Positions 1-64,000 of a stretch of DNA of 64,000 nucleotides are shown here, piece after piece. The first letter of the stretch is position 1; each line of letters starts with the position of its first letter. The DNA is from Hysterangium stoloniferum (Eukaryota > Basidiomycota > Agaricomycetes > Hysterangiales > Hysterangiaceae). The notes under the pieces are model-generated. The model worked only from the letters and a program-made list of their open reading frames with translations. It ran no database searches and had not been told where the DNA came from. The position numbers and the translations under genes were made by a program. The stretch lies in assembly GCA_015178975.1 (NCBI GenBank), contig WHVD01000011.1:434001-498000 (forward strand). Direction: 5' to 3'.

Positions 1-1955
1 TGTTTTTGGCACCCCGTGAAAAGGCTCCTGATATAACTTGTTAGGGAAATGCGTGAGTTGCTCCTCTAATTGATGACACCATTCCTAAGTAATGTAAATG
101 CCTCAGCGTGGAGCTAATTGTGGCTGTATGTGCCGTGCTATTAATATATGTCTAACGGCTTGCTGACTGCTATAGATCATCGCCTTAATCAAATGCGAGC
201 TCAGCATTGTTCAATCGTCCCGTGAGCTTTCTTCATTGTCAGCTAAGGATGTACTCACTGTAAACACTTTTTTTTAGTCATCGGGTCAATCCTGTCGAAT
301 ATATGTAAGTGACAGATCTGGTGTGTTGCTGTGCTTTAATTGGCAGGGCAGTGCTCGTCCTTGGAATGTGCTTCTTCGCAGGTGGCACAAAGTTTTCCGA
401 ACAAGGCTTTCTCACCAGTGAGTGCCAGCAAATGATTCCCTGGCATGCATACTGAATGAATCATAGCCGCTGCCAATACGAATAGTTCCCTGCTAACCAT
501 AAGCGTCATTGCCGTATTGATTCCAGCCGCATATGTATTGGCGATAGATGCACTCAATGCCTCAAGCTCCAATGATACAAATGTGGATCCTGCTCGTGAT
601 ATTCTGAAGATGAGCCGAGGCGTGCGTTTTTTGCTAGTTTGACAGTTTAGTGCTAGCGCTTATCCTCCAGTTTAGGTTGCAGTAATTTTGCTATTCAGTA
701 TGTGTTGTATATTCTCTTCCGTACTTAATGTTCTGGTTGACTCTGTTATCTAGTATATGGATCTTACTTGGTATTCCAGTTATGGTCACACGCTTATCTG
801 TACAATGATGGTGCTTCAGAGCACAACTTTCCCTCGACCGCATATCCCAAGAAACAAAATAGCACTGATAGTGCTAAACGTCGTGCAGATGGCCCCGAAA
901 CTGGTGCAGATGACCCCGAAACTGGTGCAGAGCGTGAGAAAGAAGAAGAGGAAATCGAAGAACCTCAGCTGAGCGTCGCAGCTAGTCTGGTCTTATTAGC
1001 AATCGTGACGGTTGTGAGCCATCTTAGTGTGGCCTCGTTGTCAGACAGGGCTGAATCTCTTGTTTAGCTTGTAGCTGTTACTGCTGAATGGCTGGTAGAC
1101 AGTATCCAGGGCGTGGTTGCCAAAGGTGGGATCAGTCAGCAATGGGTCGGTTTGATATTATTGCCCATAGTCGGAAATGCAGCTGGTATTACTCAGGCTG
1201 TTCATTTGCAGGTGGATGATTGGCTAACCTTCTGCAGAGCACGTAACGGCTGTGACTGTCTCTTATAAGGTACAATCATTTCTTCTGCTGTGTCATCCCC
1301 AATGAATAATGACATACGTTTCAGGACAAATTAACACTGAGTTTAGGCGTCGCTGTAGGGTCAAGTATTGTATGTGATATTTTGTTTGTCTACGTAAAAT
1401 ACATAAGTTAAGTGGGTGGCACAGCAAATTGCGCTCTTTGTTATTCCCTTTATCGTACTTCTGGTAAGCGTGTGCTTCTTACAAATTTCAACTATCCATT
1501 TAACCAATCCATTGTAGGGATGGATTTTAGGAAAGCCTCTGACGCTCCTCTTCGATCCCTTTCAATCGATCGTATGTGTTAAAGTCTATATTCTGTCGCC
1601 AAATTATAGTATCAGACCTTCCACTTTTAGGTATTGTTCTTGTCGGGTATGCCATTCCAATTTTCTAATGTGCAATTTATCTGGACGTCAATAAAATAGT
1701 CATTACCGTAAATTATTGTCTTCAAGATGGAAAATCAAATTGGCTCGAAGTGAGTAGTTATTATTTTTAGATTCCAGTGGATGGAGTTGACTTCCCTTCA
1801 GGGAATGATTTTAATGTGTAAGAAATACCAGCTGACATCTCATGGAGTATATCTGTTAAGGTATTTTACATTCAGGTTTGTACGTAATTATTGCGGTCAC
1901 CGTCTGGTTCTACCCTGGTTTCGACATCTCGGGCACTTTTGAGAAATGCAATTAA
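1..1955 (+). CDS. Vacuolar Ca2+/H+ exchanger (CAX/VCX1 type), 5' end outside window
   Basis: Cation antiporter of the CaCA superfamily that loads Ca2+ into the vacuole in exchange for protons. Read exon by exon, the plus strand gives conserved CAX blocks in order: GNAVELIVAIIALIK (107-221), IGSILSNILLVLGMCFFAGG (278-417), an SRG-VAVILLF-SYLVFQLWSHAYLY stretch (to 800), AVTAEWLVDSI and LPIVGNAAEHVTAV (1068-1269), DKLTLSLGVAVGSSI, QIALFVIPF, GWILGKPLTLLFDP, LQDGKSNWLEGMILM and a final VWFYPGF, with stop TAA at 1953-1955. The two GNA(V/A)E repeats are the paired alpha-motifs of the family. I place exons at 107-125, 176-221, 278-304, 352-417, 467-621, 676-697, 754-1013, 1068-1185, 1238-1269, 1325-1369, 1425-1463, 1518-1571, 1631-1646, 1700-1749, 1802-1817 and 1876-1955, all with GT-AG borders. 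An 8-nt exon at 45-52 is possible. An acidic hydrophilic loop (about 850-965) separates the halves. The gene converges on fox2. Confidence 0.88.
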
Positions 1956-2711
1956 CTTGTTCAATCTTTCAACTTTGTGTTTCAACCCCTACATCCCAAA
2001 CACCTTCTTTTGTCTCTGTTTCTAAACCCTGAACCCTAAACACCAAACCCGACCGCACCGATACTACATTAAACTTCTGTAATCTTCCAACCCATAATGC
2101 CAATTCTTCATCCCAAACACGGTCTTTCATCGACCCTTCTAAACCCTAACCCGATCCCCGTGTACCGAACGCGTACCGAACCCAATACCACATACCAAAC
2201 CTGACCGCGTACCGAGCATGTCTGGCCGGTGTTCTCACACTCATCAACTTCATCTAGGTAAATTATATTCATAATTTGGCTAGTTTAATCGATCTCCCCT
2301 GCCCTGAGGATGGACAGAAGTATAACCCACAGAAATAGTAAGGTGTATTTCTATTTCTGGCCGTCTTACCACATGCACACAAGCTTACGTATCAATCCAC
2401 CACATTCAATTGCCCTCCCTTTGTCTTTCCTATGCGATCAAGATCCCCAGTTTCATCCTCGCTCTCAGATCCTTTTATCGTCAATTCCGTTTTTCCGTTT
2501 CGAATATATATTGGGTACCTAACCGTTCTCGAGACACCTTTTATGCTCAGGTTGTGCTGTAGCATTATATTTATTATTTACAACAAAGATACCCTTATCC
2601 TTTGTTACCGACCGAGTGAGGTTGACACAACAACCTTAACAGGATTAAACAGAAACATACTTAACAGAAATGCCTTCATGTTAAATTAAGCATGTACTCC
2701 CCTTTCCATTC
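1956..2711. other. Intergenic; C/A-rich tract with telomere-like units
   Basis: Convergent 3' flanks of the Ca2+ exchanger and fox2. No gene is convincing. 1975-2215 is C/A-rich on the plus strand, with scattered CCCTAAA and CCCTGAACCC units and a diverged duplication of about 110 bp (CATCCCAAACAC... followed by CTAAACCCT appears twice). Confidence 0.6.
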
Positions 2712-7000
<4,289 letters not shown>

Positions 7001-7214
7001 TGTTGACTGGGCTGAAAGTATGGCTAAAGCTGAGATTGAACACCTAAAACGTTCTCAAGCCAATTTAAAAATCTTCAAACTGTGGTAATAATATAATCTT
7101 GGTTTCACGTGAAATCTGGGTGTGTTCATGTGATTATCTTGATCAGGATTTACTAATCCGAATTTATGTAAAATACGGCTAGAATAACGAGATGCAAAGT
7201 ATATCGTCCTTGTT
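7001..7214. promoter_or_regulatory. Shared divergent promoter of fox2 and the enoyl-CoA isomerase gene
   Basis: The 214 bp between the two start codons serve two peroxisomal fatty-acid genes pointing away from each other. At 7103-7114 is the perfect 12-bp palindrome TTTCACGTGAAA, holding a CACGTG E-box almost at the midpoint (7107.5) of the interval. I saw no CCTCGG/CCGAGG box of the kind bound by the ascomycete fatty-acid regulators FarA/FarB. Confidence 0.6.
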
Positions 7215-8439
7215 ATGTCCTATCCGTTATCACTCCCTGCACAAATCCCATTACTTACTGTTACCCATCGTATGTGTCATATTCGTGGGTGAACACGGCT
7301 GACATGTACTTTCGATCATTTCGCTAGCGTCGAGCTCGTTATGGGTCATTGAACTCCATCATGGTGAGTAGGAAAGGCTTGCTGGCCAACGGTCTGCTAA
7401 CACGACGCACACAAAGGCGAGGACAATCGTCTAACAGGACACTTCATCGATAATGCAATTCTTCCTGCGCTTGACCACATAGAACTTGCTTGGCGCAACT
7501 CTGTCAGGGATGCAAAAGCTAAGAAGGACCATGATGGAGGAAAGGGGGCCTTGATTATCATTGGCAAGAGAAATCAAGATAAATTCTTCAGTAATGGTGC
7601 GTTATTCATAGGACGGATATTGAAGCCATTCTTGATCTCTTGTCCATCCAGGATTCCACTATCCAGACGTCGTAAAGAACCCAGCCTTTATCCCCAGTGA
7701 GTCTTTTATCCTCATTGCAAATGTCTGTTAAACTAGCGTTATTTAGATACCTACAATGTTTTATTTTCACGACTCCTGTCTTATCCCAGTAAGGAAAATG
7801 CCGACTGCTCAGGTTACGCTTGGTGTACTGATTAATACTGAAACAGTTCCTACAATCGCCGCGATTAACGGGCATGTTTTCGCGGCCGGATTAATAACCG
7901 CACTTTCGTGTGATTATCGGGTCATCAGGTCGGATAAACAGCGCAGGGTATGGGGCTGCATGAATGAGGTGGATTTACTCTCCGTTATCTGTGATCGTTG
8001 TCTTAGGTTTCAAATGGTAACATTGTGTAGGTACACTTCGGTGCACCTCTTCCGGTTTCTTTTACCCAGTTACTCAAGAGAAAGGTCCCGAATCCACAAG
8101 TGTTGCGTAAATTGGTGCTCGAGGGACATAGATTTACCCCCTCGGAGATGTTGGAGGCTAGTATTGTCGACTACGTCGTCGACGGTGACTCCGAGGCAGT
8201 CTTGAAACACGCGACCGAGCTTGCTGAGCAGGTTAGTGGAAATGCCCGCGCTGGAGTATGGGGTCTGATCAAGGTTAGTTTTTAATGCTATTAATTTTGC
8301 GGAAGGCGCTTTATCAACGTGATTTTTTACCACACGACAATAGAAAGGAATTAATGACGATATTTTGGGTGCTGCTCGATTAAACCCAAGGACTGTGCAC
8401 GCAGAGGAAGAAGATGCGATTGCAAGGGCTCGTTTGTGA
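7215..8439 (+). CDS. Enoyl-CoA delta-isomerase/hydratase family protein, peroxisomal
   Basis: Crotonase-fold enzyme, probably the Delta3,Delta2-enoyl-CoA isomerase that lets unsaturated fatty acids enter beta-oxidation. Exon 1 (7215-7269) reads MSYPLSLPAQIPLLTVTH; exon 2 (7327-7362) SSSLWVIELHH; then GEDNRLTGHFIDNAILPALD, GGKGALIIIGKRNQDKFFSN, HYPDVVKNPAFIP, and the crotonase core PTIAAINGHVFAAGLITALSCDYRV (7845-7925). Next come WGCMNEV, HFGAP-type text, and LRKLVLEGHRFTPSEMLEA-IVDYVVDG (8100-8190). The last exon gives GINDDILGAARLNPRTVHAEEE and ends ARARL, stop TGA 8437-8439. The ARL tail fits the PTS1 consensus, agreeing with the AKL of its divergent neighbour fox2. All introns are short GT-AG. 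Isomerase and hydratase cannot be told apart with certainty from the motifs. Confidence 0.85.
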
Positions 8440-9285
8440 ACACTCCTTCATCACACACTCTTAATTATTAACCTTTGAAGCAATGCCCGGCCAGTAGACA
8501 GGGCAAAAGTATGTCTTCTTGTTGGTGAGAATACAATGGTTCCTTGTGGGTGTAATGGCTACTAGAGAGAAAAGTTGATTGAAGCAGCGAAAAATTAAGA
8601 GTGATCGGGTGGTGAGGTCATCATGCGTGTGAGAATAGGGCGACCAGGATTATAATCCCTTTCTGATATTTTCCATGAATCTCGGAGGATCTTCCGAAAG
8701 AGCCTCGGGGGGTCGGGAACAAAGAATTCCGAGAGATAAATATAGCCCAGAATTTCTACCTACATAGCTTTTCAGAAACTATTATGCTGTACATGTGTAC
8801 ATATATAATTCTGATGATGTCATAGAGACGGTTTCCATTTCCCGATGCCAAATGCAGACTTGAAGTAAACATATGCTTTAGCACAGTATACCAACAGCAT
8901 TTGTAATTCTAAGGTCGTTGAAGTAACTATAGGTACGTGCATCTGTGATCTGCAAAGTAGTGACTGTTTCCGCCCAACTCACAGCCTAGTTGACAGGTTG
9001 ATACACTTGGATAGATCCATCAAGAGAGGGGTCTAACGCATACGTGAGTAAGTGAGACCCCAAAGCACTTATATATGACATTAAGCTCGCTCCCAATACT
9101 GTTGCCAATCATGATGGTAGTCACTACCGAGTCATCATTATTCCCTGGTTCAAGCAAAGAACAAAAAAAAAACAGGACAGAGAGGACAATAAGAGAACAA
9201 GCGGAGTCTTGGCTCAGTCTGCCATTGTTTCTGCTGACAAATCATCAAATCCACTCTTTCTCACCCCATTATCTTTCTCACCCAG
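8440..9285. other. Intergenic, no gene seen
   Basis: 3' flank of the isomerase gene and upstream region of the aspartic protease. It holds short A-runs near 9165 and no coding region I can support. Confidence 0.5.
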
Positions 9286-9293
9286 TATAAAAA
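9286..9293 (+). promoter_or_regulatory. TATA box of the aspartic protease gene
   Basis: TATAAAAA lies 136-143 bp upstream of the ATG at 9429, in a pyrimidine-rich leader (CTCTCTACCTCTCCCTC near 9330). This is a typical core promoter for a strongly expressed secreted-enzyme gene. Confidence 0.6.
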
Positions 9294-9428
9294 GGAAGGA
9301 TCATCCAAATGACCAATTTACACACAGTCTCTCTACCTCTCCCTCTCTTCATTCTTCAAAGGCAGGACCTTCGTCTCGTTCTCACTGGTGTAGTTCGACG
9401 TTGCCATCTTAGCTCGCTTTAATCAATT

Positions 9429-11277
9429 ATGCATTTCACTATCAGTTTCTCCGTTCTGTTTTTGGCCGTGGTTTCTTTAGTGTATGTTCAGGCTGCGCCG
9501 ACGTCGAAACGAGCACCTGGCTTGATAACATTTCCAATACGTTCCTTACATGGTCGGGTTAGAGGTATTCATCCACAGCTGGTGTGTCATCTCATTTTGC
9601 GTATGTATACATTGGAGCTGGCCACTAACATATATATCATTTCATAGGACTTTCAACAACAGATCAATCGAGCTGAGCGTCGACTCGCACGCATGACTGG
9701 TCGCGATGCACCCTCCGACGATCACCTGCGTGCCAGGCTAGACAAGCGGATGTATATTATTGGCAATGGGCCCAGTCGACTTCCTGTAAAGGCACAGACC
9801 AAACGATATAATTCGGCCGCCAAATTATTCGACTCCTTCAAGGAAAAGATGGCCTCCTTGACAGTTGCACAAAAGGCAGCCTTCAAAGCCAAAACTAAGA
9901 GCAACTCAACAGCCGGTTCCAATGCAGGAGGCGTGTCTCCTATCGATTTGCAAGCAGCGGCAAATGGCGGTCTAACAGATGGCAATACACCAACTGCTTC
10001 CGATTCCCTTGCCTTGGACATCGAGGGACCGGATGTTGGATGTTAGTGTCAAACATTTTAGCAACCCTCATATCTTATTCTCTAAATAATTAGACGTTGC
10101 CCAAGTTCAAATCGGAACTCCACCAAAGAACTTTGTGATCTTGATGGATTCGGGATCTGCAGATTTTTGGGTTGGCTCTGAAAACTGTCGGTCGGAAGCA
10201 GGCGGAGGTAAGTCATCAGCTGGTCCCCAGAAACTGTACGTTTAATATACCTTTTAGGATGTGGCCAACACGAATTCCTTGGGAAAAAATCGAGCTCGAC
10301 GTTCGTTGACACCAAAGCACCGTTCAACGTGAGCTATGGAACAGGCAATGTTGCTGGCACTGTCATTCGCGACAATGTTGTTCTGGCGGGTTTGCAATTG
10401 ACAAATCACACATTTGGCACCGCAGATACCGAATCCGTCGATTTTTCATCGTGAGTTTGGCTAATTGTGGTTTTTCTTTCTCTTCTAACTCAAGTCGTCA
10501 TGACAGTGACAGTACTTTGTTTGATGGCTTGATGGGTCTGGCGCAATCAGGCCTCTCGGAACAACGGGTACCGACACCTGTTGAATCACTAAATATCGCG
10601 AATTTGATCCCACAGGCGATCACTTCGTACAAGATCTCTCGTCTAGTTGATGGGAAGAATGATGGTGAAATTACGTTTGGTGGTCTTGACCAAACGAAGT
10701 TCGATTCTGCAACAAAGGTCACAATTCCAAACGTGAACGAAAGAGGATTTTGGGAAGGTGATGTGGATTCGTTTACCGTCGACGGCCAGGACTCCGGCCT
10801 TCAGGGACGAACTGCTATTCTCGACACGGGAACCACTCTGATTATTGCCCCCGCAGCCGTGAGTTATTACCTTTGCATATGAATCAAATTGTGTCTCACA
10901 CTTAGCTTATAGGACGCTAAGGTCATACATAACCTGATAAATGGGTCGCGTTCTGATGGACAGGGCGGTTTCATTATTCCTTGCACCACCAACGCATCTG
11001 TCGCGCTCACCTTCGGCGGGCGGTCATGTGAGCCATTTTCCCACGTCTCTACTACCCATTGACATTCAGACCCTTTGCAATAGTTGCCATTGATCCCCGT
11101 GATATCACGCCTTTGCCCGTCGATCCCGCTGACCCTACTGGGGATTGTCAATCGGGGATCACATCTGGTAACGTCGGTGCTGATACGGAGTGGTTGGTAG
11201 GAGATGTTTTCTTGAAGAATGCCTATTTCTCGACGAACGTCAATGAGAACACAATCTCACTCGCGAAGCTGGTCTAG
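9429..11277 (+). CDS. Secreted pepsin-like aspartic protease (family A1)
   Basis: Extracellular acid endopeptidase. Residues 1-22 (MHFTISFSVLFLAVVSLVYV then QA) form a signal peptide, followed by a propeptide with a KR pair and a Ser/Thr/Ala-rich stretch (exon 9648-10040). The mature core starts GYVAQVQIGTPPKNF (exon from 10095). The first catalytic Asp is in DSGSADFWVG (about 10146-10175), the flap is NVSYGTGNVAGTV (about 10327), and the second catalytic Asp is in AILDTGTTLI (about 10813-10842). The C terminus is GDVFLKNAYFSTNVNENTIS and LAKLV, stop at 11275-11277. About six short introns; the joints I checked (9582-9647, 10041-10094) keep frame and restore the conserved GY at the core start. 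No GPI-type hydrophobic tail, so it is probably released rather than wall-anchored. Length, near 470 aa, is normal for fungal A1 proteases. No break seen. Confidence 0.92.
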
Positions 11278-11712
11278 GCGTTTTAACGCCGTCTTTCGCT
11301 ATTCACTCATTTTATCACTTGACAGAGAGGGAGAGGGCGGACGGTTGTACGATTCAAATACAATTTTTTTTTGGAACGTGGCACATGGTGGAATCAGTTG
11401 TAAAGTTCGCCGAGCAGACTGCTTGTATTATATCTGTTGTGACTAAGTGGTCAGCCATGTTTTCCACCGTTCTAATAGGGAGTTGAGGTCAGAGGCTGCC
11501 AGATCGAAGCTAGCGAAAAATATCGGATACCAGACATGAAAGCGTGGGCTTGCATAGGTCACATTTTGATGATATATGTTGATGACAGGTATTATACAGC
11601 CGCGCCAGGAGGTGCACTGGAGACACTTGTGTGTATACGTTAGATGGACCGCGAGCGCCCTCATCCCAACTACGGGTAAGCATCGATATATAAAGATACT
11701 ATGATCAACGCA

Positions 11713-11923
11713 CACCAGATGTTTGACACTGCACCAGGTATTTGACACTGCACTAGGTATTTGACTCCACCAGGTATTTGACAGTCCACCAGGTACTTGA
11801 CAGTCCACCAGGTATTTGACACTCCACCAGTTCTTTGACACACCAGTTCTTTGACACACCAGTTCTTTGACACTCCACCAGTTCTTTGACACCCCACCAG
11901 TTCTTTGACACCCAGCTCTTTGA
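11713..11923. repeat. Minisatellite, 16-19 bp units, about 12 copies
   Basis: Tandem units of CACCAGGTATTTGACAC(T/A)(G/C) type. The first six carry CCAGGTATTTGAC and the last five or six carry CCAGTTCTTTGAC, so the array has two blocks. Some units lack 3 bp, which breaks any single reading frame. Open frames on the minus strand (repeats of VKELV or SNTWW) are a by-product of the repeat. Confidence 0.85.
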
Positions 11924-12911
11924 AAATTTATGTTGGGGATAGTTCATTTGTCAAGTGGATGTACTTAGTACTAGTATATCATGGTTGAATTCAAGCGGCT
12001 AGCTCCCTAAAAGTAACTAACGACACGGTCCAGATAGTGTATATAGCCGATCTCCTCGGCGCGGCTTTTTTGATTTACATTCGTAAGAACGAGTAATATC
12101 TGGGGCGTAGGCACCTGGACCACAAGTTAGAGTGATTTTGTTGACTCGTCTACTCGTTCGGCGTACCCGGTTCTGACTTTCTGTCAATTTTGAAATGCTG
12201 TTCAGCACAGCTCCACAAAGGACATCCCAGGACCTTGGGCCATTTAGGAAACGCACCGATTTTCTATGCATATTACAGTTCCCGCGGAAGCCAATATTTA
12301 TTTAATAAAGTGGTTCGAAATGTGAGCGCTAGCAATTAAATGCGTTGCTTTATGGACCCACGTGCACCACACGGGGTCGAACACGCCGACACTCTAACCG
12401 AAGGGAAAATTGATCACATCAACCTTACAAGAAATTCAGAACACTTCTCGAGGTGTTCTGAATTTCCGTAACTGAGAAGTCGCCCTGGGCGCTACAGAAT
12501 ATTAATTACTGACCAATGTGGCAATTATTTTCACAAGTTGTGACACATTCCAATTTCGCGTATTAATATTTCGAATGGAATCGAGTTTCCAAGCTTTGGT
12601 TCATGCCAGTCGTTAGCTATACCACTTCATTTTAATTTTAATTATCCTGAACATGTACAAAATGCGAGCTTTATATTTATAAACAGGGAAACACCGCCCA
12701 ACAGCCCGAAATACAATACCTCATTGATGGGATGAATGATAATGTGTCGTTTAGGCTACATCGGGAACGAAATCCTACAAAACACGATACAAGACTGCAT
12801 AAAAAATATCCCAAATAATAGCAAAGATACGATGAATATGTAGAAAGCATATTCTAAATTGGCAAAATACCGAGTATGGGATTCCTCATACTTGTTTTTG
12901 TTTTGTTTCTT
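11924..12911. other. Intergenic with one strong hairpin
   Basis: AT-rich, no supported gene. 12431-12466 is an inverted repeat (14-bp arms GAAATTCAGAACAC and its complement around an 8-nt CTCGAG-containing loop). Confidence 0.6.
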
Positions 12912-15152
12912 TCAAGCATGATATGCGAATGAAACAGCACCGTATAATCCATCCTCGCGGCCTAGCATGCCCTGGCCATGCAAGATCTGCAAATGAAAAT
13001 GAATTAACACATCATCATAAAAAATAAGTATCGAGAATGATATACCTCCATCTTCCTCGCATGCCAACCACACACGCTGCTCACATTTCCGTTGGAATCC
13101 GAGAGCCTTCCAAGCTCAACACGGAAGGGATGTTCAGGTGGCAAGTCACGTCTCAACACTGCACCAAATGTTCCTTCTTCTGTCACCCACCCACTCGCCG
13201 TGTCGACGTACCACCCCCTCCCACCCTTGCTGCGTACGATCCGCCACGCTCCAGCACCCGCTCCGAGGCTACCAAGCATATGCATCGAGAGTTCAATACC
13301 GCGCAACCGTGTTGGTGCTGCTTTTGGCGGCTTCGGAGGGGTGATGGAGAATGAAAATGGTGCAGTGGGCTGGATGAGTTGCGAGTGGAGTGCTAGCGTA
13401 GCTTGTCGAGGGCTGAGAGATAGTTCAGGTGACGTGTTTACGAGTGTGAGGATCTCCACATTAGGGGATTTTGATATCATAAATGCAGTTATATCCGCGA
13501 GAGAAAGTGTGGGAATGTGTGCCAATCCCAGAGATCGTAGGGCAAGTTGAGGGCTGAATGACTTGAGGATGTGACAGGTCAAGGGACAGCTCGATAGGTC
13601 GAGGTATTGAAGTTTCCCTGATGTGAAACATGGACTTTCATTTATGATGCGGAGGAGATCTGATTCATTGAGCACGGAGCGGAAAGTCATGTCTCCATAC
13701 AGAGACAATTCTTTCAACTGGAAAGACGCACGCCCGTTGATTAAGAAGTTAGTGATTGAGGCACTCGTGAGGCGGGAACAACGGCCTAGCGCAAATGATG
13801 TAAGACGGAGGGTCGAGTCATTGGCCAACTGGTCGAGAAGCTCTGGGGCACATAGCGTCCCAGAAAGGTCGAGGTGTGTAAGAGAGGGGAATGCAAGGAC
13901 AAAGGGGGTAAGAACAGATGACGGTACGGAGCGAACACCTCGTAGGCCCAAACGCTGTAGGCCAGGGAGCATCAGAGGACCCTCTTCTCCATTACTTCCC
14001 AAATATGTGTTTACAAATTCATCCAGGGCATTTACGAATACGGAGCTAACACAACCACAAAAATCGAGGGCCTCGATCGCTTTACATTCTTTGCGACGCT
14101 CAGCAGTCTCATCCTCCGTTCCATTACGAGGACGGGCGCGACCACGATCCCGCGAGGTGCGACCCCTGAGTAATAGCTCGCTCAGGACGGGGAGCGTGAG
14201 AGCACCGTCCATATACTCGGTGGCCCCAAATACTTCAAGGTTCACCATTTCCTGAAAACGCGGGTGACACATTCAGAAGTCTTACTTGGAAAAAAGCCCA
14301 TGTGTACATACCTGGAGAACCCGATTGACACGGTCGCCAGTGACATAACGGCTATTCATACCTTCGTCAACAGAGCGCCGCATTCCTATGGTCCGGAAGT
14401 GATTAAAATCAAGACTACGTGTATGCCTTCCCGGGCGATGGTCATGTGGGGTTGGTACTATATGACAAAGTTTTTCAGCATACAATGACAGCTAGAGCTC
14501 GGTTATACGACTCACCGTACATACCGGTGACAGTCTCAACTGCGTCGGTGACGGATCTCAGGAGCCTCCAGCGCCCAGGGCTTTTTGCGCGTCTAGGACT
14601 CGGATCACGAGACGCAGGGGGAGAAAGTAACTCGGGAGGAATTGATCCATCAGGAAGGCCCACGGCAAGGGTCTCCATGACGCACTCTTGAATGCGCAGA
14701 GCGTCCGCATTTACACCGGCCAATGCGACGGCAGCATTCTTCACGGTTTGGTCTACGATTGCAGAGGACGGCTGGAGCTCGTCATCCTCCTCGCCACTGG
14801 TTATTTCATCGACGAATGCAAGCCAGTTCCTGGGGAGTCGAACCTCTACTTTGCGGTAGAGCCATGGCTTTGCAGCATCGTGCCATGCTTTATTTAGGAG
14901 ACAGAGGCTGTGGAGGGTCTTGCGAGCTAATGGTTCTGGCCAATTTGGTGGAGGATATGAGGACGGCAAGGCTATTGGGTTTGAATTGGATTGTGAGACC
15001 ATAGGATCAAGAGAGGGTACTGGAGGGGGAAGTGCAGCATGATAGACTGCTGAACAAATAGCGTATAGAAGATCTGGGGAGTAAGACGCTAAGCAAGACG
15101 TGGACATTGCACGAGGGGGTCTGGTCATGAAGTGACGCATAACCTCAAACAT
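12912..15152 (-). CDS. Leucine-rich-repeat (RNI-like) protein, F-box-like N terminus
   Basis: Likely a substrate-binding protein of an SCF-type ubiquitin ligase, or a related LRR scaffold. The N-terminal exon (15152 down to about 14515) has SYSPDLLYAICSAVYHAA and LHSLCLLNKAWHDAAKPWLY, the pattern of basidiomycete F-box-like heads (L-x-CxVxKxW). A middle exon (about 14440-14310) and a long exon (14250-13045) follow. The long exon holds irregular LRRs such as LPGLQRLGLRGV, FPSLTHLDLSGT, LQYLDLSSC and LALRSLGLAHIP. The last exon (about 12986-12912) reads ILHGQGMLGREDGLYGAVSF then AYHA and TGA, joined across a GT-AG intron after ARKME. The start at 15152 is the first ATG of the frame; an internal Met such as that of MRHFMTRPPRAM is possible. 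The family is fast-evolving, so no specific substrate is implied. Confidence 0.8.
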
Positions 15153-17459
15153 TTTATAGGAGCGGTGTTAGGAGATATGTCCCCGTGACTTCAAAAGCTG
15201 ACAGCACGGGATATTGATTACGGCCCAGACAACGGTAAAACGCCCAAATATGCACATCCACATATTCACCATAAGGTTCAGACTCGTCATAAGTGTCTCT
15301 GAACAAATCGGATTCTCCTTGAAGTTTCGCTCTACAAAAATATGCATTTGGAATCCCAAAAATTTTAATTAATGAATGAAAGCCTTCCGACTTCCTACGC
15401 AAGGCTTGGCCAGTATGGCGAAAACCGGTTATCCGGGTCATCTGCGCTATTATATCTTTTTTCGGGCGCCTCTGTTAGATGCGAATCTGGCCCCGGACCT
15501 TGTATCTCATAACCAACTTTATACGTGTCTTCGGTACTTCCGAACAATTGTCGACGGTGTGGTTCATGGCTTGAGTAGTACCTAAAATGGCTGTCTGGTC
15601 AGATTTTATGAGCTTCCGGTGGATTTGGCTGAGGTCCAAACCAGAAGGTACCGAACAATACAGATTTGTGATCACGAGGTTGGTTAGCGGTGCGCCGATT
15701 GGAGTCACCAGGATCTGTGTCGAATCAGGTCTTAGCTCGCATACTCAATACACATTTTATAACCGTGAAACAACTGAATGGTGCCTGTTCAGTGCTAGGG
15801 GAGTCACTAAAATCCTCAGTCGTGCTACTCAACACATGCTGCAGCTGGCATGAACATGTACTGTAGTACATTTAAATCTTCAGGAGTCCCCATGTAGACA
15901 TTGTGTCTTTCGTTTTCACCGGGTTTTATCCAGCGGGTTTTGGAAAATTTATAGTTCTTCGATTCGTTTTTCAGAGCTTGCATGTTACGTAGAGCTCAAG
16001 CTTACCTATATAGCAAAGTGCTCCCGCGGGGAAGAGGAATCATGACGCAGTAGCAATATTTAGCATAGGCGTCGAACAGGCTATTATACTTAACTCATAT
16101 TTGTCATATTCTATTATATACGGGACTACCGTTGGCATGTACCGAATTAACGTGTTCTCAATTACCCCGTTTTTTATCCATAGTCATAAGATCTCAGGTT
16201 CAGCTCTGCCGTTAATACATTATTTTTAAGTCCGCCTTTGAATCACATGGATAGTTATAATAAACACAGATTTTCTGAGTGATGAACTGATGGAGAACCT
16301 GAAGGTAAATTAGTTATACTTCTCTCGTCATTACGTAATATAATAGACTTTATAAGGAATCACTCATCAGGGCGGCAAGAAAAATAAAATAATACACGAC
16401 CCCCCATTAATAACGGTCCATTCACCCACCCCATATAAGGAAATACAGTGTAAATTGAAGGCAAAAAAATCCGAATGATTTAAAAAAAAAATAATCATTG
16501 TAGTCAAGTTTTCTTCCGAGGCTCTCTTTTCTCTTGCACCATGCCCAATCCTTCGATACAACCTTCAGATTGCAACAGTCCATGATCACTACTACTGTGG
16601 CAGGACACGGTAAGTAGCCCCCTTTCATCCATTTGAAAATTACTCTTTACTCTCGAGTCTAACAACTAAGAGCTTGTTGAATCACTGAGATGGTGGTTCA
16701 ATTCACAATATGATGCACTCATTTTTTATTGTTATTTGTTTCTCAACCTCGGAATTACACACCTTCTAATATGATAAGCGGGCCCAGGCAACGCGACTCG
16801 ACTGGTACAGGCGCTATATGCAGTCTCAATGGAACTCACACCAGGTTTATCCCCCTGTATTTGAGCTCCTTTCTCAGGCGTGTTCGTGTCTTTTGGTAGC
16901 TAGTAAATTGATAGCAAATGTCGTAAGATTCGTTGGTCGAGCATTTTGAACGTAGGCCTCTTGCCGTGATATAATGGGCGCTCCATCAACTGGAATCTGA
17001 TCACGTGTAGACGTAGGTCTAAGATCAAGCAAAGTCAAAGAAAACTTTATAGATTTGAGCTTATGTACGTAAGACAGTCTCGGAGGTTATTAATTACTTT
17101 AAAAAGCAATTTTATTATTATCAGTATTATAATAAAAAGGCTACCATCAAAGAGAATAAGGGTTTATAGGCTTCGCGCTGTAACAACTCCGTTTACAGCG
17201 GTTTCAATTACGCAAGGCGGGATCAGATTTGAGCGCATAAACAACCCTTGATCTCCCCCCACACTGACTAACCCAAAATGGTAATGATGACACATCTAAG
17301 GTACAATTTGAACTTACGACATGTGATGAAGCATAGTGTCAGAAGAGAATTACCATAGACGAGATTGGGCTAAGTTCTGTGATTTAGTAGACATTGTGGT
17401 AATGGAGATAGAGTAAATTTTGGGAGAATGAGAAAGAGACTTTGTAGACATTGCTGCAA
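15153..17459. other. Gene-free, AT-rich interval
   Basis: No coding region with recognisable motifs on either strand. Short open frames at 15154-15853 lack splice logic and family signatures. A+T content rises from 16000 onward, marking the approach to the repeat block. Confidence 0.5.
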
Positions 17460-17912
17460 TCATGTGTTCTTGTCAGATGATGTGGGTCTAGAGCAGTAGA
17501 ACATGGCTGTGGTTGTTTGTTGCTCCCATGTTGATGGTCTCCTTGTCAGTGTTGACTGCAAATGCCTTTCTTTGCTCAGACAAGCCACCAACCTCAAAAA
17601 TGACCCACCCTCTTGCTCCAACACTTGCAGCATATGGTGGTCACTGAACTGGACCTGATATTTCAGCCCCTCAAGGAACTCCCCAATTGTCTTGATATCC
17701 TTGTTCATGGCTTCTCCAAATGTCAACCCCTCATGCAGCATGACCTGCATCTCCATCTTATCCTCTTCATCATCCTCTTTGTCATTTTCACTCTTGTACT
17801 TGTCACTATTGCTGTCTTCTGTGCCCATAATGATGCTGCACAAATTTGCCTGTGCTGCTGGAGTCTTGTTTTCAAGTGGTTTCAGCAGGGGATGCTTCCA
17901 TACTAGGGGCAT
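17460..17912 (-). CDS. Hypothetical protein, repeat-associated, 150 aa
   Basis: A continuous frame beginning MPLVWKHPLLKPLENKTPAA. It has an acidic stretch (SENDKEDDEEDKMEMQV), a predicted helical core (FLEGLKYQVQFSDHHMLQVL) and a tail with RRPSTWEQQTTTAMFYC. I do not recognise a catalytic family. The style resembles short ORFs scattered in Agaricomycete repeats, so it may be an accessory protein of a mobile element or a captured host fragment. It lies at the left edge of the CpG-poor repeat block, next to the dispersed repeat at 18030-18240. No promoter or partner gene is evident. Confidence 0.4.
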   Translation of the reverse strand: MPLVWKHPLLKPLENKTPAAQANLCSIIMGTEDSNSDKYKSENDKEDDEEDKMEMQVMLHEGLTFGEAMNKDIKTIGEFLEGLKYQVQFSDHHMLQVLEQEGGSFLRLVACLSKERHLQSTLTRRPSTWEQQTTTAMFYCSRPTSSDKNT

Positions 17913-18029
17913 GTGCTGACACTTGACTTCAAGGAAGAAAACTGGAGGGATGGGTTGAGCAGCTTACACAAGGTGTTTGCACAGAAGGAATCTGTTAATG
18001 ACCAGTTCAGAACAGATAGGACCCATTGT

Positions 18030-18240
18030 GTTAAGATCCTCACCCTCTCAGGCTCCCACAACTTGGTCTTACCTTGATAACCTTTCCAGGACCCTGACAT
18101 CAGTGCCTCAGACTACGGAGCCACTGCCTCAGGACCCCAATACTTGGTTTACGTTGGCATCCCCATCTTTCAGCCCCTGCAACTTGTCTTTACCCTTGTA
18201 ACCCTCTGGCACCCCAACATTGGAGCCCCTGGGACATGGC
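18030..18240. repeat. Dispersed repeat R1, inverted partner of 26760-27005
   Basis: Plus strand CCCACAACTTGGTCTTACCT... GACATCAGTGCC... TTGTAACCC reads as the reverse complement of 26760-27005 with scattered transitions. Within it two related halves of about 105 bp (ACAACTTGGTCTTACC / GCAACTTGTCTTTACC) suggest an old tandem duplication. Confidence 0.7.
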
Positions 18241-18242
18241 AC

Positions 18243-18594
18243 TGTTGAATGAGCAATAGTTGACCTGGATATATTAATACAGTATCTTACTGATGACTAA
18301 TCATCTCAGTAGTAACTGGTTCTTAATAGAACTACTCTTAATGGCCTGATAGCTCAAGGTTAAGAGTGTTAGAAACCACTAAGCCAACGTTGGCTTAGTG
18401 GTTTCCAACAAAGAGCACTAGACATGTACATAATCCAGACATAGTGGTTGCTGGTTCAAATTCAGCTCAGGTCAATACTTTTCACCCTATTATGTAATTC
18501 TAACATTGTAGCAACTCCTGGGTTGTTGTAAGGTGCTTACCCAACCAGTTCAACCATTGGGTGGGAGTGTTGAATGAGTAATGGTTGACCTGCT
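18243..18594 (+). mobile_element. SINE-like unit with tRNA-type boxes between imperfect direct repeats
   Basis: TGTTGAATGAGCAATAGTTG (18243) recurs as TGTTGAATGAGTAATGGTTG (about 18569), flanking about 325 bp. Inside is a tRNA-like 5' half (GATAGCTCAAGGTTAAGAG, about 18350), a perfect box A match TGGCTTAGTGG (about 18391) and a box B match GGTTCAAATTC (18453-18463). A perfect 34-bp palindrome (18372-18405) sits between the two box-A-like parts. Pol III promoter spacing makes a tRNA-derived SINE the best reading. Poly-A or RTE-like tail is not evident, so the class is tentative. Confidence 0.5.
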
Positions 18595-18654
18595 CTCTGT
18601 CACAGACCCTAGGGAGCACCATTTTCTCATCTTATTGAAGTCTGTCAGGGTATT

Positions 18655-18680
18655 GATTTTATTTTATTTTATTTTATTAT
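18655..18680. repeat. (ATTTT)n microsatellite
   Basis: Four to five copies of ATTTT in a row (GATTTTATTTTATTTTATTT). Confidence 0.8.
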
Positions 18681-18747
18681 GCACCTACAAAACAGTACAG
18701 GCAAAGGCATGAGCATGATTATGTAATTGTGCTGCCACCTGCATGAA

Positions 18748-18978
18748 AAGTGACATGGTGCAGCAGCACTACAATGCAATGCAGTGGTGGCACAGCCAAA
18801 TGACAGCACCAACATAAGCCAACAGTGCCACCTATGCCCCAATGGACACACAGTAGCAGCCATGCAGTGACACAGTGACACAGTGCAGCAGCACCGTGAT
18901 ACAATGCATTGGTGGCATGGCCAACAACAGTGCTGACATAAGGCTGATGGCACTGCCTACACCCCGATGGACACATAG
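18748..18978. repeat. Diverged tandem duplication, about 120 bp x 2
   Basis: Two neighbouring copies share GTGACA(T/C)(G/A)GTGCAGCAGCAC, ATGCA(G/T)TGGTGGCA and CCCC(A/G)ATGGACACA. Both are almost free of CpG. Minus-strand Cys/His-rich open frames here follow from the repeat composition. Confidence 0.65.
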
Positions 18979-19224
18979 TGCTTCACACTGTGTGCCTATG
19001 TGGCCTCCTTGTGCACTGGCACTGCAAATGCAGTCAGCACCTATGCAAGTGCCAGCATGCTGCATGGGCCTACACAGTGCCAGGCAGGCTTATATAAGTG
19101 CCAAGGTGTGGCTATGCACTGTAGGGTGCATACATGCTGTTTTTAGGATTTTTCTCAGATTTCTAATAAATAAAAAATACTAAATAAATATTAAATAAAT
19201 AGTATAAATAGTAGACCTGTACAT

Positions 19225-19373
19225 ACTCATTTCTTTAGTTTCAATCTCTTAGGAATCCCACTAAAACAAGTGTGATCTCCCCTGTCATTGAGCTATCCCC
19301 TCTTTACTTTATGTTTCTATATTCTATCTTGTGTTTGGTAGCCTTGTTAGTGTTGCCCTAACACTTCTCTAAT
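19225..19373 (+). repeat. LTR-D fragment (old), inverted partner at 47900-48060
   Basis: Matches the reverse complement of 47900-48060 (GTTTCAATCTCTTAGGA and GGTAGCCTTGTTAGTGTTGCC). It ends in CCCTAACA, a plausible LTR terminus. CpG-poor, so old. Confidence 0.55.
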
Positions 19374-20555
19374 TGGCCCTCCAATCATCTGTTATACTTA
19401 GTATAAAGTCTTTCTCATGTATGCTACAGTTCTTTAGTTTGAAACTCAACCTGACCTAGATTACCCTCCTCTTGTTTAAGTCCTCTTACATTTCTCTTAA
19501 TACTCTTTATTCTACAACTCTTAGTATTTTTGGCCCTTCCATTGATTGAGCTAAGTGTTGTCTTTAGTCTTTATTGTACTATCTGCTCTGTTTGAAATAC
19601 TGGAGTACCCTAACAGTTTATGTGAGGGTGCAACACATACATTGAAGCCAAGGTCTACTTTGTCTTATAGAATTGGACCCTCCAATTAGTATGATTCACC
19701 ATTTTTGGACCTCTGAAATCATCCCCTTTTACCCCCCTTGTTAGGACCAGACAACCCACCAGGCTCCGGACCCCATCTTACATGCACCTGACTCTCTACA
19801 ACAGGTTACAGTTAACCGGAAAACCTGACTCTTTACCCATCAAGTTGAAGTTCACAACTGGACAACCTGCTAGGACCCAGACATCAAACCTATCAATGAC
19901 TGACCCTTTGTGTCTCATGCACCAGTCATCAGAATACCTGGTGGGACCTGCATATGTCAACCCTGTCTATATATGACTCTGTCCCAAGCACCAGTTCACT
20001 GGACTATGCCCAGACAACCCGTCAGCTCTCTAACGGAGCCCTATTCCCATTATGGTCAAATGACCTATCATGTTTTGGACCCCACTCCCATTCCATTCTG
20101 TCCCTAACACCTAGTTTGGTGTTTACCACTCTCATTTCATGATTACCTGTTTTGTCTTTAATTACTACCAGATTTGGTATTGCATACATTCCACAGTCTA
20201 TATCCTAGCAATGTTTGTACATACAATCTGGTCAGAAAATCAACTTAGTTCTCCCCAGTAACTTAGCATATATTCTGTTCTATCTCTCATCCTTGAATCA
20301 TAATGCTATCGACCTTGTCAGAGCCCATGGGCTTTCTGACCGACCTCCCAACCTATCACCTATCACCTATCAACCTACTGACTGCACCCAGACTCCCCAG
20401 ATTTTCCATCCACCTGTCTGAAATTGGACACCACAATCTTGTGAGGGTGCAGCCTATAAGCTGAAGCCAAGTCCTACCGGATTATCCATGGGTTTCTCTG
20501 GAAATTGTCTACTAAGCCTGCACAACCCTTAACACCCCTTTCTTAGATCTTAACA
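19374..20555 (+). mobile_element. Old LTR-B copy split by a younger solo LTR
   Basis: 19374-19738 plus 20540-20555 match the reverse complement of 25885-26260, ending CTTAGATCTTAACA. The interruption is the solo LTR-A at 19739-20534. The copy is CpG-poor and carries the LTR core motif (ACATTGAAGCCAAGGTC near 19640). It is an LTR-retroelement fossil with no coding part attached. Confidence 0.65.
19739..20534 (+). mobile_element. Solo LTR-A (796 bp) with 5-bp TSD CCCCT
   Basis: Starts TGTTAGGACC and ends CCTTAACA (TG...CA), flanked on both sides by CCCCT (19734-19738 and 20535-20539). It carries the core motif TATAAGCTGAAGCCAAGTCC near 20455. The clean TSD shows insertion into the older LTR-B copy. 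Confidence 0.8.
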
Positions 20556-20586
20556 CATTGTTTCATATCTGGCTTATATGCACCAT

Positions 20587-21423
20587 TGTTAGGGTACGTA
20601 CATGGCGGGTTTCTGGAGAAACCCACAGATTATCCGGTAGGACTTGGCTTCAGCTTATAGGCTGCGCCCTCGCGAGATCGTGTTGTCCAATTTCAGACAA
20701 GTGGATGGGAATCCCGGGGAGTCCGGGCAGGGTTTGTGGGTCGAGGGGTCGTGGGTCAGTGGTCGTGGTCAAGAAGTCGTGAGTCGAGACGTAGGTTGAG
20801 ATAGGTAAGAGAGATAGATGTGCCAGAGCCCGTGGGGACTAGCATGAGCGGTGTGATTCAAGTAGGAGTTTAGAGTGGAGAATATATTAGATTACTGGGG
20901 GGAATCTAAGCCGATTTTCTGACTGGATTGTATGTACAACATCAGTAAAATTCAATAAAGTCGAATAAACAATCGAAGAATATTCAACAATATCAAATAA
21001 AGATGCCTCATTTGATGAAGTATTATTCGTCCTGTTGATAAAGCATGAGGCAAAGATAGGACACAGAGGCTCACGAATAATTAAGTTGAAGAAAAGCTTG
21101 GAAAAAGTTTGACAATTATATAATACAGTAATAATATATAATATAGTACAGGTTTTCTGACTGACTTCCTTCATTCCTATCATTGCCCTTATATACTATA
21201 TATCATTTACCTATGATGATAATATGATATCAAAGTGAAATCATCAATGACATCAAACTGAGACAAGTCGAAGATATTCAATATTGTTGAAGATATTGTC
21301 GAAGAATAGTCGAGTTGGAAATTGAATTGGAAGTCGAGTTGGAAAGTCAAAGGAAAGTCGAAGGAATGTTGAAGAAATATTAAATTGAATATTATCGAAA
21401 TTTGAGTTTGTACGTTTGTGACA
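20587..21423 (-). mobile_element. Candidate solo LTR-E, reverse orientation
   Basis: Begins TGTTAGGGTACG and ends TTTGTGACA. Its left 120 bp are the reverse complement of the right end of LTR-A, giving an inverted pair (20408-20498 against 20617-20710). The rest is rich in GTCGA/TCGAA words and resembles, in inverse orientation, 51370-51800. CpG is present, so it is younger than its surroundings. I could not find a matching target duplication, so the ends are approximate. Confidence 0.45.
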
Positions 21424-21919
21424 AGGGTATGACGTGGCAAACAACATTTACATGTAGAATGGGTGATGGGGGAGTGTTGGGACAGAGATGGGACAGGATA
21501 ACAAAATAGGAAAACACAAGTGTTGGAGTGCCATCAGCAGTGAGACCATGGTCAGGGGTACTGATGGTGAAACACCAGAGGGTGGGGAGAGTAGAACAAG
21601 GTTGCAGGGGGCTGCATGACTAGGATCCTGAGGTCTGAAAACAGGATTATGAATAGTAATGAAATGTGAGACAGGAGGATAGTCACAATTTCTTCAATAT
21701 CCAAAATTTTACTGAAAAACCCTCACACTTAAATGAGACTATTCTTTTTAGCTATGACCACATATTCTATAAGTTTATATTTCATTACCCCAAGGTTTTA
21801 TCTTTTTAAGACCTTTTAAAATATACATAAATGTCATGATTAAACAAGATTATTTGGGCTATGATCTAATCTTTGGGATAGGATGTATTCTCTGGTATTG
21901 TGTGACTTTTAAAATATAC

Positions 21920-22105
21920 ATACAGATGATTGTTTGACTAACTTTTATCTGATATAGGATATATATTAATATTTCCCCATTCTGCAGAGTATCATCTGAT
22001 AGACTGGATCTGAATGAAGTACATATTAATCTCATGTCAAACAATATAAATATCTATACTTGATTGAGTAAATAATTTTGAAGTTTTTGGTTATTCTTTA
22101 CAGGA
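21920..22105. repeat. Dispersed repeat R2, inverted partner of 27660-27790
   Basis: GTCAAACAATATAAATATCT and GATTGAGTAAATA-TTTTGAAGTTTTTGG read as the reverse complement of 27660-27790. Confidence 0.65.
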
Positions 22106-22322
22106 AAAAGATGAGTAACAAATCAAATGGTGAAAACAAAAGGTAAACAGAAAACAATAAGAGTTTAAGGAAGTAAATAACACAATTGAATGATGCAAGG
22201 AATAACAGAAGGCTGTCAATATGGAGTGGGACAGCATGGCCAAAAAAGGAAATTGCTTGAAGATGACTTATTGGGACACTGTTGTCAGGGATACTGGTGT
22301 CAGAGCACTGAAGGGTGGATTG

Positions 22323-23400
22323 TGTTAAGATCTAAGCAAAGGGGTGAGAGGGGGCTCTATGTTGGGGGGCTGTTACGACCGTGTCGCAACCCTATCGGCC
22401 CCGAGGTTATCGCCACTTGTCAACGTTTCAAGTCGTCCCCTCGGAAACCATCGGCCCCGAAGCTGACGAATGTTTCGCGAAGATCAAACTCCATTTACGC
22501 CCACGTCAAATAACTCGTATTGTCTGGTCAAACTTTGATACGTCCCCTTTATTATGTTGATCCGTTCAATCTTATGTTTCGCATATGTCTATCTATATTT
22601 GTAGTCCTCGAACCATTTCCTTTTATCGTAATTCCGCTCTCGGTTATCATCGGCCTCCGAACTAATCATAAACTTCCCGTTCCTAGTCAAGCTTATTGTT
22701 AATACCGTGTTCCGCCCTTCTCCCCATTAGTATTTTCCAGACGCCTGTTACTTGTATATGAACCCGCTGTAATTGTAGTTACTAGACAATCAGAATATCG
22801 ACTCAGAATACCCTCATACACCTGTATCAGTCTCATACTAAGACTTCCCCCATCCGCCTTCGCGTGCGCTCGTCCACTTCCGGCCCCGACCCCTTGGCCC
22901 GACGCTCGACTTGTCCTTCGATTCCGATCGGTATCACGCCGAAAGGTACTCACTAGGACCAGTCTTCGCCCGCCCGAAATTTAAGGACATCCTGCGGATA
23001 TTTGCGAGGGCGCAGCCCATAAGCTGAAGCCAAGTCCTTCCGATCGGTCCCTGTCGGCCACCGACATTAGTCAGTTTCCAGTTCTTAACAGGGGCTGATG
23101 ATAGAGATCATACTAGTTGGGAGGTCTGACTATAAAACAGGTGGAGCTTGGCTTCAACTTATGTGTTCACCTTCATACATATTAACTGTTAAGGTGCTAC
23201 AGTATTTCAAACAGAGCAAATAGTATGATAATAACTGAAGACAACACTTAGCTCACTTGACTGGGGCTGATATATGTACTAACAGTTGTAGGGTAGTGGG
23301 TCACAGCTTGCTGATGACACCTTGGAGGGTATTAGGAAGGGAGTAAGTAGACTGAAGACTAAATGGGGGTAATCTACAGTGAGGGACAAAACCCTTCCAA
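22323..23400 (-). mobile_element. Old LTR-B copy, reverse, split by solo LTR-C
   Basis: Starts TGTTAAGATCTAAGCAAAGG as at 25885 and 48275, is interrupted at 22371-23090, and resumes with GGGGCTGATGATAGAGATCA and the reverse core motif GGAGCTTGGCTTCAACTTAT (about 23147). The right boundary is approximate. CpG-poor fossil. Confidence 0.6.
22371..23090 (+). mobile_element. Solo LTR-C copy 1 (720 bp), TSD GGGGC
   Basis: TGTTACGACCGTGTCGCAAC ... CAGTTCTTAACA, flanked by GGGGC at 22366-22370 and 23091-23095. It holds the core motif CATAAGCTGAAGCCAAGTCC near 23015. A second copy is at 62760. CpG content is still high here, so this copy looks younger or less methylated than the second. Confidence 0.85.
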
Positions 23401-23597
23401 TGATTTTTAGTTGTGCAAAGATTCTTGAATAACTCAAGAACCACTGTAAATACAGATCTGAAATTTGGTGGTCAGTTAGGTCTATATGTTATCTATATCC
23501 CCTTAAAATATTATGACATAACTATTAGTATTTCCCACACTATAAATAAAATAATACCAAAATCACATTAGAAGGGTTTTGTCCCAGTCACATTGTA
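23375..23597. mobile_element. Tc1/mariner-type MITE (223 bp)
   Basis: Short non-coding element with terminal inverted repeats sharing GGGACAAAACCCTTC (left CAGTGAGGGACAAAACCC, right complement TGACTGGGACAAAACCC). It is bounded by TA on each side, as expected for a Tc1/mariner/pogo insertion. No transposase inside. Confidence 0.55.
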
Positions 23598-23962
23598 ATG
23601 TATTATTACTATTTAGTGTACTTGTAAACTCTTTTTACTTGAGTTAAGTAGTGTAGCTTGAGAAAGGAGATTCAAATTCAAATTAATCTGTATGTAGGAG
23701 TTTTGTCAATTAAATCAGTATCCACTTTTATTCAACTACATGCCCGTGTCCCTTTTCTGAGGAGAAAGCACAACTCAAGAAAACAAGACGGTCAACAGAT
23801 TGGCAAGGAGAGTACTCAACTTAAGCACAATGTGTGGACCTAGTAGGCAAGTGTAGCTAAATGAGCAAGTGATGTGATATTGAATTATATCTAAATACAT
23901 GATTTGAGCCTGTATTTATACTAGTCCAGGATCCTGCTTACTAAGTAATGTGACTAGGAGAA

Positions 23963-24096
23963 TGAGTCAGTATTTCCCATACTTGACTCATAAGTGTATT
24001 TCAGAGTCATCCAACCAGCTATGACTATGTATCTGAGTCATAGCTCTGGTCATAACTCATTGCATAGTCATATTGATATGACTCACCAATGAGTCA
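23963..24096. promoter_or_regulatory. Cluster of five TGA(C/G)TCA sites
   Basis: Perfect heptamers at 23963, 23984, 24034, 24079 and 24090, with further near matches (AGTCAT). TGACTCA is the binding site of Gcn4/Cpc1-type bZIP factors. No host gene is near, so the cluster may be a property of a repeat rather than an active control region. Confidence 0.4.
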
Positions 24097-24680
24097 TCTC
24101 CCTCAATATGTAGCCAAGGAGATGGGGTAGATTGCATACTATAAGGGCTAGAGATACCTTATTAGTATGTAATCTATGACTCTGCTGGTTTCCATGGCAA
24201 ATCTTATGTTATCAGAACAATGACATCTTAAACTCTTGAGCCAAAGTTAAAGGATCCAGTCCTCTACTATTTGACTAATGTCCCTTAAAGGTTAAACAAA
24301 GAAACAAAGTGATAAAATATATGACACACATGATTGGCACAAAACCTTATTGATTATCTCCATATTACACCCTAAACAATTCAGAGTCAATTAATAGAAC
24401 CTATTGTATATAGTTTTCCAAGTTATGTAAATACTTGCTAATACTTTTGTTAGTAATTTGCTTTTTAAAGCTAAACTGTAGTTATTTCCCAGTAAAATAT
24501 GTGAGATGTCATCAGAGATTTTTCATCCCATGGCTTTCTTTATTAAGTGAAGCCACCTATATATTCTTGGTATGTTGAATCAAGTAGAAATCTGTTCAGA
24601 TTGACAGACCCATTCTGATGTAATACATATGTATTCAGAGATGTCAATGACATACATATATATATGCATGAAATGGACTA

Positions 24681-25382
24681 TTTACAGCTGTTCCGAGTAC
24701 CGATGGCGGTATTCAAAATTTAAAAAAAAAAGTTCCGCTTTTGACCTACAGACAAATTGTGCTATATGTCAGGAATGAGACCCAATTAAGACACAGTATT
24801 TTGGGGTGTATATGATATAGTAGAGATCTATATATTTATGTATATATTTGGCCTTATGACATCCTATTTAATATTCAGTGAGATATCAGTGCAATGGTTC
24901 CCTGCATTCAATTATTCATATATTTGCATATAGGTTGGTGGAACTAATACTATCTATTGTATGAAAATATCCCCTGAGTTGTGAGGCATAATGCTACCTT
25001 TTGAACAAGTTACACTACTGACTATCAAGGGTGCATACAGTAAGTAGCACAACTTATTCAAAAGGTGGTATTAAGCCTCACAACTCAGGTAATATTCTCA
25101 TACAATAGATTGTATTAGTTCAACCAACCTATATGCAAATATATGAATAATTGAATGCAGGGGAACCATTGCACTGATATCTCACTGAATATTAAATAGG
25201 ATGTCATAAGGCCAAATATATACATAAATATATAGATCTCTACTATATCACATACACCCCAAAATACTGTGTCTTAATTGGGTCCCATTCCTGACATATA
25301 GCACAATTTGTCTGTAGGTCAAAAGCGGAACTTTTTTTTTTAAATTTTAAACACCACCATTGGTACTCGGAACAGCTGTAAA
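24681..25382. mobile_element. Foldback element: near-complete 700-bp palindrome
   Basis: The left arm (24681 to about 25018) and right arm (about 25045-25382) are reverse complements over about 330 bp with few mismatches. Both ends read TTTACAGCTGTTCCGAGTAC going inward. Only about 30 bp at the centre are unpaired. There is no coding capacity. This is a long-TIR non-autonomous DNA element (foldback type). I could not identify a clear target duplication or the parent transposase. Confidence 0.8.
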
Positions 25383-25884
25383 GGATATGCTTTTTAAAAG
25401 TCTTAATGTTTTAATCTACTAAACTCTTTCATAATCTATTCAGCTTTTGAAAGATGATTTGTTTCATAATATACCAATAAGTTTTAAACATTCCTAAAGT
25501 TTTAAAAACTGAATTATGTTTGAATCACATCCCAGATGTTTAAATGACCTTTAGAGTATATTAGAATTTGGTATACTTAATAGTTTTCAGATATCCTCCA
25601 ATACTAAAGGGGTCTGAGGTGGCAAGTGAGATGTGTAAAGGGAGATGATGACAGGGGAGTGAATGGGATGGAGACAGAATGAAAAGCTAGAGGGTCAACT
25701 ACTATAATGAAACAAGTGTCAGGAGTGCCATGAGCGGTGATACCTTGGGTGAGAGTTCTGACAGTGAGACGATGAAGGGTATTGAGTCCAAAACAGGTTG
25801 TGGGGGTCTGAAAACAATGGGGATCCTAACACTCCACTTGTTTAAGAACCAGACCCCTGGTTAAGTACATACAGAACTCCTGGT

Positions 25885-26300
25885 TGTTAAGATCTAAGCA
25901 AGGGGGACAAAGGGGATGATTTTGGAGGTCCAAAAATGGTGAATCATACTAATCAGGAGGTCCAATTCTATAAGGCAATGTGGAGCTTGGCTTCAATGTA
26001 TGTGTTGCACCCTCACATGAACTGCTAGGGTGCTCTGTTTGAAATACCAGATAGAACAATAAAGACTAAAGACAAAACTTAGCTCAATCGACCAGAGGGC
26101 CAAAAATACTAGGAGTTGTAGAGTAAAGAGTATTAAGAGAAATGTAAGGAGGACTTAAACAAGAGGAGGGCAATCTAGGTTAAGTTTCAAACTAAAGAAC
26201 TGTAGTATACATGAGAAAGACTTCATACTAAGTGTAATGGATGATTGGAAGGCTGATTAGAGAAGCAAGAGGTAATGATTGGTCAAAAGAAGTATGGAAA
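25885..26300 (-). mobile_element. LTR-B copy, reverse (old)
   Basis: TGTTAAGATCTAAGCAAGGG to about 26300, reverse complement of 19374-19738. It carries the core motif in reverse (GGAGCTTGGCTTCAATGTAT near 25985). CpG-poor. The right boundary is uncertain. Confidence 0.6.
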
Positions 26301-26424
26301 GGAACAAACTAGAACTAAATGTGATGTAACAAAAATATTCTAAAAGGTATGAGGTGGCAAAGAACATTTACACATAGAATGGATGAAGGGAGAGTATCAG
26401 AAGGGAGACAGAATGGAACAGAGT

Positions 26425-26745
26425 ATGAGATACTCCGATTAGTGATGATCTCATACCTCGTCTTGTGATTGATTAGATCCTACCAGTTCACATCATGTGA
26501 TAGTTATATTTAGTTTAGTGTTCACTTAGTTCCATGTTGCGGACATACGTTCACTGCACAGACCAGTGCACAGACCATGTATTCTAGTATATAGTTCGCC
26601 TCAGCTGAGGAGTGGATCCTCATCTGGAAGCCTAGCTATAGCATTGGTTTACTTCACACCGCTCTACTCTTAAGTGGCATTCGCTCCTAGATAGAGAGTA
26701 CTCGCACTTTGCTCTCCCTCACTACCAGATTATTTTAACAACACC
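26425..26745. mobile_element. CpG-containing insert, candidate solo LTR
   Basis: About 320 bp with many CpGs inside otherwise CpG-poor sequence. It begins with an 8-bp hairpin (TATGAGAT ... ATCTCATA) and contains promoter-like text. The ends and the class are unproven; a Ty1/copia-type solo LTR is possible. Confidence 0.3.
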
Positions 26746-26759
26746 TAAAGGGGTAAACT

Positions 26760-27005
26760 ACAACACAACAGGTTTCAGGGTGCCAAGGAGGTGGTGCCAT
26801 ATCCTGGGGCTCCAATGTCAGGGTGCCAAAGGGTTACAAGGGTAAGAACAAGCTGTCAGGGCTGAAAGACAGGGATCCCAACATAAACCAAGTGTCAGGG
26901 TCCCAAGGTGGTGGCTCTGTAGTCCAAGGCACTGATGTTGGGGTCCTGGAATGGTTATCAAGGTAAGACCAAGTTGTGGGGACCTGAAAGGGTGAGAATC
27001 CTAAC
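26760..27005. repeat. Dispersed repeat R1, second copy
   Basis: Reverse complement of 18030-18240 (ACCAAGTTGTGGGGACCTGA, GTAAGAACAAGCTGTCAGGG). Confidence 0.7.
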
Positions 27006-27659
27006 ACTGATCTTCTGCCTCATTGAATGCCCTCTGCATCTCAACATCTTAACATTTTGCTGAACTGTCAGTATCCTAATTTCAGGTAGACAGGGACTTT
27101 GTGTATTTTAGACTTGAGGACAGGTCTGGGTTTAGAGGGGTATGGGGTATTGAGCAGGATTAGAGTAAACCAATATCTAAGTCAAATAAGTTGAACAAAA
27201 ATAAACCAGATTCAAAGTTGATATTTAAAGTAGGTTGTAACTACATTACATCATGGTAGTTACAGTATACCAAGAGTAGGTATTGTTCTACAAATTGTGC
27301 AAACAAAGGGGTGGACTAAAATGAGAACAAGGATGAGACATGTACATATCCAATATACAGTAGTCAGGTAGTTGGAGGGGTTACAGACTGGAAACAAAGG
27401 GAATCATAGCTAAGGGTTCCAATCATAACAGAACACAGGGTTGGTAATGCATATAAACTGATAAACAAATGTATTTTTGGCAAAGTGGTTCTGGGGCAGG
27501 TGCAGACATTGACTTGTAGAAGTGGCAAAAGTCAACAGAAATGCTATCTGGGGAAGAGTTGGGTCCTAAGTGGAATCTGGACATGGGGCTTAAGAGCAAG
27601 CTCTAAAGACAGGAGGGGGGTTTCTAAATCAATATTTGAATCAAAGAATAGTGGAATAT

Positions 27660-27790
27660 GAGGTGGAGAATTTATACTAAAGGAGAATAACCAAAAACTT
27701 TAAAAAATATTTACTCAATCAAGTATATATATTTATATTGTTTGACATAGAATTAATATTTCATGACACTTGATCTAAATGGTAATATTC
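27660..27790. repeat. Dispersed repeat R2, second copy
   Basis: Reverse complement of part of 21920-22105 (CTCAATCAAGTATATATATT, AATATTTCATGACACTTGAT). Confidence 0.65.
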
Positions 27791-29550
27791 GAGGGGATAT
27801 GCATTTACAACTTCTACTTAAAACGGTGGCAAAAACCCAAGATTTTGGACATGAATTATGAAATAGGTGATTGACATTTCATGTGACTGCGGCATATTTT
27901 TTCTCTCGGTCCATCGAGTATCAGAACTCAGTAATTAAGCCAATCCGTCCGAACATTAACCTCTCCCCGTCTTATACCTCAAGTTCGGATTCACGCTTTG
28001 GAAGACTCGGCCCGAAGATCTGCCAGATAACTCATATTTATAAGTTTTTCCGGTGGTTGGAAATATGCACATCGTAGTGGCAGCTCCTATTTAGCCTTGA
28101 TGTAGATTTACCGAATGACAGCCACATTTGAAACCGAGCCAGACCATCAAATCATCCGTCGGCGACCAAATTTATAAGAGCTTCAGCTAAGGATGTTTAC
28201 GATATTTCTATAGGTGCATCTCTGAGAGGAGGCGTTACCAAAAACGGGAACTGGAATTCATCAAATCCATAAACTCCGCGAGGTTTAATTTCTTTCCAAA
28301 AAGCCCTTGCTGAGACATTAGACACCTTATTTATTATTGCTGTGTTGTGAACATCTGAACACTGTAACATAGTATGTATATTTTAGTTGGTGTCGTGTCG
28401 CGTAAAAGCAAAGAAAACTACCGCCCACGGCCCTAGACTGTCCTAGGGAACGCGAAATTTTTCATTATTTTTGAGATCAGTCATCATTTTTTGAAATAAA
28501 AATAATTTTGAAAAATCTCTTAACTACGTCTAAGTCAGATACAAGGTTTTCATCAACATATAGTAACTAGGTCGGCAGAGGGGAATTGGGAACGGGTGAG
28601 GCACATACGCACCATATCGTTGACTGCACCAGGAAAGTGGGAAGATCAGTAAGTATGCCGTCTATATTGTCTAGAGCCATCTAGGAGAGCTAGCTAACTC
28701 GGCTAGACACTACTTTCGCGAGATCCCTATTTATTAGTCGGTATAAAGGCTTACTATAGATCTAGGGAGTCTAGGGAGTCTACATAATGGGTGTAGACAT
28801 TCCCAAATCCCTGATGTGTGGGACCCGCTCACCTCGTGATGGAACATGCTATGTCTATTCGAAACTTGGAGGTTACGTGTTACGTGTTCGAAGATTTATC
28901 CTTTTCCTCAGCTGTAGGGTCCTTGATATAATGTATAACCTTTCTGGAACTCAAAACAAAAAAAAAACGTTATCTAATATTTCCAGTTGCGCGTATCTAG
29001 TATAGACTCCCTCTGAGAAAACATTATCTGTTGTAAGAATTTTCAATATCCAATCGCTAGGTGAAGGGATGACTTGTTTTCAGCCTTGGCTTGGTCGGTG
29101 CCTCGTCTCTCTTTGGTATCATGGAAGTGAGCAAGCTAAGCCAAGGGGCATATTCACAAGAACATGTCTGGAAACGCTGACAGATAAAGGAGAGAAACAA
29201 AACATTCATCTTTGTTGGAACAGCTGTCATTTCATTAAAACCTCCAAGTTACCCCTGTTCCAACTAATGAAATATTAGCAAACTGAATTAGTTCCTGATA
29301 TTCATACCAGGCACACCATTCAGCATTCAACCCGCTTATATATATTACCTGCAAACACTGGTTTCTTCCACGCATTGAAATTCATGAAGTCTTGTTACTA
29401 TCTAACGTTCAGGAGATTGTTATGAGAAAGTAAAGACCCGAATCAACGAAAGTTAGCTACTGAATAGTAATATACACATAAAAAAGAGCGCATGTCTAGA
29501 CTCATTAATAAGGATGATTGTCTTATCCTAACCAAAATAACGCAATTCAA
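27791..29550. other. Gene-free interval between repeat block and membrane-protein gene
   Basis: CpG returns to normal after about 27880. Small open frames at 27871-28077 and 28787-29278 have no motifs or splice support. I see no RNA gene. Confidence 0.45.
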
Positions 29551-31142
29551 TCATAGCTCCGGAACGCGAGATGTCGAGCCATCAGCGGGCCTGCCCATGT
29601 TGGGAGGAGTCGGGTTAGGGTAACCCGTTTGGTAAAGAAGGCTAGCGTCATACTCCTGATACTGTCCAGGCTGCGGTGGCTGAAACTGGCTAGTCATAGA
29701 CTGCTGGTATTGCTGTGAAGGGTATGTATTTGCAGGAAGAAGTGGAGCGTCGCTTAGGGGTGTCGCTGTTTGCGGGGGACTGGAGAATGTCTGCGCAGAA
29801 GGGGATGGTGTGGGCATGGGATTGCCATACGCACCGTTGGCGAGCAGCGGTTGAACAGCGTGAAGATCACCCATACGACCTCCGTTGGCGTAATGTGCCG
29901 CAATCTCGCCATACCAACGTTTCCGTTTGTTCTGACGCACAAGGCAGATGATTAATCCAGTGCCGAAAAACAATACCCAAAATCCAGCGATGATGCCCTG
30001 TTTTCATGTTAAAGAGGATGGCAGCCTAGAAATGGTTCAAAATAATATACCAATGCGATGCCAACAGCCTTTCCGACATTATTTTTGACACTGTCATCGA
30101 AAGGGTCATTAAACCCATCACCGCCACCATTAAAAGGACCAGTGATAGTCGCAGTAGCTGCCGTAAACGGAAACGATGCGGTAGGGATGCCTCCGGCCAC
30201 AGCAATACTTGAAGCTTCGAACGACAGCCAATCCTCCCCTTTATACAAATAGCATTAGAGCATCCACAATTGAGCAATCTGACAGAATAAAATACCATTT
30301 TCAACCTGGAAGGCCCAGGGCGGGATACTACTACTCAGAGAAGAAGCTTGGGAAGGCAGGCTGCAAAAACTCTGTAAATAAACCCAATGTAACAAGCTTT
30401 CGCACTTACCCATTAGGATTATAGCTTGAGCAGCCCGCTTTCCATACTGAGGTCAAAATGAGCTCTATCTATCCTGATACTCAAATTAGAATGGCACTTA
30501 CTGGTCTCAGAAACCCAGTTCTCGGAGAAAACCCCCGGTTGGCACCTAAGAAGACATTATGAAAACATCCATGGTGAATATCCGAGATAAACATACCAAC
30601 TGCAACCAGCCTAAGAGGATGATTAAAATGAAAACTAAAGGGAATGGGAGAATATATACCATCAAGTTGTACGCGACAACGTTACATTGACAAGGCGTAG
30701 CACTTGTTCCGTTTGGCTAAAAGACGAAAGTTAGTGGCAATCAATGGTGATGCTAGATACTTACGCTTGGATAATGAGCGTTGGGAACGTTACTAAAATT
30801 TTGTAAGGACTGGTAGTCACATCTCGTAAAAGAAAGGGTTGCTCACGTTGTAATCAAAGGAGGGACAGAGGCGTCTATAACAAAGTCGTCAACTTGACTG
30901 GCATCTGACGAAGCAAACAACGGGACACACTAGGATCGCACAATCCTTGAAGATTTCCCCATATTTGACATGCACTCAAACCTTTGTAAGCAGTCCATCT
31001 TAAACCTCCCTTGAGTACAAAGGCTCCCTCTCAAAAATGTTAACACTCACTCAGCATAATCACAAACAGCTGTGACTGAAACAGCTGCAGTGGCGGCGTC
31101 GAAAACGGACGTTAAGAGAGCAACTATCAATAAAGGTATCAT
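29551..31142 (-). CDS. Cys-rich type I membrane protein with Gln/Pro-rich tail
   Basis: Function unknown; topology suggests a cell-surface protein. Start ATG 31140-31142 opens a signal peptide (MIPLLIVALLTSVFDAATAA). Short exons follow with CDYAEWTAYKGLSACQIWGN, LCDPS, PNGTSATPCQCNVVAYNLM, a CQPG-like segment and SSSIPPWAFQVENG, so the ectodomain is rich in Cys and potential N-glycosylation sites. A Ser/Thr/Ala stretch (30245-30055) precedes one transmembrane helix, IIAGFWVLFFGTGLIICLV. A basic stop-transfer RQNKRKRWYG and a cytosolic tail of about 110 aa, rich in Pro, Gln, Ser and Tyr, complete it. About ten small GT-AG introns. It lies tandem to RPB5 on the same strand. The layout is like basidiomycete transmembrane proteins of unknown role; a wall sensor is one possibility, without proof. 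Confidence 0.78.
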
Positions 31143-31457
31143 AGCAAGAAGGAAGTGGGGTAGGAAAAGGCTTTGCAAGTGAAACTCATCTTCACGTTAT
31201 ATATCGCCAAGGCTCAAAAGTTACAATGTCAAGATTGAGTTTGGTACTAAGCGCTGTTTCACTTCAGGCGAGGCTCAGGGGGGAGAGTAGACATAGGGAA
31301 CCAATCAGAGCGTCTCGTTAAACCAAGACGGTCCATAAATACTAATGAAACGTGAAACAATCATCAATGAGGCTGCTATACTAAAAACAGTAATACGGAG
31401 AACCGGCCATAGTGGAAAATAGCACAATGAAATACAACATAGGACTCTCCAATGCCG

Positions 31458-32356
31458 CTAAAAACATATACGATAACTCGCGTACCGTCCACTCGTTTCA
31501 CTTGGTCGCGTGATTTTCACTACTTGTCCTCGACGTAATCCATAATAACGCGCAACAGGATCCGCTACTTGGATCCTTGGAAGTTGTGTTTCTTTTAGTC
31601 GACTAAACGACACGATGATGAGATTGAGATGCAAGAATATCTGTCAGACTTACTATCTCTCTAGCAACGCCTTCTTATCTTCTGGCGATAATACCTCGTG
31701 TTTTGGTACCAGTGTATGGTGGGTAATGTTGACCAGTAAATCTGCTTCCGAGAACTCCTCTAGTTTGTATTGCTGAGACATCGCAACAATAACCTGATGG
31801 GTGGAGACGAAATCAGGGTATGAGACGGCATACCTATAATGAATTTATATCTCACCTTCCGTGCTGACGGTGTCATATTACCAGGAAAAATTATGATCCC
31901 TCTTTGAATAGATTTCTCATCAAGGATGCCCAAGAATCTACGGAAAGCATCAATAACGTCAATAAGGCTTAAAGCCAGACACCAACTTCCGCATCGTCTT
32001 GACACCCACGCTCTTCTCCTCGGTAAAGAATATGAATATATGATCTGACGCATTTGTACGAGAGTTGGTGAAAAAGTTGAGTTGACTTCGGCTGTTGTTC
32101 GTATTAAAAGGTGCATTCCCTCAATAAGACCAGTGCACAAAACTTACTCCACAGAACCCATATTAGATGCGTATGTCGCGCGAAAGGTTTGTAGATCCAT
32201 AGCTATTTCGTCTGCAGACACTTGGAATCCCTACACGCCCATATAAGAACACCAAACAAAGGAAACGAAAGAATGCAGACTGACTCTGTCCTTGACTAGC
32301 TCATGAATAGTGCGGTTTATCTTCCATAACCGAGCAACTTCTTCGTCTGAGGACAT
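31458..32356 (-). CDS. rpb5: RNA polymerases I, II and III shared subunit Rpb5 (ABC27)
   Basis: Shared jaw subunit of all three nuclear RNA polymerases. Start ATG 32354-32356 gives [20 protein letters not shown]. Next exons read [20 protein letters not shown], then [40 protein letters not shown], and MTPSARKV. The conserved C-terminal domain follows: [60 protein letters not shown] then YRICF and TAG (stop complement 31458-31460). All family-defining blocks are present and length, about 220 aa, is normal. Several short introns. Head to head with the DUF1295 gene, 141 bp between start codons. Confidence 0.95.
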
Positions 32357-32497
32357 CGCCCTGAAGTGTGAAACGGAACTGTAGACAAACCACAGACGTG
32401 AAACGCCACAAGCCAACAAAAAAACCAAGGCTCTCGGCTGCTGACATAATATGATGTTAAACGGCTGGCATCTCTCCGAATCTATTAAACACTAACC

Positions 32498-33877
32498 ATG
32501 CATTGGCAACACATCCCCCCGGCTTTCGTGCAGCCAGTTCAATTCTGCTTGTTTAATATTGCGTGGACGTGGATAGCTAGTCTCCTTACTGGCAATGTTT
32601 CTCAAGTGGATCGCATTTGGACATTTCTTCCCGCTGTTTACACGGCATACTATGCAGTGTATCCTCTTTTAGATTGGGCAGATCCTGCTATCAAGCAACA
32701 AGGTGTCAGTGAGAGGACCGTTCTTATGCTTATACTACAGGTGTCGTAAATTACACATCCTCCTTGTGCCAGTATTAAGGACCTCGAAATACATAAGGTC
32801 ATATGGATGATTCGTCTGACCTATAACACATGGCGTCGGGGTCTTTTCAACCTGTGCGTGTTTTATACAACAGTCCAAGTACTGTCTTCGATCTATGTTA
32901 ATACAGAAAAGATGAAGACTACCGCTGGGAGATTACTAGAAAGAAAGTCCCTGCCTGGGCATTCCAAATTTTCAATTTTTCCTTCATAGGTAGTTCCTCT
33001 CCTCAGTGAATTTATAAAATCTACTCATATGAATTTACCTAGCCGTCACACAGAATATCCTACTGTTTATTCTTGGAGTGTGTACTTTCGTAATCCCAGG
33101 AATATGTATTTATCTGGCATCTAGCTTCCCGCACACAACGCACTTATTCGTGGACCCCAAAAACTTGGCGCATCTGATGTTCTTCTGACCGTTTTAGCTC
33201 TTGCGACACTGGCTTTGGAATTCACCTCCGATAATCAACAATGGTCATATCAGGTACCGTCATTTATTCATTTAATGGCTTGCCATGCAAGCTCAATTTC
33301 TTCGAAGAATTTTAAGCACAAGGGCGTCATTAATCCAAATGAGTGGCCTGGTGCACAGATTCAATGGACGGAGGATGACAAACAGAGAGGTATATATATT
33401 CCGTATCCAGGGATGAAATTCTCATGCGGGCATGCCTCTAGGTTTTGTTACACGGGGTCTCTGGGCGTATTCGAGACACCCCAATTGCGCATGCGAGCAA
33501 ACTTTCTGGGTATATTATTTGCTCAAGGGGCAATGACGTATCGACGTTGATGTTTTTTTTTTCAGTACATCATGACGTTTTTCCCCATCTTGGGGGCGAC
33601 CCACCTACCTAGGCATTCTGCTGTCGCCGCCGCCACGACGCCCCTATGGTCGTTGCTCCCCGCTATCTCTCTCAGTGCCTTGTTCATCTCCTCGACCATT
33701 TTCACAGAGTCAATCTCATCGCCCAAATATCCCGAGTATGCAGCCTATCAGTCTCGTGTGGGGATGTTTTGGCCCTTCAGTACCTTCTTCAAGAGATTGC
33801 ACTTGACTATGACCGGGGAAAAGGAAAGGCTAGACCGTATGGTGTGGGGCCCTGTAAAAGGCAAAAGAACCCAGTAG
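32498..33877 (+). CDS. DUF1295 membrane protein (steroid 5-alpha-reductase-like fold)
   Basis: Polytopic integral membrane protein of the DUF1295 group, related to the C-terminal domain of steroid 5-alpha reductases and isoprenylcysteine methyltransferases; substrate unknown. Start MHWQHIPPAFVQPVQFCLFN, with hydrophobic helices around LFNIAWTWIASLLTG and FLPAVYTAYYAVYPLL. Then come MIRLTYNTWRRGLFNL, DEDYRWEITRKKVPAWAFQI, LATLALEFTSDNQQWSYQ, FKHKGVINPNEW and FCYTGLWAYSRHPNFACEQ-type text at about 33440-33500. The last of these is the diagnostic DUF1295 box (R-HPN). The final exon holds YIMTFFPILGATHLPRH, a further helix, SPKYPEYAAYQSRVGMFWPF and ends VWGPVKGKRTQ. Short introns; no break noticed. 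Divergent from rpb5 over a 141-bp gap, so probably sharing a promoter. Confidence 0.85.
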
Positions 33878-34617
33878 TTACTGAGTTGCAGCGCATGGTG
33901 GTTTGTCGTCGTATGATTTGCTTTGTTTCCTTTCTCACCTTTCCCTCCACTCTCCCCCTTTCCCTGACCTATTCTTAAGAAAATGAAAAGATTGGAAATA
34001 AGCATGCACTTTACTATGCATAGCAATGTATATATTTGTAATTACTATGTCTGTTCGACTGACAAGATACGATTTATAGAATTAAGAAAAAAAGGCGGAG
34101 CATCGCTTTACACATGCTAGCGTGTTAGACTCCACTAAGTATGCATTCCGATTTCAATAATTCTGTTACACCCAATTTACCCTTTGTTTCTAATAGTAGA
34201 AGATAATGTGATTGCACACTTTTATATGATGAATACTCTTGAAGGTAGAACATTTGAAAAGACTCGGCATGATATAGGCTGTTCTGAAGTATTTACTACT
34301 GAACCGCTTGACGTATATTCATTCGGACAATTTTCAGAGATTCTAGTAAATTACATGAATGGAACTCACTTCGAATCATCAAGTTCGGGTGACGTTATGC
34401 GACAGTAACTCGATTACATGGGGCCGATGCCTAATTAACAGGGACACTAACTATTTTAGCAAAACCTCCCCATACTGAGGTGGTTGTTGCTTATACTGAG
34501 ATACCTTTACACTACGGACGGAAAAAAATAGAGAAGATGAATAAGGAACATTTCAGTCCCTAAAAAAAATTTGATAAAAATTGGTGATAGTGGCCCTATC
34601 AATAAGACACACCGAAA
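33878..34617. other. Intergenic between convergent genes
   Basis: 3' flanks of the DUF1295 and Hrp1-like genes. A small frame around 34200-34408 (DVYSFGQFSEILVNY) recalls a piece of a protein kinase, but is too short to support as a gene. Confidence 0.4.
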
Positions 34618-36724
34618 TTATCGACCGTACGGATGGAAGCGATGTTGTCCTCCTGCAGAGCGTTGAGGGCCAACTCCACCGCCGGGTCCCGTCGGCGGTC
34701 CTGCTCCTCGAGGCCCTCTAGGGATGTTGGGGTTCATTGGAGTAGCACCCATGGGTGTTGCTGCAGGTCCCCCTCGTCCCATACCGCCTCCCATACCGCC
34801 TCCCATACCACCCCCCATCATCATTCCAGGCCCACCCATCCCCCTTGCATAACCACCCATTCCCATGCCGCCCATTCCCATACCTGGTCCGCCTGCTCCC
34901 ATCATAGGTCCCATTCCCATTCCACCCCCCATCATTGGATTCATACCACCATTGAATCCACCACCGCCACCAAATTGTTGGAACATCCGTTGATAAAGTT
35001 GGGCGAGAGCTTGAGGATCAAAGGGAGTCTGACCAGGCGCAGCCGTAGGAGCTTGTTGAGTGTAACCGCCGGCGGCGGCGGCGGCGGCTCCACCACCTTG
35101 CATGACACCACCTCCACCGCCACCTTGGGAGCCCTCGCGGTAGAAACCGCCTTGCCCACCCCCAATCTGTGCCCCTCGTGGTTGAGCAAGCTTAACTTCG
35201 ACCTGATTGGGCACTTCAGATTCACTTCAGTCCACAAAGAAAGAGTACTCACCACTTTTCCTTCAATATCAAGACCACCCATCCCTATTAGTTGGTCTAC
35301 ATCCGCTTTTTCGTCGAACGTTACAAAACCGAATCCCTTGCTTCTGCTGGAATCTCGATCAATCATCACTGTAGCATCTATAACTTTCCCAAATTGACTG
35401 AAGAAGTGACGCATCGATTCATTTGTGACGGATGGCGCTAACCCCCCTACAAAGACTTTTTGTGTACGGTTATGTTCTTGACGGGGAATGGCCCGCTTTG
35501 GATCTATCTAGGAACAACAACAAATGCTTAATGCATATACATGCCTATCAAAAACTAACTCACGATCTTGCCATCCAAATAGTGTTCCCGAACCATAACG
35601 GCATTGACAGCCGCTGGGTCCTCGAAAGTTAAAAAGGCAAAACCTCTCGAGCGACCGCTTGCATCGCGCATGATTGTACACGCATCTACTTTGCCAAACT
35701 CGGAGAAGTACTGCCTTAATGTTTCTAAAGATACTATGAGTACAAGAAAGTGTAATCAAAATAAGTACCGTGTACCATCCGTTGTGTCCCAATTTAGACC
35801 TCCAACAAACATTTTCCTACGGAATTGTGCAAGTCGTTCACATAATACGGGAAGAGCGACGTAACGATGGAAGCCAGAGCAGACAGGTAGAAAAAAGATG
35901 CTATTAGTATCGATCTAGAATACGTGAGATAATAGTAAAAAGTGGATGAACTTGTCTGGAATATACTAGTTCTAGTCCAGTATGGGCTAAAGAACTCGAG
36001 CTACGTGACCGTGGAGACTAGTTGACGAGGGACGAGGTATAGAATAAACTACCGGCTCGAGTCCAAGGCCGCAACCAATCATCAACTTCGTGAGAGGGAA
36101 TGTGTATACCATCCCCCCAGTAGACATCTTTGAAGTAAACACAGTCGCAAAAATGTACTCACCCTTCGTCTTTCATTTCGGAAGGACGCACGCTGCGATC
36201 AACCACATTTATGTGGGATCTCTCTCCTGTAGTATCGACTTGCTGTATCTCAGAACGCTCGGCCAAATAATCTTGCCGGTCCGGGATAGTCTGATTGTGA
36301 TGATAAGTAGAAAACTGTTGTGCGACTTGAGTAGAGTAAGGCGTTCCATTGGACACTGGCGGCACAATCCGTGACTCATTATACGATGTAGATGCTATAT
36401 GCGTCGGGATAGGCGCAGGGGGAGGGACAGGGGCAGCAGAACGAACAGCTGGTTGCACAACAGCCACTACAGGCTTAGATTCTGGAGCTGGTGTACTTTG
36501 AATCGGTTGAGGCTGAGGCGGCACTGGCGTTGCCACCGATTCTTCCTTAATAGAAATTTTCACCTCGTCAGCTTCAGCTGCTTGTGGTTCTGGCTCTAAT
36601 GGAACTGCAAACTCGTTATCATCCCCGCCGTATAAATCTGTAGATCAGCTATTAACTACTTGAGAGTCACTAATCGCGAAAAGTCGTTCTTACCCCCATA
36701 GAGGTCGTCGTCAAGTTGGGACAT
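34618..36724 (-). CDS. hrp1: Hrp1/Nab4-like RNA-binding protein, two RRMs and Gly/Met-rich tail
   Basis: Nuclear hnRNP-type protein of the cleavage/polyadenylation factor I group (Hrp1, also like DAZAP1/Musashi). Start ATG 36722-36724: MSQLDDDLYG, then DLYGGDDNEFAVP after an intron. A Pro/Gln/Val-rich N-terminal region (36560-36165) leads to RRM1 (about 35860-35530; RNP1 GFAFLTFED, RNP2-like MFVGGLNWD). A linker DPKRAIPRQEHNRTQ leads to RRM2 (about 35470-35190; VFVGGLAPSVTNESMRHFFS, RNP1 GFGFVTFDEK). The DPKRAIPR linker between tandem RRMs is a hallmark of the Hrp1 family. The C terminus is low complexity: poly-Gly, poly-Ala, then repeats of GMGMGG/GGGMGG and an RGPRGAGPP segment, ending HRFHPYGR. 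Head to head with the deubiquitinase gene, 116 bp apart. Confidence 0.93.
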
Positions 36725-36840
36725 GACAGTTGGAAGGAGGCCGAAATTGCGGACTTCACGCCTGAGTTTGAAGACTTGGTGGGAACCGAAAGAGTCCACA
36801 AGACACCACAACTAATACTTGTTCAGTGCAAGTCGAGTCA

Positions 36841-39189
36841 ATGTTGCCAACTCCCGCAACGTCTCAGCAAGCAAAGTCTCCGTCTAATTCTATCAGGAGT
36901 AGCAATTCTGCGTCAAATTCTAGCAGTGTGCTTGTTGCGTCGAGCGATCATACTGGTCTCTCGGGTGACGGCGACCATACAGTCCCACGATGTCTACATC
37001 TGGAACAACTGCTTGTAAATGATACTGAGTCTGAGATCATCAAGAAGTTCAAAGCCGTGATTTCATGGAAGATAACTAGAGCGTATGAGAAAACATCACA
37101 ATTGAAGCGAAGGAAGGTTCGTAATTACAGCCTTCTTCTCCAGCCAGGTATTATGATGTTGACTATGGCCGGTTATTGCCTAACAGCTGCAAATGCCAAC
37201 ATGCGGTATTTGTTCCTTGACTTTACATAGGCCTTTTGTTTGCCTCCAGTGCTCTTTCTCTGGATGTTGGAAAGACGGTCACGTGATCCAACATTTGGAG
37301 GAAAAAGAGCATGGATTTTGTGCGTAAACTTCAGCATACCCATTGAAAGTTGTGCCCATGTCCGCGAATAGGCGTTGATTCAGCTTCCGGTGCAATTTTT
37401 TGCATTGCTTGCGATGATTTCATTCACCATGGGAAAATGAATGCCATTTATACCAAGATAATTATTGTGGCCGAGGAGAATCATACGCATTTCCAAGGTC
37501 AGACGGAAAGGAAACCGTCATCGTTATATTCAACTAATTTAAAAACTCAAATTGTTAGTGGGTAAGAAACCACGCGAACACTACAAACCTTGGATACCGG
37601 ATCAAGAAGCTTTGTCATTATTAGAGTATGCTGATCCAGTTTCATGTCAAGGTTGTACCCCCTCCTATTAAATGCTATTCTAGTATTGACGCTTCCTTAG
37701 GACGACGAGGTCTCCTAAATTTAGGCCAAACGTGCTATCTCAACGTTGTACTGCAAGCCTTCATTCATAACCCCCTTTTACGAAATTATTTTTTGAGCGA
37801 TAGTCACAACCATAAGCTTTGCAAAATAAAGGACTGCGTGTGTTGCGAGATGGACAAATTATTCGCAGAGGTGATCAAACTTCATGAGGAAATTTCGAGT
37901 GCGCTTGACTTTTTTTTTTAGATTTACTCAGCAAATACTGCACCCTATGGTCCGATATCCCTGCTTGCATCCACCTGGAGAGTGTCATCCGAACTCTCCG
38001 GATACGCACAGCAGGATGCTCATGAATTTTTCATTTCTGCACTAAATCAAATTCACACAACTTCTAGAGGATCAACCAACGTTTCTTGTAACTGCATAAT
38101 TCATTCCACCTTCTCTGGCCAACTACAAAGTGACGTTAAATGTGGCCGTTGTGATAATATTACCAGTACGGTTGATCCCTTACTGGATATTAGTATAGAA
38201 TTGAAAGGGAAAGGCATTGATGGGTCACAAAACTCTCTCGCCGCATGCCTTCGCAGGTATGTCAGCTGAAGATTATTGTAACGGATATTTACTCCCCACT
38301 CCAGATATACCCATCCAGAGAAGCTGGGATCTAATGAATACAGTTGCAGTAAATGCGGGACGGATTCCCACGTCAGTTCCTTAGCTATCTGTATTTCCTT
38401 AACCCATTGCATATCATTATTGGATAGGAGGCAACAAAACGTCTTAGCATTCGGAAACTTCCTCCCGTATTGTGTTTTCAATTGAAGGTCAGGCTGCCTC
38501 TGTCTGAAAGATGCAATGGCTGACTATTGTTGTAGCGCTTTGAGCATAATACCACAGACAAATCTGCAGCTCGAAAAATTGACACACCGATCCGTTTTCC
38601 CGCCGTTATAAACATGTTAGAATTTACGACGGTCGCTGCAGGGATGGGCGAGCTTGGAGGATCGGGAGATGGTCCTAAGTGAGCCCAGTTAAAATACCCT
38701 GGTTCACACACTCAACTTCTCTCTCTCTCTGATTATAGGGACCTTGGGCCTCAAACCATGTATGATTATGATTTATTTGCTGTGATCAATCACGAAGGTC
38801 AACTTAACAATGGTCATTATACAAATTTCGCTCGGTATTGCGATGAGGTGACGTGGATCGCATACGTTGAGCATCAGATGCTGATAAATCGTATACAGTG
38901 GTATCGGTTTGATGATGACAAGTATACTTCTCCTCTGAATTTTTTTTCCGTAGCCTGACTGTCATCCAGAGTATACCCCTCGACTTTGCAGAATTGCCTA
39001 AATTCGATGGCATACATGTGCTTCTACGTGAAGCGGCATCTAGATTACAAGCCGTACCAGCGACCGTCCTATGCCCTCAAACGCGAGACAGAAGCGGTAC
39101 GAGAGCGGGAGCGGGAAAAAGAACTGGAGAAAGAGAAAGAGGCGGCCAGGATGAGGGAAGTCGAAGATGCATTGCTCGCCACAGTCTAA
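36841..39189 (+). CDS. ubp8: SAGA deubiquitinase, Ubp8/USP22 type (C19)
   Basis: Removes ubiquitin from histone H2B as part of the SAGA complex. Start MLPTPATSQQAKSPSNSIRS. The zinc-finger UBP domain follows (about 37160-37400) with CLQCSFSGCW, HVIQHLEEKEHGFCVD and CIACDDFIHH. The peptidase domain starts GLRGLLNLGQTCYLNVVLQA (about 37700-37750), where C is the nucleophile. It continues with GYAQQDAHEFFISALNQIH, a CxxC pair in DVKCGRCD and a second in YSCSKCGTD. Then come IRKLPPVLCFQLKRFEH (across an intron), IDTPIRFPAVINMLEF and the His box YDLFAVINHEGQLNNGHYTN. The C terminus is MCFYVKRHLDYKPYQRPSYA then a charged RERE/EKEK helix ending VEDALLATV. All catalytic boxes are present; I found splice joints preserving frame across 38440-38700. 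Divergent from hrp1. Confidence 0.92.
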
Positions 39190-39404
39190 AAGGAATCGCG
39201 GTTTTTTTCGTATATTATTATTGCTATGACCAAAATAAGTAATTATATTCTGCGGCATACTTCATTTGTTTTACTTCCTGCATGGCTTGACGCATCGATA
39301 TATTGTATCTGTTTCCTAAAGCCTGGGTCTAGACTTAAAGACGTAGGCACTCCTGATTGCGCATATGACACTTGTGCAAGTACAAGCAGCAGAATATTTA
39401 CAGA

Positions 39405-40670
39405 TCATGTCGTAAAATCGCAAGTCCCAAACCATTTTCCCGACGTGTCAATGCTTACAACACCCTTGGCGTTTAGCCTGGGCAATTTCAGCGGTAACGA
39501 CTCGACACTGTAATTATGTCTAATCGTTAAGCACTTCAATGCCTGAAATTGATACCGCCCAAGCAGTTCATCGACCTCTTCCCAAGGGAACGAATTTATA
39601 TCCGTCTCTTTCCGGGAACGTAAACTCAAGAGAATTTTCTCCAGACGATATGACGAAATCTGCGACAAAATCATCGGGACGGCATGCCCAGCCTGAGCAT
39701 AGCTGCCAGGCGATATCTCCCACGGAAGGTCGAGCCACAATTCCTCCAGCGACACATTTTCCGAGAGAAGCGGGCAAGCACGAAACGCTAGAGACGCGTG
39801 CCCGTCAGCTCGAATAGAAACCCCGTCGAAATGTGAAATGTGCTACGATACCTTGTATTTCGTGCTGATGGTGTGGCAGTACCAGCCGGAGATGCTTGAC
39901 GCGTGGACCGACTGCGGCGAGCAGTCTCGACATCTGGAGGACCGGATCCGGATCGATGCAGTTTTTGTCCGAGGCATCCAGCCTGAACAGGGCGAGATGC
40001 TCGAGCTTGTGATGGTATGCAAGCCATGCGATGACATGGGCGATCTCGGCGGAATTGATGTGGCACCCTATGTCGGCTAGACACGGCGGGTTCCTTTTCG
40101 CGGCGAGCAGCTTCTGTCTCTTGGAGCTGCTGTACAAGCCGTCCATTTGCGGTGAGTTTTCCACCAGTATCAGCTTCTTCAGCGACGGGAAGCCGCGAAT
40201 CAGGTCGAAGAAGGTGTCGAGGGACACATGTGATGATTGGATGTGCAGCGACCGAAGGCGAGAGAAATTGTCGGCGAAGATCTCGAGAAAGCGGTGGCTA
40301 GCTGGCGATACGGATATGAGTTCTCCCATGAATATGGTGATATTGTCGACTCTGGTAAGAAAAGGCGCCACTCTCTCCAATGCCACCGCGGCATCAATGG
40401 AGGTATGCACGAAGTTTTTGTTGAAATACAGTCGCTTGATGTAGCCATAGAAGCGTGGCTGACCGTCAACTAGATCAAGAAACCGCTTAATTGATTGTAT
40501 GTCTATATATATTGTGTCCAGGAGGTATTTCTGCGCAGGAATCGTCCAGGCATGACAAACAAGTGTGCAGGCTCGGAGTGTCTCGATACAACCGTAGTCC
40601 TCTTGCACAGTGCGGAAAATATATTCGTTCAGCTCGACTGGAAGATTCCATCTGCACGTCGCGTTAAATC
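39405..40670 (-). CDS. F-box-like protein
   Basis: Likely SCF ubiquitin-ligase adaptor, typical of expanded basidiomycete families. The F-box head reads VELNEYIFRTVQEDYGCIET and LRACTLVCHAWTIPAQKYLL (about 40660-40540), with KRFLDLVDGQPRFYGYIKRL after it. The body has LRR-like pieces such as FSRLRSLHIQSSHVSLDTFF, FPSLKKLILVENSPQ, and YHHKLEHLALFRLDASDKN. Its last exon (from about 39853) reads HISHFDGVSIRADGHASLAF, then VSLEELWLDLPWEISP and WFGTCDFTT. I join the two parts by a 40-nt GTACTG...GTAG intron after KHLRL, which keeps frame; a shorter-than-usual intron but plausible. An acceptor at about 40668 shows the first exon lies further upstream, and I could not place its ATG with confidence. 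Convergent with ubp8. Confidence 0.72.
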
Positions 40671-43374
40671 ATTGCATGCAGGTGGTGGTAATACGTACGT
40701 TGCGATAGCTCGAGTACGCCATGGCACGATCCTTCCCAATTTCCGGGAAAGGTTGATCAAGCCTCGTGGGACCAGGAGGCCCCCAAATTCTCGAGTGCTT
40801 CGTTGCGTATTTCTAGCCATGACACGTTCGACCCTGCGGTGGCAAAAATGATATATAAGCACAGGCATTCTTTTCCTGGGCAGCAATCTGATGCATGTGG
40901 GAAGGTACAGCCAAGAAACCGGCCCACTCCTGGGGGATTCAGCATTAGTGCAGTTCTTTTGACCGCAACTAACATACTCCTAGTGAAAAGATAGTTGGAT
41001 CATGACCCATCATCCGCCATTGACTCGTTCCAAAATGCAACAGTCTGTTCAACTGTAAAACACTCTTTTACCCGGATTTGTATTTTAAATTTTTTGGGGG
41101 GCGATAAGGTACCGTCTTACGTTGTCTTTACTCGGTGGAGAGCCCTGTGGTTCCATGCGGAAGTTGGATCCACCGGCAAGTTTTCATGGATACTTATATA
41201 GCCGTCATAGATCTTCGACGTGCGAAGCGAACCAGCTTGGCGTTTTCACGTGGGCACCACAAGGTGTTGCCCTTGGGATGTAGGTTGTCAGTTCTTCATT
41301 AGTGTCGGATTCCATATGCTACCACAAGAATGGACCACAGCCACTGGTTACTGAACTTGACTGCTATGAGGCTTATTATAAGCCCATGTGGGTGCGAATG
41401 TACGCGTTGATCAGGGCACGAACCGTGACACTGTGGTGGCGCCCTGGGCTTTCTTCTTTGGTGAATGCAGAGGATAAAAGGGAGGGGACAGCACCACTTT
41501 GATTGCGGTGCTTGGACCGATATTCTGCCGCCTAAAGGAGGCTTTGTCCCCAATTCTTAGACTTCCTGAAGAACCCAAATATTTGGCCACCCGAATCATC
41601 TCATCAGAATGTATTTTTGCCATGCGTCTTCTCAATTCTGTCCCCGACTTCGGACGTTGAGCTCCGAAGGCGGAGCCAGACATTTTTTGTCTGGGTTCGG
41701 GCCCTGAGCTCCTTTGCGCTGTGTCTGGATTCGGTCCTTGAGCTCGGAAATGGACGCGAACGGTGCCTGTGGCGGTAAAGGTACAGCCTATTGAAATTCT
41801 GATTACCAACGCTTTGTTCAGGGGAAGATTTTGTACCTGTGCGCGCGTCCATTGGCTGTGGCCGTCAGTCATTTCCGCGTCACTTTGTCGATGAAGAAAT
41901 GTTTCTGAATACGTATGTATTCTTAACGCCGTTCGTCGGTCAATCGGCCCCTGTGTTCTTCCAATCTGAAGATCAAAAAAAAACACCCTTAATCTCTTCA
42001 ATTATCAACATGGTCCGACATGTTCTGCTACATGTATGCTCACAAACGTGCTTCACTCAAATTACAACGCCACACTGCAGAACAAAAACCTGATCTGAGA
42101 TTAGCCCCTGCTCCGAGCCAGATCAAGAACGCGTATAACAAATTTCCTTCGTACGGGGGCTCTATCGGTCCAAAGCTGTACTTATGTAAATAAGTCCATG
42201 TGCGTGAAAACTAATGTTAAAGTTCGCATTGAGTTGTGTACCTTCAGATTGTGGTAAACTTTCGTAAGCAGTGATCGTCGAGATCTGAATGAAAAGGATT
42301 GTCAGTTGTGTCTGCAGTCCGACCTCAGTCTGCGACTGGGACCGGGTTTGCCTATTTAGTAGGGAAGGTCGAGACGGCTCTCAAGCTGTGCAGCTGTTGA
42401 ATCGACAAAACTCAACTCTGAAAACGTCCATCGGTGTCGGTATCGGTGCTGGTCAATGTTGCCAGGTCACACCTTTCTGCACTGCTCACAATATTTTAAA
42501 CTCACGGGAGCTACTAACGTGAGCTACTAACGTGTAAGATCTGGTTTAGAAGTTGGTGCAGCATGAGTGACGGAGGACAGCCCAGTGAAGCTCGAGCCTC
42601 TAGCTACATGAAATGTCCACGCTGCACCAGCTTCGCTCTTTGAAAAGAGCAGTGTTGGCCCATCCGCATCGAGGTTATTTTCATCCTACTGTATATGAAT
42701 CAATTTCTCCCGGCTGATCTGGTAATACCAATACTGGGCAAGGTGGCTCAGTACAGCTAAGAGACAGCGGAGCGGGGGGTGCCCAGTCACATGGATGGCA
42801 ATTCATTGTTCCATATGTTGGGCGAGCTGCCATATTGGGTGAAAGGCAACAGTGCCGAATGTACTGGGTATGGTCTGATTGAGCGCCCTCTCCCATAATG
42901 CACATGGCCATGGAATGATTTGCCCTGTCTGAAGAGAAAAGACTGAAGGGATGCTCGCACGCTGTCATAGAGACGAACTAACTTCCAACGTTGGTGAGCT
43001 TGCATGGGAGAAGTCCTATGATCTGATGCGAGGGTACCTGAGGGAGATTTGATCGCTTCGGAGAGGATCTGGTTGACTCGTTAGCAGCGGAATGGTGTTA
43101 GGGAACGACGGGGTAGCTGTACTAATTGTGTTGCGGTGTTCCCAAACCGAATTGATGGGGTCGGGAGCAAAGAAAGCATGCATCTGTCCCGACGAGGGCT
43201 AGAGATTGCAACGTTTTTGGGCGCCCCATATGTAGCTCCATCACATATCCAGCATTTATCAACACACGTTTGTATTTCTCGCTTATTATTGGTCGAGCGT
43301 CAGGGACCGGCCGCCATTAGTCGGCCATCTGGTAGACGGTGTTAAGGAGATGCTGTAACTTCGATATTCCCTCC
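40671..43374. other. Long intergenic region upstream of the phosphate symporter
   Basis: No supported gene. Notable items: two tandem copies of TGTCTGG(G/A)TTCGG(G/T)CC with TGAGCTC at about 41688-41746 next to a CCAGACA/TGTCTGG hairpin; a direct repeat GAGCTACTAACGTG at about 42507-42533; and a CACGTT word at 43265-43270, a low-affinity Pho4-type site. The long minus-strand frame at 41411-42001 has no motif and biased composition. Confidence 0.4.
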
Positions 43375-43381
43375 TATAAAA
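43375..43381 (+). promoter_or_regulatory. TATA box of the phosphate symporter gene
   Basis: TATAAAA lies 63 bp upstream of the ATG at 43444, followed by a pyrimidine-rich leader and a good start context (CAGCACCATGTCC). Confidence 0.65.
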
Positions 43382-43443
43382 CCTTGTAAGCCTGCCCGCC
43401 TTCTGTGATCTTTGTCCCTTCGGCCGCACCCTTGCTCAGCACC

Positions 43444-45583
43444 ATGTCCGACAGCCATGGCTCAGATCTCCAAAAGGACAACGCCGGTTACTCTCTATCA
43501 CAGAAACGTCTGGCGGCTTTAGCAGAGGTGGACAATGCTTCCTTCAAGTATGTACACCTTCCCTGAATGTCTCATATATTCATATTTCAACAGCCGTTTC
43601 CATATTAAAGTTTGTTTGGTTGCTGGTGTTGGTTTCTTCACGGACGCCTATGGTATGCACTACTTGTTCCCAATTTTTGCCTTGCCCTAATTTTTCCACA
43701 GATTTGTTTGCGATTAACATCGCAAATGTCATGATTGGAAACGTATACGGCCATGTCGGAAGTAAGCACATGGCATAAACCTCACGGATGTCTCCATATT
43801 TATTCCTTATATAGGAGGATCTGCAACTGGTGCTGCCCTCACTCCTCACCAGGATCTCGGTATCAAGATCGCATCTCCTGTTGGAACTCTTGTCGGACAA
43901 CTCCTATTCGGTTGGCTCGCAGATGTCGTCGGTCGCAAACGCATGTGTATGTCAAAGAGAATCGTTTGCTTACTTTGACGATCGACTTATATTTTCTCAC
44001 GCAGACGGTGTTGAACTCTGTATCATCATTATCGCTACTTTTGCCCAAGCATTGTCGGGTCATGGACACGCAGTCAGCATCGTCGCTGTTCTCGTAACTT
44101 GGCGTTTCTTAATGGGTATCGGAATTGGCGGTGACTACCCTCTTAGTGCCGTTATCACCTCGCAAGTCTTTCTGTCCACTACCCTATACACTGTTATTTA
44201 CCCGACTTCCATTCTACAGAGAATTTGCTGCAACAAGGATTCGTGGGCGTCTCATGACTGCCGTCTTTTCTATGCAAGGCTGGGGTCAATTCACCGCCGC
44301 CGTTGTTTCCGCCATTGTCGTCACTGCCTTCAAAAAGCAGATCCAGAATGACGATGTTCTCGACCCCAGACATGTCGACTTCCTCTGGCGTCTTATCATC
44401 GGTCTTGGATGTGTTCCCGGAACCATTGCCCTATACTTCCGTCTGACCATTCCCGAAACGCCCCGTTTCACCATGGATATTGAGAGGAACGTGCAGCAAG
44501 CGAGTCAAGACGTCGACACATTCTTGACTACTGGAACTTTCACTGTTGATGCCGATGCTATCGTTCAGCGTGCCGCCGCACCCAAGGCTTCGAGACGTGA
44601 CTTCATCGCATAGTGAGTACACTACATTCATTAGCACACACCCGTATACCGACAATTTCGTCTTAGCTTCGGAAGGTGGGAGAATGCCAAGATCCTCATT
44701 GGTACTTCATACTCGTGGTTCGCCCTCGATGTACGTCATGTTATTTTATTTTTGCCTCGCCATTCCTCACTCACTGATCATCTTCATTAGATCGCTTTCT
44801 ACGGTCTTGGTCTCAACAACAGTATCATCCTGCAGACCGTCCACTTTGGCAAACCATCTGCAAGTCTCAAGGGCGGTCACGCCATCTTCCAGAATTTGCT
44901 CAATGTCTGTATTGGTAACATGATGTACGTTTACAAGCCCCTCCGTTTATCGTTTTCCATCGAATTTAAATTTAAATACTCACAGCTTGTCTGCCGCCGG
45001 CTTGATTCCTGGATACTATGCTACCTTTTTGCTCGTTGATGTCTGGGGGCGTAAGCCTATCCAGCTCATGGGCTTCACCATGCTCACAATCATCTTCGTC
45101 ATCATGGTAAGCTAAATATATGTTACAGCTTCTTCCCCCCCCCCCCCCCCCTCACGCTCTCGCCTTCAGGGCTTCGGCTATCATGCAATCCTCAGCCACA
45201 GCACCGGTGCCTTCGTATTCCTTTACTGTCTCGCCAACTTCTTCCAAAATTTTGGACCCAACACAACTACTTTCATTGTCCCCGGAGAAGCCTTCCCTAC
45301 TCGGTACCGTTCAACTGCCCACGGTATTTCCGCTGCAACCGGAAAGCTCGGTGCCATTTGCGCACAGGGAGGTTTCGGTCTGCTGAAGGACATTGGTGGC
45401 TCAAACGCATTCATCAACCACATCCTCGAGATCTTCGCATTCTTCATGCTTACAGGTATCTTCTCGACCTTACTGATCCCAGAAACAAAGGGTAGGTCGC
45501 TTGAAGATATCTCAGGTGAAACACAAGAAGGTTTCATTGAGGGTATTGTGGAACGCCGGATAGGCGAGAAGCAGGAGGCATGA
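43444..45583 (+). CDS. pho84: High-affinity phosphate:H+ symporter, Pho84 type (MFS PHS family)
   Basis: Plasma-membrane major-facilitator protein importing phosphate with protons. Start MSDSHGSDLQKDNAGYSLSQ. Membrane-spanning text in order: IKVCLVAGVGFFTDAYDLFA, TGAALTPHQDLGIKIASPVG then GTLVGQLLFGWLADVVGRKRM (MFS signature GxLaDxxGRKR), VTWRFLMGIGIGGDYPLSA (the GGDYPLSA phosphate-binding motif), FAATRIRGRLMTAVFSMQGW, a cytosolic loop to about 44610, WFALDIAFYGLGLNNS, PGYYATFLLVDVWGRKPIQL and GPNTTTFIVPGEAFPTRYRS. The tail is LLIPETKGRSLEDISGETQE and ends EKQEA, stop TGA 45581-45583. About eight introns of 50-80 nt, one containing a long poly-C tract (45129-45151). No break seen. Confidence 0.94.
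45129..45151. repeat. Poly-C tract in a pho84 intron
   Basis: About 17 consecutive C in the intron before the exon GFGYHAILSHSTG, close to the 3' splice site (CTTCAG at about 45165-45170). Confidence 0.9.
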
Positions 45584-47899
45584 TATGTTATAAACATTTT
45601 TCTTTCTCACTGCTAAATCAGTCATAAAATCCCCTTATTTGCTCTCGTGCCAACTGTTTATATATAATGCTCATTTTTAAGCCAAGGTGATTGGGGGCGT
45701 TGTGTACAATCAGTGTGGTATGTACGATTCTTCATGTCCTACGGATGTCTCCGTTAATTAGTAGAGTATTGAATAATGCAGGACTTTTTGATGGCTATTA
45801 ATTAATTTAATTAATAAGGTAGCGTGAGATGCCTTTGGATCGGAAATGTGCTTGTGCTCTTCAAGTGGGAAAGTGCTGTGATCTTCCTGCTCCCACACCA
45901 AACGACACATTACAAACAACCTCTGAATATCATGGATGAGGGGTCCTAGCCTCACATGTGCGACCGACTCATGCATGCACGTTCTCCTACCAGACCCACG
46001 TTCCCACCATAATTAGACAGAGTCCAGAACAGAGGGTAGAGCGGGACCCGACGATGCGTGGCATCGGAGATGGCCGCGCGCTGATGGGGGCATGCGGCCG
46101 TGGTGCCAGAGTGTGGGACACGACACCGAGACGGGTTCTGGTGCCGTGGACCTTTGCATTTTTCACACTGCCCCCCCCCCCCCCCCCCAACCTTGAGTTT
46201 GCATGCATAAAGTCCGGGGAGAATTGTAAACGGACGAGTGAACACATAGACACATAGGCTAGGCTAGGCTAGGCCTGGGCGCCGAAAATGGCACCGAGAT
46301 AGGGCCGTGTGCCAGGGCTTGCTTGAGCTGCTCATCACGGGCTTGTGGGGGCTGAAGCGTATTGACTTGCTTGGAAACGGCTTTGGCAACTGTAAGGACT
46401 TTGGAGAAACAGAAGCGGTGGGGTGGGAACGATTACTCGAGTAACTCATTAAATATCGTGACCGATGTAATAGTCTCCTTCCCAAGCTCTGGGAAGCAGT
46501 TGGTGCCATTTCCAGGAAGGAGGACTTTTTTTTAAGATAGTAGTGCTGATCTTAAAATGCGAAGCGCGGGCGCCTGATTACGTATATGTTCCCACGTCAA
46601 TAATTCGTCGCCAGAAACTCGCTATTAGTATGATTTTTTTTTAATATATAAAAGCTAAAATAAATTGTAGCAGTAGACTTTTTTACAAGGCATGGCGCCC
46701 AATTTGCTATGCATTATGAAAATTATGCCGTATGAGTTGGCAGTTTAGCAGGAGCAATAATCAGATCTGCGCGGTACCCGGCAATTCGATGACCCGCACG
46801 GAGAAATATTACTTGTGTCAACATTGGAATATGCTGTGTACAAATAATTAGTACAGCCTGCGAGAAACAGTATTTATAGTCTAGGTGGAAGAGGATAGAA
46901 CATTTTTGGGTTCACTCACATCCTGCAGAAGTCTCCTCCGACTATACTAATAAGCCATGTATCACCCAGACTGACAAGGTCTAGTACAGACCGTACGTAC
47001 AATCTAGAAGACACGAATCTCAGATGGGGTGGATCCAAAAAAATACCCGAGGTCGATTTTTTTGCCAAGACCGTCTAATCGCTGCGAGCACCTTCACCAG
47101 AAAGCCGTGCACGCCCAATTTCTGGGTCTCTGCTCAAGGTCAACAACATATTGAAGATAATACTAAATATACAAAGTGACCAATGACAAAAAATCATATT
47201 TGAAAGAAGATATACTTGCCCACCGAGCCTCACGGCCGGGGTGCATTTGAGTACAGTAATTTCGGAATGGTAGGCTACATCGGTAGTTTCATGAGTCACC
47301 CCCAATGTGTTTGGTGCTGTTGGGCAAGGAGCAGAAAGAGGGTTGACAAAGGAAATTGTGAGACACGATCGGGCACGATGCTTGATGGTCGATTACTCAT
47401 AAGTTATTGTACAAGTATGATAAATCTTGGATAAATCAATATATTTTACCTCTGCTGGAACGCTGTTGCCATCTGCATATCTGATATGTGTATCTCAAAT
47501 TGATGTTCCGAAGCCCTATTCTGGAGAGGTCAAATTTTTTTTTCGCAGCCTCCGGCCGGATTAACTAACCGGATACCGGTCCGGCATTTTGATCCCGGAG
47601 CATAGCGCCTGATGCGGTACATATTCCCACAAGTGTCAATAATTCGCTGACTAATGGGGGGTGAATTTAAAAGTGCCGACCTAAACAAATCCATCAATTA
47701 CTGCCTTTCTTTGACATAAATCCAAGGGTCTTTTTCTTTTTACAATGCCATTGTGAAAATGATTATGGATTTTGGAAAAAATACAAGCCTCATAGGACAT
47801 CTAAGGGTGTATTTGATGCAACTATTAGGAATTCAGAACCCTGCCTGCAGTATTCACCTTTCTGGCAGCCTAACATTTGGTGCCTCCAACACTGGTGTC
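45584..47899. other. Intergenic, gene-free
   Basis: No coding region I can support. Contains a second poly-C tract of about 17 nt (46171-46188), three to four copies of AGGCT at 46256-46275, and AT-rich stretches. The frames at 46264-46509 and 47075-47305 lack motifs. Confidence 0.45.
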
Positions 47900-48060
47900 T
47901 GTTAGGGCAACACCAACAAGGCTACCAAAACACAAAGAGGAAACAAGAGATATGACAAAGGTAAGGAGTAAAGGAAGAGAGATTCCAATGACTTAAGAAT
48001 ATCACACTTGTGTTTAGTAGAAATCCTAAGAGATTGAAACTGAGATCTAGTTATGTACAT
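47900..48060 (-). repeat. LTR-D fragment, reverse (old)
   Basis: TGTTAGGGCAACACCAACAA through AAGAGATTGAAACTGAGATC, reverse complement of 19225-19373. CpG-poor. Confidence 0.55.
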
Positions 48061-48274
48061 CCTGAAGTATTTATACTAAAAAAGAAAACTAAATAAAGTT
48101 TAAACTTAATATTTTGACACATGTGTATCATGTGTTGTTCAATGCATGACTGCACACAGATGTTCACATGACCACATGCATTGTTACATGTAATGCATGA
48201 CAAAATAAATACAAATTTGAACAGAGATAAAAAACAAGAAAAATATTCAGAGCCCTGACAGTGTCCCTGACAAC

Positions 48275-48845
48275 TGTTAAGATCTAAGCTAAAAGGGGAA
48301 AGGAGGGCTCTGAGTTGGGGGTCTGATGATATGAAACAAGCTAATTGGGAGGCTGACAATAGAGATTGTGCTAGTTGGGAGGTCCAACTCTATAAATGTA
48401 ATGGAGCTTGGCTTCAACTTATGTGTTATGCCCTCATACAAACTATCAGGGTGCTCTGGTATTTCAAACAGAGTGAATAGTATGATAGAGACAAAGTTCA
48501 GTACTTAGCTCAATCAGCTGGGGGGCTGAAATACTAAGAGTCATGAAGTAAGAGTTCATAGCTTGCTGAGAATGTCTTTGGGGATATTGAGAATGTAGGA
48601 AAGGGACTGGGAACTAATAGAGGGTAATCTAAGTTGATTCAAATGGGAGGCCACCAAGAAGAAGCAAGTAATCATGAAACAAGATGAGTAAACACCAAAC
48701 TAGGTATTAGGAATGGAATGGAACAGAGGTGGAGTCTGAATCATGACAGGTCATTAGACCATAACAGGAATGGGGCTCAGTTAGAGAGCTGGCGGGTTAT
48801 CCAGGTGGAGCCTGGTGACTGGTGTGTGGAACAGGGTTGGACATA
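48275..48845 (-). mobile_element. LTR-B copy, reverse, beside a coding relic
   Basis: Starts TGTTAAGATCTAAGCTAAAA and carries the reverse core motif GGAGCTTGGCTTCAACTTAT near 48405. Directly to its right lies the coiled-coil/cysteine relic at 48850-49613, so this LTR reads as the 3' LTR of a minus-strand element. The right boundary is approximate; fossil. Confidence 0.6.
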
Positions 48846-48849
48846 GACA

Positions 48850-49613
48850 GGCTCCTATATTGGGCTCCACTCACTGCTGCCCAAATCTTGGTGCAGCGGG
48901 AGGAGCAGTGTTGACAAAGGGAGGAAGTAAAGAAGAATGCCAAAGAGGCTGAGGAGGACTTGGAGAGGGAGTACCAGGTGGCACTGACTGCAGAGAAAGA
49001 GGCTGAGGAGCAGAGAAAGAGAGATGAGGAGGCATGGGTTGCCATGGAACATGCTAAGGCAGCTGTGGAGAGGTCTGCAGTTGCCACAGGTAAGTCCAGC
49101 AATTCACCTAATCGAAACCTTACTGACTTTTGGTTTCTAGCACAAAGTGGTAGCAGCCAAGTCTGAGTCTGAGGGGGAGCCAGAGAGCCTTCAAAAGGTA
49201 AGTCTCGGGCCCATGGAGGTTTCTGGGTACTGACCACACTAACAGAAAACAAGGAAGGTGGCTCCAGTCTGCCTGGAGGTGAAGAACGACCCACAGTATT
49301 CTGGCTGTAACGACTGGAATACAGAATGTTACTGAAAGTCCAGATGGGGACCAGGCTGTTGGCTGTGTGCACACCTCAAAGTAAGATGCTCACTGGTTCA
49401 TGAGCCCATGGGATCTGTGACATGAGAAGCGGGTTGCTCAGACAGGCTGGGGGGCTTGGAGGATGTTTTGGGGTGGATAGCCATGGGCATAGAGGCCCAG
49501 AACCAGTTGCTTGAAGAGAGCAACCAGATTGTGTTGGAGATGCTCCAGGGGCTCTGCAGGGAGTTCTGGGCATCCTTAGCTGAGTATGGTGGGCATGTGT
49601 TGTGAGGAGTATG
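48850..49613 (+). pseudogene. Relic of an antisense accessory gene of an LTR element (coiled coil plus Cys cluster)
   Basis: Separate pieces on the plus strand, left unjoined here: a charged coiled-coil frame (48960-49090; EREYQVALTAEKEAEEQRKR), acidic SESEGEPESLQK near 49160-49197, a C-x6-C piece and a C-x2-C-x6-C piece in the interval about 49308-49392, and a helical tail IEAQNQLLEESNQIVLEML (about 49490-49550). GT-AG-like borders separate the first pieces. The order (coiled coil, cysteine cluster, helical tail) and the position just inside an LTR in reverse orientation match the antisense frames of the 51.9-59.4 kb chromovirus. The relic is broken and old. Confidence 0.5.
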
Positions 49614-51369
49614 CTTTTACCACAGTTTCATTATGGTAAAACACTCCTTTTATTTTATTTATATTTTACACATTTTATTCATATTTTTCTATTCTTTATA
49701 TTCTTCGAATATTGCACCATTTCATTAGTTCGAAGCTTTGTGTATACTTGTGGGTGCACTCGGCACCAAATGAAACTCAGACACACTTTTACCCAAGCAC
49801 CACCACTTGTAAGACATAAACTAGGTCTATAGTGAGTGGTGATCAGGGTAACATGTCAGCTACCACATAGGTAGCATTATCTGAGCTATCTAACACTTCA
49901 GGCCTCAAACTATAGCAGTCGAGGCCTCCACTCGAATCATCCATCTTCCCATTCTACTCATTTCTTCATATATAGAATGGTCAGAACTTCTACCACTCTT
50001 CACAGTGGTGATCCGGTGTAGAGAGTTCAATTGGAAAGTAACCTATATGGCAATAGTTTCAAGTCACATCACAAGCACAAATTCTTATATATACTTTGGC
50101 ACTCAAGATGACTTCTACACAGCCAAATCAGTTTCATCAAACAGACGACCAAAACTCCATCATGTTCAACACTACATCGTCCTCCAAAGTAACCCTCAGT
50201 TCCTACTCAAAACCGACTCTTCACTCCCAAATAGAACTCCAGCCAATAACATCTCGTTTCTCCTCATCCTCCGACATCATTCCCAAGCCCCTACCAGCCC
50301 ACTCATGCTCCTCCAAGAAATACCATCATTTCCTCCGTCGACAAGGTATTTGACTCCCATATGCTCCAGATGATCCTGCCTTCATTCGTATAGAACACTA
50401 TGATGGCTCCTCCGAAATCCTCCACTATCGATTCAATCGAGTATTCCAGCAGGACTGTTCCCCACTGTCATTGGGAATCTGTTACATGGCAACGTTCACT
50501 CCAATAGGAGATCACAGAGGACCCAAGTTATTAATGACCCTGGTTCCAGAGGGAAGTCAAGTAGAGCCTCATCGAGGTCGTCATCAATTCATGTTCCTTG
50601 CTTGGTTGTGGAGCCTACTCACCACCTGGTTCTAAAATGGTGATTGATTGTGTCCCCTCCTTATACTGCAAAAACTAGGAACACAATACATCCAATCTCG
50701 GTTCATCAATTGGTAATATTGTCAAGATTTTGAAATCAAGCATAGCATTTGAGGGTGATGCATTATCATGGGATTCTTGAGTGTTTCTGACTCATATCAT
50801 CAATGTTTCATCAGCCATCACTTCTATTACTCCATCATCCCTATTGTCTGACTCACTCCCCTATTGTTCTATTGTGTTTCCCCATTTATCCGTATCACAT
50901 GTCTGATCTCATCTTTTGTTTGTCATTCTCTTATTGTTCAGCGCAGCCTCCCCCTATTATTGTTCACAGCTTTACTAACACTCCTATTGTGATGACTCAG
51001 AGATGACACACACCATATCACATCATTATTGTGTTGTTGTTTGTAGATGTTTGATTTGACCTGTACTCTCTCATGTATATAAGGGCCTCTCTTTTGCCCA
51101 CTATTGAACAAGCAATTTCGTTGTATCTCATTTTGAAGCTCATTCTTAAGGACAATCTCTTAAGTCTTACTCTCAGTCTCACTCCTACGACCAGTAAGGG
51201 ATACTGTAGTGTCTCTTATTGTTGAAGTTCTACACTCCTCGACATTAGGCTTATGTCAGCCTTTTGATATCATCTTCATTTACATTATCCAAGGTCCGAT
51301 CTCTAGCCTCTCACTACGAGTGTGTTTGGTTATAGACTGGTTTTGTCACAACCGTCACATGTCACATAT
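49614..51369. other. Repeat-derived sequence, class unresolved
   Basis: Holds a Ser/Thr-rich frame (50096-50353) and a promoter-like area (about 50993-51230) with TGATGACTCA, TATATAAGGGCC and a pyrimidine-rich leader that could be an LTR of another family. I found no reverse transcriptase or integrase motif here. Confidence 0.35.
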
Positions 51370-51800
51370 TGTCACAAACATTCAAAGATAACTTTCGACA
51401 ACTCTTCGACTTATTGAATTCAACTCGACAAAACCGAACATTATTCGACACCATCGAATCTCTTTCAACATGTCTCATTTCAACGTCATATATGATTTCA
51501 TAATTAGTTCATAACATAGTCATAACGATACGACGAAAAGCATAAAAGGACTACGAAAGGAGTGAGGGAAGTCAGTCAAAATATCTGTATATTAGTGGTA
51601 TTAGTAATCTATCTTGTCGTAACTTCTTCGACAAATACTTCCGTGAGTTCTCGCGACTGGTAATAGCCTCTTACTTCATCGACAGGGCAAATATATACTT
51701 TGTCGAACGAGGCTTTCGAGTTTGGTTAATAGAATATTATTCGACTTTATTGAAGAATAATCGATTCGTGACAGGTTTCAAGAATGACTGTGTCAGTGAC
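51370..51800 (+). repeat. LTR-E-like fragment, inverse of 20887-21423
   Basis: Rich in TCGAC/TTCGAC words; pieces such as AAGTCAGTCAAAATATCTGT and ATTCGACTTTATTGAAGAAT correspond to the reverse complement of the 20.9-21.4 kb copy. Similarity is patchy. Confidence 0.4.
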
Positions 51801-51867
51801 CGTCATAAAGACTTGACCATTGTGTGCAGGTTATTAGGTATATTCCTAGTAACGAACTTACACCAGG

Positions 51868-52452
51868 TGTTACGACCCGTTCCTGGATGTTTCAATATCC
51901 GACTTCCAGTCTCCCACTCCCGACTTCCGATCCCTGACTTCCGACTTTGACCTCCGACTACGGAACATCATAGTTACCGTATCATCCGCATTCTTCCCTT
52001 GTTCCGCATTTGGTAATTTGTCCGTTGACAAGTATTCACTCGTTTGTTTGTTATATTCCTGTTACAGAATATTGCCTTCCTAATATGTCTTATTGTATTT
52101 CCATTTTAAGAACACTTCCATTTCCGTCTTATTATGGTCTTAGTTTGTAGTACAATAACGAGCAGACTTATATTAGTTTCCGCGAATTTGTACTTTACCT
52201 TAGATCTGATATTGACTTAGTTTCTTATTCCTTCTCCCGTCTTTCTGTACGCTCGATATTCGGAACTCTTCGGAACTCTGAATATCCATAACTCCCATCA
52301 TAAGTCTCACCTCCGAAATTAAGGACATTGAGCGTTTGCGTAGAGGCGCAGCACATAAGCTGAAGCCGACGTCCTGACCCTATCTAGTAGTTCCCGACTT
52401 CCCGGTGACTTCCCGATAGTTCCGGAATAAGTTCCCGACATGGCACTTAACA
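51868..52452 (+). repeat. 5' LTR of the chromovirus (585 bp)
   Basis: TGTTACGACC ... GCACTTAACA. Contains the LTR core motif GCAGCACATAAGCTGAAGCC at about 52350, roughly 85-100 bp before the LTR end. Confidence 0.93.
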
Positions 52453-52486
52453 GTATATCAGATCTCAGCTCTGCGACTCGCTCATC

Positions 52487-53713
52487 ATGGGTCCCAAACG
52501 CAAAGCTGCCGAAGGACCATCCCAACTTCAATCCCCGTTGCAACTTTACACCACTCAACCTGAAACCCCAATTCAGCCGACAACATCAGCTTCAGTCGAA
52601 GAAGTTACCGAGGAGGTTACCGAGGTAACAAAGGATCCCAATGTTCCCCACACTTCCAACAACGAAGCAGAAGATCAGCCGGAGACATCGAAAAAGAAAT
52701 CTTCCGACGAACCGACTGAAATGTTGTTTATCAACTCCATTGTGAAATTCGCTGACTATTTGAAATCCGCTGAGGATAGTAAAGAATCATCCCGCACCGG
52801 AGTCAAAGAACCCGAACCTTTTACCGGCAAGGATCCGAAAAAATTGAAGAATTTCCTTCTCCAATGCCATTTCAGTTTCCGTGATCGACCCAATGCTTTT
52901 AAATCTGACAGTCGAAAAGTCAATTTTGCGCTCTCTTATCTCAAGGATACCGCTCAGGATTGGTTCGAACCCGGACTATCCGGAATATCCGACGAGACAC
53001 CCGTATGGCTCGACGACTGGGATGCTTTCGTGGAAAAACTGGAAACTAATTTCGGACCTTACGATCAATCCGGCGAAGCAGAAAATGAACTAATGATGCT
53101 CAAGATGAAGGACAATCAACGAGTTTCCGATTATCTCGTCAAGTTCAATACCCTCGCCGCACGATGTGGATGGGACGATTCCGCCCTCAGGCACCATTTC
53201 TATATGGGACTTCCGTCACGCTTTAAAGATGAAATCTGCAAAGATGGAAAGCCAAAAACTCTCCAACTCATGCGGATGAAAGCTCAAACATCCGATGCCC
53301 GTTATTGGGAACGAAAAGCTGAGGTTTCTCGAGAGAACCCGACGGAACGTTCTCAGAACAACAAGGCATCGACTAGCAAGTCTTCCGGCAACAACTCAGG
53401 CAATAATACCGGCTCTGGCACTAATACTGGCAAATCAAATTCCGACCGGAAGAAAGACAAGAAATCCAACAAGGAGAAACAGTCAACTTCCGACAAACCC
53501 GACATTTCCCATTTGTTGGGTACCGACGGTAAACTCACCCCGAAGGAGAAACAACGGCGTATGGACAACGACCTCTGCCTTTTCTGCGGAAAAGGTGGAC
53601 ACAAGGTTTCCGACTGTACCGTTAAATCTAGCTCTTCCAAGGCTCGCGCGGCAACTTCCACTACGACTACAACGTCTAAGGAAAAACCCGCCACGGAGTC
53701 GAAAAAAGAGTAA
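52487..53713 (+). CDS. gag: gag of the chromovirus (408 aa)
   Basis: Structural protein. It starts MGPKRKAAEGPSQLQ, 35 nt after the 5' LTR. The retrotransposon-gag capsid-like core runs about residues 100-260 (VKEPEPFTGKDPKKLKNFLL, YLKDTAQDWFEP, MMLKMKDNQRVSDYLVKFNT). A Ser/Asn-rich linker is followed by one CCHC zinc knuckle, CLFCGKGGHKVSDC, near the C terminus, and a Ser/Thr tail. Length is usual for the family. Pol follows after a short gap. Confidence 0.9.
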   Translation: MGPKRKAAEGPSQLQSPLQLYTTQPETPIQPTTSASVEEVTEEVTEVTKDPNVPHTSNNEAEDQPETSKKKSSDEPTEMLFINSIVKFADYLKSAEDSKESSRTGVKEPEPFTGKDPKKLKNFLLQCHFSFRDRPNAFKSDSRKVNFALSYLKDTAQDWFEPGLSGISDETPVWLDDWDAFVEKLETNFGPYDQSGEAENELMMLKMKDNQRVSDYLVKFNTLAARCGWDDSALRHHFYMGLPSRFKDEICKDGKPKTLQLMRMKAQTSDARYWERKAEVSRENPTERSQNNKASTSKSSGNNSGNNTGSGTNTGKSNSDRKKDKKSNKEKQSTSDKPDISHLLGTDGKLTPKEKQRRMDNDLCLFCGKGGHKVSDCTVKSSSSKARAATSTTTTTSKEKPATESKKE

Positions 53714-53749
53714 GCAACCCTCCGGAATCTGCACGGACAGAGGGTTGCG

Positions 53750-56700
53750 TTGACTCTCTCCGTGTTTCCGAGGTTATCCGCCTCAACGCGTCTGCTCTCT
53801 CTAATCCCGATTCATTATTTGTAAAACTCGTCTCTGACTTTCTTGGAAATTTAGTGTTCCGAGCTCTAATAGATTCTGGCTCCACACACTGTTTTGTAGA
53901 TACCACCTTTACCACGAAACATAATCTGAAACTCCATTCTGTTCCCGCAATTTCCTTACGTTTGTTTGACGGCACTAGCAATACGGCAATTACTCAAGCC
54001 TGCGACATGTCTATCCGGTTCCCTTGTGGAACATCCCAGACGGTTACCTTTTTCGTAACACAGTTGGACTCTAGCTGTTCGGTAGTTCTTGGATACAACT
54101 GGCTCACCCGATATAATCCGTTGATTGACTGGGTATTGGGCAGTATTACTTTCCGGACTCCCCACACTTCCGTTCCTCCTGCAGCATCTTTTCCGGCCAA
54201 CGCCTTTTCGGCATCAACGGCACCTCCGGCTTCTACCGAAACTTCCGAGCCTCCAAAAATCTCTCTCATCAATGCTTCGGCATTTGTTAGGGCGAGTAAA
54301 CTGGATGGTTCGCAATGTTTTTCGATCAGCTTAAAAGTTGATGAAGCATCTGGTCGTTTTGCGACTCCAGAATTATCTGAGCTAAAAGCCGACCTGGAAG
54401 GAGTTCCCGAAAAATACCATGATTTCGCGGACATTTTCAGTAAGCAAAAAGCTGACAGGCTTGCACCACATAGGCCTTACGACTTAAAAAATCGATATTG
54501 AGCCCGGTTCAAACCCTCCGCTAGGACCTATTTACCCATTATCCCAATCGGAACTTTCGTCTATTCGGGAGTTCCTGGATGAACATTTGTCGATAGGTTT
54601 TATCCGTCCCTCAAAGTCTCCGTATGGAGCACCCATCCTTTTCGTCCGTAAAAAGGATGGCTCCCTTCGACTCTGTGTCGATTTCAGAGGATTAAATTCC
54701 ATCACACGGAAAGATAAGTATCCACTGCCACTCGTTACCGATTTACTCGATGCCCCACAGAAAGCTTGGATTTACACCAAAATAGATCTCAAACACGCCT
54801 ATCATTTGGTCCGAATTGCCGAGGGCAACGAATGGAAAACTGCTTTTTGGACTCGCTATGGATCCTTTGAATGGTTGGTTATGCCATTCGGCCTTACCAA
54901 CGCCCCTTCCGCTTTTCAATGTTTTGTTAATGATATATTTTCCGACATGCTTGACGTATGTGTTATAGTCTATTTGGACGACATTTTGGTATTTTCCGAG
55001 GATCCCACTCTTCACGATGAACAGGTCCGTGAAGTCTTCCGAAGACTCCATAAAAACGGTCTTTTCGCCAATGGTAAAAAATGTTATTTCGACATGGATT
55101 CTATTGAATACTTAGGTTTCATCATCGGCCCTGATGGTCTCCGTATGGATGAAACCAAGGTTCAAGTTGTCCGTGACTGGCCCAAACCACGGAAGGTCAA
55201 GGACATTCAATCATTTTTAGGTTTCGCCAACTTTTACCGTCGTTTTATTCGGAACTACTCGGATATTACAGTACCGCTCACTCGTCTTACCCGTAAAACT
55301 CAACCATGGGTTTTTGACGATAAATGCCGCTCCGCCTTCCAGACTTTAAAAAATGCTTTCACTTCTGCCCCGATCCTTTCCCATTGGAAACCTGATGTTC
55401 CGATTATTGTGGAAACCGATGCTTCTGATTATGCAATTGCCACGATCCTTTCCATTCAAGATTCCGATGGTGAAATTCATCCGGTCGCATTTCTTTCTCG
55501 GACACTTTCAGTATCTGAACTCAATTACGACGTTCATGATAAGGAACTTTTGGCTATTTTTGAAGCTTTCAAACATTGGCGCCATTATCTCGAAGGTTCT
55601 GCAACTCCCGTTGACGTTGTTACCGATCACAAAAATCTCGAATATTTTTCTACCACTAAACTTTTAACCCGCCGGCAGGCCCGTTGGTCTGAATTCCTTT
55701 CCGCTTTCAACATGATTATCCGTTTCCGACCCGGACGTCTTGGTGGAAAGCCAGATGCCATGACTCGACGATGGGACATCTATCCTAAAGAGGGGGAAAG
55801 TAACTACGCTGTTGTTAATCCGCATAACTTGAAACCGGTTTTTACAACGCAACAACTTTCCGCATCTATCCGAGCAACTTCCCTTTACTATCCAATTATG
55901 CGTAGCATCATGATTATGGACATTGAGCAATTACATCAAGATATCCTTTCCACACTCACTTCCGACCTGGCCCTCAAGCCACATTTAGACGTTCCCGACA
56001 ATCCCGACCAACCCCGATGGTCACAAGACTCTCAAGGTTTTATCCGTCTCGATGGACGTATCTACGTTCCAGATTCCGACAATCTCCGACTCCGCGTACT
56101 TCAGTATAAACACGATCATCCAATCTCCGGACATTATGGCATCAACAATACTCTTGGTTTAATCCGTAGAGAATATACTTGGCCCAACCTCCGAGATTTC
56201 GTAACTCAGTTCTGTAAGTCATGCACCACCTGCTTACGCTCCAAAACCCAGAGGCATAAGCCGTACGGCCTTCTCAAGCAACTCCCGATACCAGAAAAAC
56301 CTTGGAATTCAATTTCCATGGATTTTATCGAACAACTCCCGACTTCCGAAGGCTTTACATCCATTCTAGTTGTTGTGGACCGATTCTCGAAACAAGGCAT
56401 TTTCATACCCACTCATGATACAATCACGTCCTTACAATTAGCGGAACTTTTCATTATTCACGTATTTTCCAAACACGGAGTTCCATCTCACGTAACTTCC
56501 GATTGAGGCTCCAAGTTCGTCTCCCATTTCTTCCAGGCCCTCGGAAAAGCCCTCGACATGAAACTACACTTCACCTCGGGATATCACCCGGAAGGTGATG
56601 GACAAACGGAACACGTTAATCAAACACTGGAACAATATCTCCGCATCTATTGTAATTACCAACAGGACAACTGGAAATCCCTTCTTCCGATCGCGGAATT

Positions 56701-57400
56701 CACCTACAATAACTCTCCGAATGCAACCACCGGCATATCTCCCTTCTTCACCAATAAAGGCTATAATCCGAATCTCACAGTACATTCCGAACGAGATTTG
56801 GCTTCTGTCCGTGCTCAAGAATTTATTACCGATCTCGACGAATTACATCAAGAACTTCGGAAAGCTATTTCTTCCGCACAGGAATATTATCAACGTTCCG
56901 CAGACAAAAACAGGATCCTGCCTCCTAATTTTAAAATTGGTGATCAGGTTTTTGTAAAAGCTCAATTCTTCTGTACTACCCAACCGTCTAAAAAACTCGC
57001 TGAGAAATTCTTAGGACCTTTTGAAATTATAGCACAAGCCGGTTCACTTTCATGGACTCTCCATCTTCCCGACAGTATGCGAGCAGTCCACCCCGTTTTC
57101 CACGTTTCCATGTTAGAACCTTGTGTTTCTAACTCATTCCCGGAACATATCCAACCTCCGTCCCCTCCGGTCATCATTGATGGAGAACCCGAATTCGAAG
57201 TTTCCGAAATTTTGGATTCTAAAATCGACAATCGCCGACATACTTGTAAATTGCTCTATTTAGTTAAATGGGCAGGTTATGAAGGTACCGACGAGGAAAC
57301 TTCATGGATATTGGCCATGGAACTTGGACATGCTATGGAAATTGTTACTGACTTCCACACGGCTTATCCAGGCAAACCCGGACCTTTATCATCACTCTAA
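53750..57400 (+). mobile_element. pol: pol region of the chromovirus
   Basis: Parts in order: aspartic protease (about 53860-54110, ALIDSGSTHCFVD); reverse transcriptase (about 54590-55150) with YPLPLVTDLL, MPFGLTNAPSAFQ and the catalytic YLDDILVFSED; RNase H (about 55380-55700, ETDASDYAIATIL, HDKELLAIFEAF); integrase (about 56090-56960) with the HHCC zinc-binding segment, MDFIEQLP and the GYHPEGDGQTEHVNQ block; a GPF-type module (EKFLGPFEI); and a C-terminal chromodomain (about 57190-57340, LLYLVKWAGYEGTDEETSWI). The region is nearly whole, with about two breaks. Confidence 0.92.
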
Positions 57401-57486
57401 TCTTTCTGTTCTTTTCTGTTCAGTTTCTGACACTTCCGTTTTCACACTCGTTTTAGGTTTTGCAAGTCAAAAAAATATTATTAAAT

Positions 57487-58116
57487 CTATCTCAAAGTCT
57501 CTGACACCCCAAATCCACCTTCTGTCCCAACTTCCGGCTCTTCAGCAATTTCCGCACTTTCCACCATATCCTGTACCTCTTCATCTTTACTCTCTGATTC
57601 TTCCGGCCCTTTTCCCGACACCCACCTCTTTTCAACACATTCCGCCAACGGATCATTAGTTTTTTCCCGTACCTTATCGGAAAACCCCTCGGATACTGCG
57701 ATTACACCAATGCTAACCATTATCTTCTCCAGGAAATTGTTTTGCCTTCGGAAATTCCGGACCAATGAACGGAAACCTTTCTCCTGGATATCATTATGGC
57801 GATCCATTGTATCCCGCATTTTCATGACTTCTGTCCCGATAAAAACCAACGCGTCGACGGTTTCCTTGAGAAGCTCAATGCCTGTACTATCTGTTTTCGA
57901 CGTTTCAGTTTCCGTAGCTTTGGCCGCTCCTGAACTTCCCGCATCGTTAGTTTTCGGAGTCTTCTCACCTTTCGGAACCCTTTTTGAGGCAAGGGTGCAC
58001 GGAAGTTTGAGAACCGTGCAGGGATAGCAAGTTCCGCCCCATTTTACCTTCTGTTTCCAACACGTCATGTTCCATATGGAACATCGATAACACGGAGTTT
58101 CGTGGACGACTTCCAT
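57487..58116 (-). CDS. Antisense ORF with Zn2Cys6-like cysteine cluster (209 aa)
   Basis: Encoded on the strand opposite to gag-pol, between pol and the 3' LTR. Residues 9-40 carry six cysteines spaced C-x2-C-x6-C-x10-C-x2-C-x6-C, exactly the spacing of fungal Zn(II)2Cys6 DNA-binding domains. The basic residues typical after the second cysteine are few (CYRCSIWNMTC), so DNA binding is not assured. A basic patch (SKRVPKGEKTPK) follows, then a Ser/Thr-rich linker, a predicted helical region (about residues 80-140; LLKETVDALVFIGTEVMKMR, RSLVRNFRRQNNFLEKIM) and an acidic tail (EESESKDEEVQDMVESAEIA). It is not a standard part of Ty3/gypsy elements. Function unknown; regulation of the element or of chromatin is a guess. 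Confidence 0.6.
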   Translation of the reverse strand: MEVVHETPCYRCSIWNMTCWKQKVKWGGTCYPCTVLKLPCTLASKRVPKGEKTPKTNDAGSSGAAKATETETSKTDSTGIELLKETVDALVFIGTEVMKMRDTMDRHNDIQEKGFRSLVRNFRRQNNFLEKIMVSIGVIAVSEGFSDKVREKTNDPLAECVEKRWVSGKGPEESESKDEEVQDMVESAEIAEEPEVGTEGGFGVSETLR

Positions 58117-58257
58117 TCGTTCCGGAGCTTTGACCCTTGGTTTCTGTTTCGGAAGTTAAACGACTACCGTTTCCTTTACAGATGCACTCACTTTAGGACT
58201 CAAAGGTCCAGCTTCACCCTTTACGTCCACCTCCACGGCTTTTCGCTGCATCAATAG

Positions 58258-58629
58258 TTATCGGTTGGAATCACGGAATGTATGGGTCAAACCTACCTTT
58301 CCTTCCCTTATCTCCTTCAGTTTTTCCGCCACCTCCGACTCCCGCTGTAATCTTTCCACCTCCTCTTTCTTTTTCTGCGCCTCCGCCGTTTTCCGTATCC
58401 ATGCTTCTTTTTCCGCCTTCGCCCGCTCCAATTCCCGCTTTTCCGCCTCCTCCGCATCCTTCAACTCCTGCATCAACGCTCTTTCCTCCTCCTCCTGTCG
58501 TCGCTTCAACTCCTCCATCTTCTGGCGTTTCTGTTGAAGTTCTGCGACCTTCGACATCTTTTGAAGTACGGATGTTTCGGTATCTGAGTCTTCCGGGGTA
58601 GTGATGAACAACGGCCGACGAATCGACAT
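58258..58629 (-). CDS. Antisense coiled-coil ORF (123 aa)
   Basis: Starts MSIRRPLFITTPEDSDTETS about 190 nt inside the 3' LTR border, reading away from that LTR. Residues about 25-105 form one long charged helix (LQQKRQKMEELKRRQEEEER, AEEAEKRELERAKAEKEAWI) predicted to be a coiled coil, with no globular motif. It lies upstream of the cysteine-cluster frame on the same strand; the two are reported separately. The 3' LTR, acting in reverse, or the short segment before it would have to supply the promoter. The purine/pyrimidine bias of GAG/AAG codons also creates meaningless long frames on the other strand. Confidence 0.55.
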   Translation of the reverse strand: MSIRRPLFITTPEDSDTETSVLQKMSKVAELQQKRQKMEELKRRQEEEERALMQELKDAEEAEKRELERAKAEKEAWIRKTAEAQKKKEEVERLQRESEVAEKLKEIREGKVGLTHTFRDSNR

Positions 58630-58813
58630 ACAAGTTGTGGTTGAAGAAACAAAAACGTTAATTCGAATATTTGGAGGTTTTTATACTCAGAATAACAGCC
58701 GAAACTCTCACCTCCATATTTGCGTAAATTTCACGACACATAACAATCAGCCGTCGCTTCAAACACTTAGTACCTAATCGCCTCTATGGGATTTCGGCCT
58801 AACAGGGGGGTAC

Positions 58814-59398
58814 TGTTACGACCCGTTCCCAGATGTTTCAATATCCGACTTCCGGTCTCCCACTCCCGACTTCTGATCCCCGACTTCTGACTTTGACCTC
58901 CGACTACGGAACATCATAGTTACCGTATCATCCGCATTCTTCCCTTGTTCCGCATTTGGTAATTTGTCCGTTGACAAGTATTCACTCGTTTGTTTGTTAT
59001 ATTCCTGTTACGGAATATTGCCTTCCTAATATGTCTTATTGTATTTCCGTTTTAAGAACACTTCCGTTTCCGTCTTATTATGGTCTTAGTTTGTAGTACA
59101 ATAACGAGCAGACTTATATTAGTTTCCGCGAATTTGTACTTTACCTTAGATCTGATATCGACTTAGTTTCTTATTCCTTCTCCCGTCTTTCTGTACGCTC
59201 GATATTCGGAACTCTTCGGAACTCTGAATATCCGTAACTCCCATCATAAGTCTCACCTCCAAAATTAAGGACATTGAGCGTTTGCGTAGAGGCGCAGCAC
59301 ATAAGCTGAAGCCGACGTCCTGACCCTATCTAGTTGTTCCCGACTTCCCGGTGACTTCCCGATAGTTCCGGAATAAGTTCCCGACACGGCACTTAACA
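58814..59398 (+). repeat. 3' LTR of the chromovirus (585 bp)
   Basis: TGTTACGACC ... GCACTTAACA, same length as the 5' LTR and about 97.6% identical by my count. Same core motif at about 59296. Confidence 0.93.
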
Positions 59399-59403
59399 CC
59401 AGG

Positions 59404-61359
59404 CCAGACCATACTTTCCCTATGAAGAAAATCTTTTTTATTCAACTATTAAATTCTAAGTACAAAAGGCTGTCTGGAACTCCTCGCATGCTGAGTGTTG
59501 CAAATCCGGTTAAATGGAAGGTAACTCGAACTTCGAGCAGTCGAGTCCCTTGGAAAGGCAAAATGCTCGCACCTTCATGAAGGATACCCTGGTCTTCCCG
59601 CTGGCAAGTTATACTCAAGCATCATGGCCAACCACTTTATTCAAAGCCTGTCAATATGAAGTGGGGCTCTTACTACGCTTCTCGAGTTTCGAGGGATAAG
59701 GTCATCACTGCCACAAAGGATTACAAGACAAGGTACCCATCCATGCCTACGAGAATAGCCATCTGGCTGGGAAGGTACCATGGCATCATATCAGCACATG
59801 ACTTATTCACTTGGCCTGGAACTCTTGACGAGGTAACAAAGTTGATCCTGAAGTGGTCAAACGAAGTGATGTTCTTCCGAGAAAAGGGAATAGTGGGTAT
59901 CAAGATGGAACTGTTCATTCTCCTCACTGATTTACTTTGTGTGCATGATGATCTGCTACAGATTATGCATGTATTGCTCAGAGGGGACCACATCATGCCA
60001 AGGGTTGATATAGATTTCATATACATTCAAATGTTGAAGGAATCCATATACAGTAAACCTGTAATGTATTCAGGGGATTCTCTTAGATAGCTCAATATAT
60101 GCTATAGTGTCACAGAGCTTCAACAATAAAACAAGCAAAGGTCCAGTAATTTAAATACTGATAGATTAATGAGCTGCGCTATGAAGCTTAAACAACTCAA
60201 ATCAATGCTTATTTTGATTATTGAAAGGTTCAATAGAACTGTGTATGACTCTTTTAGCAAATACAAGAACTATTCCTTGAGAATAGGGGCTGGAAGCTGA
60301 ATATATGCGCAGTAACTTGGCAGAGACTTGATATAAGAGCTTCGGATTCTTGTATGCCTATTTGTAACTATTAATAGTTATTTAACAAGGTGTTAAATAA
60401 TTTATTAATAGAGAAAATAAATTGTATTGGATTATCTGAGTGCTTGTACTTGATTAATTCAATAAACTTAGGGCTGGGCCTTGAGTAATCTAGTATTGGC
60501 AGGGATTTCAGTAAGGATACTTAGATACTTATTAGGTTTATTATCTAATTAATAAGCCTAAAGGGTAGCTGTGAGGCTGGGGAACTTAGATGATTAGCTA
60601 AGTCCAAGAGTTGCTGACAAAGATTCAAGATGCTGCAAGTGTAGGTGCTTGCAGTGAGTGTATCAGACTAAGACTAGTATTGTCAGGATGATGAGGTAAG
60701 CTTCTGTGCTGTACTGTAAAATGTGAGAGAGATAGATTGGTTTTATTGGAAACTTGGCCCTCCTTATATACATTTTGACAACTCAATGATTAGCTAAATA
60801 TTTAGTTTATGAGGTCATTAGTGAGATCATAATGACCTCATATTCTACTCATTATTTACCCTTTGTTTATCATGTGATTCCCTTCCCTGAGACAAGGGTT
60901 CTAACCTCTTGCTTGAACAGGAAGGTTCAAGGCCGCGGTCCCAGGACGGAAGCAAACGATGAGTCGGCAGAATCTAGTAATGACTCAGGTAGTCACATTC
61001 GTGACTTGTGTGACTCAGGTAGTCACATTCGTGACTTGTGTGACATCCCGACACCGGAGGCTTATCTAATAAGTCACATGACTCCAAAAATGCGCAAACT
61101 AGGCTGCAGCAAGGTGCCGAAAGGTAATAACTAAGTAAATAAAATATAAATAATTAATTAAAAATTATAATAAATTAACTAAGATATAATAGCATAATAT
61201 GAGTTCATATATGCTATTATTATGTGAAGTTAAAAGGAATAGAGCCTTATATTTCACAATAAAAATATAATAAAAATACAATAAATTCGAAAGAATATTA
61301 AATAATCCACAGAAAATTAAGAGGATATTATGATATGATGCTGATACATCACAAAACCC
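59404..61359. other. Sequence flanking the chromovirus; one plausible ORF and AT-rich stretch
   Basis: A plus-strand frame at 59656-60090 (MKWGSYYASRVSRDKVITAT, MPTRIAIWLGRYHGIISAHD, LFTWPGTLDEVTKLILKWSN) has protein-like composition but no family I recognise; it could be part of an older mobile element into which the chromovirus inserted. From 60100 to 60940 and 61130 to 61350 the sequence is AT-rich with nothing recognisable. Confidence 0.35.
60978..61042. repeat. Tandem duplication, about 30 bp x 2, with TGACTCA
   Basis: TGACTCAGGTAGTCACATTC followed by GTGACTTGTG occurs twice in a row. Each copy contains one TGACTCA heptamer. Confidence 0.8.
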
Positions 61360-62028
61360 TTGAATGTATGTTTCACCTACTTCACTCTTAGGTCAAGATT
61401 GATGCACAATCTGGAGAGATGTAACAAGATGATGGTGGAATTACTTAGTGGGTTTGACGAGCCAGCACAAACACCCTCTGGTCCCTTTCACAGAGAATGT
61501 CCTGGGATCTATGCCAGATCAACTGCCAAAAAAGGACAGTTGTCTTTTTCAAATGTGTCTACAGAAAAGATCACAGTCAAAGTCGTCTCCAGTTCCCCAT
61601 CATCCTCAGGTCGAGATTTGCAGTGTCCTGACAAATCTTGCCATCCATCACCTATCTATCCTATCCCATTTACTCTCCCGGGTGGACCCTCCAATAAGTT
61701 GTCCAATAGCTCGAACAGTTGGGACTGCGATAAAGGCTTGGGAACTGGGGGGCAGAAATCAGACAATGGTTTTGATGATAGAAAAGGCCCAGGACAGGAC
61801 TCACCAACCAAAAGCCTTCTCATGGAGACATCACTGGGAATTCATCGACATAAACCCTTAATTCCAGAATGGGGGGCACTGATGAAGTTTCTGCAAATGG
61901 AAGGCAATCACGGACACACCGCGCTGGACACCTCTCGATGGACCAAGCTGAGGACAGATACATTCCCATTTGACCTGGGATGCTCCCTCAAAAATTATGT
62001 TGCGTGGAGGATGATTGTTATGTTGTGA
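61360..62028 (+). CDS. Hypothetical ORF, 222 aa
   Basis: Continuous frame from MNVCFTYFTLRSRLMHNLER to the stop near 62028. The middle is Ser/Pro-rich (VVSSSPSSSGRDLQCPDKSC). I recognise no domain, signal peptide or membrane segment. It lies between AT-rich sequence and a VNTR in a repeat-dominated region, has no clear promoter, and could be a fragment of a mobile element. Composition is protein-like, which is the only support. Confidence 0.3.
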   Translation: MNVCFTYFTLRSRLMHNLERCNKMMVELLSGFDEPAQTPSGPFHRECPGIYARSTAKKGQLSFSNVSTEKITVKVVSSSPSSSGRDLQCPDKSCHPSPIYPIPFTLPGGPSNKLSNSSNSWDCDKGLGTGGQKSDNGFDDRKGPGQDSPTKSLLMETSLGIHRHKPLIPEWGALMKFLQMEGNHGHTALDTSRWTKLRTDTFPFDLGCSLKNYVAWRMIVML

Positions 62029-62169
62029 GATTGTTCTGGCACAACAATATTGCAACAGGGGGGCAGTATAGGGGATATAGGAGAAGGCACATACGGGATC
62101 ATCACCTATGGCCAGCAAGAGCATGCAAATGACTACATCACCAGTCTCGCCGATGGAACAGTCGAGAGC

Positions 62170-62759
62170 GGGATGCAGTGCATGAGCACATAGGTGCGAG
62201 GCTGTGGGTGTATGGGTGTGGGTGTATGAGTGCAGGTGTATGGCTGTGGGTGTATGGGTACGGGTGTATGGGTGCAGGCATATGGGTGCACTGCATAAGT
62301 GTGGGTGTATGGGTGTGGCACATGGATCCACATGGGTGCACGAGTGCACCGGTGCGCTGCATGGGTGTGCAAGCACACCACACAAGTGCGTGAGTGCACT
62401 GCACGGGTATGAAGCATACCATGCAAGCACACTGTGCAGATACACAGGTGCACTGTGTGGGTGCACTGTGTGGGTGCACTGTGTGGGTGCACTGTGTGGG
62501 TGCACTGTGTGGGTGCGGGTGTATGGCTGCAGCGCACGAATGTGGGTGGGTGCATGCAGTACATGGATATAGGTGCAACAGTGCAGGCATGTGGCTGTGT
62601 AGACATGCTGTGCAGGTGCTGGCATATGGGTGCGGCCCACAAATGTGGGTGGGTGCGCAAGTGAAGTCCATTGGTGCAGTTCAAGGGTGTGCTATGTGAG
62701 TGCACAAGTGCAGTACATGGATGCAGTTCAAGGGTGCATGATTGTGCCATGCAGGCATG
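62170..62759. repeat. VNTR region rich in GTG/TGCA words
   Basis: Degenerate repeats of GGGTGTATGGGTGCAGG type, including five perfect 13-bp units GTGCACTGTGTGG at 62448-62512. The array resumes after the solo LTR at 63482 (to about 63640). Long His/Thr/Cys-rich frames on both strands are repeat artefacts. Confidence 0.85.
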
Positions 62760-63481
62760 TGTTATGACCGTGTCGCAACCCTATCAGTCCTGAGGTTATC
62801 GCCACTTAAACATTTTCAAGTCACCACTTTGGAAACCATCAGCCCCCGAAGCTGATGTATGTTTTCGCGATGATCAAACTCCATTTACACCCACGTCAAA
62901 ATAGTCATATTGTCTGGTTAAACTTTTGATACGTCCCTTTCATTATGTTGATCTGTTCTATCCTATGTTTCACATATGTCTATCTATATTTGTAGTCCTC
63001 GAACTATTTCCTTTTATTGTAATTCCACTCTCGGTTATCATCGGCCTCCAAACTAATCATAAACTTCCCGTTCCTAGTCAAGCTTATTGTTAATACCGTT
63101 TTCTGCCCTTCTCCCCGTTAGTATTTCCTAGACGCCTGTTACTTGTATATGAACCCGCTGTAGTTGTAGTTACTAGGCAATCAGAATATCGACTTAGAAT
63201 ACCCTCATATGTCCGTAACAGTCTCATACTAAGAATCCCCCCATCCACCTTCGTGTGCACTCGCCCACTCCCGGCTCCAATCCCTTGGCCCGACACTTGA
63301 CTTGTCCTTCGGTCCCGATCAGTATCTCACCGAAAGGAACTCTTTAGGATTAGTCTTCGCCTGTCCAAAATCTAAGGACACCCTACGGATATTTGCAAGG
63401 GCACAGCACATAAGCTGAAGCCAAGTCCTTCTGATCGGTCCCTGTCGGCCACCGACATTAGTCAGTTTTCAGTTCTTAACA
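62760..63481 (+). mobile_element. Solo LTR-C copy 2 (722 bp), TSD GCATG
   Basis: TGTTATGACCGTGTCGCAAC ... CAGTTCTTAACA, flanked by GCATG (62755-62759 and 63482-63486). Colinear with 22371-23090 but with many CpG-to-TpG/CpA changes. Core motif CATAAGCTGAAGCCAAGTCC near 63410. It split the VNTR array. Confidence 0.87.
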
Positions 63482-64000
63482 GCATGCCAGTACGCCCCAT
63501 GGGTGCGCAAGTACAGTCCATTGGTGCAGTTCAAGGGCATGCTACGCGAGTGCACAAGTGCAGTACATGGGCGCGGTTCGAGGGTGTGCTGTGCGGGTTC
63601 GAGGGTGCACTGTGCGGGTGCACTGTGTGGGTGTATAGCGCATGCTAGGGTTCGAAGGGCGACTGGGCCAACAGAAACAGATGGTGCTGCAGAGCAAGGC
63701 AACATAAGGGTGCAGATTTGGGTCACTGGGGAGATACCCTCCAAGTAACAAGCGATTGGGGCCAGAGAAGTGGGCCTACTTTCAAAGGACCATCCCGTGG
63801 CACTGTGTAGAGATGGGTGATCACTACATGTCAGTGCTAGGATATCTTACCCAGTCCTTTCAACAACAAGGAGTGTTAGAGTACATTGTATTGAAAGCCG
63901 TTGACGCATTTTATCTCAATGCTCGGCTATTTCATACTTTACAGTAGCTTAGTCATTGTAAATAAACTTCATCCATTTTTGCTATAATGTCAACATCGAA
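63482..64000. other. Rest of VNTR and window end
   Basis: VNTR to about 63640, then unremarkable sequence. A 63-aa frame at 63756-63947 (MGPEKWAYFQRTIPWHCVEM) has no recognised family. Confidence 0.4.

Follow-up and report, generated by a model that had tools for sequence, protein, structure and literature searches.

The stretch of DNA analysed here, a 64-kb window from Hysterangium stoloniferum, contains at 51868-59398 a full-length chromovirus in which gag, reverse transcriptase (RT), RNase H, integrase and a chromodomain are recognised. Its 5′ LTR (51868-52452, plus strand) matches the paired 3′ LTR (58814-59398, plus strand) at 571 of 585 positions; both copies begin with TGTTACGAC and end with CTTAACA, and a 5-bp target-site duplication, CCAGG, lies at 51863-51867 and 59399-59403. 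The gag gene (52487-53713, plus strand) is recognised by Retrotrans_gag at 7.4e-14, with a weak zinc knuckle, while pol (53854-57400, plus strand) encodes RT, RNase H, integrase, an SH3_Tf2-1 domain and a chromodomain, for which a scan from RT onward gave RVT_1 at 1.6e-34, SH3_Tf2-1 at 2e-19 and Chromo at 6.4e-6. A G-run directly before the 3′ LTR (58805-58810, plus strand) is the presumed polypurine tract. An initial reading of the sequence, the first-pass annotation, had described a complete-length Ty3/gypsy element, and this is borne out by the LTR pair, the target-site duplication and the gag and pol domains. In the window copy pol is broken, with frames ending at 54501 and 56506, and the gene that runs against it is open.

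This gene had been noticed as two minus-strand frames between pol and the 3′ LTR, both of which are found where they had been placed. They had been taken as separate genes, but two introns, with an exon of 18 codons between them, connect them into one reading frame, and as read from the sequence the minus-strand exons 58629-58297, 58245-58192 and 58143-57487 are one gene with a predicted product of 347 residues. A TATAAAA box (58679-58685, minus strand) stands 56 nt upstream of the ATG at 58629. Exon 1 (58297-58629, minus strand, 333 nt) encodes 111 residues of a charged helix and is followed by intron 1 (58246-58296, minus strand, 51 nt, phase 0), which runs from GTAGGT to GCAG. Exon 2 (58192-58245, minus strand, 54 nt), beginning RKA and ending SPK, is in frame with both neighbours, and intron 2 (58144-58191, minus strand, 48 nt, phase 0) runs from GTGAGT to ACAG. 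Exon 3 (57487-58143, minus strand, 657 nt, 218 residues) carries a cysteine cluster followed by a predicted helix and closes with a stop codon at 57487-57489. All junctions being in phase 0, a single 347-residue product contains both the charged helix and the cysteines. The gene is convergent with pol, the two stop codons lying about 86 bp apart.

Recurrence, constraint and divergence

The search covered the window's own genome, 111 Mb in 554 contigs. With the cysteine-containing frame of this element, here assigned to family A, 722 candidates were found at first look, and all of the 150 that were scored matched, down to 71% identity. A search with the pol end brought up further elements with pol ends 82-83% alike. 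Three of these, the fetched copies of family B (L067-L069), all have the same gene in the same place, in the order TATAAAA, charged exon 1, intron, RKA..SPK exon, intron and cluster, with the TATAAAA 57-58 nt upstream of the ATG in each. A search with SH3_Tf2-1 led to six further elements, five of family C and one of family D. All five fetched family C copies (L077, L079, L080, L081, L082) have the same three-exon gene in the same place, with TATATAAAA upstream of the ATG; one of them, L079, has lost a cysteine of the cluster. Exon 2 begins with RKA in 3/3 copies of B and 4/5 of C, and with RKV in L082. First-look candidates numbered 493 for B and 1341 for C, with 150 scored for each. Among the 150 listed C matches 19 are identical, the query included, so family C has probably been active recently.

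The single fetched copy of family D (L078), of another gypsy type, shows no such antisense frame in its 2.2 kb. A second D locus (L085, C441:1416272-1419200) holds 2929 bp of pol that are open for 976 codons, contain just one CpG (observed/expected 0.01) and lack CGG, and the D 3′ region has a ratio of 0.53; from its composition, the family D element looks like one that avoids CpG. The window also holds a decayed remnant of a C-like antisense gene (48858-49602, plus strand; 57% identity in exon 3), in which splice sites are still legible and the cysteine pattern is gone; CpG observed/expected is 0.12 over 48600-49700 around it. Pieces at 19963-20228 and 48670-48850 of the window resemble the 3′/LTR part of family C.

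Seven A-type pol ends were chosen because they lacked a neighbour among the listed matches to the antisense gene; three of them have the region, two are internally deleted and two align in part. The deleted copies (L070 and L071) are A-type, 97% and 94% alike across some 0.2 kb on the side of pol, and have lost about 0.85 and 0.76 kb internally, including most of the antisense gene. Three A-type copies (L072, L073, L074) align over the region although they fall outside the scored list, the 218-residue frame of L073 being open, and listed copy numbers are thus lower bounds.

The structure of the gene was followed through 58 family A copies, what was left of 66 loci once L001-L008 were dropped as duplicates. 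They comprise the 30 best protein matches and 28 further entries, all 28 listed as stop-free, so that open-frame counts from this sample are biased upward and the choice of best matches may lower dN/dS somewhat. The TATAAAA box and the exon 1 ATG are each kept in 51/53 covered copies. Intron 1 retains GT..AG in 52 of 53 usable copies (exception L047; lengths 50-55), leaving out L051, which is disrupted upstream, and the uncovered L061, L063, L064 and L066; intron 2 does so in 56 of 57 (exception L057, with L015 left out) and measures 47, 48 or 49 nt in 12, 42 and 3 copies. Exon length changes are multiples of three in 46/52, 56/57 and 55/58 copies for exons 1, 2 and 3, and stops occur in 22/52, 5/57 and 5/58, respectively, the exon 1 counts excluding L023, which is cut by a contig end. 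In an unpicked genome listing of the 209-residue cysteine frame, 114 of 150 matches are stop-free and 36 have a stop. Family A copies show C-to-T change at 0.159 in CpG and 0.043 at other C, and among exon 1 copies of whole-codon length 19 of the 22 stops are TGA; together these indicate that some exon 1 stops are probably post-insertion decay. The CpG decay pattern further suggests that the host methylates element copies.

The genomic RNA carries the introns in reverse orientation, so they cannot be spliced out of it. That they are conserved suggests selection acting through a spliced antisense mRNA, and two introns kept through retrotransposition would point to such an mRNA under selection even if nothing were claimed about binding.

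Third codon positions are the most variable in the antisense frame in all three exons of the family A copies, and the median pairwise dN/dS comes to 0.212 in exon 1, 0.148 in exon 2 and 0.233 in exon 3. Values lie at 0.62-1.37 in the two alternative frames of that strand and at 0.94-1.46 in two frames of the opposite one. The remaining, mirror frame gives 0.09-0.37, as predicted where third positions overlap; it has many stops in exons 1 and 3 and none in exon 2. Within one set of 41 copies dN/dS is 0.203 for the pol end, 0.210 for exon 3 and 0.241 for exon 1, or 0.109, 0.148 and 0.132 in the same order when CpG codons are removed. Exon 3 gives 0.238 among the five family C copies. Coding constraint on the antisense gene is like that on the pol end. 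The sequence part of the check that the first-pass annotation had proposed, recurrence together with dN/dS below 1, has come out in its favour: the gene recurs in hundreds of places and three families, with dN/dS of about 0.2.

These data bear directly on two readings that would deny the protein a role. One is that the antisense RNA itself matters, through double-stranded RNA or non-coding regulation, as has been suggested for plant elements in the accessible part of one source (PMC7264820); the convergence of the two genes, with about 86 bp between their stops, fits this. It is contradicted by the codon-position bias, the dN/dS, the indels mostly in threes and the cysteines kept across families, and we regard it as very improbable. 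The other, which we would put slightly lower still, is a passively carried host gene fragment or chance frames. Retained introns are what captured genomic DNA would show; against this stand hundreds of listed copies in three families and the constraint measured in A and in the five C copies, and of 76 matches to the zinc-cluster profile Zn_clus listed in the genome none coincides, on comparison by eye, with a listed A, B or C copy.

While constraint within families resembles that on pol, divergence between them does not. Families A, B and C are 81-84% identical in pol, 23-32% in exon 3 and 27-40% in exon 1. Synonymous sites of pol are near saturation between families (pS 0.68-0.70), and dN between families comes to 0.11-0.13 in pol, against 0.77-1.01 in exon 3. 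With similar constraint within families and a higher dN between them, the antisense gene diverges seven to eight times faster. In the single comparison of an A with a B protein, BLASTP aligned only the cluster, at E 4e-4.

The cysteine cluster and its flanking helices

The six cysteines in exon 3, spaced C-x2-C-x6-C-x10-C-x2-C-x6-C at 57997-58092 (minus strand) as first noted, are confirmed. Even in a loose form the pattern has a single match in the six frames of the window, and it is absent from 60 random sequences, each of 64 kb, drawn from a first-order Markov model. Spacing is 2-6-10-2-6 in families A and B and 2-6-9-2-6 in C, where the linker is one residue shorter. The fungal Zn(II)2Cys6 domain has the range C-x2-C-x6-C-x5-12-C-x2-C-x6-9-C, within which all three clusters fall. 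Across 25 aligned sequences from the three families four cysteines, a glycine shortly before the fourth cysteine and a lysine in the second triad are invariant, and the remaining two cysteines are almost so.

The likeness to Zn2Cys6 regulators proposed in the first-pass annotation thus holds for the spacing and fails at family membership, as no score in A, B or C reached the Pfam gathering cut-off of 21 bits for PF00172 (Zn_clus). The best was 11.9 bits, in family C, where three of five copies were scanned. In family A 23 of 42 members gave weak matches, with a best E of 0.69, and the one family B copy scanned, of three, gave none at E 1. The sole zinc-cluster match in the PDB, PPR1, is not significant (E 3.8), and its six cysteines align with those of the cluster. 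AlphaFold pLDDT is below 50 across most of the cluster in A and all of it in C, neither model resolving the fold, and a PDB fold search with the second model gave no match. A circularly permuted Zn2Cys6 domain had been suggested by the second half of Zn_clus (profile positions 16-31) matching the first triad; it was dropped, as half-clusters scanned separately gave nothing and PPR1 aligned in the normal order. Scans against NCBIfam gave nothing useful, those of IMG/VR with the A alignment and the C exon found no relative, and domain scans of the antisense protein found no bZIP family. Elsewhere in the genome, several frames on contigs C56, C115, C309, C37, C85 and C209 have two or three Zn_clus matches each and are possibly a family of tandem zinc-cluster proteins.

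Exon 1 encodes a long charged helix, with 56% charged residues in A, 54% in B and 44% in C. It had been called a coiled coil, a description that its 3.5-residue periodicity does little to sustain: this was reached by 79 of 2000 shuffles in A, 1791 in B and 967 in C, and is therefore weak in A and absent in B and C. A stronger coiled-coil candidate is the helix that closes exon 3, with 0/2000 shuffles in C and 50/2000 in A, the two families tested.

Family-specific words containing CGG

Fungal zinc-cluster proteins bind CGG triplets as monomers or dimers. The family A element holds 92 copies of CGGAA/TTCCG where dinucleotide shuffles give 24.5, and the LTR stretch 58814-59400 holds 12 where 1.9 are expected. 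Density is 8.9-20 per kb in the tabled parts of the element except 58630-58813, and 1.6 and 0.4 per kb in the stretches outside it. The exception is the antisense promoter stretch, which has no copy of the word where other element parts have 9-20 per kb. The 3′ regions of the other families yielded different words, GGCCGA and CGGGGCCG in B and GCGGAG, CGGAGTCC and CGGACTCC in C, all with CGG on one strand.

Part of this excess lies at synonymous sites. Against shuffles of synonymous codons, which hold the protein and its codon usage fixed, the A word occurs 17 times in RT-IN where 8.0 are expected, 10 times against 2.9 in the pol end and 13 times against 5.4 in exon 3, counts reached by none of 1000 shuffles in each case; the excess is weaker in gag (23/1000), the protease part (137/1000) and exon 1 (183/1000). 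The B and C words were taken from 3′ regions and then tested in a separate stretch, pol. Shuffles reaching the count of a family's own word in pol were 0/400 for CGGAA in A, 0/400 for TCGGC in B, and 2/400 for CGGAG and 0/400 for CGGAC in C. The words of other families stay at z of 1.7 or less (in A, CGGAG 1.7 and CGGAC 1.5), with TCGGC in excess in B only and CGGAA in A only. The four control frames, window frames of 198-422 residues taken as host genes, show no excess of any tested word.

The pattern is not uniform. Three of the B 3′ words have no clear excess in B pol (CGGCC, z 0.7; TCGGCC, 1.5; CGGGGC, 0.8), GCGGAG is weak in C pol (z 1.8) and CGGTA is raised in both B and C pol. Other words outrank the families' own in pol, namely GGAAA in A RT-IN, TCGCA and CCGAA in B, and CACGG and CCACG in C. 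In LTR densities the pattern is seen in A and C and is less clear in B, whose LTR has CGGAA and TCGGC at equal density. Family D is a confounded negative control for the words, since its pol is nearly free of CpG and has no CGG at all. Each gene-bearing family is nonetheless enriched for its own CGG word, also at the synonymous sites of pol, clearly in A and C and more weakly in B.

Paired CGG triplets were also counted. In C, CGG-N5-CCG occurs 11 times in pol against 1.65 and CGG-N3-CCG 8 times against 1.75 (0/300 each), and the latter 4 times in the LTR against 0.55 (1/300). In B, CGG-N3-CCG occurs 4 times in pol against 0.58 and CGG-N2-CCG 3 times in the LTR against 0.22 (0/300 each). With 26 arrangements examined in each stretch, an isolated excess of a few counts carries little weight. 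In family A neither pol nor LTR is enriched for paired CGG, and across the whole A element direct CGG-N6-CGG occurs 19 times against 6.9. Shielding of the CpGs in the words by a bound protein was considered and dropped, as their decay in A is 0.104 against 0.111 for other CpGs (p 0.96), with no sign of protection.

The words themselves could have another origin if the protein were a transposition cofactor acting in nuclear import, chromatin targeting or particle assembly, with RNA packaging, nucleocapsid binding or a host factor giving rise to the words. A role at the RNA level would produce the sense-strand bias seen in A (60 against 32), and nuclear roles have been proposed for plant antisense ORFs in the available part of one report (PMC7264820). 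The A word is nevertheless present on both strands, the words differ although the pols of the families are about 82% alike, and every word holds CGG, the zinc-cluster half-site, so that we judge this cofactor unlikely, though worth serious attention.

The main rival, beside which the cofactor stands, is a self-limiting repressor of the kind represented by HBZ, the bZIP protein of a retrovirus, which is spliced, regulatory and repressive. The antisense protein would bind the LTR or host factors, stop sense transcription and so limit copy number, and the antisense promoter signals and the words in the LTR fit it equally well. Constraint like that on the pol end and retention in many copies are easier to understand for a factor that helps spread, and copies that have lost the gene exist (L070, L071); neither point is decisive, and in our estimate such a repressor is improbable to about the same degree as the cofactor.

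A putative self-targeting regulator and its known counterparts

The spacing of the cluster, the helices that flank it, the family-specific CGG words and the family-specific protein together point to self-recognition. Transcription of the antisense gene, of which the TATA box and splice sites are indirect signs, would start from a TATA promoter of its own near the inner edge of the 3′ LTR and run opposite to gag-pol; with both introns removed, the mRNA would encode about 350 residues, comprising a charged helix, a zinc-cluster-like domain with six cysteines and, at the C-terminus, a second helix. The cluster would bind zinc and, probably as a dimer, recognise the CGG words of its family, and the protein would thereby find its own family's DNA. 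Once bound it may counter host silencing or activate its own family, which is the least certain step. We give about even chances to an element-borne, self-targeting DNA-binding regulator of this kind, comparable to VANC, in which binding and anti-silencing are proposed by analogy. The more elaborate proposal of a self-recognition code is tentative and somewhat less probable. By it, the spliced zinc-cluster protein would bind CGG words in an arrangement particular to its family, the code would change along with the protein, words would be held all through the element and even at synonymous sites of gag-pol, and the outcome would be sequence-specific anti-silencing or self-control. The family-specific words lend indirect support to the suggestion, made in the first-pass annotation, of a DNA-binding protein that controls the element, while the binding itself is something we infer from sequence.

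The question bears on how LTR retrotransposons evade host silencing without harming the host. If the self-targeting regulator is real, the direction of anti-silencing and its specificity could be tested by swapping proteins and LTRs among A, B and C, three families that share one genome, and it could explain why antisense genes persist between pol and the 3′ LTR in plants and fungi.

The proposed link to Zn(II)2Cys6 regulators (PF00172; PPR1, GAL4) lies in the cysteine spacing and in the CGG words, which contain their half-site. The antisense protein differs from them in scoring below the Pfam cut-off, and the basic residues of their first half are largely missing in A and C. Like HBZ of HTLV-1, an antisense-encoded nuclear protein as described in the available part of one paper (PMC11963269), the gene is an antisense accessory gene of a retroelement; unlike HBZ, its product has no recognised bZIP family.

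The gene had also been put forward as a new type of LTR-element accessory gene, a view that cannot be kept in that form, as antisense genes between pol and the 3′ LTR are known in plant Grande, RIRE2 and Retand and in fungal Boty from the accessible portions of two papers (PMC7264820, PMC11963269). In plant Ty3/gypsy elements the aORF-3R, represented by Grande gene23, RIRE2 and Retand TRP28, is antisense and lies between pol and the 3′ LTR; the same portions describe it as kept in most copies, with its own promoter in Grande and a protein that is nuclear or possibly DNA-binding (PMC7264820, PMC11963269). Compared by description, families A, B and C share the frame antisense to gag-pol in this position, and differ in being fungal chromoviruses whose antisense gene keeps two introns and encodes a cluster of six cysteines, and in having CGG words particular to each family; the main text of Vicient 2025 contains no word beginning "intron". 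Among fungi, Boty-like elements of Botrytis cinerea have an additional antisense gene, brtn (Zhao 2011), as reported in the available parts of PMC7264820 and PMC8365987, and the likeness, again by description only, is that of a fungal element with an extra antisense gene. A literature search, mostly of titles and the starts of abstracts, brought up no account of a basidiomycete element with an antisense zinc-cluster gene. The kind, an LTR element with an antisense accessory gene, is known; what is new here is that the gene is spliced, its product has a zinc-cluster-like domain, and the DNA words vary along with it.

The closest analogy in mechanism is outside the retroelements. The VANDALs of Arabidopsis are DNA transposons. 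Their VANC proteins are a family in which, according to the accessible parts of two papers, related proteins act on different element sets, bind short words concentrated in their own elements, and lower methylation (PMC5735166, PMC10398659). VANC words are mainly non-coding and often tandem repeats, as far as the available part of one of these papers goes (PMC5735166), unlike those of the fungal elements, which are scattered and also coding. Anti-silencing is demonstrated for VANC, and would for the fungal antisense protein follow by analogy. The likeness is that of a fast-diverging, element-encoded protein paired with dense family words, with a mechanism proposed to be alike; of these VANC-type traits, rapid protein divergence is seen here, and so are family-dense words, clearly in families A and C and weakly in B.
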